Source: Acidilobaceae archaeon
Lineage (GTDB): Archaea > Thermoproteota > Thermoprotei_A > Sulfolobales > Acidilobaceae
DNA: 64,000 nt
Assembly (NCBI GenBank): GCA_025058835.1
Contig: JANXEI010000002.1
Location: 372,001 to 436,000, forward strand
Reading direction: 5' to 3'
The position numbers were made by a program, and so were the translations under genes. The notes below the pieces were generated by a model. That model was not told the DNA's origin. It was given only the letters and a program-made list of their open reading frames with translations, and did no database searches. Shown here piece by piece: positions 1-64,000 of the stretch. Within the stretch, counting starts at the first letter, position 1; each line of letters opens with the position of its first letter.

Positions 1-615
1 TTTGTAAATGGGGCTCGAGCAGGGTTAGGGCCTAAAATCACCTGCTTCATGCTCGAGGAACATACTAAGCCAGGGCCATCCCTTCGCGGAAACCATAGCA
101 CAGGCTCTCCCTGCGCGCGACGAGTTCCTCGTATTCTACGGCCTCTCCCCTTCGTTTATGGTATTGCCAGCTCCCTCGCGCTGCCCGGCAACGTAATGGT
201 GGAGGCCATTCTATAGAGAGCAGCTCCTCGTCCCTCGAGAGGGCATCTGCATATGCTCCTGGTGATCGGGGGGCATCCCTCAGGTGCGTTCTACCAGCCT
301 TTACCCCTCCATTCTCTTCGCAAGGGCCTCCTTTGTCGTCCTGTCGAGCGCCGGCATGACGATGTTCTTCAGCTCCTTATGGCAGTGGGCACCACGTCGT
401 TGGAGGACTGGCTCATGTTAACGTGATCGTTGGGATGGACCTTTAGCCCTACTATCTCTGAGGCCCTCTGGACCAAGACCTCCTTGACGTTGCCCTATCT
501 CTGCGTCCAGCAGGCCCAGCTCCACGTTCGCTCCTGCTGACGACATCTCCATGGCTCCCATGGCCAATATGATTCTCCTGAGGAAAACCTCTAGGGCCTT
601 CGGCACGCGCTTCAT
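1..615 (-). pseudogene. Decayed class II fumarase (FumC-like), partial
   Basis: On the minus strand this stretch holds recognisable pieces of the fumarase/aspartase superfamily spread over different frames. The clearest piece, at about 410-490, reads [10 protein letters not shown] followed by [14 protein letters not shown] and VVPTAI, the substrate-binding signature of class II fumarases. Upstream, at about 490-615, is an N-terminal-like piece containing [15 protein letters not shown] in another frame. Downstream come [11 protein letters not shown] and, after a further shift, KAGRTHLRDA, which matches the family GRTHLxDA motif. Between pieces there are stops, frame changes and apparently missing segments, so no full enzyme can be made. 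The remains run off the left edge. A poor assembly is less likely, because there are several separate lesions plus internal deletion. What is seen: the motifs and stops. What is inferred: loss of this fumarase by mutation. Codons 1-40 from 615 remain open and could be mistaken for a small gene. Confidence 0.8.
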
Positions 616-672
616 GATCTTGCGTGGAGCATATGGCTTATAGATTAGGAAAGGAAAAAGGGTGGTTGAACC

Positions 673-1596
673 CTACAGGTTGCTCTCCTCTATCTCTAGA
701 GCCTTTGTTATCTCCTTGAACCTGTTCCTTACCGTCACCTCAGTGACTCCTGCGACCTGGGCTATCTCTTTCTGCGTCTTCCTGAACCCGTGCCTCAAGG
801 CTGCAAGGTATACTGCAGCTGCAGCCAAGCCGCTAGGATCTTTGCCAGAGGGTATTCCCCTCTTCTTCGCATCCCTGATTATCATTATCGCCTCCACCAC
901 AACGTTCTCTGGTAGGTTCAGGGCGCTAGCTATGTTGTAGACGAACCTCTCAGGCTCTATGACAGGTATCTTTATTCCTAGATCTCTCACAAGAAGGCGG
1001 TAGTTCCTCGAGACCTCTCTCTTCATGTCTATCTCGTTGCTCTTCAGCATTCTCACAATCTGATCAAGGCTGATAGCTATCTTGCTCAACCTACAAGCTA
1101 TGTAGAGGGTCGCAGCTACCATTGCCTCTGTGCCCCTTCCCCTCGTCAACCCCTTGTGGGCGGCCTCTCTATAGATCCTGGCTGCCTCCTCTTTTATGTT
1201 CTCCGGAATGTCGAGCTTTGCTGCCAAGTCGTCCATTATGCTCAAGCCATGACTCGTGCTCTTTTCCACACTGTTGGATATCCTCCCTATCTTCAGTATC
1301 CTCTGCAACCTGAGGGTCTCTGCCCTCTTTGTCAACCCTCGGATCTTCTTGTTCCCAGGGTCCCTGTAAGGCCCTACATGCGCCTCCACGCCCATGTGGG
1401 GTTTAGAGAAGGAGACAGCACCCCCCACCCGAGCCCTTTTCATTTTCTCTTCAGGAGTATATGCCCTCCACTCCCCCTCGTCCGTAATTATGTGTTCCTC
1501 TATAATTTCTCCTGTGCTGATACAGATCCTGGAGCCCCTCTGAGGATCGTAAACGATCTTGTCCGGAGGACACTCTTCCCTAGAGGACCCTTTCAA
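673..1596 (-). CDS. tfb: Transcription initiation factor B (TFB)
   Basis: General archaeal transcription factor that binds the TBP-TATA complex and recruits RNA polymerase. It has 307 residues, the usual length. The N-terminal ribbon has Cys9 and Cys25 in CPPDK and CISTGE, lacking the second cysteine of each CxxC; this reduced pattern is also found in TFB of Sulfolobus, so it is not decay. The B-reader/linker region contains EWRAYTPEEK. Two cyclin-like repeats follow (about residues 110-200 and 205-300), ending with a helix-turn-helix in TQKEIAQVAGVTEVTVRNR, which contacts the BRE. The start is TTG at 1596, chosen because GGAGGTGA lies 5-12 nt upstream (1601-1608). It is monocistronic or the last gene after mvk, with its own promoter. 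Confidence 0.97.
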   Translation of the reverse strand: MKGSSREECPPDKIVYDPQRGSRICISTGEIIEEHIITDEGEWRAYTPEEKMKRARVGGAVSFSKPHMGVEAHVGPYRDPGNKKIRGLTKRAETLRLQRILKIGRISNSVEKSTSHGLSIMDDLAAKLDIPENIKEEAARIYREAAHKGLTRGRGTEAMVAATLYIACRLSKIAISLDQIVRMLKSNEIDMKREVSRNYRLLVRDLGIKIPVIEPERFVYNIASALNLPENVVVEAIMIIRDAKKRGIPSGKDPSGLAAAAVYLAALRHGFRKTQKEIAQVAGVTEVTVRNRFKEITKALEIEESNL

Positions 1597-1637
1597 CTTG
1601 TCTCACCTCCCGGCCTGCCCCAGATAACCGGGCGACA

Positions 1638-1671
1638 CCCTTTTATACTCTGTCTACGAAGCCTTATAAAG
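1638..1671 (-). promoter_or_regulatory. Putative tfb promoter
   Basis: In the gap between mvk and tfb the minus strand carries two TATA-like boxes, GAGTATAAAAGG (1638-1650) and CTTTATAAGG (1662-1671). The nearer one would place the start of transcription around 1618, leaving a short leader that contains the Shine-Dalgarno sequence. Inferred from spacing only. Confidence 0.5.
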
Positions 1672-1690
1672 TTTAGCAATATTGCTCTCG

Positions 1691-2656
1691 TCACTTAAAT
1701 ATATACTCTACTCGTGCGCCAGGGGCTCCGACCTCACTCACATAAGTCTCATACCCAAGGGAGGTCATGTGTCTAGCCACCTGCTCGGCTCTCTCCTTCT
1801 CTACGAGCGCAATCACGCATCCTCCTCTCCCCGCTCCCGTAAGTTTTGAGCCAAGCGCGCCGGCCCTCCTCAGCTCATGCGCAATGAGATCTAGTTTTGT
1901 CGTAGAAACTCCCACAGCAGAGAGGAGTCCGTGATTTATGTTCATTAGCTCCCCCAGCCCAGGACCGTTGCCCTCCTCCATAAACTGCAGCGCCCTCTCC
2001 ACCAGCCGATCTACGGCTGCGTACACCCTTTCCATCACGTCCCAGTACCTTTCCGCTAGCCTTAGAACCCCCTCCACTGCTTCCTTTGTGCTCCTCATGT
2101 CTCCGCTGTTGACCACCAATAGCAAGAAATTGGACAGCCGGGCGTTCGCTCCTTTTGGAGGCTCCCCTCGCCTGTACACTATAGTTCCACCTCTCACTGC
2201 TATGGCGTTGTCTATCCCGCTAGGATTGCCATGCGCGACCCTCTCCCCTGCCATGGAGACCTGGAAGAGCTCCTCCTCTTTCAACGGGTCACCGTGGAGG
2301 GCGCTATAGGCTAGAGCGTACGCCACGCTCGTGGCAGCGCTTGACCCCAGGCCGGCAGAGAGGGGCATCTCGCTAGCTATCACAGCCCTATGAGGCACGA
2401 GGGAGTACCCTCTTTCCTGGAGGGCTCTGAGCACAGAGACGTAGGGGGCTAGCTCTGCCCTCACATCGCTCGATAGACTACGCTCGAGAACGGCCCTCAG
2501 GTCCAGGTTCTTGCTCTCTATGACTATTTTATCCTCCGCCCTCTCTACCCTTACCCTAGCCCTCAGGTTAACTGCTGTCGCTATGGCCCTAGTTCCTCTA
2601 ACTACGAAGTGCTCCCCAAAGAGGATCACCTTCCCTGGCGCGCTAGCCTCTATCAT
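1691..2656 (-). CDS. mvk: Mevalonate kinase
   Basis: GHMP kinase that phosphorylates mevalonate to 5-phosphomevalonate, the step before phosphomevalonate dehydratase, whose genes are at 43587-45235. It has 321 residues. Motif 1 is SAPGKVILFGEH near the N-terminus. The ATP-binding loop is PLSAGLGSSAATS near residue 100. The GNPSGIDN segment near 150 is typical of mevalonate kinases, and motif 3, KLTGAGRGGC, lies near 275. I chose ATG at 2656 because it overlaps the TGA of the upstream gene as ATGA and gives the family's usual MIEASAPGK start; a GTG four codons upstream is possible. It is co-transcribed with the DHPS-like gene, a pairing with no obvious metabolic link. Confidence 0.95.
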   Translation of the reverse strand: MIEASAPGKVILFGEHFVVRGTRAIATAVNLRARVRVERAEDKIVIESKNLDLRAVLERSLSSDVRAELAPYVSVLRALQERGYSLVPHRAVIASEMPLSAGLGSSAATSVAYALAYSALHGDPLKEEELFQVSMAGERVAHGNPSGIDNAIAVRGGTIVYRRGEPPKGANARLSNFLLLVVNSGDMRSTKEAVEGVLRLAERYWDVMERVYAAVDRLVERALQFMEEGNGPGLGELMNINHGLLSAVGVSTTKLDLIAHELRRAGALGSKLTGAGRGGCVIALVEKERAEQVARHMTSLGYETYVSEVGAPGARVEYIFK

Positions 2657-4128
2657 GTCTCTTCCCACGGCGTAGCGAACAGAGGCTCGTCCTGCTCATA
2701 ATCTATCCCTAGCTTCAGCGCCATCTCCGCCTTAGCGAGCTCGTATCCTAAGTACGCAGCGTGCTCTGCGCTTATGGCCGTTCTCCTGACAACAGCCCTC
2801 GCGAGGCTAGTAGCCTCCCTCCCCCTGAAGGCCAGCCTGTTGCCTTCGCGCCCGTAGAACGTGACCACCAGATCCCCCCTCTCGTGGTCTACGTGAATCC
2901 TCAGGTACCCCCTCTCGTCCATCTGGGGCTCCACGTGCCCTACGACCTCTGCCTCCCCCTCCTGAACGCTTTGGCCTCTCCTCCCCCTCTTGACCACCAG
3001 CAGCCGACTATATGCGCCCTTAGGCGACGTCTTAGCTAAGTAGTGTAAGGAGGCTATCCTCAAGGCCTCCTTTGCCTCTGCCGTAGAGTGAACAGACTTT
3101 GGCGAGTCCTCCACCACTGCATAGACAGAAGCCCTCAGCTCCACCGCCAAGAAGGCTAGGACTGCATGGACGCCGTGGCTGTCTGCCTCTACCTCCTCTT
3201 GTGCGTTTGCGGCGGAGAACCAGAGAGGGAGGTTGAGGGAAGATGCCTGCAGGTACCTCTGGGCCGTCGCTGCGAAGTCCACTAGCGGGACTCCCACTAT
3301 TGGGTCTAGGATTATCTTGTGGATTCCTAGACTCTTTGCCTCCTCTACTGCCCTACTGAGGGCCAGCAAATCTCTGTCGCCCAAGACCAGGAAGTTATGG
3401 GGGGAGAGGAGCGGTGCCACCTCCGCGACCATCTCCGCAGAGATGGATAGGCCGTGAGCACCCGAGGACAGAGCAGACTTTGCATGGTGAACTGTGGGGA
3501 CCTCAGCCACCGCGACGCTCCCCGTGTCCACAACGAGAGACACGCGCCGGGAGAGCTCCTCTACGCTCATGTCGAAGGAAGAGCCCACGACAATTATCTT
3601 CGCCCCCTCCCTCAAGAACCGCGCTATCGTAGGGCTGAACCCCTCTCGCGACAGGCCTGCTACAGCTTCTGCCGCGAGCACTAGGGGCGGCCCCCTCAGG
3701 GGGATGCTTATGTCTCCCACGCGGAAGGCCTCCAAGTAATCTGCTTGGGGCTCAGTCAGCCTCAGGAGCTCCTCTGCAGCTTTGGTTGTATCCAGAGATC
3801 TGCCCTCGGATACGTGCTTCAATATAGCGGGGAGGTGGTAGAGGGCTCTAGAGGCCTTAAAAACGGGCTTGCCCAGCACGTGAGAGACAATTGCGACATC
3901 CCCCCTCACGCTCCCGGGCACCAGCACTAGGTCGACGTCCCTCAGCTTCTCCTTGACCTCGTCCCTTCTCGAGATCACTTTAGCCAACGTTTCGGCTGAA
4001 ACGAGGGAGATAGAATGTAACGGAAGGTCGACTATAACTGTCTCTATGCCGGAGAGCTCTATGCTCTTCAGGTGATCGGCGAGAAGCCCTTTTGCTAGCT
4101 TGCTCGTTAGCAGCCCTACCCTCAGCAT
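2653..4128 (-). CDS. Dihydropteroate synthase-related protein (DUF6513 + pterin-binding domain)
   Basis: A 491-residue protein of the archaeal dihydropteroate synthase-like family. It has an N-terminal Rossmann-like domain (about 1-140; DLVLVPGSVRGDVA) followed by a pterin-binding TIM-barrel-like domain (about 145-330; AKIIVVGSSFDMS, VAEVPTVHH, KIILDPIVGVP). A C-terminal region of about 120 residues follows. The family is thought to take part in making a folate-like or methanopterin C1 carrier in archaea without bacterial FolP; the exact reaction is not settled. The ATG at 4128 lies just after the deoC stop, and the 3' end overlaps mvk by 4 bp, so deoC, this gene and mvk probably form one transcript. 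Confidence 0.8.
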   Translation of the reverse strand: MLRVGLLTSKLAKGLLADHLKSIELSGIETVIVDLPLHSISLVSAETLAKVISRRDEVKEKLRDVDLVLVPGSVRGDVAIVSHVLGKPVFKASRALYHLPAILKHVSEGRSLDTTKAAEELLRLTEPQADYLEAFRVGDISIPLRGPPLVLAAEAVAGLSREGFSPTIARFLREGAKIIVVGSSFDMSVEELSRRVSLVVDTGSVAVAEVPTVHHAKSALSSGAHGLSISAEMVAEVAPLLSPHNFLVLGDRDLLALSRAVEEAKSLGIHKIILDPIVGVPLVDFAATAQRYLQASSLNLPLWFSAANAQEEVEADSHGVHAVLAFLAVELRASVYAVVEDSPKSVHSTAEAKEALRIASLHYLAKTSPKGAYSRLLVVKRGRRGQSVQEGEAEVVGHVEPQMDERGYLRIHVDHERGDLVVTFYGREGNRLAFRGREATSLARAVVRRTAISAEHAAYLGYELAKAEMALKLGIDYEQDEPLFATPWEET

Positions 4129-4131
4129 CCA

Positions 4132-4854
4132 TCATACCGTTTCATACTGCCTGCTCTTGAGGTTTAAGTATTCCTCCCAGATCTTCCTAGCAGAGCTGGT
4201 CCCGACGAGGGAGGCTCCGGCCCCTATTGCGCTGAGCAAGTCTCCCAGAGCCCTGATACCGCCTGCTGCTTTGACCCTTAGCCCATATTTATCCGCGACT
4301 ACCCTCGTCCTCCTAACGCTCTCCACATCCCCTCCCTTGGAATAGACGCCGGTGCTAGTCTTCAGATAGCTGGCGCCGCACCTCGCAGAGATCCTCGCCA
4401 ACAACTCAAGCTCCTCGTCCCTCATGAGAGGGGCCTCTACTATGACTTTTAGCTCAGCCCTGTCTTTTACTATGCTGCCTAGTTCGCACAGCTCCCTCTC
4501 GAGCTCCTCCTCCCTCTCGAGCAAAGTGAAGTTGGGCACGAGGTCCAGGCTAATGACCTCGTGGGAGAGGACCTCCTCTATTTCGGAGGCCTTCAGGCTT
4601 GTAGAGAAGAGGCCCGAGGGGAAGCCGATGACGCTGCAGAGCTTTACCCCTACTTCCCGCGCCGGCCTGGAGAGCGCAGGGAGTACCACGCTCGGTACGA
4701 CGACGCACCTGAAGCCGTATTCGTGCGCTTCATGCAACAAGGCTTTGAATGACTTGTGGGTAGCTTTAGGGTCGAGCAGAGTCGACTCTACTATTTGGGC
4801 TAGCTCTCCTGCGTTCTTGAAGGGCACGGCGCCCGTGGAGGTCATCCTGGACAC
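4132..4854 (-). CDS. deoC: Deoxyribose-phosphate aldolase
   Basis: Class I aldolase that cleaves 2-deoxyribose 5-phosphate to acetaldehyde and glyceraldehyde 3-phosphate. It has 240 residues, with the expected VESTLLDP start, CSVIGFPSG, the Schiff-base lysine in YLKTSTG (about residue 168) and the second lysine in VKAAGGIR (about 200). The SLDLVPNF segment stands where most DeoC proteins have the EIDMVINxG strand, so this strand is divergent. The start is GTG at 4854; an in-frame ATG at 4845 is also possible. It fits with the nucleoside ABC transporter at the right end of the window as a route for using deoxynucleosides. It overlaps or abuts its neighbours and appears to be in an operon with the next two genes. 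Confidence 0.93.
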   Translation of the reverse strand: MSRMTSTGAVPFKNAGELAQIVESTLLDPKATHKSFKALLHEAHEYGFRCVVVPSVVLPALSRPAREVGVKLCSVIGFPSGLFSTSLKASEIEEVLSHEVISLDLVPNFTLLEREEELERELCELGSIVKDRAELKVIVEAPLMRDEELELLARISARCGASYLKTSTGVYSKGGDVESVRRTRVVADKYGLRVKAAGGIRALGDLLSAIGAGASLVGTSSARKIWEEYLNLKSRQYETV

Positions 4855-4877
4855 CCTGCGCCGCTACGGCCTTCGCA

Positions 4878-5863
4878 TCACCTGGCCTCCTTGATGGCTG
4901 CCAGAGCCTCCTCCCTAACAGTGTACTCTTTGTAGTTCAGCAGGAGGTCTTGCATTATCTTTGGGTGCTCGCTGAGTTCTACCTGCGCGACCATTGGTGG
5001 ATAGAAGAAAGGAGGGAACCTGGTCGTTCTCTGAATACGCTCGTGCGACAGCTTCAATATCTTCCAGTTGGCCTGCTCATGGTCTCCCTCTCTTTCGAGA
5101 ATATCTTCTATCTCTCTCATGATGCTCTCCAGTTCAGCTCTCAACTTTACGTCATGTTTCCACCTCTCCGCCCTCTCCCTTAACTTTTTCAGATAGTCTC
5201 TCGGGTGAACGTAGCTATACCTATAGATTGGACGAGGCGGAACGACGGGGACAGAATGTCTATGATACGGGCCCCTGAAGTAGCCGAAGATGCTGTGCAA
5301 ACCTCTGTACACTATCCTTGCAAAGTAGCGTGGTGAGAAGAGAGACTTGAAGAACTCTTTCACAATGAAGGTTTTCTTGAGGCCAAGAGTGTAAGCATCT
5401 CCGATAGCCTCGTATATTCCTATGTTCTTCACTAGCCTCAACCTATAGGCCTCTCCAAAGCGCAGGCTACCGAATAGCCAGAAAAAGGGTAGGAGAAGGC
5501 CCACGTCTCCGGCCAAATCTCATAAATGTGCTTTAAGTAATCCCAGCTTTTCTCATGGATCACTTCGTTAGCCTGGATGTAGAAAACGTACTCCCCTTTG
5601 CATTTCTCCATTACCCTATTCGTGGCAACGCGAAGCGTCTCTGCAAAGTCGGCCTTCTGCGGCCACTCTTCTCTGTATAGCTTGACCTTCGGATTAAGCT
5701 TGGCTATCTGCTGTAGCACCTCGTAAGTGCCATCGGTAGAGAAACCATCTGAGACGAGGAACTCATCGCAAACCGGCAAAGCCTGTGCGATTGTCTCGAC
5801 AAAGGGATACCCTTGGCTGAGGAGGTTTCGTGAAATCGTGAAACAGCTTATCTTAGCCTTCAA
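4878..5863 (-). CDS. Family 2-like glycosyltransferase, split by a one-base frame break
   Basis: Reads as one protein of about 329 residues if the frame is shifted once. The first part, 5863 to about 5487, has a GT-A fold start (KISCFTISRNLLSQG, DEFLVSDGFSTDGTYE) and a modified acidic motif (VFYIQANEVIHE) where GT2 enzymes usually have DxD. The second part, from about 5486 to 4878, continues in the -1 frame with FFWLFGSLRFGEAYRLR, a basic region and a C-terminal helical tail. The two frames meet at a run of five T (5482-5486), and adding one T joins them smoothly as YPFFWLF. This may be programmed -1 slippage, a true mutation or a sequence error. The start is ATG at 5863. Substrate is unknown. 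It would be a pseudogene if the break is real and not recoded. Confidence 0.7.
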
Positions 5864-5946
5864 GACGGGCCCCTGTTCCCGCGCAGTATAGGCTCTTAAA
5901 AGCAGAGCTCAGCAATTTAAGGGACGGAAAGGAAAAGGGGGAGAAC

Positions 5947-6612
5947 ATGGAGCTGAGAGTAGAAACTCACTGCCACACCTACGTGAGCGATGGCTCTGCG
6001 AGCCCTGAGGCTCTCCTCAGGTCGGCAGAGAAGAAGAAGATAGACGTCATAGCCGTGACTGATCACGGGAGCTTCCGAGGTTCCGTGTTAGCTCACAAGT
6101 ACGCTCGACTCATCGGCTCTCCCGTTTCGGTCATTTTCGCTACAGAGGCCTACACCAGCTGGGGCGATATTCTCGTGTACTGCACCGCTCCTCTTCCTGA
6201 GCCCTTGCCAAGAGATCCTTTCGAGCTGAGGGACTTGGCCAGCGCTTACAATTGCCTCATGACGGCGCCGCACCCCTTCCATCCCTTCATGCCGGGAGTG
6301 AAGGGAAAGCTCTACGAAGCTCCCCAGGTCTTCGACATGGTGGAAGTCTGGAACGGGAGGAGCATGGTCATGTTCAACTTGCTTGCCTTCAGGGCAGCGA
6401 AAAAGTTGGGCAAGCCCGGCATCTCGGGGAGCGATGCTCACGTGCCCTCTGCAGTGGGCACGGCCCCCTCGCTCGTGTATGCTAGTAGTGCAAGTCCGGA
6501 GGACGTGCTGGAAGCTATGAGGAAGGGCAAAGCGTTGCCTACCCTTGGTATATACAGCCTGCCCAACCTGTTCAGGGATGCGGCCTGGTCAATATATAGA
6601 AAAATAGGGTAG
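5947..6612 (+). CDS. PHP-domain metal-dependent phosphoesterase
   Basis: A 221-residue protein of the PHP family, related to histidinol phosphatases and RNase/DNA polymerase PHP domains. Metal ligands are visible in order: ETHCHTYVSDG near residue 7, VTDHG near 39, a glutamate in FATEAY near 68, HPFHP near 103, and the C-terminal SGSDAHVP near 158. All family motifs are present, so it should be an active hydrolase, but the substrate cannot be told from sequence. The start is ATG at 5947, 6-7 nt after AAAGGGGGAG. The gene ends two bases before the end of the convergent gdhA. It stands alone, divergent from the glycosyltransferase gene. Confidence 0.85.
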   Translation: MELRVETHCHTYVSDGSASPEALLRSAEKKKIDVIAVTDHGSFRGSVLAHKYARLIGSPVSVIFATEAYTSWGDILVYCTAPLPEPLPRDPFELRDLASAYNCLMTAPHPFHPFMPGVKGKLYEAPQVFDMVEVWNGRSMVMFNLLAFRAAKKLGKPGISGSDAHVPSAVGTAPSLVYASSASPEDVLEAMRKGKALPTLGIYSLPNLFRDAAWSIYRKIG

Positions 6613-6614
6613 GA

Positions 6615-7889
6615 CTAGAGGACGCCCTTAAGCTTCATGGCTTTGACTACTCTGTCCACTGCCACGGCATATGCTGCAGCGCGGAGGTTGTGCTTCTTCT
6701 GATCTAGCTTGCTCTCCCAGAACTTCCAGACGTTGTTGAAGGAGTTCATCATCCTCTCCTCGAGCTTCCTCCTTGCCTCTTCCTCCGTGATCCAGCCGCC
6801 CATCCTGTTGTTGACCCACTCTATGTGGCTCATTATCACTCCTCCTGCGTTTGCTAGGATGTCGGGCACTATCACCACTCCCATCTCTGTGAGTATCTTT
6901 TCTGCCTCAACAGTTGTGGGACCGTTGGCGCCCTCTGAGATCACCTTCGCCTTGACGTTCTTCGCGTTGCTCTTGGTTATCACGTTCTCTATGGCAGAGG
7001 GGACGAGCACATCTACCTTCAGCTCGAGGATCTCCTCGTTAGACACATGCCTCTGTGCCTTCGGATAGCCCACGACGGTTCCCGTTTTGTTCTTGAACTC
7101 CATTACATCAGGTATGTGCAAGCCGTCAGGGTTGAATATACCTCCCCTGCTGTCGCTCACTGCCACAACCCTTGCTCCCATCTCCTCCAAGAAGAGGGCT
7201 GCGTAATAGCCTACGTTGCCAAAGCCCTGGACTGCCACAGTCCTCCCCTCAACTCCTCCGAGGACCCTCTTCGCTGCCTCCTTCGCAGTAATGGCTGTGC
7301 CGAGGCCTGTGGAGATGACCCTTGTCATGAGGCCCCCGAGCTCTACTGGCTTGCCCGTAACGACGCCGAAGTAGAACCCTCGCTTTATCTTGGAGTACTC
7401 GTCCAAGTACCAGGCCATAACTTGCGGGTTAGTGTAAACGTCGGGGGCAGGGATGTCCAGGTCCTCCCCAACTATTTCTGAGATGGCAGCAAAGTAGCCC
7501 CTGCTCAACCTCTCCAGCTCTTTAATGCTCAACTTCTTGGGATCGACCCTCACTCCCCCTTTCCCGCCGCCATAAGGCAGGCCTGCTAGGCTGCACTTCC
7601 AGGTCATCCACATGCTCAGGGCTATGACCTCGTTAGCAGTTGTGTCTGGGTGATATCTTATGCCGCCCTTGTAAGGGCCGAGGGCGCTGTTGTGCTGGCT
7701 CCTCCATCCTATGAAGGTCTTCACTGTCCCATCGTCCATGCGTACCGGTATCCTCACCTGCACGAGCCTCTCCGGCACAGCCAACGCTTCATAAACGTCC
7801 TCCCCAAGGCCTAGGAGCTCCACCGTTTCCCGCAGCTGCTTTTTGGCCTCCTCGTACGGGTCTATCAGGACGCTCACGGCATGCACCAA
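6615..7889 (-). CDS. gdhA: Glutamate dehydrogenase
   Basis: Catalyses reversible oxidative deamination of glutamate to 2-oxoglutarate. The 424-residue length matches archaeal hexameric GDH. Substrate and catalytic motifs are GPYKGGIRYHP (about 72-82) and LPYGGGKGGVRVDP (about 104-117, with the reactive lysine). The coenzyme domain has the glycine motif VQGFGNVGYYAA near 220, and EGANGPTT and LANAGGVIMSH lie in the C-terminal part. The start is TTG at 7889 or the next codon, GTG. A TATA box (7908-7920) sits about 26 nt before the start, so the message is probably leaderless. Cofactor choice (NAD or NADP) is not decided here. Confidence 0.97.
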   Translation of the reverse strand: MVHAVSVLIDPYEEAKKQLRETVELLGLGEDVYEALAVPERLVQVRIPVRMDDGTVKTFIGWRSQHNSALGPYKGGIRYHPDTTANEVIALSMWMTWKCSLAGLPYGGGKGGVRVDPKKLSIKELERLSRGYFAAISEIVGEDLDIPAPDVYTNPQVMAWYLDEYSKIKRGFYFGVVTGKPVELGGLMTRVISTGLGTAITAKEAAKRVLGGVEGRTVAVQGFGNVGYYAALFLEEMGARVVAVSDSRGGIFNPDGLHIPDVMEFKNKTGTVVGYPKAQRHVSNEEILELKVDVLVPSAIENVITKSNAKNVKAKVISEGANGPTTVEAEKILTEMGVVIVPDILANAGGVIMSHIEWVNNRMGGWITEEEARRKLEERMMNSFNNVWKFWESKLDQKKHNLRAAAYAVAVDRVVKAMKLKGVL

Positions 7890-7907
7890 TTCATGATAGC
7901 TTTTAGG

Positions 7908-7920
7908 ATTTATATATTTT
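7908..7920 (-). promoter_or_regulatory. TATA box for leaderless gdhA
   Basis: The minus strand reads AAAATATATAAAT. Its centre is about 26 nt from the TTG/GTG start codons at 7889/7886, the spacing from TATA box to transcription start in archaea, so transcription should begin at or beside the start codon. No Shine-Dalgarno sequence is present. Confidence 0.7.
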
Positions 7921-8007
7921 TTACAATTTAGCTAGGTAGGATAACAGTGGGAAATCCAGAACGCTTATATTGCGCTGCTGCTAAGGAAAGAGGGGGGAAC
8001 ATCTGAG

Positions 8008-8601
8008 ATGGAGTTCGGGCTTGCGAGAACTCTGGGCCTAGCGGCGTCTCTCCTGCTCCTCTTGGGCCTGTTATTCCCCCTGTTGTGGGTCCTGGGGGCA
8101 ACGCTGCTCCTCGTATCCCTGCACTTCTTCTCGAGGCACTACGGGAACCCCTCTATATTCCGTGACTACCTGTACTCCCTCCTGGCCCTCGTAGCAGCGT
8201 TCGTTCTCCTTGCGATAGGCCTCTTTCTAGGGCTCGCGAGCTTCCTCCTATCTCTACCCTTCCTTGCAGCGGGCAACCCGCGTGGCGTGATCGCAAGCCT
8301 AGGCTTCCTGTTTCTGCCCGTTCTCCTCTTCTTCCTGCTCCTCCTCCTAGCGCTGGGCTTCTACTACGGCGCCCTGAAGAACATGGCGCGCAGTTCTGGC
8401 AGAGGGCTCTTCAGCCTTTCTGGCTCCCTGGCGCTAGCAGGCGGTCTCCTGATCCTCCTCGGCCTGCCGCTCTCCCTAGTGATCTTGGGGCTACTCTTGA
8501 TCCCGCTGGGCTACCTCCTCCTCGCGGCCAGCTACATTGCTCTTACCTTCGCCTTCCTCGGGCTAGGAGAACCCTCCGCTCAGCCCGCCGCGCCGGCATG
8601 A
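8008..8601 (+). CDS. DUF996 integral membrane protein (copy 1)
   Basis: A 197-residue hydrophobic protein of the DUF996 family. About five membrane helices can be seen: residues 5-40, 55-80, 85-105, 108-130 and 140-190 (the last long enough to be two). A conserved segment, SLHFFSRHYGNPSIFRDYLYS, near residue 40 is shared with the next gene. The tail is Pro/Ala-rich. Function is unknown in the family. The start is ATG at 8008 after GAGGGGGG; a TATA-like CGCTTATATTG lies at about 7966-7976. It is the first of a tandem pair, each copy apparently with its own promoter. Confidence 0.8.
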   Translation: MEFGLARTLGLAASLLLLLGLLFPLLWVLGATLLLVSLHFFSRHYGNPSIFRDYLYSLLALVAAFVLLAIGLFLGLASFLLSLPFLAAGNPRGVIASLGFLFLPVLLFFLLLLLALGFYYGALKNMARSSGRGLFSLSGSLALAGGLLILLGLPLSLVILGLLLIPLGYLLLAASYIALTFAFLGLGEPSAQPAAPA

Positions 8602-8695
8602 GCATGGGGGCTCGAGTCTAGCCAGAGGGCTGCAGTTCTTGCATGAGCTCCCCGCTGCTTTCTGCCCCAGTGGGGTTCGAGGCCTCGCAGGGACA

Positions 8696-8710
8696 AAAAG
8701 CTTATTAGCT
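8696..8710 (+). promoter_or_regulatory. Putative promoter of second DUF996 gene
   Basis: AAAAGCTTATTAGC lies about 40 nt before the ATG at 8743, leaving a short leader with GAGGTAA (8731-8737) as ribosome binding site. The rest of the 141-bp gap (8602-8742) is GC-rich with short hairpins and no gene that I can support. Confidence 0.45.
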
Positions 8711-8742
8711 AGCAAACCTTGCAAGGACATGAGGTAAACAGC

Positions 8743-9399
8743 ATGAGTGCCTCCTCAAAGATCAGCGTAGGCCCTTTGGAGTTAGAGTTCGGTACGGCGA
8801 AAGTGTTAGGGGCAGTGGGAGCCTTGCTCTTCCTCCTGGGCTTTTTCTTCCCTCTGCTGTCCATTGTAGGAGTAATCTTGGTGCTTATTTCCCTGTATTA
8901 CTTCTCCAAGCTCTATGGAAACCCATATATTTTCACTAACTATGTATACTCTGTGGTGCTCTTTATAGTCGCTAGCGTTCTAGTCGTTTTCGGCTTCGTT
9001 GGTGGCTTTGTTCCCTTCCTCTTCTTGCTCGACCCCCTTAGGGGAGAGGGCGAGGTAGACGTGGGCCTGTTGGGCCTGGGCGTAATAGCTCTGGCAGTCC
9101 TCCTCTACGCCCTTCTCTTCCTAGGGTCTATGTTCTTCTACTACAGAGCCCTCGTCTCTATGGCTGCCAGCTCACAGGTGAGGCTCTTTAGTTACGCAGG
9201 CCTATCAGGCATAGTGGGAGGAGGTCTACTGTTCGCCGGCATACTCCTCCTCATTATAGTGATAGGGGCCCTCTTCATGTTCCTCGGCTACCTGGCCCTG
9301 ATCGCTAGCGCTGCCCTGCTCCTGGTTGCCTTCCTCCAGCTAAAGGAACCGCAGCCCTCGCCGCCCCCACAGCCCATTGAGCCTGCGGCTCCAGCATAG
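8743..9399 (+). CDS. DUF996 integral membrane protein (copy 2)
   Basis: About 218 residues, paralogous to the preceding gene: both have a short N-terminal LEFG-type segment, a first helix ending in PLL, and the block SLYYFSKLYGNPYIFTNYVYS matching the first copy. Five to six membrane helices follow. The tail is proline-rich (PQPSPPPQP). I chose ATG at 8743 because GAGGTAA lies 6 nt upstream; a TTG at 8719 would add eight residues that look unrelated to the family. Between helices 3 and 4 this copy has an acidic loop (GEGEVDVG) absent from the first. Function is unknown; the two copies may form a heteromeric membrane complex, which is only a guess. Confidence 0.8.
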   Translation: MSASSKISVGPLELEFGTAKVLGAVGALLFLLGFFFPLLSIVGVILVLISLYYFSKLYGNPYIFTNYVYSVVLFIVASVLVVFGFVGGFVPFLFLLDPLRGEGEVDVGLLGLGVIALAVLLYALLFLGSMFFYYRALVSMAASSQVRLFSYAGLSGIVGGGLLFAGILLLIIVIGALFMFLGYLALIASAALLLVAFLQLKEPQPSPPPQPIEPAAPA

Positions 9400-9469
9400 A
9401 TAACGTTTGTCTAATCTACCCTGCTCAAACCATGCACAGCTTTTTAGGGAGGGGCTGCTCCGGCGCGGG

Positions 9470-10264
9470 ATGAACCCTGCGGAGAGCCTTAGGCTTATAA
9501 GGGAGAGGAGGCCCCTCGTTCACCACATAATGAACTTCGTTGCAATGAACGATGCAGCAAACGCAACGCTGGCAATAGGTGCCTCTCCTATCATGGCTCT
9601 GGCAGAGGAAGAGCTGGAGGAGATCGCCTCTGCGGCAGACGCGATATACATAAACATAGGCACCCCCACCCCCCTCCTCCTCAGCTCTGCCCTCAAGCTG
9701 GCGCGGCTTGCTGGCAGCTACGGCAAGCCTTTGCTGCTAGATCCCGTGGGCGTGGGCGCCTCAAGCTTCAGGAGGAAGATAGCAGCTGAGGTGCTCAGCA
9801 CGGGCGCTGTTAGGGTGCTAAAGGGTAACGCGGGGGAGATGCTAGCCCTCGCAGGAAAGGGAGGGCTCTCGAGGGGCGTGGAGTCCAGCGTGGAGGAGGC
9901 CTACGAGCCCCTGGAAAGGCTTTCCAAGGAGTACGGCGTGGTGGCAGTCTCCACGGGCAAAACAGATTACGTAGCCTATGGCAGCAGGCTGGCAGCCGTT
10001 ATGGGGGGCTCTGAGCTCTTCAGGCTCATAACTGGCAGCGGGTGCATGCTGGGCTCCGTCATGACCTCTTTCCTAGCGGTTCAAGAGAGCTTCAGGGCCG
10101 CGGCAGAGGCCTCGGCAGCCTTCAAGCTGGCGGGGGAGCTGGCAGAGCTAAAGGCTGGCAGGAACCCTGGCAGCTTCAGGGTGGAGCTCCTGAACGCGCT
10201 GCACAGCCTGCACTACAGGGATCTCGAGACCCTTGCTGAGCGTATTAGGCTCCTAAGGCCATAG
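9470..10264 (+). CDS. thiM: Hydroxyethylthiazole kinase
   Basis: Phosphorylates 4-methyl-5-(2-hydroxyethyl)thiazole for thiamine salvage. It belongs to the ribokinase-like fold. From ATG at 9470 it has 264 residues, the usual ThiM size. Family motifs are PLVHHIMNFVAMNDAAN near the N-terminus, ALGASP-type LAIGASPIMA, LLLDPVGVGAS near residue 92, VLKGNAGEM near 115 and the catalytic GSGCMLGS near 188. A GTG/ATG-like open stretch extends to 9407, but it would add residues outside the family and overlaps the likely promoter, so it is rejected. It is followed 15 bp later by moeA. No other thiamine genes are near. Confidence 0.93.
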   Translation: MNPAESLRLIRERRPLVHHIMNFVAMNDAANATLAIGASPIMALAEEELEEIASAADAIYINIGTPTPLLLSSALKLARLAGSYGKPLLLDPVGVGASSFRRKIAAEVLSTGAVRVLKGNAGEMLALAGKGGLSRGVESSVEEAYEPLERLSKEYGVVAVSTGKTDYVAYGSRLAAVMGGSELFRLITGSGCMLGSVMTSFLAVQESFRAAAEASAAFKLAGELAELKAGRNPGSFRVELLNALHSLHYRDLETLAERIRLLRP

Positions 10265-10279
10265 CTGCGGGGAGAGGCC

Positions 10280-11446
10280 TTGGAGCTGCACAAGCTGGTA
10301 GAGCTCGAGAGGGCAAGAGAGCTCATAGCGTCCTTGCAGCTACGGCCGCCTCCTGTGGAGCATGTGAAGCTGTATGAGGCGGGCTGGAGGATAGCTGCAA
10401 GGAGCGTTGTGGCGCACAAGGACGTCCCAGCAGTGCCCCTCGCAGCCATGGACGGCTACGCGCTTAGATCCTCAGACCTCAAGGCCTTCGCCGCGCTGAA
10501 GCTGAAGGGAGAGGTCAGGCCCGGCGACGAGCCGCCTACGCTGGGCGAGGGGGAAGCGTATTATGTCAACATGGGAGCCCCGCTGCCGGCAGGGGCAGAC
10601 GCGGTCGCTAGGGTGGAAGCTACTAGGGCAGAAGGGGGCCTCGTGAAGCCCCTCGAGCCCATGAGGCCGGGGAAGGACGTGATACCGAAGGGAGAGGTGG
10701 TGGAGAGGGGGGCTGTGGTAGTGGAGAGGGGGGAGCTCGTGAAACCGTACAAGCTCCCCCTCCTCTCCATGCTCGGCGTGCAGGAGCTCGAGGTCTTCAA
10801 GGTGAGGGTAGGGGTGCTGAACGTAGGGGACGAGGTGGACAGGTTTGACAAGCCTACTGGGAAGCCCGTAATAGACAGCCTCTCCCCCATGATAATGGGC
10901 CTCATGAGGGGCCTCGAGCCGAAGTACCTGGGCGTGGTAGGCGACAGGGAGGAGGAGATAGTTTATGCCATAGAGGAGGGGCTAAGGGAGGCAGAGGCGC
11001 TCCTCACCATAGGCGGAGCCTCTGCTGGGGAGAGCGACAGCGTGAAGAGGGCCCTCTCAAGGGCGGGGGAGGTGCTGTTCCCAGGGGTTTCGGTGAGCGT
11101 GCTCAAGAGGGGAGGGGTGGCGCTGGTGGGCGGAAAGCCCGTTGTGGCTTTGCCGGCTCAATGCGTTGCAGCGGCGCTGGTTTTCCATGAGCACTTCCTT
11201 CACATTCTCTCCCGCATGGTGGGGAGGGAGCTGAGGGAGTTCGTGAGGGCTAGGCTTGCAGAGGACGTGGAGGTCAGGCACAGGATGGACGCAGCCTATC
11301 TCTTCAGGCTGGAGGGGGAGAGGGCTTACCCGCTGCGGTGGGGCACGGGCCTTTGCGGAGAGCTAGCTAAGGCTGACGCGTTCGGCGTGCTCTCCAGAGG
11401 TCCCCACAGGGCAGGGGAGGAGTTGGTGCTCCAGAGGCTACTCTGA
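10280..11446 (+). CDS. moeA: Molybdopterin molybdenumtransferase (MoeA family)
   Basis: Inserts molybdate or tungstate into adenylylated molybdopterin, the last step of Moco/Wco synthesis. At 388 residues it is about the usual length. Motifs include VPLAAMDGYALRSSD near residue 55, the PLPAGADAVARVE segment near 100, the MPT-binding domain with GVLNVGDEV (about 178), DSLSPM (about 200) and LTIGGASAGESD near 240, and KPVVALPAQ near 290. Archaea commonly have two MoeA paralogs; which one this is cannot be told. The start is TTG at 10280 after GGGGAGAGG. Its 3' end overlaps the convergent pus10 by 9 bp. Confidence 0.93.
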   Translation: MELHKLVELERARELIASLQLRPPPVEHVKLYEAGWRIAARSVVAHKDVPAVPLAAMDGYALRSSDLKAFAALKLKGEVRPGDEPPTLGEGEAYYVNMGAPLPAGADAVARVEATRAEGGLVKPLEPMRPGKDVIPKGEVVERGAVVVERGELVKPYKLPLLSMLGVQELEVFKVRVGVLNVGDEVDRFDKPTGKPVIDSLSPMIMGLMRGLEPKYLGVVGDREEEIVYAIEEGLREAEALLTIGGASAGESDSVKRALSRAGEVLFPGVSVSVLKRGGVALVGGKPVVALPAQCVAAALVFHEHFLHILSRMVGRELREFVRARLAEDVEVRHRMDAAYLFRLEGERAYPLRWGTGLCGELAKADAFGVLSRGPHRAGEELVLQRLL

Positions 11447-12730
11447 GCCCAGCGGCATCTCCACAAATAGCACATCTAGCTCCACGCACTCAGCCCTCTT
11501 GCCCAGGATGCTCGAGAAGCTTGGGGAGGTCCTGCCGTTGTCTCCGCTCACTAGCTCCTTCACGTAGAGGCCGCCTGAGGCCCAGATGAGGCACTCTGCC
11601 GTAGTGCTGTTCAGCAGCATACATTTGATCCCCAGCACCCTCTTCACCCTCTCCACGTCGCTTCTCCTGTGCAAGACCCTAGTAGGCGTTCTCTGCCTTA
11701 CCAGAGCCCCTCTCAGCTGATCCTCTACTCTCAGCAGCTCCGCCTCGCTCAAGCCCTCCTCCACGACAACGAGGGCCCTGTAGACCTTGGACCTCAGCTT
11801 CGACTCCTCCTTGTAAACTCTCACAAGCCCCCTCTTCGCCCTCCCGCTCAGGCTCACCTCTACCACTCCCCTCGATGCTTCCCTCACTGCCATCTCTGCT
11901 CCCCTCTCGTCAACCTCGCGGTTTCGCGGCTCCTTGATCTCGATCACCATAGGCCTACCGCTGCCCAGCATCCTGGCATCGACGTCCTCCCTCCCTGCCG
12001 CGTGGATGGAGAGGCTCTTCCCATCTGCAAGCCGCAGGATGCTCCAGCAAGCCTCCTCTACGGAATAGTACTTCTTCCCCTCTGGCGAGGGCCAGAAGGC
12101 CTGGCTTATGAGCCTGCCCCTCTTCCAGTACCTCCCCTTTAGCAGGAGGCTCGCTAGCTGCACCTTCGCGTCGCCAGAAGGGAACTTGACGAGGAGGACC
12201 GCCTCTGGCTCCTCGAAGTCCACCCGAAGGCCTTCCCTTGCTATCCTTTTCCCCACCTCCCTCTTGATCTCCCGCTTGATGGACTCGGCAAACGCTAGAG
12301 AGAAACGCGAGATCAGCTGCTCCTCTGCCCTTGCTATGCCCTTCGCTGCCCTTACGCCCACGAGGAAGCTTCTGGCGTTGGTCAGGGTTAAGAGTTCCCT
12401 ACCTTTCTCCGCGGCTTTTTCAATGAACTCCTCTAGCCTGTCGCCGCATATGAAGCAGGGCTCTGACGACAGCTCCTCCCCAAAGAGGGAGCGATAGAGG
12501 GCAGCCGCCTCTGAGCCTATCCTGGGAGCTGCCTTGCGGAACTCCTCCTTTGCCTCCTCCGAACCCTCCTTTATCTGGCGGTGGTACTCCATGACAAGGG
12601 CTCTCTTTATAGCGACGCCTCTCTCCTTGTTGGAGAGGCCTACGCTGAGGGAGGCGAACATCCTGCCCATGCATCTATCGCATAGGGCAACGTTTCTCAC
12701 CAGCTCCCTCGCTACCTCTAAGACTTCCAT
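11438..12730 (-). CDS. pus10: tRNA pseudouridine synthase Pus10
   Basis: Makes pseudouridine at tRNA positions 55 and, in many archaea, 54. It has 430 residues. The N-terminal accessory domain has paired cysteines CDRCMGRMF (about residue 17) and CFICGD (about 92), which should bind zinc, followed by a THUMP-like region. The catalytic core has the signature GREDVDARMLGSGRP near residue 250, where the aspartate in the ED-D motif is the nucleophile. ATG at 12730 is the only good start. A TATA-like stretch, CCTATATAGAACTATATAG (12788-12806 on the minus strand), lies upstream. It is convergent with moeA and shares 9 bp with it. Confidence 0.95.
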   Translation of the reverse strand: MEVLEVARELVRNVALCDRCMGRMFASLSVGLSNKERGVAIKRALVMEYHRQIKEGSEEAKEEFRKAAPRIGSEAAALYRSLFGEELSSEPCFICGDRLEEFIEKAAEKGRELLTLTNARSFLVGVRAAKGIARAEEQLISRFSLAFAESIKREIKREVGKRIAREGLRVDFEEPEAVLLVKFPSGDAKVQLASLLLKGRYWKRGRLISQAFWPSPEGKKYYSVEEACWSILRLADGKSLSIHAAGREDVDARMLGSGRPMVIEIKEPRNREVDERGAEMAVREASRGVVEVSLSGRAKRGLVRVYKEESKLRSKVYRALVVVEEGLSEAELLRVEDQLRGALVRQRTPTRVLHRRSDVERVKRVLGIKCMLLNSTTAECLIWASGGLYVKELVSGDNGRTSPSFSSILGKRAECVELDVLFVEMPLGSE

Positions 12731-12863
12731 TGCGATCTCCCAAGGTATCTCGGTGCCGTCCTCTTGAGCTTCTCTGGAAAGTGGTAATACTATATAGTTC
12801 TATATAGGAAACCCCTAGCTAATTTAATACCTCCTCAGGCGCCTCCCGGCAGGGGAAAGACCA

Positions 12864-13463
12864 GTGAGGGTCATGTTCGTTGGAGCGCACCCTGATGACA
12901 TAGAGTTAGGAGCTGGCGGCACCCTTATAAAGCACGTAAAGAGGAACCACACGGTTCTGTATACCATGATCACTCGCGGAGAGAGGGGGGGAGACCCTGT
13001 AGAGAGAATCAGGGAGCTAGAGGAAGTGATATCTTACGTGGGAGTGAAGGATTACCTCATCTTTGACTTTCCTGACACTTACCTCAATCAGAAGTTCAAC
13101 GAGCTGAAGGACCTGATCGAGGACCTGGTCATGAAGTTCCGTCCTGATAGAATATACACGCACAGCCTCAACGACGCTCATCAAGATCACCGGACCCTTG
13201 CCGAGGCCACAAGGGTGGGCGGGAGAAGGGTAGCCCAGATCCTCTCGTACTGGTCCCCCTCTACTTACAACCACTTCAACCCCAATTACTTCATCGACAT
13301 CAAGGAGGAGGTAAGGGAGAAGATGAAGGTGCTCGAGCTCTACAAGTCCCAGAGCTCGCGTGTTAAGAGGGAGGTCGTGATAGGCATTAACAGGTATCAC
13401 GGTTACATGAACGGCATAGAGTATGCAGAGGGCTTCGAGATAGTGAGGTTCAGGGAGATATGA
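12864..13463 (+). CDS. PIG-L (LmbE-like) deacetylase
   Basis: A 199-residue zinc deacetylase of the PIG-L family, which removes acetyl groups from N-acetylglucosamine-type substrates. Metal-binding motif 1 is GAHPDDIELGAGG near residue 7, the second is HSLNDAHQDHRTLAEA near 100, which supplies His ligands. The start is GTG at 12864; an in-frame ATG at 12873 would also fit the family start MFVGAHPDD. It overlaps the following glycosyltransferase gene by 4 bp (ATGA), so the two are translated together. In bacteria and archaea such pairs act on sugar-linked lipids or glycans, but the substrate here is unknown. Confidence 0.9.
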   Translation: MRVMFVGAHPDDIELGAGGTLIKHVKRNHTVLYTMITRGERGGDPVERIRELEEVISYVGVKDYLIFDFPDTYLNQKFNELKDLIEDLVMKFRPDRIYTHSLNDAHQDHRTLAEATRVGGRRVAQILSYWSPSTYNHFNPNYFIDIKEEVREKMKVLELYKSQSSRVKREVVIGINRYHGYMNGIEYAEGFEIVRFREI

Positions 13464-14818
13464 GAGAGCTTGTCCCCATAATCATCCCCGTGTACAACAC
13501 TACTCCTGCCACAATATTTGTGACCGTTGCATACCTGAGGGCAGTGAGCGAAAACCCCATCATAGTCGTTGACGACGGCTCGACGAGGAGGGAGACGCAG
13601 GAGGCCCTCAAGCTCATCGAAGAGAAGGGCCTTGCCGTGGTGCTGAGGAAGCCTAACGGGGGCAAAATAGATGCAATCAGAGTTGGGCTAGAGTATGCGA
13701 TGAAAACGTACGGCTCGAGATGCGTTTTCACCCAGGACGACGACGTAACGCCTGTGCCCATAGGAGGGGAGTTCGACGGGCTCCTGAGCAAGCACTGTGC
13801 TCAGCTTGAGGAGGATTTCCCCGTCATGACCTACCCCACCCTCAACCAGATCTACGTGCTGAGGGAGCTCGTGGAGAGGCACTCCCTTGGACAAGGGTTA
13901 GCGGAGCTCGGGGAGAGGGTGAGGAGGGTCAAGCCTGACTACGACGTCAGGAGCTACCTCCGGGAGCCCAACTTTCTCGACAGGGTTCAGCACGTAGAGC
14001 ACCTGGTTATGACCCTCCACCTGAGGAGGGCAACGGGAGAGGGCATCTGGATAAACGGCACTGCCCTTCTCTGGCTCTCCACGGGGCTGGCGGAGGTGAT
14101 AAAGCGTCACAGCGGCGAGCACGGCGGGGACGACATTGAGATGGGAGTTATACTGAGGGAGCTGGGGAGGGGCATAAAGTTCTCAGATGAGATCTCTATG
14201 TACGCAGAGTTCGTGAGCAACCCGAAGGCCATAGCGAGGCAGAAGATCATGTGGAACTATGGCGCCTACAGGGCCTTCTTCACTCACCTAAAGACCTCCC
14301 TGAGAGACCCCTTCTACACAGCATACATCTCTGCAGTCCCATTTGCGGTCATCATGTTACTCCCGCTAGGGGGGCTGAGGGCATATGTGGCGGTCCTTGG
14401 CATGGCGTTTTTGCTCGCGCAGATGATGCTCACAGCAACCTACTTGCCAGCTAAGGTGAGGGACAGCTTCATGGACTCTGTGAAGCTCTACGGAGGGCTA
14501 TACGCAGGCCTCCTGTTCCTGCTCCTCCTAATAGCGCACGCTAGCCTCTACGGCAACTGGTCGCTCCTATCGATTCCCCTGATCGGCATAGCGGCAAGCA
14601 TAGTCTATCTGAACTATGTAATATACAAGGCAAACAACGGGGAGAAGTGCAGGGACAGAAGGTTAGGGGTCATAGACCTACTCATTTACACTGGGAGCAG
14701 CGCTACCTACCTAGCCTTTTTCATGCCCATGGGGTTGGGGAGATACATAGTTCGGAAGGTCATCATGGAAAAGCTGCTCGGGAAGAAGGAGAGGACCTAC
14801 AAGATACTCAACCATTAG
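13460..14818 (+). CDS. Membrane glycosyltransferase, family 2 (hyaluronan/cellulose synthase-like)
   Basis: A 452-residue protein with an N-terminal GT-A domain (about 1-280) and two to four membrane helices at about 285-335 and 345-400. Motifs: PVYNTTPATI near the start, VVDDGSTRRE near 37, the DxD-type TQDDDVTPVP near 93, and a GGDDIEMG plus QKIMWNYGAYR stretch near 218 and 257 that resembles the ED and QxxRW elements of processive synthases. It probably transfers a sugar to a lipid or growing polymer at the membrane. The ATG overlaps the PIG-L stop. The 3' end shares TTAG with the convergent ATP-grasp gene, so each stop lies partly in the other gene. Confidence 0.88.
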   Translation: MRELVPIIIPVYNTTPATIFVTVAYLRAVSENPIIVVDDGSTRRETQEALKLIEEKGLAVVLRKPNGGKIDAIRVGLEYAMKTYGSRCVFTQDDDVTPVPIGGEFDGLLSKHCAQLEEDFPVMTYPTLNQIYVLRELVERHSLGQGLAELGERVRRVKPDYDVRSYLREPNFLDRVQHVEHLVMTLHLRRATGEGIWINGTALLWLSTGLAEVIKRHSGEHGGDDIEMGVILRELGRGIKFSDEISMYAEFVSNPKAIARQKIMWNYGAYRAFFTHLKTSLRDPFYTAYISAVPFAVIMLLPLGGLRAYVAVLGMAFLLAQMMLTATYLPAKVRDSFMDSVKLYGGLYAGLLFLLLLIAHASLYGNWSLLSIPLIGIAASIVYLNYVIYKANNGEKCRDRRLGVIDLLIYTGSSATYLAFFMPMGLGRYIVRKVIMEKLLGKKERTYKILNH

Positions 14819-15720
14819 CGCCACTCATATGCTTCTGGCACCCTCACGTACCTCCCTTCCTTTACGCGGAAGTCCACTCTCTCCCCATACAGCCAAGACC
14901 TCACGAGCAGGCTTGGCAGGTTGACGCCGGCTGCCGCGCTTATGTCCAGAGCTCCAGAAAACCTCAAGTTTATTTCCTGGAGCTTCAGCTCCCCCCTTGC
15001 GTTCTCCTTGAACTGAATGTTTAGAGGGCCTGTGAACTCCATGCTCTCCAAAACCCTCTCTGTGTACTCCATCACCCTCCCATCTAGCCGCACTTCGCCG
15101 ATCACCGAAACGCCTGCCCTGATCTTGAGCCTCCTGCGCGGGACTGCTGCCAGGAGCTCTCCCTCTCTGCTCGTCACGACGTCCACGGTCCACTCGTCGC
15201 CCGGCAGGTACTCGACGAAAAACACCCCCTCTTTCTCCACGAACTCGTCCCTCTTCCCCACCGCCACCCCTCTACCTCCTCTCCCCTTCACGGGCTTTGA
15301 CACCACCAGCTCTGCGCTCAACTCTTGCGGCCTAAGGGAGTACTCGGGCACGATGTCTGGGAGCACTCTCTCAAGGGTCCGGTACGTCAGGTACTTGTTG
15401 AGACAGGTCTCCACTGTGTGGGGGGGATGCATCACGTACTTCTCCCCCGCTCTCCCCCTTGCCAGGACCTCTATCTCCTCGTCGACTGTGATGATAACGA
15501 GATCTACGTTCCCCTCTCGTGCTAGCCTATCTAACTCTTGAGGAAACCGGGGGTCGCTTGCAGGGGGGATGACGTAGCTCGCGTCCGCTAGAGCAAAGCC
15601 CTCTGAGTATGGGCTGGCATCTGTAGCCCAGACCCTGAAACCGTCTCTTTTCAGCAGCTTCACTACGTTTATCCCAGCAGGCCCTCCTGCTCCTGTGACT
15701 AGAACGGTCGCCCTGTTCAT
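14815..15720 (-). CDS. ATP-grasp family protein (carbamoyl-phosphate synthase-like)
   Basis: A 301-residue ATP-grasp ligase-like protein. The N-terminal Rossmann-type domain has VLVTGAGGPAGINVVKLL; the central ATP-grasp part has ELVVSKPVKGRGGRGVAV (about 135-155) and the C-terminal part ends with LKLQEINLRFSG, the metal-binding ExN motif. This arrangement matches stand-alone ATP-grasp proteins often found near sugar-modification genes. The carboxylate and amine substrates cannot be inferred. The start is ATG at 15720 and overlaps the HAD gene by 4 bp, so the two are cotranscribed. Confidence 0.85.
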   Translation of the reverse strand: MNRATVLVTGAGGPAGINVVKLLKRDGFRVWATDASPYSEGFALADASYVIPPASDPRFPQELDRLAREGNVDLVIITVDEEIEVLARGRAGEKYVMHPPHTVETCLNKYLTYRTLERVLPDIVPEYSLRPQELSAELVVSKPVKGRGGRGVAVGKRDEFVEKEGVFFVEYLPGDEWTVDVVTSREGELLAAVPRRRLKIRAGVSVIGEVRLDGRVMEYTERVLESMEFTGPLNIQFKENARGELKLQEINLRFSGALDISAAAGVNLPSLLVRSWLYGERVDFRVKEGRYVRVPEAYEWR

Positions 15721-16394
15721 GGTCCTCCTCGCAGGAGATCGGTGAGCTCCCTTAAGCTCTTCACAGTGACTTTCGGCCTCATCTCGTAGAGCACTGCCTC
15801 GTTGGGATACCTTGCGTAAATCCCCCTCTGAACCCTGACGGTGAAGATCCCCAGCCTGTTCGGAGCTAGGAAGTCTTTGAAGGGGTTGTCAGCCACATAT
15901 ACTGTCTCGCTCGCCCTCCTCCCCTCGAGAAGGCGAAGGAAGGGGAGAGGGGACGGCTTCCTGTGGACCTTGCCAAAGCTCTCGTCTATGATGACGACCT
16001 CTCGGAAGAACCTCTCTAGGCCTAGGGACCGGAGCTTCCTCCGCTGCAGCTCTGGCCTACCCTCAGTTAGGAGCAAGAGCTCGTGCTTCCTGCTCAGCTG
16101 CTCTAGGACCTCCTCGGCATCCTCATAAGGCCTTACGTCCTCCCCGCTGCTGTAATACAGTTCCAACACTTTCCCTATTTCTTCCCTCGGCGCGCCCAGC
16201 CTCGCCAGGAGCTCGTCAAATATAGGGAACGTCCTGTCGTGACTCTCGTATATTTCAACGAGAAGCTGAAAGACCTCCTCAGCTCCCCTCCCGAACTTGT
16301 TGCCCAAATATTCTGAGACCTTGAGGAAGGCCTCGCGTAGGAACAGCCACTCATCGTATAAGGTATTGTCGAGGTCAAACACTATTGTCTTCAC
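15717..16394 (-). CDS. HAD-superfamily hydrolase
   Basis: A 225-residue haloacid-dehalogenase-type phosphatase. Motif I is VFDLDNTLYDE at residues 5-15 (nucleophile Asp and general acid Asp), motif II is LLLTEGRPE near 112, motif III lysine lies in RKPSPLPF near 148, and motif IV is YVADNPFKDF near 170. A helical cap (about 16-90) marks subclass I. The substrate is probably a small phosphorylated metabolite, possibly a sugar phosphate given its operon with an ATP-grasp enzyme, but this is inference. The start is ATG at 16394, with the divergent rpl21e promoter just beyond. Confidence 0.9.
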   Translation of the reverse strand: MKTIVFDLDNTLYDEWLFLREAFLKVSEYLGNKFGRGAEEVFQLLVEIYESHDRTFPIFDELLARLGAPREEIGKVLELYYSSGEDVRPYEDAEEVLEQLSRKHELLLLTEGRPELQRRKLRSLGLERFFREVVIIDESFGKVHRKPSPLPFLRLLEGRRASETVYVADNPFKDFLAPNRLGIFTVRVQRGIYARYPNEAVLYEMRPKVTVKSLRELTDLLRGGP

Positions 16395-16424
16395 TTTCCA
16401 TCCGCTATATGCAAGCCTATCTCA

Positions 16425-16436
16425 AGGTTTAATAGG
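16425..16436 (+). promoter_or_regulatory. Putative promoter of the rpl21e-rpo4 operon
   Basis: AAGGTTTAATAGG lies about 35-40 nt before the GTG at 16469. Inferred TATA box for the translation/transcription cluster that begins with rpl21e. Confidence 0.45.
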
Positions 16437-16468
16437 ACAGGAGCCCCGCGCCTCTGGGGTGCCTTAGA

Positions 16469-16768
16469 GTGGTAAAGGCCCCTAGGGGTTTCAGAAACAG
16501 GACCAGGAAGCTGCTAAAGAAGAAAGTGAGGAGCAGGGGCGCCCTGCCAAAGCTAAGCGTGCTCCTCCGCGAGTACTCCGTAGGAGACAAGGTCGCCATC
16601 AAGATAGACCCTAGCTTTCACGAGGGCATGCCTCACCGTAGATATCATGGGCTGACAGGCGTAGTCATCGGCAAGAGGGGAGAGGCATATGAGGTGGAGG
16701 TTTACCTCGGCGACAAGAAGAAGACGTTGTTCGTCCCGCCCCTCCACCTGAGGCCTCTTGAGAGCTAG
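16469..16768 (+). CDS. rpl21e: Ribosomal protein eL21
   Basis: Large-subunit protein of archaea and eukaryotes. It has 99 residues, typical. The basic N-terminus GFRNRTRKLLKKKVRSRG and the SH3-like core YSVGDKVAIKIDPSFHEGMPHRRYHGLTG are diagnostic. The start is GTG at 16469. It is first in the conserved archaeal cluster L21e-Rpo4-DUF655-KsgA, and is followed 12 bp later by rpo4. Confidence 0.97.
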   Translation: MVKAPRGFRNRTRKLLKKKVRSRGALPKLSVLLREYSVGDKVAIKIDPSFHEGMPHRRYHGLTGVVIGKRGEAYEVEVYLGDKKKTLFVPPLHLRPLES

Positions 16769-16780
16769 CGTTGGGGAGGC

Positions 16781-17125
16781 TTGTTGAGAAGGAAGATCGT
16801 TTCTAAGAGATACCTCACGGTATATGAGGCAAGAGCTATTCTCGAGGAGCGGAAGAAGGAGAAGGTGAGGGAACTCCAGGAGAGGGTGTGGGAGTACCTC
16901 TCCCTCTTTCCAACCATTGAGCCACAGAGGGTGAGGGAAGCTTACGAGCATCTTAGGGAATTAGGGCTCTCTGAAGAGATAGCCGTTAACTTGTTGAACA
17001 TCTGCCCCGAGAACGAGGAGGAGGTGAAGCTGATCATCTCTGCCCAGAAGGACATAAGCTTCGAGGGGAAGATCATAGAGTCTATAATTTCATCAGTGAG
17101 GCACGCCTGCGCGCCAGAAACATAA
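16781..17125 (+). CDS. rpo4: DNA-directed RNA polymerase subunit Rpo4 (RpoF)
   Basis: Stalk subunit that pairs with Rpo7, homologous to eukaryotic Rpb4. It has 114 residues with the family's N-terminal KRYLTVYEARAILEER and the C-terminal HRDC-like helical domain (about 50-105). The start is TTG at 16781 (another TTG follows directly), preceded by GGGGAGGC. Cluster order with eL21 and DUF655 supports the call. Confidence 0.93.
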   Translation: MLRRKIVSKRYLTVYEARAILEERKKEKVRELQERVWEYLSLFPTIEPQRVREAYEHLRELGLSEEIAVNLLNICPENEEEVKLIISAQKDISFEGKIIESIISSVRHACAPET

Positions 17126-17177
17126 CATATAAGCCCATTAAATTACTTTTGCGAGGAGTTAACGGTGGTTGTGAGAA

Positions 17178-18071
17178 TTGGACGAGCAGGAGGCTCGTAG
17201 GGGGGGCACGAGGGGCCAACATCCGGCTGCCCTCGAGGTAGAGGCAGTCATCTTAGACTACATTCCCCAAGGCTTGTACAACGACCAGCACAGAGAACAT
17301 AGGGACAGGCCCGTTGCTCAAGCAGTGGGAGTGAGGAGGTTCACGCTGCTCGACGGCATACCGCTAGCGGACGTAGAGCCCTTCCAACGGGTGACGTTAG
17401 CTAGGAGCGTGGTGCGTACGATAGTCCTCCCAGATGCAAGGGGACAAAAGATCAGGAGGCAGACCGTGCTCCTGGCCTGCCTCCCTGGCCCTGAGAGGCT
17501 GGTGTATTGCTACTCCCTCACCCCTCTCGACAGGACGGCAAGCGATGCCCTGGCTACCACCATCCAAGAGGAGGGAGGATGGGCCCTCATAGTGGATTCG
17601 CCAGCCGAGCTCTCGAAGATAGCCCAGGAGAAGAGCCTCTCCCCCACTCTACTCGTAGTCCCCTACACGCCCCTGAAGTACAACGAGCTGACGGACATCG
17701 CTAAGAACAACCTGGGGGAGGCGCTCAAGACCATCATTGCCGCAGAGGAGAAGTTCTACGTGGAGTTCTTCAACGTGGCAGATGCAATAAACATCAGGCT
17801 CCACGTGCTGGAGCTGTTCAAGGGAGTGGGAAAGAAGACGCTGGCAAACTTCCTAGACAGGAGGAAGCAGAAGCCCTTCGAGAGCTTTGAGGAGGTGAAG
17901 AAGGTTTTGAAGATAGACCCCCTCGCATCGCTAGCAGAGAAGATAGGGGAGGAGCTGCGCGGGGAGGCAAAGTATTACTTGTTCGTGGAGCCAGAGAGCC
18001 AGGAGGCTCCCTATCTCGGCTATCTGGAGAAGATGAGGAAGGCCTACTACTCCAAGAGGAGGGCGCAGTGA
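17178..18071 (+). CDS. DUF655 RNA-associated protein with an internal insertion
   Basis: DUF655 proteins lie between rpo4 and ksgA in many archaea and carry an OB-like part plus a helix-hairpin-helix part; a role in ribosome or RNA metabolism is assumed. This one has 297 residues, well above the usual 180-200. The N-terminal part (EAVILDYIPQG, QAVGVRRFTLLDG) and C-terminal part (YNELTDIAKNN, EFFNVADAINIRLHVLELFKGVGKKT with HhH, FESFEEVKK) are clear. Between about residues 80 and 170 lies extra sequence that reads like a small alpha/beta insert. The start is TTG at 17178. Its stop TGA is in the same frame as ksgA, which follows at once (see that entry). Confidence 0.85.
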   Translation: MDEQEARRGGTRGQHPAALEVEAVILDYIPQGLYNDQHREHRDRPVAQAVGVRRFTLLDGIPLADVEPFQRVTLARSVVRTIVLPDARGQKIRRQTVLLACLPGPERLVYCYSLTPLDRTASDALATTIQEEGGWALIVDSPAELSKIAQEKSLSPTLLVVPYTPLKYNELTDIAKNNLGEALKTIIAAEEKFYVEFFNVADAINIRLHVLELFKGVGKKTLANFLDRRKQKPFESFEEVKKVLKIDPLASLAEKIGEELRGEAKYYLFVEPESQEAPYLGYLEKMRKAYYSKRRAQ

Positions 18072-18881
18072 GCTTTCCCCTCTGAGGCGCCGAGCAAGAG
18101 GTCTCTCCTCCGATGGACCCTCGAGCGGCTGAGGGAGCTGGGCATAAGGCCGAGCGATAGGCTCGGGCAGCACTTCCTAATAGATCCTCGGGGCATCTCT
18201 CTCTTCCTCTCCCGCCTCCCCTGGGAGGAGGCGCTCGAGATAGGCCCTGGGCTAGGACTGCTCACCTATTACGCCTCCCTCAGGCTCCCAAGAATAGTGG
18301 CAGTGGAGGTGGACAGGAGGCTCTGCTCAGCCCTTGCCGCGGGCTCGCCCCCCAACGTTCAGCTAGTTAACGCAGAGGGGCTCTCCTTCCTCCTAGCTGG
18401 GCGCTTCAGATTTGTATATTCTAACACACCCTACTATTTGTCCGCTGCCATAGTCGCTGCAGGGGCAAGGAACAACAGCGTTAGGAAGATGCTCTTGGGA
18501 GTTCAGAAGGAGGTAGCGGAGAGGATGACGGCAAAGGAGGGAGAGGAGCAATATGGGCGTCTCACCCTTCTCGTGAAGAGGTATTTCTCGACTAGACTTG
18601 TAGGCATCATGGAGAGGGAGATGTTCTACCCGAAGCCGAAAGTGATGGGAGCAGTGGTGGAGCTCGAGCGCATCAGGGAGTGGGAGGAGGGCGACGACGC
18701 GTTCGAGGAGGTGACTCGGTGCCTGTTCTCAGGCCGTAACAAGAGGGCTAGCAAGATGATCAAGGCTTGCGTGGGGAGAGAGGTGGAAGTGGGCGATAAG
18801 AGGGTAGAGGAGCTCTCCTTGGAGGAGGTGGAGAGGGTCGTTCAAGCGTATAGAGACGTCGGCAGGAGAGATCACGGTTGA
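18068..18881 (+). CDS. ksgA: 16S rRNA dimethyladenosine transferase KsgA/Dim1, with a 5' frame problem
   Basis: Dimethylates two adjacent adenosines in helix 45 of 16S rRNA. Conserved parts: RPSDRLGQHFLID, SAM motif I ALEIGPGLGLLT, VAVEVDRR, and catalytic motif IV as SNTPYYLS. In this frame there is no ATG, GTG or TTG between the DUF655 stop (18069-18071) and residues inside motif I. A GTG at 18068 overlaps that stop as GTGA and has a strong GAGGAGGG 5-12 nt upstream (18055-18062), but its frame ends at CTC TGA (18080-18085); one base must be skipped or lost, for instance in CCCC 18077-18080, to reach the ksgA frame. The coordinates assume this shifted reading, about 270 residues. A CTG start at 18129 is the alternative. 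Enzyme identity is sure; the start is not. Confidence 0.85.
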
Positions 18882-19410
18882 GCTCCATCCCTGCGTTTAC
18901 GAGCCTGCAGAGGACACTCTGCTAGCCATAGAGGCGCTGAGAAAGCTATACGAGATGGGCAAGAGGTACGAGAGGGTAGCGGAGGTCGGCACCGGCACGG
19001 GCGCCATAGCGATAGCTGCCTACCGCACCTTTAGGCCGAGCCTCCTTCTCGCCACGGACATCTCGCCCTATGCGGTGAGGATTGCGAGGCGAAACCTCCC
19101 TCCAGAGGTTCAGGTGGTCAGATGTCATGGGCTCTGCTCCCCGGGCCCCTGGGACTTGGCCATCATGAATCCCCCCTACCTTCCCGTAGGGAGGGAGGAG
19201 GACGGATGCGAGGGGTGGCTGAGCGCTGCCTGGGCTGGAGAGGGCGTTATGGAGGAGCTGGTAAAAGAGGCCCTCTCCTCCTCGCGCGAGCTCCTCCTCG
19301 TCTACTCCTCCCTCTCCCCCTACAAGCCCCTCGGGTTGAACAGCATAAGGCTTGGGAGCGAGAGGTACTTCTTCGAGGAGCTCGTGGTGGAGCTGATATG
19401 GAAAGGCTGA
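18850..19410 (+). CDS. HemK-like N5-glutamine methyltransferase (archaeal Mtq2 type)
   Basis: SAM-dependent methyltransferase of the type that methylates the GGQ glutamine of release factor aRF1. It has the family's N-terminal LHPCVYEPAEDT, the SAM loop VAEVGTGTGAIAIAA, DISPYAVRIARRN and the catalytic MNPPYLPV. The first ATG (18955) would cut off the PAED region, which is conserved, so translation must begin earlier. In this frame no ATG, GTG or TTG exists after the stop at 18805; ATA at 18850 or ATC at 18871 are the candidates, and 18850 is used here tentatively. A TTG at 18878 overlapping the ksgA stop is out of frame. The 3' end overlaps trmJ by 13 bp. Confidence 0.8.
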   Translation: METSAGEITVELHPCVYEPAEDTLLAIEALRKLYEMGKRYERVAEVGTGTGAIAIAAYRTFRPSLLLATDISPYAVRIARRNLPPEVQVVRCHGLCSPGPWDLAIMNPPYLPVGREEDGCEGWLSAAWAGEGVMEELVKEALSSSRELLLVYSSLSPYKPLGLNSIRLGSERYFFEELVVELIWKG

Positions 19411-20108
19411 GGCTTGTGCTAGTAGGAACGGAAGGGGCCATCAACCTCGGCATGATAGCGAGGTTGGCAGAGAACTTCGACGTCGACGAGCTCTACCTCG
19501 TGAAGCCCACCGCAGACCTGAGGGAAGCGGAGGAGTTCGCTGCTAGATCGGCTGAGCAGCTGAGGAGGGCGCAGGTGAGGGAGAGGCTAGAGGAAGCCCT
19601 AGAGGGGACCTCCCTGTCCCTCTGCACCTCCTCTCTAGCCTCTGCCCAGGACGTCCTGAGGAGCGCCGTCTCGCCCGGGGAGGCGGTGGAGCTAGCTCGC
19701 GAGGTCTCTGGCACTGTGGCCCTCGTGATGGGGAGGGAGAGCGTGGGCCTGACGAGGGAGGAGCTGAGGCTCTGCACGCTACTCGTCACCATAGGGGCTA
19801 GCCCCAGGTATCCTGTGCTCAACCTCGCTAACGCCACAGCCATAATGCTATACGAGCTGTTCAAGGTGAGAGGGGTTCCTCATCACGAGAGGGCTCCCCC
19901 CGATCCCAAGACCGTTGAGCTGGTGGAGAGGTATGCTAGAGAGATGGCCCAGCTCCTCATATCAGATCAGAGGAGGGCAGAGGAGGTGGCGATGAGCTTC
20001 AGAAGGCTCGCAGCCAAAGGGCTCCTGGAGCGCGTGGAGCTGGAGAACGTCCTGCTCCTCCTCTCCAGAGCTTCCAGGGCGCTCCGGCGGGCCAAGGAAC
20101 GTATATAA
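19398..20108 (+). CDS. trmJ: SPOUT tRNA/rRNA 2'-O-methyltransferase (TrmJ-like)
   Basis: A 236-residue SpoU-class methyltransferase; archaeal TrmJ makes Cm32 in tRNA. Motif 1 is VLVGTEGAINLGMIARLAENF, motif 2 VALVMGRESVGLTREEL near residue 110, and motif 3 PVLNLANATAIMLYEL near 140, forming the trefoil knot. A helical C-terminal extension follows. The start is ATG at 19398 inside the end of the HemK-like gene; a longer open frame back to 19122 is only the antisense-like shadow of that gene. The last codons contain the TATA box of the ribosomal operon. Confidence 0.88.
   Translation: MERLRLVLVGTEGAINLGMIARLAENFDVDELYLVKPTADLREAEEFAARSAEQLRRAQVRERLEEALEGTSLSLCTSSLASAQDVLRSAVSPGEAVELAREVSGTVALVMGRESVGLTREELRLCTLLVTIGASPRYPVLNLANATAIMLYELFKVRGVPHHERAPPDPKTVELVERYAREMAQLLISDQRRAEEVAMSFRRLAAKGLLERVELENVLLLLSRASRALRRAKERI
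20102..20108 (+). promoter_or_regulatory. TATA box of the S19-S8 ribosomal operon
   Basis: TATATAA at the very end of trmJ, 33 nt before the GTG of rps19, suits a transcript with a leader of a few nucleotides that begins around 20131-20134. Inferred from spacing and base composition. Confidence 0.65.
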
Positions 20109-20140
20109 GCCTAGCGAAGCCTTAGCCCTTAGGGATCTAG

Positions 20141-20581
20141 GTGGACCTGGAGCTCATCAAGCCAGAGTGGAAGAAGTTCAAGTACAGGGGGAGGACCCTG
20201 GAGGAGCTGCTAAAGATGCAGCCCCAGGAGCTTGCCAAGCTCCTCCCCAGCCGGCAGAGGAGAAGCATACTGAGGGGCTTCACGCCCCAGCAGAAAAAGC
20301 TGTTGGCGAGAATTAAGAAGGCTAGGAGGCTCATAGCAGAGGGTTCTCTCGACAAGATCCCTACGATAAAGACTCACGTGAGGGACATGATAGTGCTCCC
20401 CGAGATGGTGGGTTTCACCATCTCAGTGTACAACGGGAAGGAGTTCGTGCCAGTAAAGATCACGCCAGAGATGATAGGGCACTACCTAGGAGAGCTGGCC
20501 CCCGCTACCAAGACTGTGCAGCACGGAGAGCCGGGCCTTAAGGCAACCAAGAGCAGCCTCCACGTTGGAGGACAGAAGTGA
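20141..20581 (+). CDS. rps19: Ribosomal protein uS19
   Basis: Small-subunit protein binding the 16S head. It has 146 residues, the archaeal length, with an archaeal N-terminal extension ([16 protein letters not shown]) and the conserved core [28 protein letters not shown] and GHYLGE. The start is GTG at 20141. It is the first gene of the operon; uL2, uL23, uL4 and uL3, which usually come before it, are absent here. Confidence 0.97.
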
Positions 20582-20591
20582 GGTGCCCTAG

Positions 20592-21062
20592 GTGCCTGAG
20601 TGGAGCTACAGCGTGCAGTTCGCTGATGAGAGCAAGATAGCTAAGGCTATGAGGTGGGACGTGAGGGTACACCCAAAGGTGATGAGAGAGGTCTGCGCAG
20701 TCATCAAGGGGATGAAGGTCAGCGAGGCCAAGGAGTTCCTGGAGAGGGTTATCAGGAAGGAGGAGGCCGTCCCATTCAGGAGGGCCCACGGAAAGGTGCC
20801 CCATAGGAGAGGTCTGGCAGACAAATGGGGATGGCCTGTTGGGAGGTATCCTGTGAAGGCTGCGAGGGAGCTGCTTAAGGTTCTCGTAAACGCAGAGAAC
20901 AACGCAGAGGTAAAGGGGCTGGAGCTAGAGAGGCTCAAGGTAATACATGCATCTGCCCACAAAGGGATGACTATGAAGAGGTACATGCCTAGGGCCTTCG
21001 GGAGGGCCACTCCAAGCTTCAAGGTCACGAGCCATGTGGAAGTCGTCGTAGCGGAGGTGTGA
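20592..21062 (+). CDS. rpl22: Ribosomal protein uL22
   Basis: Large-subunit protein whose loop lines the exit tunnel. It has 156 residues, with ending block HASAHKGMTMKRYMPRAFGRATP, the diagnostic tunnel extension and C-terminal beta strand. The start is GTG at 20592. It overlaps rps3 by 4 bp if the GTG start of rps3 is used. Confidence 0.97.
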   Translation: MPEWSYSVQFADESKIAKAMRWDVRVHPKVMREVCAVIKGMKVSEAKEFLERVIRKEEAVPFRRAHGKVPHRRGLADKWGWPVGRYPVKAARELLKVLVNAENNAEVKGLELERLKVIHASAHKGMTMKRYMPRAFGRATPSFKVTSHVEVVVAEV

Positions 21063-21832
21063 GCATGAGTTACAAGGTAAAGAAGTACTTCCTCGGCCAG
21101 GCTCTCCTCAGAGTAAAGCTCGACGAGTTCTTGGCGCAGAACTTCTACGAGGCTGGCTACAGCAACGTGAGCATAGCCAAGACGGGACTGGGCACCAGGG
21201 TCCACATATTTGCTGAGAGGCCTGCTCTGATCATTGGCAGAAGGGGCGCCACTGTAAGGGAGCTCCAGAGGGCCTTTTCGAACGTCTTCAACCTTGAGAA
21301 CCCCCAGATCACCGTGAGCCCGCCTGAGAACGCAGAGCTCGATGCCAGGGTTCAAGCCTTCAGGATAGCGAAGCTTCTCGAGCGTGGTTATCACTTCAGG
21401 AGGGTTGCCTTTGCAGCGCTGAGGAGGATCATGGCCAACGGTGCCCTCGGCGCTGAGATCACGATAAGCGGTAAGATAGTTGCAGAGAGGGCTAAGTTCG
21501 AGAAGTACAAGGAGGGCAAGGTTTACAAGGCAGGTCACGTGGTAGACGAGTTGGTGGACAAGGCCATCTCATATGCAAAGCTCCCCAAGGGTATCATAGG
21601 AGTGGAGGTCATAATCACGAAGCCCGGCAGCCCTCCAGATTACGTTAGGATAAAGGAGGCGGCAGAGGTCCAGGAGTTCGTTAGCAAGGTGAGAGAGGAG
21701 GTGAAGGCAAAGGGTCTCCCTGTGGCAGAGATGGAGGAGATAGAGGAGGTAATAGCGGAGGAAGAGGAGGAGCCCGTGAGCCTGGAGGAGCTAGAGGAGG
21801 TGGAGAAGGGTGGCTCCGAAGCACAAGCTTAG
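21059..21832 (+). CDS. rps3: Ribosomal protein uS3
   Basis: Small-subunit protein at the mRNA entry. It has 257 residues: a KH domain with IIGRRGATVRELQ near residue 60 and a C-terminal domain with ALRRIMANGALGAEITISGK. A very acidic tail, rich in glutamate, ends the protein. Two starts are possible, GTG at 21059 (overlapping rpl22) and ATG at 21065; the GGAGGTG at 21053-21059 has better spacing to the ATG. Confidence 0.97.
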   Translation: MSMSYKVKKYFLGQALLRVKLDEFLAQNFYEAGYSNVSIAKTGLGTRVHIFAERPALIIGRRGATVRELQRAFSNVFNLENPQITVSPPENAELDARVQAFRIAKLLERGYHFRRVAFAALRRIMANGALGAEITISGKIVAERAKFEKYKEGKVYKAGHVVDELVDKAISYAKLPKGIIGVEVIITKPGSPPDYVRIKEAAEVQEFVSKVREEVKAKGLPVAEMEEIEEVIAEEEEEPVSLEELEEVEKGGSEAQA

Positions 21833-22031
21833 GGCTAAGGACTTGAGGAACATGAAAGAGGAGCAGATAGAGAAGAACCTTCAGGAGTTCAGGCAAGAGC
21901 TCATGATACTGAGGCACAAGGCGGAGATGGGCACCCTCACTAACCCGGGGAGGCTGAGGGAGCTGAGGAGGAACATTGCAAGGATCTTGACTATCATGGG
22001 GGAGCAAAGGAGTGGAGCTGAGGGCAAGTAA
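21810..22031 (+). CDS. rpl29: Ribosomal protein uL29
   Basis: A 73-residue two-helix protein near the tunnel exit. It has the family pattern LRAKDLRNMKEEQIEKNLQEF and PGRLRELRRNIARILTI. The start is GTG at 21810, overlapping the end of rps3 by 23 bp. Many crenarchaea have a SUI1 (aIF1) gene next; here p29 follows directly. Confidence 0.95.
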   Translation: MAPKHKLRAKDLRNMKEEQIEKNLQEFRQELMILRHKAEMGTLTNPGRLRELRRNIARILTIMGEQRSGAEGK

Positions 22032-22302
22032 CATACTTTGTCACGAGATTTTGGGCCTGAGGGCAAGGGTGGAGGACTACCCAGACCCCTCTTTCGTCGG
22101 GGCAGAGGGCAGGGTTACATGGGAGACGGAGAGGAGCGTGGAAATAGAGCTCCCCGGGGGGAGGGTCAAATTACTTAAGGTGGGGCTTACCCTTGCCCTC
22201 CTAGTGAGAGGTGAGTGGATTAAGGTGAAGGGGGAAAGCCTAGGGAACCCTGTAGAGAGGGCAAAAAAGATAATGTGGGGTGAGTGCAGTGCCCGCGCCT
22301 AG
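22012..22302 (+). CDS. rnp1: RNase P protein p29 (Rnp1)
   Basis: Protein subunit of archaeal RNase P, which trims tRNA 5' ends. It has 96 residues with an Sm-like barrel: ILCHEILGLRARV, GAEGRVTWET and KGESLGNPVERAKK match the p29 (Rpp29/Pop4) family. The start is GTG at 22012, overlapping rpl29 by 20 bp; the place between uL29 and uS17 is the standard archaeal one. Confidence 0.92.
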   Translation: MELRASNILCHEILGLRARVEDYPDPSFVGAEGRVTWETERSVEIELPGGRVKLLKVGLTLALLVRGEWIKVKGESLGNPVERAKKIMWGECSARA

Positions 22303-22633
22303 CCAGCTGAAGGAGCTACGGATACCAGGGATCAACCCCCCGAAGGAGAGGTGTGAGGACGAGAAGTGCCCATGGCACGGATCCCTGCGGGTCAGAGGAG
22401 TACTGCTAGAAGGGGTAGTTCTGAAGGCAAAAGCACAGAAGATGGTTGTCGTGAGTCACGAATACCTCCGATACGACGACAAGTACAAGAGATATGAGAG
22501 GAGGAGGAAAAAGATCCATGCAAGGCTCCCCCCCTGCGTGAAGGTAGAGGTGGGGCAAAGGGTTGTCATTGGGGAGACGAGGCCCCTTGCTAAGACGGTT
22601 AGGTTCGTGGTGCTAGGGGTGAAGGCAGGGTGA
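22280..22633 (+). CDS. rps17: Ribosomal protein uS17
   Basis: A 117-residue OB-fold small-subunit protein. The archaeal N-terminal part has [16 protein letters not shown], and the core has [21 protein letters not shown] and [16 protein letters not shown]. Starts at GTG 22280, or GTG 22289 with three codons fewer. It overlaps rnp1 by 23 bp and rpl14 by 4 bp. Confidence 0.97.
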
Positions 22634-23046
22634 AGAGGAAGTACGAGCTTACTTCGGCGAGGCCCAGAGTTAACGCAGGACTACAGGCAGGGAGCTACGT
22701 GACTGTTGCAGACAACAGCGGGGCAAAGGAGGTCATGATCGTGAACGTTCCCCTGGTGAAGACGAGGCTGAGGAGAGTGCCTTACGGTGGGGTAGGGGAC
22801 CTTGTGGTCGCCTCCGTAAAGAAGGGCAACCCGCAGATGAGGAGGCAAATCGTTTACGCCGTTATAGTCAGGCAGAGGAGGCCGTTCAGGAGGCCTGACG
22901 GGACGTGGGTCTCCTTTGAGGACAACGCTGTTGTGCTGATCAACCCTGACGGCACACCGAGGGGGAGCGAGGTGAGAGGGCCCATAGCTAGGGAAGCAGC
23001 AGAGCGGTGGCCGAAGGTGGCAAAGTTAGCTACCATCATAGTGTGA
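22630..23046 (+). CDS. rpl14: Ribosomal protein uL14
   Basis: A 138-residue large-subunit protein at the subunit interface. [20 protein letters not shown] and [27 protein letters not shown] are diagnostic, and the C-terminus has the [18 protein letters not shown] block. The start is GTG in a GTGA overlap with rps17. Confidence 0.97.
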
Positions 23047-23056
23047 GGTGTAGGAG

Positions 23057-23470
23057 ATGAGCTCCCAGCCAAGGAAAGTGAGAGCAGCCCTTCGCGAAGC
23101 GCCCCTCCACAAGAGACAGAAGCTCATGACCGCTCCCCTCAGCCCTGAGCTGAGGGACAAGCTAGGGATCAGGAGGCTGCCCGTGAGAAAGGGCGACAAG
23201 GTAAGGATAATGAGGGGTAACTTTGCAGGGCAGGAGGGAACAGTAGTGAAGGTAAACCTGAGGAGGGTCAGGATATTCGTTGACGGGGTTACCAGGAAGA
23301 AGTTAGATGGCACTCCTAGGTTTGTCCCCATTCATCCCTCGAAGGTTATGATTGTGTCCCTCGACCTGAAGGACGAGCGGAGAAAGGAGATAATAGAGAG
23401 GAGGGCAGGCAGAGTGGAGGAGGAGAAGGAAACTCCCCAGGAGGTGAAGGAGAGTGGGCAAGCTGGGTGA
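23057..23470 (+). CDS. rpl24: Ribosomal protein uL24
   Basis: A 137-residue protein with the archaeal N-terminal [20 protein letters not shown] and the KOW motif [24 protein letters not shown]. The C-terminal tail is acidic and variable. ATG start at 23057, 6 nt after GGTGTAGG. It overlaps rps4e by 17 bp. Confidence 0.97.
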
Positions 23471-24215
23471 GAGCAAGCACCTCAAGGCACTAGTAGCGCC
23501 GCCCTTCTGGCCGGTGCGCAGGAAAGAGCACACCTGGACAGTAAAGCCAAGAGCAGGACCGCATAGCAAGAGCTCTAGCCTACCCCTTCTCCTTGTCGTG
23601 AGAGATGTGCTAAGATACGCTAGGACGGCAAGGGAGGCCAGAAGGCTCATTGCAGAGGGAGACTTCAAGGTAGATGGAGTAGTGAGGAGAGATCCGAAGT
23701 TCCCCGTGGGCTTCATGGACGTGCTCGAGGTGAAGGGGAGCGGGGAGGCCTTCAGAGTGTTGCCTTATCCTACGGCGTTCTTCAAGCTCCACCCCATATC
23801 GCCTGCAGAGGTTAGCGTGAAGCCCCTCAGGATAGAGGACAAGACCACTGTGAGCGGAGGCCACGTCCAGCTCAACCTCTACGGCGGGAGGAACGTGCTC
23901 GTGCAGGTGAAAGATCCTAGGAAGCCAGAGGAGGACATATATGCAACGTGGGGAACGGTTTTGCTGTCCCTCAAAGACTCCAGCATACTTAGCTACGTCC
24001 CCTTCGGCGAAGGAAAGCTGGCGATAGTCATGGGAGGGAGGGCAGTGGGAAGGGTAGGGAGGATAAGGAGCGTTGCGAAGGGCTGGAGGAAGGAGACAAC
24101 CATTGTGACGCTGGAGGACGCTAGAAAGAACGTGTTCCAGACGAGCCTGAACTACATCTTCATAATAGGGGACGAGAAGCCTCTCATCTCCCTCCCGGAG
24201 GGTGCATGGAAGTGA
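23454..24215 (+). CDS. rps4e: Ribosomal protein eS4
   Basis: A 253-residue archaeal/eukaryotic small-subunit protein. The N-terminus has the S4-like segment [19 protein letters not shown], an S4 RNA-binding domain ([25 protein letters not shown]), and a KOW-type C-terminal domain ([13 protein letters not shown]). The start is GTG at 23454. It overlaps rpl5 by 10 bp. Confidence 0.97.
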
Positions 24216-24757
24216 GCGTGGCAGCAGAGCAGATACTGAAGTCTTGGGAAGAGAACCCTATGAGGAAGCCCAGGATCACTAAGGTGACGCTGAACATAGG
24301 CGTAGGGCAGAGCGGGGAGAGGCTAGCAAAGGCCATGAAGGTGCTGGAGACGATTACCGGCAGGAAGCCAGCGCCCAGGAGGGCTAAGAAGACGGAGAGG
24401 GCCTTTGGGTTCAAGAAGGGGGAGGCAATAGGGGCAGTGGTGACCCTCAGAGGGGAGGAAGCCATGTCTACCCTCAGGAGGCTTCTGGAGGCCGTTAGCT
24501 TCAGGATAAAGGCTAGCAGCGTTGATGCTCACGGCAACGTGTGCTTCGGCATCCCGGAGCACATCCAGATTCCGGGCATCAGATACGATCCAGCAATCGG
24601 CATCTTCGGCCTCGACGTGTGTATCACGATCCAGAGGCCCGGTCACAGGGTGGCAGAGAGGAGGAGGGCGAGGGGGAAGATACCGAGGAGGCACAGGGTC
24701 ACGAAGGAGGAGTCCATGCTCCTCCTCTCCCAAGCTTTCGGGGTGAACTTCATCTAG
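24206..24757 (+). CDS. rpl5: Ribosomal protein uL5
   Basis: A 183-residue large-subunit protein binding 5S rRNA. Diagnostic blocks: [57 protein letters not shown]. The start is ATG at 24206. The C-terminal basic stretch before [17 protein letters not shown] is normal for archaea. Confidence 0.97.
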
Positions 24758-24766
24758 GTGGTGCGC

Positions 24767-24931
24767 ATGGGCAAGTTCAAGCCTATGAAGCCCAAGAAGA
24801 TGGGGATGGGTGCTCAGGCATGCCAGCGGTGTGGAACGAGGGACGCAGTGATCCAAAAGTACGGCATCTACCTCTGCAGGCAGTGCTTCAGGGAGATAGC
24901 CTATGCAATCGGCTTCAGGAAGAGGGCGTAG
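24767..24931 (+). CDS. rps14: Ribosomal protein uS14, zinc-binding type
   Basis: A 54-residue small-subunit protein with two zinc-binding pairs, CQRC and CRQC, between the KFKPMKPKKMG start and the IAYAIGFRKRA end. Coordinates come from direct translation: ATG at 24767, TAG at 24929-24931. AGGTGGTG (24757-24764) precedes the ATG; GTG at 24761 would add two residues. The gene is short and lies between rpl5 and rps8, its standard place. Confidence 0.95.
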   Translation: MGKFKPMKPKKMGMGAQACQRCGTRDAVIQKYGIYLCRQCFREIAYAIGFRKRA

Positions 24932-24941
24932 GTGATCTGAG

Positions 24942-25343
24942 ATGGTGACCCTCGATCCTCTGGCCAACGCTCTCTCGACCATTAAGAACTCTGAGGCTAG
25001 GGGGAAGGGCGAGGCGATCATATCTCCCTCCTCCAAGCTCGTGGCGCAAGTGCTAGCAGTGATGAAGAGGGAGGGCTACATAGGGGACTTTGAGTACGTG
25101 GACGACGGCAGGTGGGGCAAGTTCAGGGTTCAGCTGCTCGGGAGGATCAACGATTGCGGAGCTGTGAAGCCCCGCATGTCGGTGAAGTACAGAGAGCTCG
25201 TGAAGCTGCCCGAGCACATGAGGAAGTATCTGGCGAGCAGGGACATAGGCATCCTCATCCTATCCACAGATAAGGGAGTTATGACGCACCTGGAAGCTAT
25301 AGAGAAGAAGACGGGAGGAATCCTCATAGCCTACGTCTACTGA
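24942..25343 (+). CDS. rps8: Ribosomal protein uS8
   Basis: A 133-residue small-subunit protein binding the central domain of 16S rRNA. It has DPLANALSTIKNSEARGKGE and the C-terminal STDKGVMTHLEAIEKKTGGILIAYVY. Start is ATG at 24942. This is the last gene of the operon here; uL6, eL32, eL19 and the rest of the usual spc-like cluster are not downstream. Confidence 0.97.
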   Translation: MVTLDPLANALSTIKNSEARGKGEAIISPSSKLVAQVLAVMKREGYIGDFEYVDDGRWGKFRVQLLGRINDCGAVKPRMSVKYRELVKLPEHMRKYLASRDIGILILSTDKGVMTHLEAIEKKTGGILIAYVY

Positions 25344-25366
25344 TATATAAACTTTTCTTTCATCAG
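25344..25366 (+). terminator. T-rich terminator after rps8
   Basis: Directly after the stop the sequence reads TATATAAACTTTTCTTTC. Archaeal polymerases terminate at such T-rich stretches without a hairpin. The call rests on composition and place at the operon end. The next 45 bases up to the palindrome hold nothing I can assign. Confidence 0.5.
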
Positions 25367-25411
25367 ACCCAGGTTAACACCTTATTAACCCTGGCGAACC
25401 TAAGTAAGGGT

Positions 25412-25693
25412 TGGCGGACGCGCTGCGCAGGACATCTGCGCAGGCGCGTTGCGCCCTGCCTGAGGTGGGAGTGGAAAGAGAGGCCCAGGCTATGGGCGCA
25501 GCAAAGCCATGGGGTCCAGGGCTCGAGGCCATGCCCCCGAGGGCGACCCCCGAGGGATGGAAGGCCCCGAGCCTTGAGCTCCATGGCTCTGCTGCACTCA
25601 TAACTTGTGTCTCTTTTTCCACTTCCACTTCACGGGGCCCCGAGGTCAGGGCGCAACGCGTTTCATGAAGTGCCCTGCGCAGCGCGTCCGCCA
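25412..25693. repeat. 282-bp imperfect palindrome (long inverted repeat)
   Basis: The outer 20 bp are perfect inverted repeats (25412-25431 against 25674-25693). Further in, 14 bp (25445-25458 against 25647-25660) are perfect; GTGGAAAgAGAG at 25471-25482 pairs with CTCTTTTTCCAC at 25611-25622; GCAGCAAAGCCATGG (25498-25512) pairs with 25581-25595 with one mismatch; GGGCTCGAGGCC (25519-25530) pairs with 25563-25573. The centre (25531-25560) carries the 10-mer CCCCCGAGGG twice (25534-25543 and 25547-25556). A transcript from either strand would form a rod of about 115 bp with bulges. It lies between the convergent rps8 and ion transporter genes, ending 7 bp from the transporter stop. No flanking target duplication is visible. 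Both arms translate to related peptides (ADALRR...RCAL...), so the arms may be diverged inverted copies of one segment. Function unknown. Confidence 0.9.
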
Positions 25694-25699
25694 CTTCTC

Positions 25700-26995
25700 T
25701 CACCAGAACTGCATGACCAGCAGCGATATCACGAAGTGGACCGTTAGTGAAACCAGGGTGAAGGGCACGGTGATCTTCATCCAATCCCTCCAGCTAGTTC
25801 TCCCCCTCTCTTTCTCTGCCAGCAGCAGGGACAGGTAGAGGGCCGGAGCACCGGTAATGGTAGCGTTGCTCCCCAAAGTCCCTGCCCAGACTATGGCCCA
25901 GTAGAAAGGCCAGGGATCTAGCGAGAAGGCCTGAGCAACCTCCTTCACAGTCACCAGGGCTACCAGTATGACCGCGTCGTGCTCCACAAAAGAGGAGAGG
26001 GCTGCCGTGAGCCAATACACCGCGCCGAAGGAGAGGGTAGGCTCTGCGAGAAGGGACGAATAGATGAGGTCAGAGAAGCTGTCTATCACGCCGCCCTTCT
26101 TTAGCCCTCCCACAAGGCTGAAGAGAGTCGCATAGAATATGAAGACCCTCCACTCCATGTCCCTCAGGACCTCTTCGAAGGAGGGGACCTCCCTCTTCCC
26201 ATACGTCCTTATGACTTCGAGGAGGGCTGCAACGCCTATTCCGACGGAGACTGCAATGGCACCTAGCTCTACCCCCAGCAGAGGCCTGAGCGAGGCGAGG
26301 AGGACGAAGGCTGCGAAGCCGCCTATGGCAAGGGAGGCAGTGAGCTTGTCAAAGGCCTTCGGCCTCTCCACATCTATGTCCACCTGCCGGCCAGCGCCGC
26401 CGAACCAGGGCCTGTAGAATATGGCTAACGTTATGAGGAAGGAGAGGGTTAGGAGGAAGAGGGTGCCCGGCGTGTTACGGAACCATATGAAGTCGAGGAA
26501 CTCTGCGCCAGCCACGCTGTGAAGCAGCTGAGGCGGTAGGTCGCCTAGGAGGAGCCCCGTGCCCATGTAGTTTGCCGCGAGCCCCACTATCATTGATGCC
26601 GTGAGAGGATCCTTGTTCACCGTCTTTGCCGCCTTTACGGCAAGGCCCCCGAAGAGAAGGATCACGAGAACGTTGTCGACGAAGAGCGTGGTGAACGAAG
26701 CTATCAGGGCAAGGGAGAGGAGAAACGCTGCGTAGGAGTGGGTTCTCCTCGAGACCTCATAAACTATGTATTCGGGCAGCTGGGACTTGGAGAGGTAGCC
26801 TGAGAGGGTCCACATGCCCAGAAGGATCATCATGACGTTCCAGTCTATTGCCTTGAAGGCATCGACGAAGGAGTAGCTGGCGGAGAGCAGGATCATGACT
26901 ATGAGCCCCGCAAAGGCCACGAGCGACCTTTCCATGGGGAGGAAGATGATGCCCAGTATTGTTAAGAGGAACACTACTAGAGCCGGAGTGTCCAC
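25700..26995 (-). CDS. Ion transporter superfamily permease (ArsB/NhaD/CitM-like)
   Basis: A 431-residue membrane protein with 11-12 helices in two homologous halves, as in the IT superfamily (ArsB, NhaD, SLC13/DASS). Recognisable features: TLFVDNVLVILLFGGLAV near residue 105, the ANYMGTGLLLGDLPPQ hairpin near 145, and in the second half FVEHDAVILVALVTV (about 345) and WAGTLGSNATITGAPAL (about 375), the repeated ion/substrate loop. It could carry Na+/H+, a dicarboxylate or an oxyanion; sequence does not decide. The start is GTG at 26995. It resembles the second transporter at 53151-54428, so the window has two paralogs. The palindrome follows its stop. Confidence 0.85.
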   Translation of the reverse strand: MDTPALVVFLLTILGIIFLPMERSLVAFAGLIVMILLSASYSFVDAFKAIDWNVMMILLGMWTLSGYLSKSQLPEYIVYEVSRRTHSYAAFLLSLALIASFTTLFVDNVLVILLFGGLAVKAAKTVNKDPLTASMIVGLAANYMGTGLLLGDLPPQLLHSVAGAEFLDFIWFRNTPGTLFLLTLSFLITLAIFYRPWFGGAGRQVDIDVERPKAFDKLTASLAIGGFAAFVLLASLRPLLGVELGAIAVSVGIGVAALLEVIRTYGKREVPSFEEVLRDMEWRVFIFYATLFSLVGGLKKGGVIDSFSDLIYSSLLAEPTLSFGAVYWLTAALSSFVEHDAVILVALVTVKEVAQAFSLDPWPFYWAIVWAGTLGSNATITGAPALYLSLLLAEKERGRTSWRDWMKITVPFTLVSLTVHFVISLLVMQFW

Positions 26996-27055
26996 TCAAG
27001 ACACCGCCGCCTGGAGGGTGACCTTCTGGTCCTTAAGGGCTTAAACTTGCCGTCC

Positions 27056-29377
27056 CTAGCAGAGGCCTAGGGAGAAGCAACCGACAGCAAGCTGGCCGAG
27101 GGCTATGGAGCCGTCGTTCGGCGGCACTCCCCTAGGGAGAAGGGCCTTTACACCTCCCTCGCTCAGGGACTCCCTTATGCCCCTCACTATGTAAGTGTTT
27201 ACTGAGGCCCCCCCGCTGATCAATACTACGTCGCTTCTTGTCCCTCTTCTCCCCTTGAGAGCAGCGAGGGCCACCTTCCCGAAGGCGCGCCCCACGCTCA
27301 TCTGGACGGTGACTGCCACGTCTTTCAACGATTCGCCGCCGTTCATAGCGAGGTCTAGGAGCGGTTTCACGTCGATAGTGCTCCAGCTGCCCCCTCTCAC
27401 CTCTGCCTCCACGTCCAACATCTTACCGCCGCGTGCAGCCGCTTCTAGTAACATGGGAGGTTCCCCCTCGAAAGTCCTCACGGCGCACACGCCTAGAAGG
27501 GCGGCAAAGGCGTCCAGAACCCTCCCCAGGCTGCTGGTCTCTACGCCCTTCTGCCTCCTGGCCAGCTCGTAAGTTATTTGCGCTTCCTTTCGGCCGTGGG
27601 GGAGAGATCTCAGTAAACTCCTCCTCTCAAGGAGCGCCATCACCTCCTCTTCAGGATAGCCGAAAGAGGCGAGCAGGGAGATGAGAGGTTTGGCTGGATA
27701 GTAGGCGGCGCTGTCTCCGCCTGGCAGGCTGAAGGGCCTCAGGCTCCCCACCCTCTCAAACGCCTCGTAGCTGCTCAGCAGGACCTCTCCGCCCCAGATG
27801 CTCCCGCCGGGGCCGAAGCCCGTCCCATCGATCGTGACGGCTACCACCCTCTCCTCCGCCCCCAGTCCTACATCTATCATTGCGGCCGCGGCGTGAGCGT
27901 GATGGTGCTGTACCTCCACCACCTCGACGCCAAGCTCTTTAGCCAGCCTCTCTGCGACAGCCCTGTTGTGGTACAGGGGGTGCATGTCTCGGGCAACAAA
28001 GGAGGGCTTCAGCCCGTAGGCCTTCGTGAACCATCTCACCTCCCTGTCCAGCTCCTCTAAGGTGCCAGGCTCGTCCACATCGCCTATGTACTGGGTCAGC
28101 ACGGCCCTCCTCTCGAACCCCACCCCTCCTGCCGTTTGCAGTTCTGCGCCCACTGCAACGCCATCGGGCATGGAGAACGGCAGCTCTATCCAAGCAGGGG
28201 CATAACCTCTGCCTCTCCTCAGGAGAACAGGCTCTCCGTCAGTGAACCTTACCACGCTGTCGTCAACTCTATGTACTACCTTGCGCTCGTGCTCTATAAT
28301 GTAGTCCACTAGCCCCTCGAGCTCTCGCAGGACGCACGTAAGCTCCGTGGACATAGGCCTTCCATGGACGTTGGCGCTCGTCATGATCAGGAAGCCGTCC
28401 CTTACCTCTCGGAGCAGTAGGAGCTGGAAGCCTGTGTAGGGCAACATGATCCCGAGCTCTGCGAGGCCTGGCGCTACTAGCTCAGAGACGGGTATGCCCT
28501 CCTTCTTGGGGAGCAACAGGATCGGCCGCTGAGGAGACGTCAGGAGCTCCCGGGCGCCCGGCGGGAGATCCACGAGGGCTGAGACCACAGATATGTCTCG
28601 CGCCATGAGCGCAAAGGGCTTAGTGGGCCTCCTTTTCCTCTCCCTTAGCCTCCTCACTACTTCGTCATCTGAAGCTAGGGCCGCAATGTGGTATCCCCCT
28701 ACTCCCTTTATCGCCAGTATCTTACCCTCTTCTAGGGCCCTCGCAGCGAAACTAATCGCGTCGGCAACCGTCAGCTTCTCCCCCCTAGATGAGAGAACGA
28801 GGGTCCTTGGCCCGCATAGGGAACAGCTGATGCCCTGCGCATGGAACCTCCTCTCGTTCTGAGGATCGCGGTAGTCCCTCTCGCACTCCTCGCATAGGGG
28901 GAACTCCGTCATGGCTGTGTTCTTCCGGTCATAGGGAACGTCGAAGAGCATCGAGAAGCGGGGGCCGCACCATGCGCAGCTGTTCCAATGGTATCGCGAA
29001 AACCTGCTCCCCCGGCCCAACACCTCCTCGGCGCAGTCGTTACAGATCGCTATGTCTGGAGGGATCATGCTCCTCACCACGCGGGAGCCGCTGCTCTCCA
29101 TGATGACAAAGGAGTCGTAGCCGCGAGGGCTCTCCTCTGTCGTCCTGATCTCGTCTATCCTTGAGGGCGGCGGCTTCTCCAGCGATAACCTCTTTAGGAA
29201 CTCCTCGACCCTTTCAGCCTCACCCTCTACCCATATCTCCACCTCACTGCCTCCCATGTTCCTAACATATCCGCGAAGTCCCAGGGTCGTGGCTAGCCTG
29301 AACACGAAAGGTCTGAAGCCTACGCCTTGGACTATGCCCACTGCGCTTACGCGGACAGCCCTAGACGCCTTGCCCAC
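27056..29377 (-). CDS. hypF: Hydrogenase maturation carbamoyltransferase HypF
   Basis: Makes the thiocyanate-bound cyanide precursor on HypE for the NiFe(CN)2CO centre from carbamoyl phosphate. From GTG at 29377 it has 773 residues, the family length. Order of domains: acylphosphatase (VRVSAVGIVQGVGFRPFVFRLA, about 10-90), two zinc-finger sets (CNDCAEE, CAWCGPRFSM, CEECERDY, CSLCGP; about 105-190), YrdC-like domain (about 200-385; KGVGGYHIAALASDDEVVRRLRERK), and Kae1-like ATP-dependent domain (VQHHHAHAAAAMIDVGL near 480). The longer open frame to 29476 is not needed. It overlaps the upstream 197-codon gene by 31 bp. The other hyp genes are on the opposite strand beyond the hydrogenase genes. 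Confidence 0.96.
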   Translation of the reverse strand: MGKASRAVRVSAVGIVQGVGFRPFVFRLATTLGLRGYVRNMGGSEVEIWVEGEAERVEEFLKRLSLEKPPPSRIDEIRTTEESPRGYDSFVIMESSGSRVVRSMIPPDIAICNDCAEEVLGRGSRFSRYHWNSCAWCGPRFSMLFDVPYDRKNTAMTEFPLCEECERDYRDPQNERRFHAQGISCSLCGPRTLVLSSRGEKLTVADAISFAARALEEGKILAIKGVGGYHIAALASDDEVVRRLRERKRRPTKPFALMARDISVVSALVDLPPGARELLTSPQRPILLLPKKEGIPVSELVAPGLAELGIMLPYTGFQLLLLREVRDGFLIMTSANVHGRPMSTELTCVLRELEGLVDYIIEHERKVVHRVDDSVVRFTDGEPVLLRRGRGYAPAWIELPFSMPDGVAVGAELQTAGGVGFERRAVLTQYIGDVDEPGTLEELDREVRWFTKAYGLKPSFVARDMHPLYHNRAVAERLAKELGVEVVEVQHHHAHAAAAMIDVGLGAEERVVAVTIDGTGFGPGGSIWGGEVLLSSYEAFERVGSLRPFSLPGGDSAAYYPAKPLISLLASFGYPEEEVMALLERRSLLRSLPHGRKEAQITYELARRQKGVETSSLGRVLDAFAALLGVCAVRTFEGEPPMLLEAAARGGKMLDVEAEVRGGSWSTIDVKPLLDLAMNGGESLKDVAVTVQMSVGRAFGKVALAALKGRRGTRSDVVLISGGASVNTYIVRGIRESLSEGGVKALLPRGVPPNDGSIALGQLAVGCFSLGLC

Positions 29378-29940
29378 TCCTTTACCCCCTCTGTTAGCTC
29401 GCCCCACCTCACGAGGCCAAGCTTCTCCTGCAACTCCATCGCGAAGTCGATCCTCTGGAAGGTGGGGGTGAACCATAAAGCGATTGCCTCCTCCGTCCCC
29501 ACGGCATATTCCAGCTCTTCGGGGGTCGTGAGAACGGCTAGCCCGAGGCGCTCCAGTTGACTAAGAATCGCTGGCGGATTTGCTGCTCGTCTTAGCTTCT
29601 CACGGAGCCTGAACCTAATGGTCCAGAGGTCCGTCTCTCCCCATCCCATAAAGTTCTTGTCGAGCCCAATTGCTCTCGGCAACTCCTCCCACAGTATCCG
29701 GGGCTCCCCTTCCCCAACTTCTGCTATCTTTACATGAAAATTTTCTAGTCCCGCTACCGCAAGGCCTACCCCTGTAACGTTGCCGAGGGGATCGCGGAGC
29801 TCCAGGATAACATAACGAGCTGCCCTTCCCTTGTAAGCTATCCTCACCTTTCCTCTATCCACCTGGAAGTCTATTGGGAAACCGTACAGGAGGGCTCTAG
29901 AGAGAGCTTTCCTCACGATCTCTTCCAATGGGGGCACCAA
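29347..29940 (-). CDS. Unknown protein between hydrogenase large subunit and hypF
   Basis: A 197-residue soluble protein I do not recognise. It has no cysteines, no signal peptide and no membrane helix. Residues 1-110 look like a mixed alpha/beta domain (IDFQVDRGKVRIAYKG, YVILELRDPLGNVTGVGLAV), 110-197 are mostly helical with GWGETDLWTIRFRLREKLRRA and a charged tail. It starts at TTG 29940 or GTG 29937, straight after a T-rich stretch, and overlaps hypF by 31 bp, so it is likely translated with hypF. Its position suggests a role in hydrogenase assembly, but nothing in the sequence proves this. Confidence 0.7.
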   Translation of the reverse strand: MVPPLEEIVRKALSRALLYGFPIDFQVDRGKVRIAYKGRAARYVILELRDPLGNVTGVGLAVAGLENFHVKIAEVGEGEPRILWEELPRAIGLDKNFMGWGETDLWTIRFRLREKLRRAANPPAILSQLERLGLAVLTTPEELEYAVGTEEAIALWFTPTFQRIDFAMELQEKLGLVRWGELTEGVKEWARRLGLSA

Positions 29941-29960
29941 AGAAAAAGAAAAAAGAAAAT
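29941..29960 (-). terminator. T-rich terminator after the hydrogenase structural genes
   Basis: The minus strand reads ATTTTCTTTTTTCTTTTTCT beginning 15 nt after the large-subunit stop. This is a strong candidate for archaeal intrinsic termination. Some read-through or a separate promoter would be needed for the genes that follow. Confidence 0.6.
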
Positions 29961-29974
29961 CTTAGGCTCTGTGC

Positions 29975-31846
29975 CTATACGTTGACCGTCATATCGGTGA
30001 CGACCTTCTCGACCACTTTGAGAACTCTTCCGTCATTCGCGAACTCTATGTGTACAGCACATGCTAGACACGGATCGAAGCTCCTGATGGCCCTCACGAC
30101 GTCAAGTCCCTCCCACTTGTCAGGCGGGAGCTCCTCAGTGATCACTATGTTAGACACTGCGGCCTCGAAGGGACCTGGCGCATAGCGACGGGGATCAGTT
30201 ACCCTCTTTTCGTCCCGTGAGGAGGCGTTCTCAGTGGTGGGGGCGTGAGCCTGGTAGTTCAAAGTCTTCCCTCCCCTCTGCACTATCCAGTGCCTCACAG
30301 AGCCTCTCGGCGCCTCCAAGAACCCTGCTCCGCGAGTGATAGAGCTCGGCACCTTCCATGGCCTGGAGGACTTCCTCTTCCCCTGCTTCAGCAGCTCCAT
30401 TGCCTGCAACACGTTATGCCAAACGCCTGCTGCTATCATGAGGAGGCAGTAGGCCCTTCCCCACAGCCTGTATATGGTAGTGCTGTGGCCCGGCACGTTC
30501 CAGTCTATTGTGTCCTCCTCCCACACTGTGGATGGGAGCTCTCCTGTCACGGCGCGTGGCAGAGTCACCTCCACCTTCCCGTTGCCCGCCCTGATGAGGC
30601 CGCCGGCTGTGGTGGAGGCGCGGCGGGAGTGGACGTATACCCTTGGGTAGGGTCCTAACTCTATGGGTCCTATCGTGCCGTCCTTCCAGACCTTGTTCAC
30701 GCGGACGACCCAGGAGTACTTCTCGTTCCAGTCAAGTCTCACGGGCTTGGGCACTGTGACCTTGTTCCAGGGGTGGTACGCAGGGTCCTCCTTGCCCCAG
30801 AGCAGCTTGTTGCCCAGCGGATCCTCCTCCGTGTACCACTCCTCTTTCCTCACCTTGTCCTTCCACTCGTCGTAGAAGGCCATGTCTACATGCTCCATAG
30901 TAGATGCGTTCATATCCGTGTACTTTGTGCTCACTAGCTCTCCGTCAAGAACCATGCCTGGCTTGAATATGCGTGCCTCAGCCGCTCCGTCCATGGCCTT
31001 GTAGAAGTCCTCCCAGCTCACATAGTCACCAATGGCAGAGTACTTCTCTGGGTCCTCGAAAAGGCCTACGCTCATGACTCTCGGCTTTTCGTAAGTGAGC
31101 CCTACCATCTCGTAGCCTATGTTCTTGTAGAAGTTCAGGAGGTCCTCCCAGACGTAGTAATTGAACTTCACCCATGCAGTTAGCTTCACTAGCCTATACG
31201 TTATAGCAATAAGGGTTTCCTCTATGTCATATGTGTTTGTCTGAATCCCTCCGGGTATGAGGACGTTCGGATGGGGATGCTTGCCGTAAATAAGGACTCC
31301 AGCCTCCCTTGCTATTCTCTGGAAGTAAGCCGCTAGCTGCCACATCCTCCCTGACACTGGGTTCAGAGCCCTCATTATGTCGGATATCTTCTCGAACCCG
31401 TGCCTGTCCCTGTTCTGTGCGAGGGTCCTCTCTGCCTCGGAGAAGACGCTGGGGGTGAACTTTTTCAGCAGGGCCTCGCTGTAGTCAGGACCCTCCAGCA
31501 GGTTCAAAATGATGGTGTGATCATATAGGTACTCATCCATGCCAAAGCCAATGTTCCTCAGCACCACTCCTAGGGGTTCTGGGCTTACGCCGTAGGCCAT
31601 GTCCACAGTTATCGCTGAGGCGTTAGCGTGGGAGGAGCCACACACTCCACAGAACCTGCTCGTTATAGGCGGCATATCCTCTGGTCTTCTGCCTACGGCG
31701 AAGACCTCGAAGCCCCTGAAGGCTGTAGCGAACACCCTCACGCTGTCGTGGTTCGGCCTCCTCTTGTTAACGTCCACTATCAACCTTGCGCCTAGATGGC
31801 CCTCGATCCTAGTAATGGGATCGACCACGAGTTCCCTTACCGTCAT
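29975..31846 (-). CDS. hynL: [NiFe] hydrogenase large subunit, membrane-bound uptake type (group 1)
   Basis: Carries the NiFe(CN)2CO active site. It has 623 residues. L1 motif RFCGVCGSSH gives Cys66 and Cys69; L2 motif DPCLACAVH gives Cys593 and Cys596. The 24 residues after His599 should be removed by the HycI-type protease at 40948, once nickel is in. No signal of its own: it would be exported with the small subunit's TAT signal. The sequence is of the crenarchaeal type (group 1g in the hydrogenase scheme, by overall resemblance only). It overlaps the cytochrome b gene by 4 bp and is the last gene of the S-cytb-L operon. Confidence 0.97.
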   Translation of the reverse strand: MTVRELVVDPITRIEGHLGARLIVDVNKRRPNHDSVRVFATAFRGFEVFAVGRRPEDMPPITSRFCGVCGSSHANASAITVDMAYGVSPEPLGVVLRNIGFGMDEYLYDHTIILNLLEGPDYSEALLKKFTPSVFSEAERTLAQNRDRHGFEKISDIMRALNPVSGRMWQLAAYFQRIAREAGVLIYGKHPHPNVLIPGGIQTNTYDIEETLIAITYRLVKLTAWVKFNYYVWEDLLNFYKNIGYEMVGLTYEKPRVMSVGLFEDPEKYSAIGDYVSWEDFYKAMDGAAEARIFKPGMVLDGELVSTKYTDMNASTMEHVDMAFYDEWKDKVRKEEWYTEEDPLGNKLLWGKEDPAYHPWNKVTVPKPVRLDWNEKYSWVVRVNKVWKDGTIGPIELGPYPRVYVHSRRASTTAGGLIRAGNGKVEVTLPRAVTGELPSTVWEEDTIDWNVPGHSTTIYRLWGRAYCLLMIAAGVWHNVLQAMELLKQGKRKSSRPWKVPSSITRGAGFLEAPRGSVRHWIVQRGGKTLNYQAHAPTTENASSRDEKRVTDPRRYAPGPFEAAVSNIVITEELPPDKWEGLDVVRAIRSFDPCLACAVHIEFANDGRVLKVVEKVVTDMTVNV

Positions 31847-32838
31847 GCCTTCCCACCCCTTAACTCATCGACCCAGAGGGGCCACTCCTCCTTAGCCGCC
31901 TCCTCGTGAACCTTCCCTGTTATGAGCACAGGATCGAGGGGGAAGTACTCAGGCCTTATGCTGGTCATGAAGACGTGGAACGCAATTAGGATGGTGAGGA
32001 AGAGGGTGGAGTACAGATGCACCCACCACGCTAGCCCGTCCAACGATTGCATACCGTAAAGTGCCATGCTCATCCCCGTCGCCCCGCTTATAATCAGGAA
32101 AGCCCCAATCGCGTAGTATGCCAAGGTCTGAGTGGGGAGGTACTTGTGGTACTTGCCGTGCTCCTTCTTGATGAAGAAAAGCCACAGGTAGTAGTCGAGC
32201 AGCTGGAACGGCAAGGAGGGGATTAGCTTCAGCAGCGGGAACTTGTCTATAGCTCTCCATATGCCGAGGTCAACCGCGTAGAGGAGGAAGAGGGTAAAGT
32301 AGCGAGCTATGTGGAGAGTGACGGCGAAAAAGATGATGTAGCCGCCAATAACGTGGAGGTTAGCGAGCACGTCCCTTCCCCCAATGTATAGGAAGTTGTA
32401 TACGTAGCCGTTGTCGGCAAAGTAAAGCGTGTAGCCTGTGAAGAGGGCAAGCAAGAAGCCTATCACCAGCATCATATGGTTCACCCTGTCAAAGAGCGGT
32501 ATCCTCTCAATATACTTCTCCGAGCTCTCCTTACGCAGAAGCAGAGACAGCCCCCACTTCCCTGAGTGCGAGAAGCCCAAGCTCAGGTACCTTGCGCCCG
32601 TGTATATGCCGACCACGAGTAGGAAAACTGCCATGACGGCTAGGGCGACCTTTGCTACAGGGATCCACCACTCCCAGCTGGTGAGGGCAGGGGCTGCCGG
32701 GGCCATGCGGAGCTCCCCGATCATCTCTCCCAACGGAGCCACGGCGACGTAGTAAGTTAGCACTGCTGCAAGGGTCCAGTGGATTACCCCTACTGCCACG
32801 TTTAGCAGGCCGAGCCAGAGCCTATGCATGGCTCCCAC
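31843..32838 (-). CDS. Hydrogenase-linked cytochrome b subunit
   Basis: A 331-residue membrane protein with about six helices (roughly residues 5-30, 48-75, 110-135, 155-180, 235-260, 275-300). Histidines suited to bind two b haems lie in helices: NHMMLVIGF, NLHVIGGYIIFF with TLHIARY, and WWVHLYSTLFLTILIAFHVFM. It should pass electrons from the small subunit to the quinone pool. Position between small and large subunit genes and 17-bp overlap with the small-subunit gene support a single complex. Resembles the Isp1/HynC-type cytochromes; the exact family cannot be fixed. Confidence 0.88.
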   Translation of the reverse strand: MGAMHRLWLGLLNVAVGVIHWTLAAVLTYYVAVAPLGEMIGELRMAPAAPALTSWEWWIPVAKVALAVMAVFLLVVGIYTGARYLSLGFSHSGKWGLSLLLRKESSEKYIERIPLFDRVNHMMLVIGFLLALFTGYTLYFADNGYVYNFLYIGGRDVLANLHVIGGYIIFFAVTLHIARYFTLFLLYAVDLGIWRAIDKFPLLKLIPSLPFQLLDYYLWLFFIKKEHGKYHKYLPTQTLAYYAIGAFLIISGATGMSMALYGMQSLDGLAWWVHLYSTLFLTILIAFHVFMTSIRPEYFPLDPVLITGKVHEEAAKEEWPLWVDELRGGKA

Positions 32839-34087
32839 CCCTCTTGCTCTTCAAATAGGCGAGCGCCCCGCTCGCTACCCCAATGACTGCTGCTGCAGCT
32901 GCCGCTCCTACCAACGCGTTGAAGAGATCCTTTGTGCTTGCGAACACGTAAGGTAACTTCTCGTAGAAGGGCTCGAAGCTGTCGGAGAAGCCGGGCTCGT
33001 GGCAGCCCATACACACGGAACCCTGCCTAACACACCCTCCCACTCCACTAACCCAGCCCAGCCTGTTCCATGGGCAGTGCGAGACGGGTCCCTTGCAGCC
33101 CACTCCCCACAGGCAGTACTGGGAGCCGTCGCCGGGGTACTTCCTCCAACGCCCTGCGGCATAATGGCCTGCCCTGGGGCAGTTGTTGTGAGTGGTCTCG
33201 AGGAAGAAGTACTTGGGCCTTGCAAGCTCATCGAACTGGTCGCGGGTGAGGGGCATGAGGCCCTCCAAGGCCAGCACCACGTGGGCCAAGGTCTTGAGGG
33301 TTGCATCGCCGTTGGCAGGGCATCCGGGGACGGAGACGAAGGGCTTACAGTTCTGGAGCAGTTTACAATCCCTCCCCTCCAGGAAGCGCCTGTACGGCTC
33401 TGCCTCCTCGCCCAGAAGGCTCAGGAGGCCCTTGAAGCCCTTTGCCTTGTTGTCCAGGAAGCCTACGCAGCCCGTAGGGGACATGCTCCGGCCGAGCTTC
33501 GGGTACTCTAGGAAAGCCGTGAAGCCGTACTTCTTGAAGAACTCCTGCTCTATGACGCGGTTAGAGTATATTCCGCCATAGCTCGAGCAGTTCCCAACGG
33601 CAACTACTGCAGCAGCCCTCTTCATGAGCCTCCTTATCCACTCTAGACAGGACACGGGCTCCCCGTGCTCCTTCCCCACGTAGCACCAGTAGTTGCTCCC
33701 GGGCGGCCCTCCCGCTTTCTCGTCCACTGCTATGGTTCCTTCTACTACGAGCACGAAGGGGTCTAGCTCGCCGGCTACGGCTCTATACAATATGTCCATG
33801 GCGCTCTTCCCCCACTCTGGCATGACAGCATCGTGGAACGCAAGGTTCACAGTGCCAGGCCCTACGGCATGTAAGTGGCCTGCTAACACTTGCAGGATGT
33901 CTGGGTCAGTGGCAAGGAGGAGGGCACTGGTGTCTCCGGTACAGGACTGGGCCTCGAACCAAATGATGTTGTACTTGCCCTTACCCACGGCTTGAGCTGC
34001 AGCTCTCACGACCCTGTCCCAGTCGATTGCAGCAAGGGCTGCAGAGGCAGCAGCGATCTTCATGAAATCCCTTCTACTTATTCTCAT
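32822..34087 (-). CDS. hynS: [NiFe] hydrogenase small subunit, TAT-exported
   Basis: A 421-residue iron-sulfur subunit. The twin-arginine signal SRRDFMKIAAASAALAA is at residues 4-20. Cluster motifs: proximal at Cys49 in QSCTGD, where the second cysteine of the usual CxxC is Asp52, then GNCSSYGG and PGCPANG; distal HNNCPRAG with CLWGVGC; medial HCPWN and GCVRQGSVCMGC. A C-terminal membrane helix (about 390-412) anchors it. Three Cys plus one Asp at the proximal cluster is known from actinobacterial-type (group 1h) hydrogenases that work in air. ATG start at 34087. First gene of the operon, divergent from hypA. Confidence 0.96.
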   Translation of the reverse strand: MRISRRDFMKIAAASAALAAIDWDRVVRAAAQAVGKGKYNIIWFEAQSCTGDTSALLLATDPDILQVLAGHLHAVGPGTVNLAFHDAVMPEWGKSAMDILYRAVAGELDPFVLVVEGTIAVDEKAGGPPGSNYWCYVGKEHGEPVSCLEWIRRLMKRAAAVVAVGNCSSYGGIYSNRVIEQEFFKKYGFTAFLEYPKLGRSMSPTGCVGFLDNKAKGFKGLLSLLGEEAEPYRRFLEGRDCKLLQNCKPFVSVPGCPANGDATLKTLAHVVLALEGLMPLTRDQFDELARPKYFFLETTHNNCPRAGHYAAGRWRKYPGDGSQYCLWGVGCKGPVSHCPWNRLGWVSGVGGCVRQGSVCMGCHEPGFSDSFEPFYEKLPYVFASTKDLFNALVGAAAAAAVIGVASGALAYLKSKRGGSHA

Positions 34088-34127
34088 AACGGCTCAGCAC
34101 CATACTAAGAAGAAAGAGAGCTCGGTT

Positions 34128-34139
34128 CCTATAAATCTA
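34128..34139 (-). promoter_or_regulatory. TATA box of the hydrogenase operon
   Basis: Minus-strand TAGATTTATAGG, about 46 nt before the ATG of the small subunit, predicting a leader of about 20 nt. The divergent hypA box is 60 bp away, so the 148-bp gap could be regulated from a shared site; the AT-rich stretch at 34141-34165 is a place to look. Confidence 0.6.
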
Positions 34140-34198
34140 TGCATTAAATAATGATTTGAGTGATGCAAACACTGTTAAAATCAGACTTTTGCGGAACA

Positions 34199-34207
34199 GA
34201 TTTAAAG
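34199..34207 (+). promoter_or_regulatory. TATA box of the hyp operon
   Basis: GATTTAAAG lies 29-37 nt before the hypA ATG, with GCGGGGGAT as a weak ribosome binding site between. Divergent from the hydrogenase promoter. Confidence 0.55.
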
Positions 34208-34235
34208 ATCAGATACACTCATAGCGGGGGATAGC

Positions 34236-34619
34236 ATGCACGAGTTAGCTTTGGCAGAGGCCATAGTCTCGGCTCTTGTGAGCGAAGTAGCAAAAGGACA
34301 AAGAGTAAACAAAGTAGTAGTGCTCCTCGGGGAGCTGCAAAACCTCGATAGGGAGGCTATGGAACAATACCTCGAGGCGGGGCTGAAAGAGGCCAATTTG
34401 AACGTGAGAATGGAGATAAAGCAAGAGGAGGCCTCCTTCAGGTGCAGGAGATGTGGAGCCTCGTGGAGGTTGAGCGAGGCAAGGATCTCGCCAGAGGAGA
34501 GGGAGGCCATTCACTACCTCCCCGAAGCCGTTTACGCGTATGTGAGGTGCCCCAGCTGTGCAAGCCATGACTATGAAGTAGTGAGCGGTAGAGGAGCCAG
34601 AGTACTCTTGGAGGAGTGA
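34236..34619 (+). CDS. hypA: Hydrogenase nickel-incorporation protein HypA
   Basis: Nickel chaperone. It has 127 residues: the N-terminal MHELALAEA with the Ni-binding His2, and a zinc site made by CRRC (about residue 70) and CPSC (about 107) with an insert typical of archaeal HypA. Works with the MinD-type HypB encoded next, whose start overlaps by 4 bp. Confidence 0.96.
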   Translation: MHELALAEAIVSALVSEVAKGQRVNKVVVLLGELQNLDREAMEQYLEAGLKEANLNVRMEIKQEEASFRCRRCGASWRLSEARISPEEREAIHYLPEAVYAYVRCPSCASHDYEVVSGRGARVLLEE

Positions 34620-35350
34620 GACCCATGATGGATTTCAGGGCCCATAGAGTCAAAGAGCTGTTCAGGGAGGTTAAGACGTTCGCCGTCCTCAGCAGCAAGG
34701 GAGGCGTGGGCAAGACCACGTTCTCTGCAGTCCTCAGCATGCTGCTCGCAAAGGGAGGGGCCAAGGTAGCACTAGCTGATCTGGACCTCACGAACTCCAC
34801 GACGCAGCTCGTTCTCGGCGTTCACGCCGAGGGAGCTCCCGTGGAGGAGGGAAAGGGGTTCAAGCCCCTCAACGTCGCGGGGGTAAAGTTCGTGAGCCCC
34901 CTGCTCTTCACGAGAGGGAGGCCGCTGGCGCTGAGGGGATCCTCGGCCTCAGAGGCTTTGAGGGAGCTCCTAGTTGCGGCAGAGTGGGGAGAGCTGGACT
35001 TCATAGTGTTGGACATGCCCCCCGGCCTTAAGGACGAGGCTCTGGAGGTAGCAAGCCTAGGCGCAAGGCTAGTCGTCCTCACCACTCAAGATCCGCTCAG
35101 CCTCCATAGCGTTTCCCGGGCCCTTCGGTTCTTCAAAGAGGAGGGCGTTGAGAAAGTGGGGGTGCTCGAGAACATGGCGTACAGCGCTCCTCTCCTGAGG
35201 GAGGAAGCAGGGAGGTTGGGCTTCAAACATCTAGGCACCATAGGATTCGACAGAGAGCTATCTGCAGCCATAGGGAGGCCAGAGAGGATGATGAACACTA
35301 GCTTTGCGAGAGACGTGGAGAAAATCGTCCCCTCCCTCGTCGCGCTCTGA
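34616..35350 (+). CDS. hypB: MinD/Mrp-type ATPase acting as HypB
   Basis: A 244-residue P-loop ATPase with the deviant Walker A SSKGGVGKTT (about 26-35), LADLDLTN and VLDMPPGLKD (Walker B). It is not the GTPase HypB of bacteria; in Thermococcus a MinD-type ATPase serves as HypB, forms a complex with HypA and inserts nickel. The position directly after hypA indicates the same here. No histidine-rich tail. Start could be ATG at 34625 or 34628; the first in-frame start overlaps hypA by 4 bp. Confidence 0.88.
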   Translation: MRPMMDFRAHRVKELFREVKTFAVLSSKGGVGKTTFSAVLSMLLAKGGAKVALADLDLTNSTTQLVLGVHAEGAPVEEGKGFKPLNVAGVKFVSPLLFTRGRPLALRGSSASEALRELLVAAEWGELDFIVLDMPPGLKDEALEVASLGARLVVLTTQDPLSLHSVSRALRFFKEEGVEKVGVLENMAYSAPLLREEAGRLGFKHLGTIGFDRELSAAIGRPERMMNTSFARDVEKIVPSLVAL

Positions 35351-35360
35351 GGGGAACCTT

Positions 35361-35708
35361 GTGAGCAAGAGGGAGGACCTCATCAAGGCGCTCATAGAGC
35401 TCGTGAGAGGGGGCATGGCGGTGGAGGAGGCCCTGAGGAACTACGAGAGGGAGATTGCTGAGGCGTTCCTTGGCGAGGCGAGAAGGCAGCTGGAGGAGGA
35501 GCTCATGCGGACTTTCTACACAATAAGACGCCCTCCTCAGCCCTCTGCAGAGGAGCTAAAGGGGGAGATCGCTAAGGCTTTGGGATTGGAGGAGGCTGAG
35601 GACCTTCTTGACGGCCTCAGGAGAGCTCTACGTGGCAGTGAGGGCTCACGTGCTGAGCAGCTGCGGGAGGGGGCTCCTGAAGCTGCTGGAGATGGGGAGA
35701 CTCGGTAG
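35361..35708 (+). CDS. Small helical protein of the hyp operon, unknown function
   Basis: About 115 residues from GTG at 35361. Rich in Glu, Leu and Arg; residues 1-60 predict long helices (LIKALIELVRGGMAVEEALRNYEREIAEAFL) that could form a coiled coil, followed by PPQPSAEELKG and a charged tail. It overlaps the next gene by up to 77 bp, in another frame, which is large even for this genome; the last 25 residues look low-complexity and may be beyond a conserved domain. I do not recognise it. It probably has a structural or adaptor role in hydrogenase maturation, inferred only from place. Confidence 0.6.
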   Translation: MSKREDLIKALIELVRGGMAVEEALRNYEREIAEAFLGEARRQLEEELMRTFYTIRRPPQPSAEELKGEIAKALGLEEAEDLLDGLRRALRGSEGSRAEQLREGAPEAAGDGETR

Positions 35709-36036
35709 GTGCGAGATCGGGGAGGGGCTAACAGATCCTCTAACCATAGTATCTGAGGCAAGGGGCAGGAGCATCGTGATCGTTGGATGTTTGGAGGGAG
35801 AGGAGGAAAGGGTCAGAATCTATGAGGTGGAGCCAACTAGGGGGACGCCTGCATGGGAGGAGATCAGAGGGGACCTGCAGCTATCTCTCGGTGGCGATGT
35901 AGATGTAAGAGGGATAGCAGGCGTCCTAAGACTCTTCGCAGAAAAGCCGTATAGGGTGGTGGAGGTCGCGGGAGGAGAGGAGGAGAAAGTCTATAATGCT
36001 TCACTGAGAGCTCTGAAGGACATTTGCCTAAACTAA
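35632..36036 (+). CDS. Hyp-operon protein, possibly a degenerate maturation-protease fold
   Basis: About 134 residues from GTG at 35632 (GGAGAG 7 nt upstream; TTG at 35608 is an alternative). Not recognised with confidence. The central strand-like SIVIVGCLEGEEERVRIYEVEPTR resembles the TVIFIDAI...RLLKIEPERL region of the HycI-type protease at 40948 in the same operon, and order of strands is similar, but the GNP and DDG motifs that bind nickel are absent. It might be an inactive relative or a chaperone for the large-subunit tail. That relation is inference from reading two sequences side by side. Confidence 0.6.
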   Translation: MAVRAHVLSSCGRGLLKLLEMGRLGRCEIGEGLTDPLTIVSEARGRSIVIVGCLEGEEERVRIYEVEPTRGTPAWEEIRGDLQLSLGGDVDVRGIAGVLRLFAEKPYRVVEVAGGEEEKVYNASLRALKDICLN

Positions 36037-36047
36037 TATAGAACTAT

Positions 36048-36060
36048 CGTATATATCAAC
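36048..36060 (+). promoter_or_regulatory. Putative internal promoter before hypD
   Basis: CGTATATATCAAC about 45 nt before the TTG of hypD, in a 65-bp gap after the preceding stop. A strong ribosome binding site, AGGGGAGGT, lies at 36092-36100. Suggests that hypD onward can be transcribed separately. Confidence 0.5.
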
Positions 36061-36101
36061 TTGATAAAAGTCTTGTAAACGAGGCAAGGTAAGGGGAGGT
36101 C

Positions 36102-37316
36102 TTGGATTCAAGGCTCGTAATAGAGAGCGTTTTCAGGGAGAACCGTGAGCTTGCGTATCAGCTAAGGGACTACATTGTAAGGATGCTCGAGAAACTCCAG
36201 GAGAGGTGGGGCTCACCTCCGCGCCTCAAGGTGATGGACTTCTGTGGAACGCACGAGTGGACCATAACCCACTACGGCATAAGGAGCCTCCTCCCCAAGA
36301 ACCTCGAGCTCGTTGCTGGTCCGGGCTGCCCGGTCTGCGTGACCCCTTCCCACGAGATTGAGGCTGCCATTCGCCTTGCGTTGGACGGCATCACGGTGTA
36401 CACCTACGGAGACTCTTACAGGCTGAGGACCGTGAAGCCTGTGAGGGGCGCCTTTTCTCTCGCAGAGGCAAGGGCCCTAGGGGGGAGCGTCAAGGTGGTA
36501 ACGAGCATATATGACGCTATATTCGACGCAGAGAGGCATGGCAAGCCCTCTGTCTTCTTGGGCATAGGCTTCGAGACCGTGGCGCCAGGATATGCGCATG
36601 TGTTGCTTGGGCACCTCATGCCGAAGAACCTCCACCTGCTGAGCTTGGTGAGGCTCACGCCTCCTGCAATGTTCTACTCCCTCGGCATGCTGAGGGAGAA
36701 GCCGCCCGAGCCGCCTGTGATGGGCGTGATTGCGCCCGGGCACGTCTCCACGATCACGGGCGCTAAGGCGTGGGTTCCCGTGGCGGAGACCTTCGGCATT
36801 CCCGTTGTCGTAGCGGGCTTCGAGCCGATTGACGTGATGATGGCCATAGCACTTATACTCAGGCAGCTGCTCCAAGGGAGGGCAGAGGTAGAGATTGAAT
36901 ACAAGAGGGCGGTCACCTTTGACGGAGACCTGCGGGCCCAAGCTGCCATCTCGAGGGCTTTCCAGGTAGTAGACGCTGCATGGAGAGGCATAGGCTTCCT
37001 TCCACGCAGTGGGTACGAGATAAGGGAGGAGTACTCGGAGCACGATGCCAGAAAAGCTTACGGGATTCCGTCTATGAAGGTAGAGGATTGGAGAAAAGAC
37101 ATTCCGCCCGGCTGCAAGTGTGCCGAGGTCGTTCTCGGCAAGGCGAAGCCCACCGACTGCCCCTTGTTCCTTAAGAGGTGCTCCCCCAGCACCCCTTACG
37201 GCCCTTGCATGGTATCCATTGAAGGGACATGCGCGATCTGGGCGAGGTTCGGAGAAGGAGGTCTTACGGAGGAAATGGCAAAAGAGCTCGGACTTTTGCG
37301 GCCGGAGGGGCGATAA
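36102..37316 (+). CDS. hypD: Hydrogenase maturation protein HypD
   Basis: Iron-sulfur protein that with HypC assembles the Fe(CN)2CO unit. It has 404 residues. Conserved motifs: MDFCGTHEWTITHYGI near residue 47 (thiol and His), GPGCPVCVTP near 75, GFETVAPG near 156, APGHVSTI near 215 and the C-terminal cluster with CKCAEV, CPLFLKRCSPSTPYGPCMVS that ligates 4Fe-4S. The start is TTG at 36102, decided by AGGGGAGGT just upstream. Confidence 0.96.
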   Translation: MDSRLVIESVFRENRELAYQLRDYIVRMLEKLQERWGSPPRLKVMDFCGTHEWTITHYGIRSLLPKNLELVAGPGCPVCVTPSHEIEAAIRLALDGITVYTYGDSYRLRTVKPVRGAFSLAEARALGGSVKVVTSIYDAIFDAERHGKPSVFLGIGFETVAPGYAHVLLGHLMPKNLHLLSLVRLTPPAMFYSLGMLREKPPEPPVMGVIAPGHVSTITGAKAWVPVAETFGIPVVVAGFEPIDVMMAIALILRQLLQGRAEVEIEYKRAVTFDGDLRAQAAISRAFQVVDAAWRGIGFLPRSGYEIREEYSEHDARKAYGIPSMKVEDWRKDIPPGCKCAEVVLGKAKPTDCPLFLKRCSPSTPYGPCMVSIEGTCAIWARFGEGGLTEEMAKELGLLRPEGR

Positions 37317-37318
37317 GC

Positions 37319-37609
37319 ATGTGCTGGGGCGTGCCAGCAATAGTGACGAAGGTGATAAACGAGATCACTGCAGAGGTGGACTTCGGTGATGGGATGCCGA
37401 AAAGGGTAGTTCTCGGCATCTCAGCAGCAGACATTGAGCCCGGCGCGGCAGTGCTCGTGCACGCTGGAGTGATAGTCTCTCGGCTTTCTTATGAGCAGAT
37501 AGAGGACGTCATCAGGTACATAGAGGAGCTCGCAGCGATAGCGGGAGAGGCGCCTCCAGAGGACCTGATACGGAGGCTTCGGTCGCTGTTTCAGGAGGTA
37601 AAGAGGTGA
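37319..37609 (+). CDS. hypC: Hydrogenase maturation chaperone HypC
   Basis: A 96-residue chaperone that binds HypD and the large subunit through its N-terminal cysteine. ATG at 37319 gives MCWGVPA, with the essential Cys2, so the longer open frame to 37229 is rejected. OB-fold core: AEVDFGDGMPKRVVLGI and EPGAAVLVHAGVIVSRLS, followed by a C-terminal helix. It begins 2 bp after the hypD stop and is followed by hypE after 5 bp. Confidence 0.94.
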   Translation: MCWGVPAIVTKVINEITAEVDFGDGMPKRVVLGISAADIEPGAAVLVHAGVIVSRLSYEQIEDVIRYIEELAAIAGEAPPEDLIRRLRSLFQEVKR

Positions 37610-37614
37610 GGTGA

Positions 37615-38661
37615 ATGAAAGAGAAGTTCGTCAAGCTAGCCCACGGATCGGGAGGCGTAGAGATGCATGAGCTGGTGGAGAAGCTCATCATATCGAGGGT
37701 GGAGAAGAAGAGAGTAGAGGGGGGTCTCGGCATCGACTTCCCCGACGATGGGGCTCTCATCCCGATGGGGGACGGGAGATATCTCGTGATCTCCACTGAC
37801 TCTTACACAGTGAACCCCCCCTTCTTTCCGGGGGGGAACATAGGCACGCTGGCTGCGGCTGGCTCTATAAACGACGTCCTCATGATGGGGGGGACGCCTC
37901 TCGCCGCTCTCGATGCCGTGGTGGTGGAGGAGGGCTTTCCCGTGGAAGATCTCTCAACGCTCCTCGGCTCGATGATTGAGGTGTTCAGGAGCGAGAACGT
38001 AGCAGTCATCGGCGGCGATTTCAAGGTCATGCCGAAGGGAGCGGTGGATAAGGTAATAATAAACACAACTGTGCTGGGCGTGACGAGAACCCCCATAATA
38101 GATGTGCCAAAGGAGGGAGATAAGATCATCGTCAGCGGGCACGTAGGGGATCACGGCGCGGTCATCTTGTTGCTACAGATGGGCCTTGGGGAGAGGGTGG
38201 AGGAGCTCGAAAAGGGCTACCTGAAGAGCGACGTCAGGCCTCTTACGAAGCTCATGCTTCCTCTTGTGGACAAATATGCGGGGCACATCCGAGCAGCAAG
38301 AGATCCCACGAGAGGAGGCCTCGCGGGCGTCCTCAACGAGTGGGCTAGGGCAGCCGGAAAAGTCGTGGTGCTGGACGAAGCTAGGGTGCCCATGAGGAGG
38401 CCCGTGAAGGACTACGCAGAGATGCTAGGCGTAGATCCCCTCTACCTTGCCAGCGAGGGCGCTGCAGTGCTCTCCGTGGACCCCAGCGTGGCTGAAGAGG
38501 TGGTCGATTACATGAAAAGCCTGGGCTTCGGCGACGCTAGCATCGTAGGAGAGGTAAGGAGCAGCGAGAAGTACAAGGGCTATGTACTCCTGCGCTCCAC
38601 CATCGGAGGCTACAGGATCTTGGAGCCTCCCAGCGGGGACCTCGTGCCGAGAATATGCTAA
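37615..38661 (+). CDS. hypE: Hydrogenase maturation protein HypE
   Basis: Dehydrates the carbamoyl group donated by HypF to give a thiocyanate on its last residue. It has 348 residues of the PurM-like fold: KLAHGSGGVEMHELVEKLI at the start, LVISTDSYTVNP near 60, GSINDVLMMGG near 85 and GGDFKVMPKGA near 140. The C-terminus PRIC ends with the required Cys348. ATG start with AGGTGA upstream. Confidence 0.97.
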   Translation: MKEKFVKLAHGSGGVEMHELVEKLIISRVEKKRVEGGLGIDFPDDGALIPMGDGRYLVISTDSYTVNPPFFPGGNIGTLAAAGSINDVLMMGGTPLAALDAVVVEEGFPVEDLSTLLGSMIEVFRSENVAVIGGDFKVMPKGAVDKVIINTTVLGVTRTPIIDVPKEGDKIIVSGHVGDHGAVILLLQMGLGERVEELEKGYLKSDVRPLTKLMLPLVDKYAGHIRAARDPTRGGLAGVLNEWARAAGKVVVLDEARVPMRRPVKDYAEMLGVDPLYLASEGAAVLSVDPSVAEEVVDYMKSLGFGDASIVGEVRSSEKYKGYVLLRSTIGGYRILEPPSGDLVPRIC

Positions 38662-38670
38662 GGGGTCACT

Positions 38671-39207
38671 ATGCCAAGAGCTATGCTAGTCAAGGGTTAC
38701 GAGCTCGAAAGGGTAGGCGAGGTCGGCGTCAGGCTCAAGGGAAAGGAGGCCCTATGCATAGACTTTGACGGGAGAGGTTGCGATCATCACATCTTCACAG
38801 GGCTTCACTCCTCTGGCGCAAAAGGCGTTCGACTGCCACAAGAGTTGAGGCTAGGGGAGTTCAGCGTGAAGACTCTCAGCGCTTACAGCCGGGAAGACCT
38901 GGGGGTAGAGCCTCGGTACAAGAGGGGGGAGAGCGTGGGATACGTAGTGAGGGCAGGAGACCTTACCCTCTATCACCCTGGCGCTTCTGAGCTTGTGGAA
39001 GAGATGATCGAGGTAAGGTCATATAATGTCACGGTTATGATAGTTCCTCTAGGGGAAAAGGCTCTCACGCCCGAGGAGGCCTTTGAAGCTGTGAAGACCG
39101 TGAGGCCTGCTGTGGTAGTACCAATAATGGGCCGGGAGGAAGCGCAGAAGTTCAAGCTGCTCGCCTACCCCTACACGCAAGTTATCTTTCTCCACCCTCA
39201 GGGGTGA
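38671..39207 (+). CDS. Metallo-beta-lactamase-fold protein lacking its metal site
   Basis: A 178-residue protein whose strands and spacing resemble UlaG-like metallo-beta-lactamase-fold hydrolases: an N-terminal LCIDFDG strand, a DHHIFTGLHSSGAKGV block where HxHxDH should stand, VGYVVRAGDLTLYHPG where the family has YHAGD, TVMIVPLGEKALTPEEAFEA, and VVVPIMG where it has P(M)H. So nearly all metal ligands are replaced and a hydrolytic role is unlikely. It lies 9 bp after hypE and 4 bp before an acyl-CoA synthetase-like gene, also inactive-looking. A role linked to hydrogenase maturation is inferred from the operon alone. Confidence 0.65.
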   Translation: MPRAMLVKGYELERVGEVGVRLKGKEALCIDFDGRGCDHHIFTGLHSSGAKGVRLPQELRLGEFSVKTLSAYSREDLGVEPRYKRGESVGYVVRAGDLTLYHPGASELVEEMIEVRSYNVTVMIVPLGEKALTPEEAFEAVKTVRPAVVVPIMGREEAQKFKLLAYPYTQVIFLHPQG

Positions 39208-39211
39208 GAGG

Positions 39212-40993
39212 GTGAGCTACGTCGTCCCTCCCCTCATGAAGTACAACGTAGTTTCCCCCCAGGAGTACATGAAGTACCATGCAGAGAGCGTGAGGGAGAT
39301 AGAGAAGTTTTGGGCGGCCCAGGCCCTTCAGCTAAAGTGGACTAGGAGGTGGTCCCAAACTAGGGGAGGCGAGGGGTTTCACGCTCGTTGGTTTACGGAG
39401 GGACTCATAGATGCATATTATAACGTGATAGGGCGGCATCTCTCCCTAGGACTCGGGGACCGTCCCGCTGTGATCGTGGAGTGGGAGGACGGCACAGCAC
39501 AGGTTGCCACCTTTCTCGACCTCGACAGGGCTAGCAGGAGGGCAGCTAGCGTTATGCAGGAGCTGGGCGTGAGGCCTGGGGACTGGGTTGCGATACTAGC
39601 TCCTCAGTCCCTGGAGGCTACAGTTGCGCTTCTCGGTGCATTCAGGGTAGGTGCGGCTGTGGAGACCCTGTTCACGGGCTGGGGATGGTGGGAGCTGCAC
39701 AAGAGGTTGAGGAGGAGACAACCAAAGCTAGTGGTGGCGTTTGCTGAGATGCAAAGGAGGGGGAAGAAAATAGATCTGCTCAGCCCTCTCCTCCGAGCTC
39801 TGGAGAAACTTGACGAGAGGCCTGAGCTCTTCCTCGTGGGAGGATCGCATTCTCTCGGCAGACCTTTTGAAGACTTAGTGAGTGGCTCTCTCCACGAGTC
39901 TTCTTTGCCCTTCCCTGCCGATGGTCCGCTGGTGGGCTTTCACGCGGGTTATGAGGACGACTTCAGGCCTATAACTCACCCTGCGGGAGGATACCTCGTG
40001 CAGGTCAACGCCGTGAGCAGATGGGTCGGCATGAGGCCGAGGGATACGGTGTTTTGCACCGTTAGCCTTGGCTGGATCACCGGCGTGAGCCATTGCCTTC
40101 TTGGAGCTCTCATGGTGGGCTCTACAGCTCTCTTTTACAACGGCTCGCCCGACCAGCCCAGCTGGGAGAGATGGCTAGAGGTGTTGGACAACTATGCCGC
40201 GACCCTCTTCATCACCACCTCCACCGCGTTGAGGTTGTTGAAGAAGAACTTGGAGAGGGTGAAAGGTTACAATTTAGATGCGCTGAAGGCAGTGATAGTG
40301 ACGGGGGAGCCTCTGGAGGAGTCCCTCTGGAGGTGGCTCTACGCAGAGGTGGGGACTGGTTCCTCCCCTATGATAGACTCAGTGCCCGGGAGGACTGGCA
40401 GAATACCCGTCTTCAACACATACATCCAGACGGAGCTCGGCACTTTTGTCACCGGCAACCTGCTCAACCTCGCCTTTGCCCCCATACTTCCCGGCGCTGC
40501 CGGCCTACCGATATGGGGCTTCGACCTTGACGTGGTAGAGGAGGGGGGAAGGTCCCTGAGGGGTAAGAGAGGGAGGCTTGTGGTCAAGAAGCCGTGGCCC
40601 TCCCTCCCTCTCGAGCCCTTGCCTATGTGGGGAGAGTACTACGATGCAGGCGATGAAGCAGTTATGAACGAGGACGGGTACCTGACGGTGCTGGGAAGGG
40701 CTGACGGCGTCATAAAGACGAGCGGCTTCAGGCTGAGCCCGGGGGCCATTGAGGACGCGCTGGAGAGCGCCGGTAGGGCAAGAGGAGCCATAGCATTTGG
40801 GCTCCCCGACTCAACCAGGTTCGAGCTGGTGGGAGTGGCAATTGAGGACGGGGAACCTGAGGAGGTGAGGAGGGCAGTGCGGGAGCTGGTGGGACCGATA
40901 GCAGAACCGTCTTACATATCAAGGGAGACAGTGGAAGGTGACAAGAGGTGGGGGAGACGGCTGCTGAGGGAGAGGGCTGCAGCAGGACGCTAG
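39212..40993 (+). CDS. Acetyl-CoA synthetase-like protein with degenerate ATP loop
   Basis: A 593-residue member of the acyl-adenylate-forming family, aligned by eye to acetyl/propionyl-CoA synthetases over its whole length. Kept: CTVSLGWITGVSH, NTYIQTELG (as TWWQTETG), LPIWGFDLDVVEE, YYDAGDEAV and ADGVIKTSGFRLSPGAIEDAL. Lost: the phosphate loop YTSGTTGKPKG is replaced by GFHAGYEDDFRPITHP (about 242-256), and the C-terminal PKTRSGK with the catalytic lysine by GDKRWG (about 577-583). It therefore probably cannot make adenylates but may still bind CoA or an acyl group. It is in the hyp operon, overlapped by hycI by 46 bp. Start GTG at 39212. Confidence 0.82.
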   Translation: MSYVVPPLMKYNVVSPQEYMKYHAESVREIEKFWAAQALQLKWTRRWSQTRGGEGFHARWFTEGLIDAYYNVIGRHLSLGLGDRPAVIVEWEDGTAQVATFLDLDRASRRAASVMQELGVRPGDWVAILAPQSLEATVALLGAFRVGAAVETLFTGWGWWELHKRLRRRQPKLVVAFAEMQRRGKKIDLLSPLLRALEKLDERPELFLVGGSHSLGRPFEDLVSGSLHESSLPFPADGPLVGFHAGYEDDFRPITHPAGGYLVQVNAVSRWVGMRPRDTVFCTVSLGWITGVSHCLLGALMVGSTALFYNGSPDQPSWERWLEVLDNYAATLFITTSTALRLLKKNLERVKGYNLDALKAVIVTGEPLEESLWRWLYAEVGTGSSPMIDSVPGRTGRIPVFNTYIQTELGTFVTGNLLNLAFAPILPGAAGLPIWGFDLDVVEEGGRSLRGKRGRLVVKKPWPSLPLEPLPMWGEYYDAGDEAVMNEDGYLTVLGRADGVIKTSGFRLSPGAIEDALESAGRARGAIAFGLPDSTRFELVGVAIEDGEPEEVRRAVRELVGPIAEPSYISRETVEGDKRWGRRLLRERAAAGR

Positions 40994-41532
40994 TGATGGG
41001 AATAGGCAACCCCCTTTTCGGCGATGACGGGGTAGGGAGCTGCCTCGCGAGCGCTCTCTTTGAGTGTCACCAAGGGCTCAACGTGGAAGTTCGCGAGACT
41101 CTTGGTCTGTGGGAGATGGGAACCCTAAATGACTGGGAAACGGTGATCTTCATAGACGCGATCGGAGGGGACGCGAAGGCGGGGCCGAGGCTTCTAAAGA
41201 TAGAGCCTGAGAGGCTCCAAGAGGGAGAGGCGAGGGAGTTCCTTGGCTCCCTGGATCCTCACCGCGCGAGCCCCATCGCCCTCGCAGTCCTCTCTGCTGC
41301 CATAGGAACCTCCGCTAAGAGCTGGTACCTGCTCGGCGTTCCTGCAAAGTCGCTCGAGCCAAGCCGCGGCCTCTCCCTGGAAACCCTTGAGAACGCTTTG
41401 AGGGCCTCGCAGCTTCTCGAGAGGCTGCTGAAACGACTGGGTTGTCCCATTAGTTTAGATTTGAGGTGCGTCGAGGAGAAACTTAGAAAACTATGTTTAG
41501 ACGAGAAGTTTCGCGAGGAGGACGCTGCGTGA
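40948..41532 (+). CDS. hycI: Hydrogenase maturation endopeptidase (HycI/HyaD type)
   Basis: Cuts the C-terminal tail from the hydrogenase large subunit after nickel insertion. It has 194 residues with a short C-terminal extension beyond the usual 160. Nickel-sensing residues are in MGIGNPLFGDDGVG (the Asp of DDG pair region and preceding Asn-Pro), VIFIDAIGGD and DPHRASP. GTG at 40948 gives the N-terminal beta strand; starting at ATG 40996 would remove it. It begins inside the end of the acyl-CoA synthetase-like gene and ends in a GTGA overlap with the next gene. Confidence 0.92.
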   Translation: MGETAAEGEGCSRTLVMGIGNPLFGDDGVGSCLASALFECHQGLNVEVRETLGLWEMGTLNDWETVIFIDAIGGDAKAGPRLLKIEPERLQEGEAREFLGSLDPHRASPIALAVLSAAIGTSAKSWYLLGVPAKSLEPSRGLSLETLENALRASQLLERLLKRLGCPISLDLRCVEEKLRKLCLDEKFREEDAA

Positions 41533-42221
41533 GAGCGCTTGTGGAGAGCATTTGTCGTGGGAAGGACGACTGCGTGAGGGAGCTGTTCGAGGCCTTCGGC
41601 TCCCTGAGGGAGATCGAGCAGAGGCTGGTGAGCCGGAGCGTTGCGATAGCCGCGGGCAGTTCCCTCCCTCTGATAACGTCTCTAGACGACGTTGCCCTCC
41701 AGAAGATCGTCATGACTATGGTAGAGACGCTGAGAGAGTTAGGTTACGACATAGACAGGGCTGTGATCGAGAGGGTAATAACGGGGGCTCTAGAGCCAAA
41801 TGACAATGAGTCCTCCTTCGTTTCGCTCGTTCTCAGGAGATTCCTATACAAAAGTTTGAAGTCCTCAAACCATCCTGTTTTCCAAACTCCTTGGGAGGGG
41901 TCCATCTGTCCCATCTGCGGTCTAGTGCCGATAGCCGCAGTGAGGGGGGAGGGGCAAAGCCTCGTCTACAGGTGCCTATGTGGTTTTGCGTGGACCTCGA
42001 GCAGTATGACATGTCCCCAGTGTCGATCTTCCGACGTTTCTGTTGGTAGGGCAGGAGATCTGGGGCTGTACAGGTGTAGGAACTGTGGACACGTTATGGT
42101 GGTGGCAACGGAAGAGCAGGTAGGAGGGGAAGAGGGCGACTTCTTCCCTCTCGCGGCAGCCCTCCTCCTCAGTTCTGCTCAGGGCTCTGGGGAAGGGAGG
42201 AGTGCGGGGGGTGGGATTTGA
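41529..42221 (+). CDS. FdhE-like zinc-ribbon accessory protein
   Basis: About 230 residues from GTG at 41529 (GTGA overlap; ATG at 41493 would add 12). The N-terminal half is helical, the C-terminal half has rubredoxin-like knuckles: CPICG, CLCG, CPQC and CRNCG. This resembles FdhE, a chaperone for formate dehydrogenases and other Fe-S redox enzymes exported by the TAT system. Presence at the end of a hydrogenase operon whose small subunit is TAT-exported suggests it handles that subunit, which is inference. The last 19 bp lie within the tRNA-Leu gene on the other strand, and the C-terminal residues (EGRSAGGGI) are partly encoded by it. Confidence 0.75.
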   Translation: MRALVESICRGKDDCVRELFEAFGSLREIEQRLVSRSVAIAAGSSLPLITSLDDVALQKIVMTMVETLRELGYDIDRAVIERVITGALEPNDNESSFVSLVLRRFLYKSLKSSNHPVFQTPWEGSICPICGLVPIAAVRGEGQSLVYRCLCGFAWTSSSMTCPQCRSSDVSVGRAGDLGLYRCRNCGHVMVVATEEQVGGEEGDFFPLAAALLLSSAQGSGEGRSAGGGI

Positions 42222-42287
42222 ACCCACGCAGGCCTACGCCATCGGGTCCTAAGCCCGACCCCTTTGACCAGGCTCGGGCACCCCCGC
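42203..42287 (-). tRNA. tRNA-Leu (anticodon TAG)
   Basis: Minus strand, 85 nt including the discriminator A; CCA is not encoded. Acceptor GCGGGGG pairs with CCCCCGC. The anticodon stem-loop is TCGGG-CTTAGGA-CCCGA with anticodon TAG. A long variable arm (type II tRNA) and the T-arm GTGGG-TTCAAAT-CCCAC are clear. No intron. It overlaps by 19 bp, antisense, the 3' end of the FdhE-like gene. Confidence 0.95.
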
Positions 42288-42310
42288 ACCCAGCGATCAT
42301 ACCTAGGCGT

Positions 42311-42322
42311 CCTCTTTAAGCT
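42311..42322 (-). promoter_or_regulatory. Putative tRNA-Leu promoter
   Basis: The minus strand reads AAGCTTAAAGAG, with its centre about 29 nt before the first base of the tRNA. It touches the stop codon of the following minus-strand gene. Confidence 0.5.
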
Positions 42323-42918
42323 TATTTCACCTTCAAGGCCAGAGAGGCTGCAGCGCTTATGTCCTTGTCCCTTACTCCTCTGAAAGGCCGCCCTCTCCTC
42401 GTCGTCCCCTCCTCAGAGACGAGGGCGAAGGAGAGCCCTGCCCTCATGAGCTCCTCCACTACCACCTCGTAGCCCTCCCCTGCCCCGACGTTTATCCTAT
42501 GGGATTGGGCTCCGGTGATCCGCAGAAGCCAGGAAATTTTCTTGGACACCTCGCTGCACTGGAGCTTCTCCGTCCATACGAGAACGGAATCTGCGTAAGC
42601 AGCCAAGGCGCAGGAGGTGCCGGGATCTATGCCTATCCTCAGGGAGCTAGGTCCGGAGGGGTAGAAGAGGGCCTTGAAGAGGGCCCTCCAAGGATCCCTC
42701 TCCCTTACCCTGCCCTTCGCCTCTATGCGAGCAGAGAGGCCCTCAAGCTCGCTGCTCTCCCACGGCTCTACCAGCACGTCGCAGGAGATGCGGCTCCCCA
42801 CCTCAGGCAGCACTATCTGGAAGCCCTGCTCCTCGAGCACCTCCTTTGCCGCCCTCACCACCTTGATCGATTCAGGATCCCCTCTGGCCCAAGCGATGAC
42901 CTTCCCTAAGCCGCTCAC
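42322..42918 (-). CDS. RuvC/RNase H-fold-like protein, unknown
   Basis: A 198-residue protein. Its C-terminal part fits a RuvC-like fold: RIGIDPGTSCALAAYAD (about 93-109, first acidic residue), a middle NVGAGEGYEVVVEEL, and the ending VRDKDISAAASLALK where RuvC-type nucleases have DxxAAxxLA. The N-terminal 90 residues (AWARGDPESIKVVRAAKEVLEE, SRISCDVLVEP) could be a separate small domain. Possible nuclease or resolvase-like role; no clear family name. The start is GTG at 42918 with AGGTGAG partly overlapping. Divergent from tmk. Confidence 0.6.
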   Translation of the reverse strand: MSGLGKVIAWARGDPESIKVVRAAKEVLEEQGFQIVLPEVGSRISCDVLVEPWESSELEGLSARIEAKGRVRERDPWRALFKALFYPSGPSSLRIGIDPGTSCALAAYADSVLVWTEKLQCSEVSKKISWLLRITGAQSHRINVGAGEGYEVVVEELMRAGLSFALVSEEGTTRRGRPFRGVRDKDISAAASLALKVK

Positions 42919-42967
42919 CTAGATCGTTTCTCCCTCCCCGCTTAAAGAGATTAAGCTATGGAGATCT

Positions 42968-43624
42968 ATGGGGCTAAGGTTGAAGGGCGTCCTGGTCGCC
43001 TTTGAGGGCATAGACGGCTCAGGCTTGAGCACGCACGTAGCCCTGGTCTCGAAGAGGTTGGCCGATCAAGGCTTCATGGTTATGATCGGCAAGGAGCCCA
43101 CGATGGGGCCCATAGGTAAGTTGATAAGGGAGCTCCTGAGGGAGGAGGAGGTGGATCAAGATATCATGGCGCTCCTCTTCGCTGCGGACAGGCTCTGGCA
43201 CCTAAGGAGAGGAGCAGGGCATCTCCCTATCCTGGAGGCCTTGAACAGAGGCTTTGTCGTTATCCTCGACAGGTACAAGCACTCTAGCATTGCGTACCAG
43301 AGCCTGAAGGCAGAGGAGAGCTGGGTCGAGGTCTTGAACTCCCTTGCTCCCGATCCTCACATAGTGGTCTTCATAGACGTCCCCGTGGCGGTTGCCCTGG
43401 ACAGGGTGAGCAGGAGGAGGGAGAGGTTCTACTACGAGGAGGCGAGGAGGCTTACTGCCATCAAGGAGAACTTCTACCGCGTGCTCAGGCGGGCAGAGGA
43501 GAGGGGGACGAGGGTCATTAGAGTGGCGGGAGTAGACGAGGGCGGCAAGGAGAGGAGCATAGAGGAGGTGCAGGAGGAGATCTACGTTAGGTTAAGGGCT
43601 GAGCTGTCCCGCCTTCTAAGATGA
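42968..43624 (+). CDS. tmk: Thymidylate kinase
   Basis: Phosphorylates dTMP to dTDP. It has 218 residues, the family size. The substrate motif is VILDRYKHSSIAYQS (DR-Y) near residue 98, and the helical lid has RRRERFYYEEA. The P-loop is FEGIDGSGLSTH: the Walker A lysine is Leu20. The rest is well conserved, so it may be active with an altered loop, or the lysine may come from elsewhere. ATG at 42968. Its 3' end overlaps the convergent acnX small-subunit gene by 38 bp. Confidence 0.88.
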   Translation: MGLRLKGVLVAFEGIDGSGLSTHVALVSKRLADQGFMVMIGKEPTMGPIGKLIRELLREEEVDQDIMALLFAADRLWHLRRGAGHLPILEALNRGFVVILDRYKHSSIAYQSLKAEESWVEVLNSLAPDPHIVVFIDVPVAVALDRVSRRRERFYYEEARRLTAIKENFYRVLRRAEERGTRVIRVAGVDEGGKERSIEEVQEEIYVRLRAELSRLLR

Positions 43625-43979
43625 CTGCTCCGTCCTCCAACACCTGCACAATCTCGCCGTCCCTCAGCTTCATGATGTCTTCTGGGAGGCCATCTACTAG
43701 CACAGTCTCAGAGAGGACGGCGCCAGATACGAGAACCGGATCGCTCTTCGAGACGAGGAGGATGGCGAGAGGGGCCTTGCCCCTCCTCCTCAGAGCATAC
43801 ATGACGTAAGGTCCAACGGTGCTCCCCTTGGACCTTCGCGCAACGAGCACCTTCCCCCCTATGCTCCTGCCGTCCCGAAGCGTTCCGGTATTAGGATCTA
43901 CGTCCCCGTAGAAGCTTATGGACTCTATCACAACTACCTCCCCCCTCGCCCTCCCTGGCACTACAGGCCTGCCCCTCAC
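43587..43979 (-). CDS. Phosphomevalonate dehydratase small subunit (aconitase X swivel domain)
   Basis: A 130-residue swivel domain (DUF126) of aconitase X. With the large subunit it dehydrates 5-phosphomevalonate to trans-anhydromevalonate phosphate, a step found in Aeropyrum. Recognisable features: the ISFYGDVDPNTGTLRDGRSIGGKVLV strand-turn, and SKGSTVGPYVMYALRRRGKAPLAI, the loop with the catalytic serine at the STVG position. The start is GTG at 43979. The large subunit begins 62 bp away on the opposite strand, an unusual divergent arrangement. Confidence 0.93.
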   Translation of the reverse strand: MRGRPVVPGRARGEVVVIESISFYGDVDPNTGTLRDGRSIGGKVLVARRSKGSTVGPYVMYALRRRGKAPLAILLVSKSDPVLVSGAVLSETVLVDGLPEDIMKLRDGEIVQVLEDGAVILEGGTAQPLT

Positions 43980-44041
43980 AGCTGCTCCCGAGATCTTAGC
44001 TGAGCCTTTAAGCTATGGAGGGTAGAGGAGGGGGGAACGCG

Positions 44042-45235
44042 TTGTTCCTCACAAGAGAGGAGGAGAGGGTCCTGGCTGGCGAGGAGGGAGAGGCAAAGGC
44101 GAAGGCCCTCAGGGTCGTGGTGAAGGTAGGGGAGGCTCTGGGCGCAGAGAAGCTTATTCCCATAAAGCATGCCCACATTTCGGGCGTTTCCTTCGAGAAC
44201 ATAGGGGAGCCGGGGGTCGAGTTCATAGAGGGCTTTGCGCAGCTGGGGGCCCGCTTCTCTGTGCCTACTAGCGTTAACCCCGTGAGCTACGACACAGAAG
44301 AGCCCTCTTCCATCCCCGGCCTCCAGCTCTCCCCTGAGTACGTGAAGTGGCAGGAGAGGGCTCTCAAGGCGCTCGGCAAAATGGGCGCAGAGCTCGAGCT
44401 CACCTGCACCCCTTACTACGTAGGAATACCGCAGAGGTACGGGCTGGGCGCAGGAGATCACGTGGCTTGGGGGGAATCGAGCGCGGTTGCCTATGCTAAC
44501 AGCGTCCTGGGCATAAGGAGCAACCGCGAGGGAGGGCCTCTAGCTCTGGCAGCAGCCATCGCGGGGAAGACCTACTACTACGGCATGCACATAGAGGAGG
44601 AGAGGAGGCCGAGGGTAGAGTACATAGTGGAAGGGGAGCTGGAGGAGGCGGAGGCGGGCATATTGGGGGAGATGATTGCCCTATCGCACAAGGACTCCCG
44701 TCCCCCCCTCGTGAGGGCTTCCTTCTCCAGCAATGCATCGCTGAAGGAGTTCTTGGCCGCCATCAGCACAGCGGGAGATCTCGCCATGGCCCACATCGCT
44801 GGCGTAACGCCCGAGGAGCCCGGAGGGGAGGTCAGGGAGAGGGTAACGGTGGAGAGGGTTCAGATAGAGGAGGCCCTCAGGCGAAGGGGCCCGCCGGGGG
44901 AGGTCGACATAGTTTACTTAGGTTGCCCCCACGCGAGCCTTAGGGAGCTAAAGGAGTTCTTGGCGAGCATAGAGGGGAGGAGGACAAAGTCAAAGCTTGT
45001 GATCTCCATGTCTAGGTCAGCTTACTTAGAGGCCCTCCGGGAGGGGGTGTTGAGCAAGGCCTTACAGCTGGGGGCTGCAGTCGTGAGGGACTCGTGCCTA
45101 GTGGTCAGCCCCTTCTACAAATTCAACAGATCTGCCACCCTCGTCACGAACAGCTTCAAGGCATATTCTTACCTGTCACGGAGAGGGATGAAGGTATACA
45201 TGGCTAGGACGAGGGAGCTAGCGGAGTACCTCTAG
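44042..45235 (+). CDS. Phosphomevalonate dehydratase large subunit (aconitase X catalytic)
   Basis: A 397-residue aconitase X (DUF521) catalytic subunit of the modified mevalonate pathway. It carries MFLTREEERVLAGEEGEA at the start, KHAHISGVSFENIGE near 42, CTPYYVGIPQRYGLGAGDHVAWGESSAVAYANSVLG near 130 (a cysteine ligand), and YLGCPHASLRELKEF near 300. I chose TTG at 44042 because it gives the family start and is 6 nt after GGAGGGGGGAA; ATG at 44015 would add nine glycine-rich residues. Needed for isoprenoid lipids together with mvk. Confidence 0.93.
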   Translation: MFLTREEERVLAGEEGEAKAKALRVVVKVGEALGAEKLIPIKHAHISGVSFENIGEPGVEFIEGFAQLGARFSVPTSVNPVSYDTEEPSSIPGLQLSPEYVKWQERALKALGKMGAELELTCTPYYVGIPQRYGLGAGDHVAWGESSAVAYANSVLGIRSNREGGPLALAAAIAGKTYYYGMHIEEERRPRVEYIVEGELEEAEAGILGEMIALSHKDSRPPLVRASFSSNASLKEFLAAISTAGDLAMAHIAGVTPEEPGGEVRERVTVERVQIEEALRRRGPPGEVDIVYLGCPHASLRELKEFLASIEGRRTKSKLVISMSRSAYLEALREGVLSKALQLGAAVVRDSCLVVSPFYKFNRSATLVTNSFKAYSYLSRRGMKVYMARTRELAEYL

Positions 45236-45245
45236 GTGAAGGGGC

Positions 45246-45848
45246 ATGAGGGGAATAGAGAGAGCCCTCTCAGCCATAGATTCATATCTCAGGGAGAGGG
45301 ACGAGGTGAGGGAGGAGGCCTTCAAGCTAACCCGCGACATAGTTAGGGCCTCGAAGACCCTCGTCTCCCTTATCTTCCGGGGAGAGCTGGAGGAGGCAGA
45401 GAGGAGGGCCCAAGAGCTAGAGGGAGCGGCGAGGGAGCTCGTGAGGAAGCTCTCCAAATACCCAGATATCCTATACTCAGGGCTCGTGTACAACGGGCTC
45501 AGCGAGTACGTAGAGGCCGCCCTGCTTCTGGACGTGGTAAGGGCTAGGGAGGTGAGGACTCACGAGGAGCTGGGGGTGCCTCCAGTTCCCTACCTGCAGG
45601 GGTTGGGCGATCTCGTCGGGGAGCTGAGGAGGCTAGCGCTGGAAAAGGTGAGGGAGGGAAACCTTCCCGAGGCCTGGAGGCTAGCTAGGGTGATGGAAAC
45701 CATATACTTCAGCCTTTCGCGCCTCGAATACCCTGAGCCCCTTATCCCGGGGGTCAAGCATAAGGCAGATGTGGCGCGGCGGCTGCTGGATGAGACTATA
45801 GCTCTGCTGGTTCATGTGGAATCTGTTGGTCCTCACACTCGCCGATGA
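45246..45848 (+). CDS. Translin-family protein
   Basis: A 200-residue all-helical protein of the translin/TRAX family; archaeal forms make octameric RNA-binding shells and some have RNase activity. It has the family pattern ERDEVREEAFKLTRDIVRASKT, then LSKYPDILYSGLVYNGLSEYVEAALL and PYLQGLGDLVGELRRLALEKVREG. The start is ATG at 45246. The last 53 bp overlap the convergent Fur-family gene, one of the longest antisense overlaps here. TRAX-type acidic residues (ExxE) cannot be settled by eye. Confidence 0.92.
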   Translation: MRGIERALSAIDSYLRERDEVREEAFKLTRDIVRASKTLVSLIFRGELEEAERRAQELEGAARELVRKLSKYPDILYSGLVYNGLSEYVEAALLLDVVRAREVRTHEELGVPPVPYLQGLGDLVGELRRLALEKVREGNLPEAWRLARVMETIYFSLSRLEYPEPLIPGVKHKADVARRLLDETIALLVHVESVGPHTRR

Positions 45849-46233
45849 TGAGGACGAGGGGATCTTTCATCTTTATACCTCTTTTAGAGAGGAGACTCGT
45901 TATCTCTTTGACCGAGTCCCCATCCACGTCCTTTATGGAGCCCTCCTGCTTACATATGACGTTCACATGCGGCCTGTGTCTATCGATGTACAGCTTGCCG
46001 TCGAGATAGAAGACGCGGAGCACCCCCGAGGACTCAAGCATCATTATAGTATTATATATTGTGGAGATCCCCGTCCCTGGGAGGATCTTCTGCGCTTCCT
46101 CGTGGAGCTCCCTCAAGGAGGGATGCCTCTCTACGGTCTCTAGCATGAGACGCGTCAGCAGGATCCGCTGGGGGGTCATCCGGTACCCTCGGGCCTTCAG
46201 CTCCTCTATAATCCTCTCGGCCTCACTTTGCAC
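45796..46233 (-). CDS. Fur-family metalloregulator
   Basis: A 145-residue winged-helix repressor of the Fur/PerR type. The DNA-binding part has RMTPQRILLTRLMLETVERHPSLREL and the recognition helix GISTIYNTIMMLESSGVL. The metal part has DRHRPHVNVICKQEG: the first Cys and His ligands are kept, but the second cysteine of the usual HxxCxxCG is Glu. No C-terminal CxxC. It might sense iron, peroxide or nickel; the hydrogenase genes are 3.5 kb away and could be targets, which is a guess. The start is GTG at 46233. Shares a divergent promoter with the next gene. Confidence 0.88.
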   Translation of the reverse strand: MQSEAERIIEELKARGYRMTPQRILLTRLMLETVERHPSLRELHEEAQKILPGTGISTIYNTIMMLESSGVLRVFYLDGKLYIDRHRPHVNVICKQEGSIKDVDGDSVKEITSLLSKRGIKMKDPLVLIIGECEDQQIPHEPAEL

Positions 46234-46276
46234 GCCGTTTCACCTAGTTTACCGCCTCAACTCATTAGCTAAGATA

Positions 46277-46293
46277 ACTTAAAATTTTTAAAG
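46277..46293. promoter_or_regulatory. Divergent promoter between fur and the 46317 gene
   Basis: ACTTAAAATTTTTAAAG is nearly self-complementary and can act as TATA box on both strands: about 24 nt of leader for fur, and a leader containing GGGGGAGGGG for the plus-strand gene. A Fur-type repressor could autoregulate from here. Confidence 0.5.
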
Positions 46294-46316
46294 ACTGTAT
46301 AGAGGGGGAGGGGACG

Positions 46317-47216
46317 CTGAACTCTGACGTGCTAGAAGCTTGTGTAGACATCTTCATGAAGACCTACTCCCGCTTGAGGATACTCGGCGGTAACATAGAG
46401 ATGCTGGAGGGCCAGCTCCCGCCCCGGAACCCTAGGGAGGTCGTAGCTATCGTGAAGGGGATGAAGGAGGTGAGCGTTGACGAGGTGCCCCTCCTCAACG
46501 CCCTCAACTCCGCCCTCCCCTACGCTGGACTTGACGTGAAGTACTACGAGTATGACTCTGTGCTGGCTGAGAGGAGCAGGTACGAGAGCTTTGCTATAAT
46601 GCTCGAGCAGGGCCTGAAGGAGGGGCTAGGGCTCATAGTCATGGCGCCCTACCTGATGCCCCTCGGCGTCCTCTCGAAGCTCAGCGAAGAGGCCATAGGG
46701 ATCTTGGACTCTGCTACTTCCTACTCAGTAACGGTCAAGTATGAGAACTTGCTGTACCTGCCCGAGAGGGCCGATCACGTAGAGCTGATAGGAAAGGAGA
46801 ACAGCTCGACGAGCCAGGAGCGGGTGGAGTGGCTGAGAGGAGAGGCGGAGAGGAGGGGGCTAAGGGTCACCACCAAGTTCCTCAGGGACAACAAGGCCAT
46901 ATTTGAGTACGTGATGAGCGCAGGGCCGAGGGGGATCTACAAGAGGGTCCCCACCACCAAGCTCTCCTCCTACCTCATAGCCATAGCTCGATGCTATGAG
47001 CTGGCAGGCATAGACGAGATAGTCAGGACGGAGGAATCTAGGCACATGATATACATGATAAACATGCCTCAGAACTTTGTGGAGGGATACCTGACGGCCC
47101 TGAAAGGGGAGCTGAAGACGCAGAGGGTGGCCCTGCTTCGCGAGCCCTACTTGACCTGGGTTTCCCAGGGATCATTTAGGGTCCTAAGGGAGATCATAAG
47201 GAGATACGGCCTATGA
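46317..47216 (+). CDS. Uncharacterised protein, probable CTG or GTG start
   Basis: About 295-299 residues, soluble, not recognised. Residues 1-120 look alpha/beta (LPPRNPREVVAIVKGMKEV, GLIVMAPYLMPLGVLSKL), with a middle part YSVTVKYENLLYLPERADHVELIGKE and a helical C-terminus. Only one or two cysteines, no membrane helix. The first in-frame common start is GTG at 46329, but the strong GGGGGAGGGG (46303-46313) is better placed for the CTG at 46317, used here. It overlaps the AGOG gene by 4 bp, so it may take part in DNA repair, by context only. Confidence 0.65.
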   Translation: MNSDVLEACVDIFMKTYSRLRILGGNIEMLEGQLPPRNPREVVAIVKGMKEVSVDEVPLLNALNSALPYAGLDVKYYEYDSVLAERSRYESFAIMLEQGLKEGLGLIVMAPYLMPLGVLSKLSEEAIGILDSATSYSVTVKYENLLYLPERADHVELIGKENSSTSQERVEWLRGEAERRGLRVTTKFLRDNKAIFEYVMSAGPRGIYKRVPTTKLSSYLIAIARCYELAGIDEIVRTEESRHMIYMINMPQNFVEGYLTALKGELKTQRVALLREPYLTWVSQGSFRVLREIIRRYGL

Positions 47217-48052
47217 GCAGGGCAGAGCAGGTAGCGGAGCTGCTGAGGAAGGTGGGGAAAGAGAGGCTCATGAGGCTCGAGGAGCTCGCTGACCCACAGT
47301 TCGAGGCCTTGCAGAGATTGGCCATGGTAAGAGGCGAGGGGGTTGCTGCAGTTTACGCCGTCCTGGTATCGCTCGTGAGCTACAGGCTGACCATGAGGGG
47401 AGAGGAGTGGTGGAGCTGCCTCGCAGAGTTTGCCAGCAGGGGGAGGGAGAGCTCAGTGAGCGGCATTGCGCGGGAGGTCGAGGAGTTCCTCCGCTCTTGC
47501 AAGGGGGCAGCGCTCTCGAGGGAGGCGAAGATTGAGAGGGTGAGGAGGGCAGCGAGCGGAGCCAGGCCTCAGCTGGAGAGGCTACTCAGAGATCCGAGCG
47601 CCCTCTACGAGAGCCCAGGGGAGCTCGTTAGAGCTCTCAGCGCAGCCCTGGGGGCAGAGAGCTGGAGGAAGACGCTGGTCTTCACGGTTAAGATGGCCTA
47701 CTACGCCACGAGGAAGAGGGGGGAGAACAGGGTCGTAGACTATGAGCTACCCCTGCCCGTGGACTCGAGGGTTGCCTGCGCGACCTATTCCAGCGAGCTC
47801 GTGGCCGCCAGGTCGTTCAGGGAGATCATGTCGAAACCTAGGCCGGCACAGCAGGCATGGCTCGAGGTCTCGCGAAGGGCTGGCATTCCCAGCGTTAACC
47901 TCGACACCCTGCTCTGGCTGACGGGCTGGGCGCCCAGGGATCTCGAGATTCACAGGGCTCACGAGGAGGTAGCCAGGATACTCTCTGCCGTCATGGGCTA
48001 TCCGGAGGCGCTCCAGATAGCGAGGGGGCTCTACCTGCGTAGCTGCCTTTAA
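47213..48052 (+). CDS. 8-oxoguanine DNA glycosylase/lyase, archaeal AGOG type
   Basis: Removes 8-oxoguanine and cuts the strand. A 279-residue helix-hairpin-helix GPD-type enzyme of the archaeal AGOG group. The active site region is KTLVFTVKMAYYATRKRG (catalytic Lys, about residue 160) and PLPVDSRVACAT (catalytic Asp, about 182), with VNLDTLLWLTGW in the C-terminal part. ATG/GTG overlap ATGAGC with the upstream gene. Oxidative damage is expected in a hot habitat. Confidence 0.9.
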   Translation: MSRAEQVAELLRKVGKERLMRLEELADPQFEALQRLAMVRGEGVAAVYAVLVSLVSYRLTMRGEEWWSCLAEFASRGRESSVSGIAREVEEFLRSCKGAALSREAKIERVRRAASGARPQLERLLRDPSALYESPGELVRALSAALGAESWRKTLVFTVKMAYYATRKRGENRVVDYELPLPVDSRVACATYSSELVAARSFREIMSKPRPAQQAWLEVSRRAGIPSVNLDTLLWLTGWAPRDLEIHRAHEEVARILSAVMGYPEALQIARGLYLRSCL

Positions 48053-48084
48053 CCCTGGGCATATGGCTGAGTTAGGGAGCAGGG

Positions 48085-48546
48085 ATGGCGCTCTACTCGC
48101 ACAGGTTTATGGTCTACTGGAGCGATACCGATGCTGCCGGCATAGCCCATTTCTCCAACTTCTTCCGCTGGTGCGAGAGGACGGAGGAGGAACTTTTCCG
48201 CTCCCGTTTCGGCTCCCTCTCTGGCCTGCTGGCAGAGGCGGGCCTTGCCTTCCCTCGCGTGAAAGCCTCTTGCAACTTCTTCTTCCCCCTCTTCCTCCAC
48301 GACGAGCTCAGGGTGGACGTAGTAGAAATATTGGTGGGGGAGAAAAGCATAACTTACCGATACGAAATACACAACGAGAGCAAGGGGATGAAGTCGGCAG
48401 AGTGTGAGATAGTAGTAGTGCCCGTCAAGCTATCAGAGATGAGGAGCGTGGAAATACCCCCGCAGATCAAGGAGTCCCTCTTCTCCTTCGGTGCTGTAGA
48501 GAAGAACAAAAGGGTTAAGGTTCAGGAGGGTTCAGAGGGGAGGTAG
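48085..48546 (+). CDS. Acyl-CoA thioesterase, 4HBT hot-dog fold
   Basis: A 153-residue hot-dog protein of the 4-hydroxybenzoyl-CoA thioesterase group. The catalytic loop WSDTDAAGIAHFSNFFRWCE near residue 12 has the essential Asp and is typical of YbgC-like enzymes. Substrate unknown. ATG at 48085, with GGGAGCAGGG just upstream. Followed 8 bp later by the DUF211 gene. Confidence 0.9.
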   Translation: MALYSHRFMVYWSDTDAAGIAHFSNFFRWCERTEEELFRSRFGSLSGLLAEAGLAFPRVKASCNFFFPLFLHDELRVDVVEILVGEKSITYRYEIHNESKGMKSAECEIVVVPVKLSEMRSVEIPPQIKESLFSFGAVEKNKRVKVQEGSEGR

Positions 48547-48553
48547 AGAGCAG

Positions 48554-48847
48554 TTGAAAAGCCCAATTAGGAGGCTCGTGCTGGACGTGCTCAAGCCCAT
48601 CAAGGGCCTCTCCATAGTGGAAATAGGGAGGGAGGTCGCCTCCCTCGAGGGGATAGAGGGCGTTAACGTGACCGTTAAGGAGATAGACGTGGACACAATG
48701 ACGCTCGTGGTGACCGTGGAGGGGAAGAACATAGACTATGAGAAGCTCGAGGAGCGGCTGGAGTCCCTCGGCTGCGTGATCCACAGCATCGATCAGGTGG
48801 TGGCGGGCTCAAAGATAGTGGAGGAAGCAAAGGTCAGGCCAGAGTAA
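48554..48847 (+). CDS. DUF211 protein
   Basis: A 97-residue archaeal protein of the DUF211 family, a small ferredoxin-like fold that forms oligomers. It has RRLVLDVLKPIKGLSIVEIGREV, GIEGVNVTVKEIDVDTMTLVVTVEG, and SIDQVVAGSKIVEE. The family function is unknown. TTG start at 48554, same operon as the thioesterase. Confidence 0.9.
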   Translation: MKSPIRRLVLDVLKPIKGLSIVEIGREVASLEGIEGVNVTVKEIDVDTMTLVVTVEGKNIDYEKLEERLESLGCVIHSIDQVVAGSKIVEEAKVRPE

Positions 48848-48931
48848 TTAGGTCGCCAAGTAGTTCTCGCAGGGGCGAGGACCGAGACCGCCGACTCCGA
48901 TAAGTGACGAAGCCCAGCGAAGGGGAGCCCC

Positions 48932-48940
48932 ATTTATAAG
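48932..48940 (+). promoter_or_regulatory. TATA box of herA-like gene
   Basis: ATTTATAAG lies 14-22 nt before the GTG at 48954, so the transcript would start at or just after that codon; a TTG at 48969 is the next possible start. The preceding 80 bp (48848-48931) are GC-rich with a CTCGC/GCGAG hairpin near 48869 and no gene that I can support. Confidence 0.55.
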
Positions 48941-48953
48941 CACTAGCAGAGAG

Positions 48954-50531
48954 GTGGAGAGGGGTTATGCCTTGAAAGTTCTAGGTAGGGTTCTCGAATC
49001 CCTGAGCCCAAGAATAGTAAAGGTGGTAGCGCCTGAACCGATACCTCTCGGCGAGTACCTAACCCTCACATACCAAGTCAGCGGCCGCGAGGCTAAGGCC
49101 ATTGCTATAGTAGCTAACGCTCAGTCAAGACATGCTGTCCTTCCCAGCCCCATCAGGTACATGGAGCCCGAGGAGGGGCGCGAGGTGAAACCCTTAGTCC
49201 TCTCGGAAATGCAGCTTTACGTTATGGCAGAGAAGATCGGCAACGGAAAGCTAATGGCGCCTAGATACCCAATTCCCCCCGAGACGCCGGTCAGGAGGTC
49301 CACTAAAGAGGAGCTCGAAGAGCTTTATGGGCAGAAGAAAGAGAAGAAAGAGGGCCATGTAAAGCTAGGGACACTAGCGATAGGGGAGGAAAGTAGCATA
49401 GAGATCTGGGTAGATGCGAACAAGCTCACTAAGCACCTCTTCATAGCAGGAGCTACGGGCTCAGGGAAGAGCAACACCGTAGCAATCCTGATAGACAGGC
49501 TGGCTAGCAAGAAGGTGCCGGTGGTAGTCTTTGATGTGCACGGAGAGTACAGCATGGACTTGAAGGAGGGCGGGAAGCTGGAAGTGATAGAGGCCGTAAT
49601 AAATCCTATGCACTTCGTGGGTAGGGAGAGAGTGCTTGCCGGGATCATCATCCCAGAGGCAAAAGCCATGAGGCAGAGAAGACTTCTCGTGAAGGCCATT
49701 CGGAAGCTCCACGAAGAGCTAAAAGAGCGCGAGAAGAATACTCCCCTTAAAGAGGCCCTGCTCGAGCTGGCAGGTGAGAAGCAGGCGAAGGAAGACGCTG
49801 ACGACGCAGAACTCTACGCAGAGCTCTACGCAAAAGCGCTCATAAAAATGGTCAGGACGATAGGCATGAACGACAGGAGCTATGGCAGTAAGATAGTGGG
49901 CCCTACGGAGGACAAGGTGGAGGAGTTCTTCGAGGTAGCTCCTGTGAGCTTAACGGCTCCTCACGTGCTTGCTGATAGGGCGCGGGGCACTGTGCTGGTC
50001 GTCAATGCCTTTGGGCTCTCTGACGAGGAGAAGAGGTGGATGCTGAAGTTCATTGTCGATAAGCTCCTCCTTCAACTGAAAAAGGAGAAAGGCAGTAACA
50101 GCTGCGTGCTGGTCGTGGAGGAGGCGCCGCTCTTCTTAGGGGACAAGCTGCACCATCCCGTAAAGGACAGCCTCCAGCGCTTCGCCAGGGAGGGGAGGAA
50201 GTTCGGCGGCTCCCTCGTCGTGGTAAGCCAGAGGCCCCGGAGCCTCGACGTGAACGTGGTGAGCCAGCTCCAGAACTTCATCTTCCTGAAGGTGGTGCAG
50301 GAGGAGGACGTGAGGACCATAATGAACATAGCTGACAGCCTAGAGGAGAGCCTTGCTGCAATGATAAAGAGCTTCGAGGAGGGGAGGGCCCTGGTGCTGG
50401 GGGAGTTCCTGGGCAAGTTCCCAGCAGTTGTGAAGATAGATCAGCACAAGGGCAAGAGGCTAGGGGCCACCCCTGATCTCATCAAGCCTGAGCTAGAGGT
50501 GCAGAAGGAGCGGAGGGGCTTCGAGGCCTAG
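48954..50531 (+). CDS. herA: HerA-type bipolar DNA translocase/ATPase
   Basis: A 525-residue hexameric ATPase of the HerA/FtsK group, involved in DNA end resection or related DNA transport. The N-terminal HAS-barrel is at about 1-120, Walker A IAGATGSGKSNTVAIL near 168, Walker B VLVVEEAPLFLG near 385 and the sensor/arginine region VVSQRPRSLDVNV near 425. The nurA, mre11 and rad50 genes that often accompany HerA are not in this window, so it may be a paralog. The GTG start follows a TATA box closely. The stop shares CTAG with the convergent helicase gene. Confidence 0.92.
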   Translation: MERGYALKVLGRVLESLSPRIVKVVAPEPIPLGEYLTLTYQVSGREAKAIAIVANAQSRHAVLPSPIRYMEPEEGREVKPLVLSEMQLYVMAEKIGNGKLMAPRYPIPPETPVRRSTKEELEELYGQKKEKKEGHVKLGTLAIGEESSIEIWVDANKLTKHLFIAGATGSGKSNTVAILIDRLASKKVPVVVFDVHGEYSMDLKEGGKLEVIEAVINPMHFVGRERVLAGIIIPEAKAMRQRRLLVKAIRKLHEELKEREKNTPLKEALLELAGEKQAKEDADDAELYAELYAKALIKMVRTIGMNDRSYGSKIVGPTEDKVEEFFEVAPVSLTAPHVLADRARGTVLVVNAFGLSDEEKRWMLKFIVDKLLLQLKKEKGSNSCVLVVEEAPLFLGDKLHHPVKDSLQRFAREGRKFGGSLVVVSQRPRSLDVNVVSQLQNFIFLKVVQEEDVRTIMNIADSLEESLAAMIKSFEEGRALVLGEFLGKFPAVVKIDQHKGKRLGATPDLIKPELEVQKERRGFEA

Positions 50532-52759
50532 GCTAAAGGATATCCCTCGGGCCTCCCTACGTCGAGAGGGATCCCCTCCTTTATGACCCGAGCCACCCTG
50601 AGTGCTCCTTTCCTGGAGAGCATCCTGTTGTTGTTGCCGCAGTATGGGGAGAAGACGCAGCGGGGACAGCCGTCTTCGCAGCTACAGCCCGCCAATATCT
50701 TTTCTGCTAGTTCTACTATCCTCTCCATCCTCTCGAAGACGAGCCTAGAAGCGCCGTTCCCGCCCGGCACTGAGTCGTATATGACTATGTGCCCTGAGGG
50801 GTAGCTTATGCCGCCTACGTCAGTATCTGATAGGCCAGCGATGGGCCTGGCTGCCGCAATGAGCACATGCTCTAGGGCATGGTAAGCGCTTGCAGATGCC
50901 ACGAGGCTCCCCAACCCTGGGTCCGGATATCTGCCCACTACCCCTCTTGTCCAGAAGCTCCACACCAACGGCGTCTCGTAGTAGACCTCGCTTATGAGGC
51001 TGCCGCTGTACTCTTCCCTTATCACGTAACCCTCCACCCTCATGGTCACTTTGACGCTCCCGAAGACGAGCCTTACGCCCCCCAGCTCCCTCTCCCTCTC
51101 CGGCTTCACGGTGTCGAGCTCTGTGGTGTAGAGAGGCCTCGTGTAGAAGTTCAGCTCCCTCTCCACCCTCCTCACCCTGGCGCGGAGGGCCTCCACCTCG
51201 AGCGAGAGGGAGATGTAGGGCGTGCCGCCGTGGTAGTAGACAGCTCCTGGGTGGAGGTCGAGGAGGGCGAGGGGCATCTCCCTTGTGCCTATGATCTTCT
51301 GCTCCTCCCAGATGGTGAGCACTGCGCCCGTGGACCTTATGCTCGATGCCTTCACTATCGCAGCCAACCGCAGGGGGTTTCCGTAGATCTTTCTCCCCTC
51401 CCTCTTCGCGCTCCCCTCTTCTATGAGCCTCTCCAGAGCGACCTTTGCCTCCTCGCCCAGCTCCGAGGGGGAGAGGGCAACGCTCTCGTACAGCATGGCA
51501 GCCAGATGAACCCTTGCTACCTCCTCGTTGCTCGGCTCTATGTAGCTGGCAGGGATCTCCTGCTGGAAGAACTCGCGAGGCCTTGCAGCGAAGTAAGCCT
51601 CCATCGCATCCTCGCCCAGCAGGGTGAACACGTAGCCCGGCCTGTCCCTCCTCCCCGTCCTTCCAGCCCTCTGGAGGTAGCTGGCGAAGTTCTTCGGCAT
51701 GTTAGCCATGATCACCGCGTCCAGATCCCCAACGTCTATCCCCAGCTCCAGCGTGGGGGTGGAGACCACGACGTTCAGCTCTCCCCTAACGAAGGCCTCC
51801 TCTACTCTCCTCCTGTGCTCTGCGCTGAGGCCTGCCCTGTGCACCTCAGCCCTGCTCCCGTACCTCCTAACAACTCTCCCTACGAGCTCTGCCATCTGCT
51901 GCGAATCAGTGAAGACGAGCACCTTGAGGCCTTGCGACGAGAGGGCATGTGCCATCGCTGCTGCGAGGGTCCACCTACTGGCTGCGCCCGTGTCTACAAG
52001 GTAGTGGTATGCAGTTCCCCTCCTACGCCTGGGCCCCCTAACGATCCGCGGGGGAGAGCCGAAGATCTGTGCCCCTATCTCTTCCGGGTTCCCTATCGTG
52101 GCACCTGCCCCCACCAGCGACAGCTCCGGGGAGTAGCGGAGCAGCCTCCTCAATATCCACCTCATGTGACTCCCGAAGACCCCGCTGTACTGGTGGAACT
52201 CGTCCACCACAAGGTAGGAGGCTCTGCTCACTAGCTCTCGGAAGGAGCGCTGGAAGGCGAGCGAGAAGTGAATCATGTCGGGGTTCGTTATCAAGAGGTG
52301 GGGCGGGTTGCTGTATATCTCCTTCCTCTCCCCTGCCGGGGAGTCGCCGTCGAGCACAGCAGCCCTTATGCCCAACCGCTCACTTATCTGCCTCATCCTC
52401 TTCAGCTGGTCCCTCGCGAGGGCTTTGGTAGGGTAGACGAGGATGGCGTGAGGGGAGGAACGGGAGCTCAGGGCTGAGTGGAGGAGGGGGATGAGGAAGG
52501 CCTCGGTCTTTCCCGTGCCAGTGCCCGACACTATTAGGACGTTCTCCCCCTCCCTGATCCTCTCGAGCGCCTCAGCCTGGAACCGGTATAGCCTCTCTAT
52601 CCCCCTCTCCCTCAGGACTGACTTCAGCCTCTCGTCCAACTCTAGCTCATCTATAGAGGGACCCTTCTCTGGCTCTCCAGCTTCCTCTTTCTGGGCATAG
52701 ACTATTCTCCCTCCGTACTTTGCTATTACCTCATCAATCAAGGGCAGAGCTGAGGTCAA
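50528..52759 (-). CDS. MrfA/Hrq1-like DEAD/DEAH helicase with zinc-binding tail
   Basis: A 743-residue superfamily 2 helicase. Motif I is VSGTGTGKTEAFLIP near residue 78, motif II DEFH in VVDEFHQYSG near 185, motif III GAGAT, motif V TLELGIDVGD near 340 and motif VI QRAGRTGRRDRPG near 362. A C-terminal DUF1998 region has cysteines CSCEDGCPRCVFSPYC near 700, the zinc site of MrfA and Hrq1 type repair helicases. It likely unwinds DNA 3' to 5' in repair of bulky or cross-link damage. The start is TTG at 52759, about 26-30 nt from its TATA box, so the message is near-leaderless. Confidence 0.93.
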   Translation of the reverse strand: MTSALPLIDEVIAKYGGRIVYAQKEEAGEPEKGPSIDELELDERLKSVLRERGIERLYRFQAEALERIREGENVLIVSGTGTGKTEAFLIPLLHSALSSRSSPHAILVYPTKALARDQLKRMRQISERLGIRAAVLDGDSPAGERKEIYSNPPHLLITNPDMIHFSLAFQRSFRELVSRASYLVVDEFHQYSGVFGSHMRWILRRLLRYSPELSLVGAGATIGNPEEIGAQIFGSPPRIVRGPRRRRGTAYHYLVDTGAASRWTLAAAMAHALSSQGLKVLVFTDSQQMAELVGRVVRRYGSRAEVHRAGLSAEHRRRVEEAFVRGELNVVVSTPTLELGIDVGDLDAVIMANMPKNFASYLQRAGRTGRRDRPGYVFTLLGEDAMEAYFAARPREFFQQEIPASYIEPSNEEVARVHLAAMLYESVALSPSELGEEAKVALERLIEEGSAKREGRKIYGNPLRLAAIVKASSIRSTGAVLTIWEEQKIIGTREMPLALLDLHPGAVYYHGGTPYISLSLEVEALRARVRRVERELNFYTRPLYTTELDTVKPERERELGGVRLVFGSVKVTMRVEGYVIREEYSGSLISEVYYETPLVWSFWTRGVVGRYPDPGLGSLVASASAYHALEHVLIAAARPIAGLSDTDVGGISYPSGHIVIYDSVPGGNGASRLVFERMERIVELAEKILAGCSCEDGCPRCVFSPYCGNNNRMLSRKGALRVARVIKEGIPLDVGRPEGYPLA

Positions 52760-52784
52760 GGTCCAATACTAACTCTTAGGCAAT

Positions 52785-52798
52785 CGCTTATATACTCC
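52785..52798. promoter_or_regulatory. Shared TATA region, helicase and small membrane protein
   Basis: CGCTTATATACTCC can serve as TATA box on the minus strand (start of transcription near 52763 for the helicase) and on the plus strand (near 52815 for the 52831 gene). One site firing both ways would couple the two genes. Confidence 0.55.
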
Positions 52799-52830
52799 TT
52801 CTCGCTCAGAGGAGGAGGAGAGGAAGGGGA

Positions 52831-53139
52831 ATGGTCAACGACAGAGCTATTGGGCTTGGCCTGATGGTCATCTCTGTCCTCGCTATTCTGCTCTACTTCT
52901 TCCTCCTCTTCCCCCTCGCTAGCGAGGAGGTCAAACTCAACATATTCGGAGTAGAGGTGACCGGCGCTCGGCTCGCCGACCTGCTCGTTAAGATCACCGT
53001 TATGGTAGGCGTTATGGGCTTCTTCGGAGTGCTTGCATGGATAGGCTATACGCTTTTCACAACTCCTCCTCCAAAGCCCTTGGAGGAGGTGGAGAGGGAG
53101 ATAGAGGAGGAGCTCAAGAAGCTCGAGGTGAAGAAGTAG
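52831..53139 (+). CDS. Small two-helix membrane protein, unknown
   Basis: A 102-residue protein with membrane helices at about 7-28 and 47-74, a polar connecting loop containing VKLNIFGVEVTGARL, and a charged cytoplasmic tail (EEVEREIEEELKKLEVKK) likely to be helical. Function unknown. ATG at 52831 after GAGGAAGGGG. The transporter gene begins 11 bp after its stop, so the two are co-transcribed and may work together. Confidence 0.75.
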   Translation: MVNDRAIGLGLMVISVLAILLYFFLLFPLASEEVKLNIFGVEVTGARLADLLVKITVMVGVMGFFGVLAWIGYTLFTTPPPKPLEEVEREIEEELKKLEVKK

Positions 53140-53150
53140 GGGGTTGAAAT

Positions 53151-54428
53151 CTGGTCTCGGGCAAGGAGCTCTTCGCCCTGCTGCTCCTAACGTTTCTCAT
53201 TGGAGCCCTCCTCCTCCGCGTTAAGGTACCTAAGGTCCCCGTCTGGGCAATCATGGCCTTCACCTCCTCTGCTGTGGTAGTGGGCAGGCTAGTGCCAATA
53301 GATGAGCTCGAGAAGACAATAAACCTCGACGTAATACTGTTCCTCATTGGCATGTTCAGCATAGTTGCTGTGGCAGAGAGCTCTGGCCTCCTGGAGGCCC
53401 TCTCGATACTTTTCCTCTCATACGTGAGGACGGTCCACCAAGCTATCATAGTGCTCGGAACGACCTTGGGGATCTTGGCTGCGGTTGCCGTGAACGACAC
53501 CGTCGCGGTTATGGGGCCTCCCATTGCCTACTTCGTGGCCAGGGCCTTGAGGGTGGAGGCGAAAGTGCTCTACTTGCTGCTCGCCTTCTCCATAACGGTG
53601 GGCTCTGTTGCAACCCCTCTGGGCAACCCTCAGAACATGCTCATAGCGATCGAGTCTGGGATGAGCGCTCCCTTCGTCTACTTCCTCCTCTACCTCCTCA
53701 TCCCGACTCTCATTAACCTCCCCCTTACTGCCCTCCTGCTCATCCGCCTCTACCGCGTTAAGGACAGGCCCGTAAGGGTGCTAGTCGTGCCCTGGGAGAA
53801 GATAAAGGACAGAAGGGATGCGCTCATATCTGCAGCTTCCCTCATCATAGTCATTGCAGCGCTCTTCGTCAACGACGTCCTTAGCCTCCTCGGCTACCCG
53901 CATATAGAACATAGGGGCTTTATCCCCTTCGTCGTCGCAGCCGCGACCTATGTAGTCCTCTCGAACCCCCGCGACGTAGTCAACAGGATCGACTGGAGCA
54001 CCATCCTCTTCTTCATCGCCCTCTTCATAACGGCAGAGGGCATATGGAACAGCGGGCTGGTGGAGAGGTTGCTGAGCTCCTTCCTCCCCTCGCCTGCTAA
54101 GGGCTTGGAGGGATACGCTGTCATCACCTTCCTCTCCCTCCTGCTGAGCCAGGCCATAAGCAACGTGCCCTTTGCCAAGCTCTTCACAGAGTACATGCAC
54201 TACGTCGGCTACACTCCCGCAGACGTGAGGGAGTGGCTCACCCTCGCCATGGCGTCCACCATAGCCGGCAACCTCACCCTTCTAGGGGCTGCCTCGAACA
54301 TCATCATCCTTGAGAGGCTCGAAAAGGATTACAAGCAGACCATAGGGTTCATAGAGTTTGCCCGCGTAGGCTCTGTTATCACAGTAGTTAACATTATCGT
54401 CTACACTCCCTTCTTGCTGCTCATCTAG
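53151..54428 (+). CDS. Ion transporter superfamily permease (ArsB/NhaD-like), probable CTG start
   Basis: About 425 residues, 11-12 membrane helices, a paralog of the transporter at 25700-26995. Both halves show the family loops: AVNDTVAVMGPPIAY and VGSVATPLGNPQNML in the first, SQAISNVPFAKLF and STIAGNLTLLGAASNIIILE in the second, which resemble ArsB/NhaD ion-binding loops. The first ATG (53253) would remove the first helix, ELFALLLLTFLIGALLL. In frame, after the stop at 53145, the only plausible initiator is CTG at 53151, preceded by AGGGGGTTGA. Substrate (Na+/H+, arsenite or an anion) is not decided. Confidence 0.85.
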   Translation: MVSGKELFALLLLTFLIGALLLRVKVPKVPVWAIMAFTSSAVVVGRLVPIDELEKTINLDVILFLIGMFSIVAVAESSGLLEALSILFLSYVRTVHQAIIVLGTTLGILAAVAVNDTVAVMGPPIAYFVARALRVEAKVLYLLLAFSITVGSVATPLGNPQNMLIAIESGMSAPFVYFLLYLLIPTLINLPLTALLLIRLYRVKDRPVRVLVVPWEKIKDRRDALISAASLIIVIAALFVNDVLSLLGYPHIEHRGFIPFVVAAATYVVLSNPRDVVNRIDWSTILFFIALFITAEGIWNSGLVERLLSSFLPSPAKGLEGYAVITFLSLLLSQAISNVPFAKLFTEYMHYVGYTPADVREWLTLAMASTIAGNLTLLGAASNIIILERLEKDYKQTIGFIEFARVGSVITVVNIIVYTPFLLLI

Positions 54429-54551
54429 CGTAATACCAGAGCTCGTCAACATCGGGACTTTTAATGGGTGAACCTTTGAATCGGGCAAAACAGCCTTATT
54501 AGGTCTTATGGGCTAATAGATAATAACGAGCCTTGCATGGGGTGAAGCAAA

Positions 54552-54749
54552 GTGCCGGCCTGCACTCAGAAAGTAAAGGTCAAAACGCCCAGCGGCGTTG
54601 AGGCAGAGCTTGTTCCTAAGAAAGTGTGGACCCTAGAGCCCAAGGGCGGTAAGGGAGGAAAGGGAGTCAAGATAGGCCTCTTCCACGACCCCCAGTCAGG
54701 TAAGTACTTCAGAGCGAAAGTATCTCAGGACTACCCGGAGTGTGCCTGA
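54552..54749 (+). CDS. cren7: Chromatin protein Cren7
   Basis: Small DNA-binding protein that bends and supercoils the crenarchaeal chromosome. It has 65 residues with the SH3-like pattern [19 protein letters not shown], a loop rich in Gly and Lys, and [18 protein letters not shown], all family signatures. The DNA-inserting side chain in that last strand is kept. The start is GTG at 54552. It has an upstream gap of 123 bp with TATA-like stretches (GACTTTTAATGG, GCCTTATTAGG) and a T-rich tail. Confidence 0.95.
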
Positions 54750-54753
54750 CCTC

Positions 54754-54795
54754 CCTCTCTTTTCCCCCCAAAATATTTTATCTTTTCTTTATCGA
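54754..54795 (+). terminator. T-rich terminator of cren7, overlapping the atpF promoter
   Basis: CTCTCTTTTCCCC followed by AAAATATTTTATCTTTTCTTT. The T-runs should end the cren7 transcript, while AAATATTTTATC is a TATA-like box about 30-35 nt before the atpF start at 54810. Confidence 0.5.
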
Positions 54796-54809
54796 GGAGG
54801 GGAGAGCCC

Positions 54810-55121
54810 GTGTCCAAATTTGAGAGGGGCAAAGTAGCGGTGCTCGGGGACAGGGAGACGCTGCCCCTTTTCAAATCAGCCGGCTTTAAGACGGTCGAGG
54901 TCCTCAGCCAGTCGCAGGTTGTGGAAGCGGTCAACAGGTTGAACGCAGAGGGCGACATCTCTCTCATAATAGTCCTGAAACATGTCCTGAGCGATGAGGC
55001 TAGGTTCAAGCAGCAGGTTGCGAGCTCCCGCGTGCCGGTCTTCGTATTGCCTACCCTTTACACAAAGGGAGAGGCTGTAGACGTCAACAAGATCCTGGCC
55101 AAGGCGCTGGGGATGGGCTAG
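54810..55121 (+). CDS. atpF: A-type ATP synthase subunit F
   Basis: A 103-residue central-stalk subunit, Rossmann-like fold: KVAVLGDRETLPLFKSAGFKTVEV, GDISLIIVLKHV, and PVFVLPTLYTKGE. GTG start at 54810. First of the local ATPase genes F, E, A. Confidence 0.93.
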   Translation: MSKFERGKVAVLGDRETLPLFKSAGFKTVEVLSQSQVVEAVNRLNAEGDISLIIVLKHVLSDEARFKQQVASSRVPVFVLPTLYTKGEAVDVNKILAKALGMG

Positions 55122-55151
55122 CTTTTAAGCCCTTAGACCTCTGGGAGCTCG

Positions 55152-55757
55152 GTGGCCCCTTTGAGCAAGCTCAGCGGCGATCCAGAGAGGCTTGCAAGGG
55201 AAGCGGCGAAGGAGGAGCAGGAGAGGTCAGCCAAGATACTCGAGGAGGCCTACGTGACTTCCCAGAGATTGCTGGAGGAGAGCTTTAAGAAGAGCCTGAT
55301 GGAGAGCGAGAGAAGGCTCGGGGAGGAGTTCTCGCTCCTAGAGGAGCAGCTGAAGAGCCTGAGGTCGAGGCTCGAGTATGAGATGAAGGCCAAGCTTGCA
55401 GAGAGGAGGAACGAGATAGTAGAGGAGGTTATGGGAAGGGCGCTACAGATCTTCAAGGAGATGAAGAGGGAGGCATGGTACGAGAAGTTCTTGCAGAGAT
55501 CTATAGAGAGAGCTCTGGCAGAGGCGGGGAGGGCAGAGGAGGTCGAGCTGAGGGCAGCCGAGGAGGACATGAAGCTCGTTAGGGAGATAGCTTCCCGCTA
55601 CAAGGTCAAGGTCTCCCCTGAGCCCGCCAACATAGTCGGGGGGATCATAGCAGTGGTGAGAGGGGGGGAGTTGAGGCTGGACTTCAGCGTCGATCTGTTC
55701 CTCTCTCGCAACGACGCGAGGCTGAGGAACTTAGCGTTAAAGGCTCTAATGGAGTAG
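55152..55757 (+). CDS. atpE: A-type ATP synthase subunit E
   Basis: A 201-residue peripheral-stalk protein. The first half is a long coiled coil (about 10-105, rich in Glu, Arg and Lys); the second is a globular domain with GGIIAVVRGGELRLDFSVDLFLSR near the end, which binds the A/B head. GTG start at 55152. It is followed 17 bp later by atpA. Confidence 0.93.
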   Translation: MAPLSKLSGDPERLAREAAKEEQERSAKILEEAYVTSQRLLEESFKKSLMESERRLGEEFSLLEEQLKSLRSRLEYEMKAKLAERRNEIVEEVMGRALQIFKEMKREAWYEKFLQRSIERALAEAGRAEEVELRAAEEDMKLVREIASRYKVKVSPEPANIVGGIIAVVRGGELRLDFSVDLFLSRNDARLRNLALKALME

Positions 55758-55774
55758 GGGGAGCGTGAGGCAGG

Positions 55775-57580
55775 ATGATTAAGGGGAGGATAGAGAGGAT
55801 AGCCGGCCCGCTCGTCGTGGCAGAGGGGATGTCAGGGGCTCAAATGTATGAGATGGTGAGGGTAGGGAGGGAAGGGCTCATAGGGGAGATCACCAGGATC
55901 AGGGGCGATAGGGCCTTCATTCAGGTCTACGAATCTACGAGCGGCCTCTCTCCCGGCGAGCCCGTTGAGGGCACCGGGGGTCCCCTGAGCGTAGAGCTAG
56001 GCCCTGGGCTGCTGGGCACGATCTTCGACGGGATCCAGAGGCCCCTCCCGGCAATTAAGACCGTGCTCGACTCCAAGGCGCCGGGGAGGAGCATCTTCAT
56101 AGAGAGGGGCATAAGGGTCAGCCCTCTCGACAGGCAGAGGAAGTATCACTTTGTGCCCGCGAAGGAGAGCAAGGTAGAGGTGGGAGGAAAGGTAAGAGGG
56201 GGAGACGTGCTGGGCTTCGTGCAGGAGACCAGCATAATCAAGCACAGCATAATGGTGCCGCCTAACGTGAGCGGCACGCTGGTCAGGCTGGCCCCGGAGG
56301 GTGACTACTCGGTTGAGGACGTTATAGCAGAGGTGGAGCAGGGAGGGAAGATCCAGGAGGTAAGGCTATACCACAGGTGGCCTGTGAGGTTCCCGAGGCC
56401 CTTTGCCAAGAAGCTCGAGCCGAGAGAGGCTCTGATAACGGGCACCAGGATCCTTGACACCTTCTTCCCCATGGTGAAGGGCGGCACAGGAGCTATACCG
56501 GGAGGCTTCGGCACGGGCAAGACAGTAACCCTCCACTCCCTTGCCCAGTGGAGCCAGGCCCAGGTCGTCGTTTACATTGGCTGCGGCGAGAGGGGGAACG
56601 AGATGACGGAGGTGCTGGAGCGCTTCCCCAAGTATAAGGACCCATGGTCAGGCAGGCCTCTGATGGACAGGACCATTCTCATAGCCAACACCAGCAACAT
56701 GCCCGTCTCTGCAAGGGAGGCCAGCATCTATGTGGGAGTGACGCTGGCAGAGTACTACCGAGATATGGGTTACGATGTGCTCCTGGTGGCTGACTCTACG
56801 AGCAGGTGGGCAGAGGCGCTGAGGGAGCTCGGCGGGAGGCTAGAGGAGATGCCTGCGGAGGAGGGATACCCAAGCTACCTGGCCTCGAGGCTGGCAGAGT
56901 TCTACGAGAGGGCAGGAAGGGTGGTAGCCCAGGGAAGCCCTGAGAGGGTGGGCAGCGTTACTCTTGCAGGAGCAGTGAGCCCGCCCGGCGGGGACTTCAG
57001 CGAGCCAGTGACGAGCCACACCATGAGGTTCATAAGGGTCTTCTGGGCCCTCGACACAAGGCTCGCCTACAGCAGGCACTACCCTGCTATAAACTGGCTG
57101 CTGAGCTACAGCGCCTATGTGGACCTTGTGGCGGACTGGTGGCACAAGAACGTGGATCCTAGCTGGAGAAAGCTCAGGGACGAGGCCATGAACATACTGC
57201 TAAAGGAGGCAGAGCTCCAGGAGATAGTAAGGATCATAGGCACCGAGAGCCTCGGGGAGAGGGACAAGCTAGTCCTGGAGACGGCAAGGCTCCTCAAGGA
57301 CGGCTTCCTCAAGCAGAACGCCTATGATCCTGTGGATGCTTTCTCCACGCCGCAGAAGCAGTTCATGCTGCTGAGGATGATCATGAGCTTCCACGCAAAG
57401 GCTGACGAGCTGGTGAGGCAAGGCATAACGGTGGCCAGGATAAAGGAGGCTCTTGGGAGGCTCTACGCAGAGATGGCGAGGGCTAAGTTCACAGTAAAGA
57501 ACGACGAGCTCCAAAAGATAGAGGAGCTCGAGAGGGCAGTGCTAGAGTCTCTAGAGACTCTGAAGGCTGAAATACTCTAG
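55775..57580 (+). CDS. atpA: A-type ATP synthase catalytic subunit A
   Basis: Catalytic subunit of the membrane ATP synthase. It has 601 residues. Beta-barrel N-terminus ([27 protein letters not shown]), the non-homologous insert (about 115-185), P-loop [19 protein letters not shown] near 243 and the catalytic [19 protein letters not shown] near 265. [29 protein letters not shown] and the helical C-terminus are well kept. The common GPFGSGKT is GGFGTGKT here. Its stop shares CTAG with the convergent small gene. Subunits B, D, C and K are not in the window. Confidence 0.98.
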
Positions 57581-57825
57581 ACCTCCTCTTCTTCATCCAC
57601 AGCTATGAGGTTCCTCCTCTCTGCCGCCCTCACTATCTTCTCTGCCAGGTTCCTTGCCTTAACCCGCACCAGCACTATGTCCTTTGTCTCTACGAGCTTT
57701 GCAGGCTCACCGTGTTGGGTGAGGATCTTCTCCACTAGCTCCCTCCCCTCAGCCTTCACAGGGATTACGTAGTAGCCATGGGGATCCCGCCGGGAGAGTA
57801 TATCGGTCAGGGAGCCCCTCTTCAA
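57577..57825 (-). CDS. Small protein of unknown function
   Basis: An 82-residue protein predicted to fold as a small alpha/beta unit: [45 protein letters not shown], with an acidic end (VDEEEEV). Not recognised. The start is TTG at 57825 with GGTGA 5-9 nt upstream, which supports that it is real. It sits between ATPase genes on the opposite strand and shares a 4-bp CTAG stop overlap with atpA. Confidence 0.65.
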
Positions 57826-57870
57826 AGAATCACCAGAATTTGAAAGAGGTAACTCTAGAGGATATATGCA

Positions 57871-58368
57871 TTACCTCTTGTAGCCTATCTTCCTCAGGAA
57901 CTCCCTCCTCTCCTTTATGTGCTCCTCCCCCTCTACCCCGAGGGGCTTGAAGCCGTCTGCTATTCCCACCAGCGCCCTCTGCTCCCCTAGGTCTGCAACG
58001 ACAACCCTCACAGGGTTAGCCGTGGCTGCCTCGAGGGAGACCACCTCCTGCACCATCTTGAGGTCGTTAAGCACATTTATGGGCCAGCCCCCTCTCATGT
58101 ATATGACGAACAGGTGGCCTACGCCGATCCTGAGGCATGCCTCCACAGCCAGCTTCCTTAGCTCCTCGTCGTTGCCGTCGTGCCTTACGAGCCTCTTCCC
58201 GGAGGCCTCGTTCATGCAGATGCCGAACCTGATGTTCTGATGAGATGTGGCCATGACCTCGTAGAGGTCCTCAACGGTCTTTATGAAGTGAGTTTTCCCT
58301 ATGATTACGTTCACGCCCTCCGGCATGGGAACCTCAACTACCTCGAACTTGAGCTCCAAGGAGACCAC
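57871..58368 (-). CDS. Adenosine-specific kinase family protein
   Basis: A 165-residue protein of the archaeal family annotated as adenosine-specific kinase (DUF355). Family blocks: VEVPMPEGVNVIIGKTHFIKTVEDLYE, SHQNIRFGICMNEASGKRLVRHDGND, and FVIYMRGGWPINVLNDLKMVQEV. GTG at 58368 was chosen because the TATA box at 58389-58400 sits about 26 nt upstream and it gives the usual start; the longer frame to 58512 would be a Pro-Ser-rich shadow of atpI. The activity of the family rests on few studies. It is divergent from atpI. Confidence 0.87.
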   Translation of the reverse strand: MVSLELKFEVVEVPMPEGVNVIIGKTHFIKTVEDLYEVMATSHQNIRFGICMNEASGKRLVRHDGNDEELRKLAVEACLRIGVGHLFVIYMRGGWPINVLNDLKMVQEVVSLEAATANPVRVVVADLGEQRALVGIADGFKPLGVEGEEHIKERREFLRKIGYKR

Positions 58369-58388
58369 CGCGATGTGTGCTCCCCGAG

Positions 58389-58400
58389 GGAATATAAGGT
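58389..58400. promoter_or_regulatory. Shared TATA box of the kinase-family gene and atpI
   Basis: GGAATATAAGGT on the plus strand, ACCTTATATTCC on the minus. On the minus strand it predicts transcription from the GTG at 58368, leaderless. On the plus strand it predicts a short leader with GGGGGAGGGGGA (58403-58414) before the atpI GTG at 58422. Confidence 0.6.
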
Positions 58401-58421
58401 TAGGGGGAGGGGGATTGGACG

Positions 58422-60467
58422 GTGAGGACGGTGCTGACGGCGAGGAAGCTGGAGGAAGTGCTGGTGATAGTGCCCAAGAGGAAGTACGATTCTGTGGTGG
58501 CAAGGCTGGCAATGGAGGGGATATTTCATGTGGAGGAACCCCCGCGGGAGTTCCCCGGCGGGAGCTCCTACAAGTTCAAGGCGCTCCTCTCTCAGGCCTC
58601 TGAGAAGGTCTCCAAGATCTCGGGATACTTTGCTGCCCTCGGCCTTGAGCCTGCTATCGAGCCGGGCCTCGAGGTAGAGGTGTCCGATTGGGGCGAGGCG
58701 TTGCAGAGGCATGTGAGCAGGTACTCGGACCTGGAGAGGTTCTACGAGGAAGGGGTGAGCAAGCTCTCTGGTGCTAGGGCGAGAGCGCAGGAATTGGAGA
58801 AGCTCCTGCAGGTCTTGGAGCCGGTCAAGGACATCGACGTAGATCTTAGAGCTCTCACAGAGGGCCTCCAGCTCCAACTGGTGGTCGGCATTGCATCGCC
58901 TTCTCAGGAAGGGGAGCTCCTAGAGCTGGCGTCCTCGCACAATGCCCTTGTGGCGCTGGAGCAGAGAGGAAAGGTCAGTATAGTTGCGGTAGCGGCAAAG
59001 AGTGGGCAGATGAGGCCCCTCGTCACAGCCCTGCTGAAGAGGGGAGTAACCCTGCTGACCATTCCGCGAGAGCTCCCCGGCAAGCCCTCGGAGGCATATG
59101 CCATAACTGCAAAGGAGCTGGCGCAGCTGAGGGAGGAGATAGAGAGGCTGCGCAAGGAGCTGCTGGCTAGGAGCGACGAGCTGAGGCTCTACTACACTTA
59201 CATGCTAGCATATAGGGAGATATTCAAGATGTTGGCTAGCACCCACGAAACCGCCACGACGGCTGTGATGAGAGGCTTCGTGGACAAGGAGGAGATCGGC
59301 AGGCTGGAGAGAGCACTGGAGGAGGAGACGGGGAGGGCCTACAGCCTCGTAAGGCTAGGGACAGTGACGGGAGAATCTATGGTGACTAAGCTCGACATGC
59401 CCTCCTGGCTCAGGCCCTTCCATAACATAGTGAGGCTCTACGGCGAGCCCTCCCCCGTCGAGATAGTGCCCACCCTGTTCCTTGCCATAACTTTCCCCAT
59501 AGCCTTTGCCCTCATGTTCCCCGACGCAGGCCATGGGCTCCTCCTCATCTTGTTTGCGCAGCTCTACCTGAAGAGGAGGAGCCCCGATTGGGCGTTCGTG
59601 CTGACCGTCCTAGGGTTCGCTTCGATCGTCTCAGGCCTCATGGCAGGGGAGCTCTTCGGCCCTCTGCCTGCAGAGTGGCTCCACATACCCTCGCTCTGGA
59701 AAGCCCTAGGCCTTAAAACGCCTCCCCTGGCCCTCCCTACATATGCCGTTGAGCACGGCCTGACGGAGCTGGTGGGCGAGCTCCTCTTCCGCTCAATAAG
59801 CATAAGCCTCTGGGCAGCAGCCTTCGTGCTCACCTTCGGGAGCCTTCTAGGGATAGTTAACTCCTACATGAGGAAGGACCCGGAGGAGCTGTGGGCCCTG
59901 CGCGTCCCAAGGTTCCTCTTCTTCCTCTCTGTGACGGCTCCCTTCCTGATAACCTTCGATGCTAGGCTAGCTGGAGCAATCATAAGCGAGGCCCTGTTCC
60001 AGCTGGGCGGGGATGACCTGCTGAGCAGGGCAGTCTTCTTCGGGATTGCAGGCTCCCTCCTCTGGCTCCTCCTTGGCGAGCCCATAGCTCAGGCGATCCA
60101 CGGCCACAACTTCCTCCAGGCTCTGGGGAAGGGACTCATAGAGGCTTTCGAGGCTGTCCTCATGGCTCTGGGCAACGTGCCCAGCTTCCTGAGGATCATG
60201 GCCCTCTCGCTCGCCCACGCCAGCATAATGCTTGCCCTGGCCGTGATATTCAAGACCCTCCTTGCAGCAGGGACCGCAGGCCTCCTGCTAGGGGCAGTAG
60301 TGTACATTGTTGGCAACCTTATCGTTACAGCGCTGGAGGGCATCCTGGCCTTTGCCCAGAGCCTCAGGCTTCACTTCTACGAGTGGTTCAGCAAGTTCTA
60401 TGCAGGGAGCGGCGTGCCCTTCACGCCCATCTCTGTCCCTAACGTGAGGATAGTCGTTAGGAGCTAG
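58422..60467 (+). CDS. atpI: A-type ATP synthase subunit I (subunit a)
   Basis: Membrane subunit forming the ion half-channels with the K ring. It has 681 residues. The N-terminal cytoplasmic half (1-330) has long coiled-coil arms; the C-terminal half has 7-8 membrane helices with FALMFPDAGHGLLLI near 365, VLMALGNVPSFLRIMALSLAHASIMLAL near 590 (essential Arg in the helix) and a conserved QSLRLHFYEWFSKFY near 640. GTG start at 58422. Separated from F-E-A by two unrelated minus-strand genes. Its stop shares CTAG with dphB. Confidence 0.95.
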   Translation: MRTVLTARKLEEVLVIVPKRKYDSVVARLAMEGIFHVEEPPREFPGGSSYKFKALLSQASEKVSKISGYFAALGLEPAIEPGLEVEVSDWGEALQRHVSRYSDLERFYEEGVSKLSGARARAQELEKLLQVLEPVKDIDVDLRALTEGLQLQLVVGIASPSQEGELLELASSHNALVALEQRGKVSIVAVAAKSGQMRPLVTALLKRGVTLLTIPRELPGKPSEAYAITAKELAQLREEIERLRKELLARSDELRLYYTYMLAYREIFKMLASTHETATTAVMRGFVDKEEIGRLERALEEETGRAYSLVRLGTVTGESMVTKLDMPSWLRPFHNIVRLYGEPSPVEIVPTLFLAITFPIAFALMFPDAGHGLLLILFAQLYLKRRSPDWAFVLTVLGFASIVSGLMAGELFGPLPAEWLHIPSLWKALGLKTPPLALPTYAVEHGLTELVGELLFRSISISLWAAAFVLTFGSLLGIVNSYMRKDPEELWALRVPRFLFFLSVTAPFLITFDARLAGAIISEALFQLGGDDLLSRAVFFGIAGSLLWLLLGEPIAQAIHGHNFLQALGKGLIEAFEAVLMALGNVPSFLRIMALSLAHASIMLALAVIFKTLLAAGTAGLLLGAVVYIVGNLIVTALEGILAFAQSLRLHFYEWFSKFYAGSGVPFTPISVPNVRIVVRS

Positions 60468-61327
60468 CTCGACAGCCACCTCATGATCTTGTCGTATAGG
60501 GAGCAGTAGTCCTCCCTGGGCTTTAGCCTGTTGGTCCAGCTGCCCCCCAACTTAGTTCTCGCCAGGGCTCCGACTATCCAGGCCTCTACTTTGTTGAGGG
60601 TGGCAGGCACTATCACGCTGCTCGGCTCGAGGAAGCTCTCCTCTGTAGCAGCAAGGCTCGACAGGCTGTCGTAAGCTCTCACCCTAGCGTTGGGCATGCC
60701 TGCCCTCTCCACAACTACTGCTGGCAGCCACTTCAGGGAACCCCTGTACCCTAGCTCTTTCTCTAGCACAGCTTCAGCGTCGAGCACAATGCGGGCTGCC
60801 GCGGGAGGGGAGAGCTGCTCCCCCTCGTCGCTTATGTCCATGAGTAACAGGGTGTGAAGGTCTACGCAAAGGTCCCCGTAGATGTATGCCGCAATGCTGT
60901 AAGGCTTGAAGCCCTTCCAAGGGCCCGGCACTGTTGCCGTCCTCCCGAAGCGGTAGTACTGAAGGCCGCTGAAGACCTTTGCTGCGCAGACTCCCGATAT
61001 GCCAGGAGCGTAGACGAAGTCGACCCCCCTCTCCGCAGCCTCAGCTAGGAGGGCTTGATGTGAGGTGGCCATGAGAGGATCGCCTGCTGTGAGCACTACA
61101 ACCCTCTTCTCCCTCGCCTCCTCCACTATCTTCCTAGAACCCTCCTCGAGCATGCTCCTACTAGCCCTGAGGACCTTGTTGCCATACTTGCTAACCGCTT
61201 CTAAAATCCAGCTAGAGGAGGGCATCGTATATGTTTCCACGTATATCACGTCAGCCCTCTCCAGCTCCTCCTCCAGCTCCTTCGTGGCGCCCTTCTCCCA
61301 CAGGCCGTGGCCTGCGAGCACCAGCAC
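60464..61327 (-). CDS. dphB: Diphthine synthase
   Basis: Methylates the modified histidine of elongation factor 2 during diphthamide synthesis. It has 287 residues, a tetrapyrrole-methylase-like fold. GDPLMATSHQALLAEAAERG near residue 86, APGISGVCAAKVFSGLQYYRFGRTATVP near 108, and HTLLLMDI near 158 are family motifs. The start is GTG at 61327. It overlaps atpI by 4 bp at the stops. Confidence 0.95.
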   Translation of the reverse strand: MLVLAGHGLWEKGATKELEEELERADVIYVETYTMPSSSWILEAVSKYGNKVLRASRSMLEEGSRKIVEEAREKRVVVLTAGDPLMATSHQALLAEAAERGVDFVYAPGISGVCAAKVFSGLQYYRFGRTATVPGPWKGFKPYSIAAYIYGDLCVDLHTLLLMDISDEGEQLSPPAAARIVLDAEAVLEKELGYRGSLKWLPAVVVERAGMPNARVRAYDSLSSLAATEESFLEPSSVIVPATLNKVEAWIVGALARTKLGGSWTNRLKPREDYCSLYDKIMRWLSS

Positions 61328-61360
61328 GTCTCATCGAGATGCTGTAGTCCAGCCACATAT

Positions 61361-62260
61361 TTATTCCCTCGCGTAAGGCACCCCTAGCCTCAACGGTGCC
61401 CTCGACCTCCGCGCAGTGAGGACTGTGATGGCAAGAGTTCCCAGGTAGGGCAAGGTCTTGAGGAGATATGCGTAGCCGACCTCTTGCTGCAGCGCATCAG
61501 CCGCAGCGCTAAGGAAGCCGAAAACATATGCGCCGAAGACTGCAGGGAGAGGGTTCCAGCCGCTGAAGGCGACGTTGGCAAGGGCTATGAAGCCCATGCC
61601 TGCGCTCATGCCTCTCGTGAAAACGCCCGCGATCTCCAGCGCAAGGAAGGCTCCCCCAAGGCCGGCAAGGGTTCCGCCGAGGGTAGTAGCGGCTATTCTG
61701 TAACGATACGTGTTCACCCCCATAGCGTCTGCAGCCCGAGGCTCCTCGCCGCAGGCCCTCAGGGCCAGCCCTGTTCTCGTGCGAAAGAGGAAGAACCAGC
61801 TGAGGACGGCGATCAGGATGGCAAGCAAAGTGAGCAGCGGTACTGTGCTCTGGCCTATGCTGAAGTAGGGCAGCTGTCCCTCCACCCTCGGCGAGGCGCC
61901 GTGGTGCCCCCATATGGCTATGAGGCCTAGCACTGTGAAGCCGTAAGAGGCCATGTTGATGGCCAGCCCTGCTATGATCTGATCTGCTCTGAGGTACACT
62001 GCAAAGAGGCCGAAGAGGGCTCCCAAGAGGGCTCCCGCTAGGGTGCCTGCAAGGACGCCGAGGAGCATGCTGCCGGAGAAGAAGGAGGTAGCCACAGAGG
62101 CGAAGGCGGAGGAGAGGAGAATGCCCTCTATGCCCACGTTCACAATGCCGCTCCTCTCCGTTATGATCTCCCCTATGGTAGCGAGCAAGATGGGCGTCAT
62201 GTAGGAGAGAGACGAGATGAGGACGAAGAGCCAGAGCTCTGCCTCAACCAAGCCTCCCAC
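61361..62260 (-). CDS. Nucleoside ABC transporter permease (YufQ/NupC type)
   Basis: A 299-residue permease of the branched-chain amino acid/ribose family, the subgroup paired with BMP-type binding proteins. About 8-9 helices. Signature: GIINVGIEG as SGIVNVGIEGILLSSAFAS near the N-terminus, GLAINMASYGFTVLG near 98, and the coupling EEPRAADAMGVNTYRYRI near 180, which contacts the ATPase. ATG start at 62260, 17-bp overlap with the other permease. Last gene of the operon. Confidence 0.9.
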   Translation of the reverse strand: MGGLVEAELWLFVLISSLSYMTPILLATIGEIITERSGIVNVGIEGILLSSAFASVATSFFSGSMLLGVLAGTLAGALLGALFGLFAVYLRADQIIAGLAINMASYGFTVLGLIAIWGHHGASPRVEGQLPYFSIGQSTVPLLTLLAILIAVLSWFFLFRTRTGLALRACGEEPRAADAMGVNTYRYRIAATTLGGTLAGLGGAFLALEIAGVFTRGMSAGMGFIALANVAFSGWNPLPAVFGAYVFGFLSAAADALQQEVGYAYLLKTLPYLGTLAITVLTARRSRAPLRLGVPYARE

Positions 62261-63218
62261 CCCTCTGGAGGAGCTTGAGGGCGTAGGGCGCAGAGAGCAC
62301 CAGAACCATCACGCCCACTATTACGTCGGTCAGCTCTGGCGGCGTCCCCAGCCTCAACTCTACCCAGTGGCCCCCGATGATCATGCTTGCAAGGAAAGCG
62401 GCTGACAGCACTGCGCCGATGGGATGACTCTTGCCTATCAAGGCAACGCCTATGCCCAGAAAGCCCACGCCGAAGAGGGCTGACATAGTTGTGTCTAGAT
62501 GACCCACGTACATGACCTTGAGGGCTCCAGCCGTCCCTCCGAAGAGGCCGCCTATGGACATGCTGAGCACAGTCACCCTCCTCACGTCAATGCCTGCATA
62601 TGCTGCAGCTCTTCTAGAGCTCCCCAGAACTCTGATCTCGTAGCCCAAGAGCGTGTTGTAGAGGAGCACGAGCGCGAGGAGGGCCAGAGCGAGGGCCAGG
62701 AGGAAGGACGTCCAGGAGCCGAGGAAGAACCCCACGTCAATTGACCTGTGGGGGAACTCTGGGTGCGTGAGGTGCCTGCTCACGAGGAAGAGGGTGACGT
62801 AGTACAGGGTCCAATTTGTCATGATGGATGCTATCACCTCGTTCACCCCCAGAAATGCCCTGAGGGCTCCCAGCGTGCCGCCTAGCAGAGCTCCCATGAG
62901 GCCTCCTGCCAGGAGGCCCAGCGCTCCGAACTGTTGCGAGAAGTAGAGGAACGAGAGGGCACCTAGATATGCCTGCCCTTCCCCCCCTATGTTGAAGAGG
63001 CCAGCTCTCAGAGGGATGAGGAAGGCAAGGGCGCTCAGCACGAGGGGGGCAGCTACGGCAGCGACGTACTCTACGTTACCGAGGCCGTAGGTGAACATAA
63101 CGGCGAGGCTAGAAACAGGATCGTAACCCAGCAGGAGGAGCAGGAGAGAAGTAACGAAAACGGCAGCCGCGAGGGCTAGGGCAGTCTCGGAGAGAGCTCT
63201 CAGAGCCTCACCGCTCAA
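62244..63218 (-). CDS. Nucleoside ABC transporter permease (YufP/NupB type)
   Basis: A 324-residue partner permease. It has about 9 helices, the FNIGGEGQAYLGALSF segment near residue 75, NEVIASIMTNW near 130 and the coupling helix SSRRAAAYAGIDVRRVTVL near 205. The start is GTG at 63218, 4-bp overlap with the ATPase gene. Usually acts with a BMP lipoprotein that binds purine nucleosides; that gene may lie beyond the right edge. Confidence 0.9.
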   Translation of the reverse strand: MSGEALRALSETALALAAAVFVTSLLLLLLGYDPVSSLAVMFTYGLGNVEYVAAVAAPLVLSALAFLIPLRAGLFNIGGEGQAYLGALSFLYFSQQFGALGLLAGGLMGALLGGTLGALRAFLGVNEVIASIMTNWTLYYVTLFLVSRHLTHPEFPHRSIDVGFFLGSWTSFLLALALALLALVLLYNTLLGYEIRVLGSSRRAAAYAGIDVRRVTVLSMSIGGLFGGTAGALKVMYVGHLDTTMSALFGVGFLGIGVALIGKSHPIGAVLSAAFLASMIIGGHWVELRLGTPPELTDVIVGVMVLVLSAPYALKLLQRGGRLG

Positions 63219-64000
63219 AGGGCCCCACCCATTAGCTTCGCCAGCCTTTCCAGGTCGCTTTCTCCCCCTTTCAGCTCTCCGACCACTCTCCCCTCGAAGA
63301 GCACGACTATCCTATCGCTCAACTCTAGCACCTCGTCTAGGTCAGAGCTGATGAGAAGGACTGCGCCCCTCTCCCTGAACCTCAGGATCTCCCCCCTAAC
63401 CTTCTCTGCCGAAACAACGTCAAGCCCCTGCGTTGGCTCGTGAGCTATCAGCAGTAAGCCTTCTGACTCCAGCTCCCTCCCTACCATCAACCTTTGCTGG
63501 TTCCCCCCGCTCAGGTTTCTTGCCCTCTCCCACAGATCTGTGAAGACCACCCTGAACCTCTCCACTATTTGCCTAGCCCTCTCCTCTGCGCTCTTCCAAT
63601 TCATCGTAACGCCGCTCGCATGCTCCCCCTGCCTTGCAAGGACTGAGTTCTCCACTAGACTCATCTCCAAAGCCAGCCCCTCCTCCCTCGACTCGGGGCT
63701 GTAGAGAACCCCTGCCCTCCTCATCTCCCGCGGCGACCTGCCCGTTACATCAACGCCCCCGAGCCTAACCTTCCCCCTCTCAGGCCTCCTGAGCCCCGCT
63801 AAGATCTCTGCTAGCTCCTTCTGCCCGCTCCCCTGCACGCCGGCTATCCCCACCACCTCCCCCCTCCTGACGGAGAGCGTGACGCCCTTCAGCCTCTCCA
63901 CCCCCATGTCGTCCCTTGCTGCTAGGTCCTCCACCTCCAGCAGGACCTCTCCCGGGGCACCGCTGCGGCTCCTCCGCACCCTCTCCACCTCCGCCCCCAC
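63215..64000 (-). CDS. ABC transporter ATP-binding protein, C-terminal part (YufO/NupA-like), partial
   Basis: At least 261 residues visible; the 5' end is beyond the window. This is the second of two nucleotide-binding domains expected. It has a degenerate Walker A VAGVQGSGQKELAEIL (the usual GKST is QKEL, normal for the second domain of this family), signature LSGGNQQRLMVGRELE, and Walker B-like LLLIAHEPTQGLDVVS. Belongs with the two permeases downstream. Confidence 0.9.
   Translation of the reverse strand: MGAEVERVRRSRSGAPGEVLLEVEDLAARDDMGVERLKGVTLSVRRGEVVGIAGVQGSGQKELAEILAGLRRPERGKVRLGGVDVTGRSPREMRRAGVLYSPESREEGLALEMSLVENSVLARQGEHASGVTMNWKSAEERARQIVERFRVVFTDLWERARNLSGGNQQRLMVGRELESEGLLLIAHEPTQGLDVVSAEKVRGEILRFRERGAVLLISSDLDEVLELSDRIVVLFEGRVVGELKGGESDLERLAKLMGGAL

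Follow-up and report, generated by a model that had tools for sequence, protein, structure and literature searches.

The locus and its surroundings

An inverted repeat of 282 bp occupies positions 25412-25693 of the window, the whole 64-kb stretch of DNA that was analysed. It is flanked by rpsH and by a transporter gene (Table 1). The elements described in an earlier note on this DNA were recovered: the outermost 20 bases are perfectly complementary, the arms contain a perfect 14-mer (CGCGTTGCGCCCTG / CAGGGCGCAACGCG), and a CCCCCGAGGG repeat is located at the centre, which forms the tip. Aligned without gaps, the outer 47 nt of the arms show 81% complementarity. The 282-bp palindrome folds to -212.6 kcal/mol, 15-19 standard deviations beyond shuffled sequences. 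With 10-nt flanks, the RNA fold reaches -216.1 kcal/mol, compared with -131 ± 5.7 kcal/mol for 100 dinucleotide shuffles (z -15), none of which was as good. In a GC-corrected scan of the 64 kb in 637 segments of 300 nt, the segment at 25401 gave the most extreme fold (robust z -9.0), and the next independent site reached a robust z of -3.2. The predicted rod-shaped transcript is about 283 nt long, with both ends paired.

The ribosomal protein gene run ends at rpsH throughout the genus, and the rod occupies that spot (window 24942-25700); in several relatives from other genera, an L6-sized ORF directly follows rpsH. The position between convergent genes, also reported in the earlier note, holds for the window (G000) and for G003, G004, and G005. 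It is not part of the feature itself, since in two congeners, G001 and G002, the downstream transporter is co-directional, i.e., opposite to its orientation in the window. The transporter was located beside the rod at L018 2337-3399, L019 1084-2144, L020 2299-3297, and L022 2301-3386, and its reversal represents a local inversion that did not displace the rod. Because the neighbours vary between genera, a cis role of the rod for rpsH or the transporter is unlikely.

Table 1. Features of the rod locus and its neighbours in the window.
Feature	Position	Strand	Observation
Upstream neighbour rpsH (ribosomal protein S8)	24942..25343	+	PF00410
Promoter-like box GGTTAACACCTTATTAAC (BRE/TATA type)	25372..25389	+	31 nt before rod base
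Whole rod, probable RNA gene	25411..25693	+	All six congeners match the covariance model; z about -15 to -19
P1, 5' strand	25412..25435	+	Helices 1-2 of alignment A1; 12/21 pairs changed on both sides
Internal loop, 5' strand, self-palindrome CTGCGCAG	25436..25443	+	Palindrome of at least 8 nt in 12/12 members with changed letters; self-duplex -13.5 kcal/mol
P2, 5' strand	25444..25461	+	Helix 3; 11/20 pairs changed on both sides
P3, 5' strand, fast-changing long helix	25462..25519 (approximate)	+	Both arms unlike sister species G003, paired in both
Tip, helix with internal loops and CCCGAGGGCGACCCCCGAGGG hairpin	25520..25577 (approximate)	+	Conserved against G003
P3, 3' strand	25578..25631 (approximate)	+	Same comparison as P3, 5' strand
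Pb hairpin ACGGGGCCCCG on 3' strand, self-palindromic	25632..25642	+	ACCGGGCCCGG in most relatives; position invariant
P2, 3' strand	25643..25661	+	Pair-change comparison as P2, 5' strand
Internal loop, 3' strand, self-palindrome TTCATGAA	25662..25669	+	Palindrome of at least 8 nt in 9/12 members; centre CG/AT/TA/CTAG etc.; self-duplex -7.0 kcal/mol
P1, 3' strand	25670..25693	+	Pair-change comparison as P1, 5' strand
Downstream neighbour, CitMHS/ArsB-type transporter	25700..26995	-	PF03600

Known RNA families and reading frames

At gathering score, Rfam 15 (4227 families) gave no match at the rod locus, its one match in the window being a tRNA elsewhere, and no match at eight loci carrying homologues. 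At E 10, only spurious hairpin matches were obtained, mostly to animal microRNAs and far below thresholds. The earlier view that the palindrome is neither SRP RNA nor RNase P RNA was borne out: the genome's single match to archaeal SRP RNA (RF01857) is located at G000:C11:148077-148383 (111 bits) and that to archaeal RNase P RNA (RF00373) at G000:C11:361044-361356 (146 bits), both on a contig other than that of the rod. Assignment to the OLE, GOLLD, or ROOL family proper was rejected, as no sequence or structure model matched. The related peptides that the earlier note read in both arms are a consequence of the palindrome and show no conservation. None of the frames stays open across all 12 homologues, whose lengths differ by non-multiples of three; a peptide-coding reading was consequently discarded.

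Homologues in related archaea

The same single-copy rod, 272-386 nt long, is present as 12 full copies in 12 archaeal genomes belonging to five genera (g1, g2, g6, g8, and g9) of one family. Because homologous rods exist in 12 genomes, the palindrome is not an assembly join of inverted reads. Partial copies were found in g12: the copy in G025 (L060) is short, and that in G016 is cut by a contig end, contig C35 starting inside it (L080 1-90). Most of the genomes compared are fragmented MAGs, and assemblers can break or collapse long palindromes, so that incomplete copies are to be expected; real shortening may also have occurred.

A blastn search of 60 relatives matched only the sister species G003, at the orthologous site. 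Between G003 and G000, conservation covers the outer 50 bp, the internal loop, the 3' bulge, and the tip; the middle helix differs on both arms yet is still paired. The promoter and the loop rules of the rod gene are conserved and most of its helix sequence has been replaced; ordinary sequence searches miss the gene for this reason, and the other homologues are hidden by helix turnover. Different routes were used to reach them. All six congeners (g1) carry one rod directly after rpsH, four others having been found by reading the DNA 3' of that gene. A motif from the 3' module of the rod occurs exactly once in each of the six congeners and in none of 208 other genomes of the order. The covariance model R1, built from the six congeners, recovered a rod in G013, which belongs to another genus and carries it at a different locus (E 2.7e-14), and matched G006 with 42 bits. 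The Pb hairpin pattern led to G010, G012, G023, and G006, as well as to the short and cut copies in G025 and G016, and the fumarase locus led to the rod of G019. The rod follows rpsH in g1 and the fumarase beta gene in g2 and g8, and lies beside an ABC permease in g9 and g12. The search of this and related genomes for more copies, suggested in the earlier note, thus yielded one locus per genome.

With lax filters, R1 revealed no further rods in 34 genomes of the family, and the quality of the cross-genus MAFFT alignment A2 did not suffice for a second covariance model. Several candidates were rejected. Neither the weak R1 matches in G011, G014, G026, G027, and G070 nor a further Pb site in G023 represent rods of the same kind; in G027, G041, G177, and others, the Pb pattern matches ordinary coding or unstructured DNA by chance; and the fumarase locus of Caldisphaera-like genomes (g5) shows a weak fold without the rod anatomy. 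In viral contigs, none of the 77 Pb-pattern and 33 promoter-pattern matches lies inside or before a rod. A scan of the genome contigs for S8 returned distant archaea only. On a crude S8/L5 tree, which uses one or two short proteins, includes one bad row, and provides a hint only, the distribution is patchy, and most genera of the family seem to lack the rod RNA. A different long palindrome with repeated GGGACCCTCTA blocks, unrelated to the rod, was seen in G011 (genus g7) at about L064 1384-1700.

Promoter and predicted transcribed strand

All six congeners and G013 carry a CCTTA(A/T) box that precedes the rod base by 31-33 nt, and the sequence between box and rod has diverged. The 15-mer CACCCTAAYCCCTTA is the form of the box common to g1 (rpsH locus) and g2 (fumarase locus). 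It has five exact copies in 48 genomes of the family, all of them in front of rods. Exact copies placed only before rods, at two loci, argue that the promoter travels with the rod and marks the + strand as the transcribed strand; together with the fixed spacing of the TATA-like box, they point to an RNA gene on that strand. A promoter of its own at a fixed distance places the rod with structured non-coding RNA genes. In G012 and G023, the box is situated about 55 nt upstream of the rod, with a GCAA-looped hairpin after it, and G010 has no close match to the box. In genus g8 (L073 and L062, minus strand), the predicted transcript begins with an extra GCAA-capped hairpin (GGGGACTGC-GCAA-GCAGTCCCC; GGCCGC-GCAA-GCGGCC).

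Base pairing and helix turnover

The covariance check in homologous regions, also proposed earlier, was carried out on an alignment of the six congeners (A1). In this alignment, 51 of 93 pairs have changed on both sides (0/500 shuffles), compared with 7-11 in slid controls, and paired cells make up 90.4%. The alignment reaches a covariation score of 0.534, compared with 0.261 ± 0.018 for shuffled alignments and 0.07-0.13 for slid ones. RNAalifold pair counts contain zero broken pairs by construction and were left out as a test. All 12 rods fold 10-31 standard deviations better than shuffles. Compensatory base changes, as in structured non-coding RNA genes, are therefore present. The arms change together across species and stay complementary, so that the earlier suggestion of an inverted duplication that has since diverged is not supported.

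The strand preference of the pairing depends on the genus. In g2, the numbers of G-U pairs in the sense and antisense folds are 24 and 3 (G019) and 13 and 0 (G006), and the sense folds are more stable by 55 and 41 kcal/mol, respectively. The bias is weak or absent in other genera and reversed in G010 (1/8) and G005 (4/9). Seven members have just 1-6 G-U in 110-133 pairs, and in g1 the folds of the two strands hardly differ in stability.

The compensated helix changes could also stem from arm-to-arm copying at the DNA level, and P3 has this appearance. All-Watson-Crick runs within it comprise 66 consecutive pairs in G004, 51 in G001, and 43 in G003. Between G000 and G003, 32 of 56 four-fold degenerate sites differ, so the wholesale change of P3 is unsurprising in itself. 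The surprising point is the missing intermediates, i.e., G-U pairs and mismatches. The simplest reading would be that one arm was copied from the other during replication. The evidence specific to RNA lies in the promoter, in loops that are direction-specific, and in the G-U bias of g2.

Self-complementary loop strands and the Pb hairpin

P1 and P2 are separated by a symmetric internal loop, each strand of which is self-complementary, the two strands not being complementary to each other. The 5' strand occurs as CTGCGCAG, CCGCGCGG, CCGCTAGCGG, CCACTAGTGG, and TCTGCGCAGA, and the palindromic variants of the 3' strand include TTCATGAA, TTCCGGAA, TTCTAGAA, GCTCCGGAGC, and TGCCTAGGCA. Among the remaining 3' strands, that of G004 (TTCCAGGAA) has an odd centre, and those of G023 (UGGGCCCG, with a wobble pair) and G012 (GGGCCC only) are palindromic over just 6 nt when Watson-Crick pairs alone are counted. 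Palindromes at least 8 nt long occur in all 12 of the 5' strands and in 9 of the 12 3' strands, compared with 2.1% of other 14-nt stretches of the same rods. The members are related, and the fair count is therefore that of distinct variants: five different 5' strands and at least five of seven different 3' strands are palindromic, corresponding at the 2.1% rate to about 4e-9 and 9e-8, post hoc values for loop boundaries that were set by the analyst after viewing the folds. The self-duplex energies range from -13.5 to -26.5 kcal/mol for the 5' strand and from -7.0 to -20.7 kcal/mol for the 3' strand, whereas pairing of the 5' strand with the 3' strand amounts to merely +1.2 to -6.9 kcal/mol.

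The Pb hairpin follows the same rule. Its variants CCGGGCCCGG and CGGGGCCCCG are self-complementary, as is CCGGGCCUGG with a wobble; both a C-G to G-C swap and a G-U form (G019) keep the palindrome. In genus g2 (L099 1257-1556; L135, minus strand), an extra GC-rich stretch, GGGCCCGGGACG, is located on the 3' strand near P1 and may be a fourth self-complementary site.

Proposed mechanism and alternatives

The palindrome is very probably the gene for an undescribed rod-shaped non-coding RNA of several related thermophilic archaea. That the locus is an RNA gene is highly likely, and the earlier suggestion of a stable hairpin RNA is strengthened by the conserved promoter and its spacing, the compensatory changes, the directional loops, and the sense-strand G-U bias in one genus. 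Palindromes that persist while their letters change suggest a clasp between two copies of the RNA. Neighbouring bases at the centre of a palindrome that change in concert cannot be partners within a single chain; hence we infer a homodimer joined through both loop strands and Pb, which is likely if the locus is indeed an RNA gene. Taken as a whole, the reading as a non-coding RNA gene present in one copy, with its own promoter and a product of about 283 nt that homodimerises via the loop strands and Pb, appears probable.

According to this mechanism, transcription would start at the rod base from the rod's own TATA-type promoter. The transcript would fold into P1, the symmetric internal loop, P2, a three-way junction with the Pb hairpin, the long fast-changing P3, and a structured tip. 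Two such molecules would then clasp, each of the two loop strands pairing with its counterpart in the other molecule, and Pb with Pb. The comparison reveals a homologous gene in 12 genomes, with its promoter, paired helices, and palindromes kept through changing letters; transcription and dimerisation are what we infer. As a guess by analogy with bacterial OLE RNA, the dimer might serve as a thermostable scaffold or a protein-binding RNA. More tentatively, the rods could constitute an undescribed archaeal RNA family in which both strands of one internal loop are exchanged, with a self-complementary hairpin as reinforcement, and in which P3 pairing is kept by DNA-level arm copying, so that the sequence turns over wholesale and the shape is preserved.

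The same evidence for an RNA gene applies to a non-coding RNA acting as a monomer, which is rather unlikely. Its loop strands would either form mini-hairpins, producing a protein-binding four-way junction, or remain as an open loop that mimics a promoter bubble in the manner of bacterial 6S RNA, which the rod with its symmetric bubble resembles in overall shape. The 10-nt palindromes could fold into stems of 3 bp closed by loops of 4 nt (-4.2 kcal/mol in the most stable case, mostly 0 to -1.3 kcal/mol). However, the 8-nt versions form no stable hairpin (0.0 kcal/mol), and in almost all variants the putative loop is a palindrome in its own right (CUAG, CCGG, GCGC, CAUG, GGCC), a property that hairpin loops do not need. 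For the 6S variant of this reading, Rfam 6S remained unmatched even at E 10.

The near-perfect arms with their very few G-U pairs, which suggest arm copying at the DNA level, and the near-equal stability of both strands in g1 would also suit a DNA cruciform that serves as the target of a junction- or dimer-binding protein, perhaps in replication or, as the earlier note proposed, in organising the chromosome. This reading is improbable: it leaves unexplained the promoter, which moves with the rod between loci at a fixed spacing, and the wobble pairs, both the heavily wobble-paired sense strand of g2 and the Pb G-U form of G019, which pairs only in RNA. The conserved loops are, moreover, direction-specific.

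A bidirectional terminator or transcription-collision insulator would fit the four congeners with convergent neighbours, but it is very improbable in view of the co-directional gene in the other two, the promoter on the 5' side of the rod, and a length of about 120 bp, far in excess of any terminator need, as the earlier note had also judged. The miniature inverted-repeat element of that note, or a REP-like repeat, would account for the inverted repeat and for sites that differ between genera, but is scarcely credible for exactly one locus per genome, inherited vertically at orthologous sites within clades (rpsH, fumarase, ABC permease), with its promoter carried along and no transposase gene seen beside it.

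Comparison with known structured RNAs

Archaeal SRP RNA (RF01857) resembles the element in being a rod of about 300 nt with paired ends. 6S RNA, known from bacteria, is likewise a rod with a symmetric internal bubble; the difference is that the bubble strands of the archaeal rod are self-palindromic. In the retroviral dimer initiation site, a short self-complementary stretch has been proposed to start RNA dimerisation, but this is a single hairpin loop in a viral genome, whereas the rod would offer three such sites, all within one chromosomal RNA gene.

Homo-oligomers of RNA are rare in nature, and the clearest cases, OLE, GOLLD, and ROOL, are bacterial or phage RNAs (PMC12286853). For OLE and GOLLD, covarying palindromes at adjacent bases have been used as support for intermolecular contacts (PMC12286853). 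Covarying self-complementary candidate contact sites of this kind were found in the rod at both loop strands and at Pb, a feature of such homo-oligomeric structured RNAs. OLE is, similarly, a large structured RNA of extremophiles, and its homodimer, determined by cryo-EM (PMC12286853), has a contact backed by a letter-changing palindrome. OLE differs in being bacterial and multi-helix, with a terminal kissing loop (L9.3) as its symmetric contact, whereas in the rod both internal-loop strands are palindromic. GOLLD and ROOL are RNA-only oligomers with symmetric kissing loops, and the palindromic contact of GOLLD covaries (PMC12286853), as the rod palindromes do; they are much larger, bacterial and phage-borne, and cage-forming. 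A contact via both strands of one internal loop is uncommon. If the dimer is real, the rod would be a compact archaeal homo-oligomer (about 280 nt) with a different kind of contact, for which evolution already supplies natural compensatory variants.
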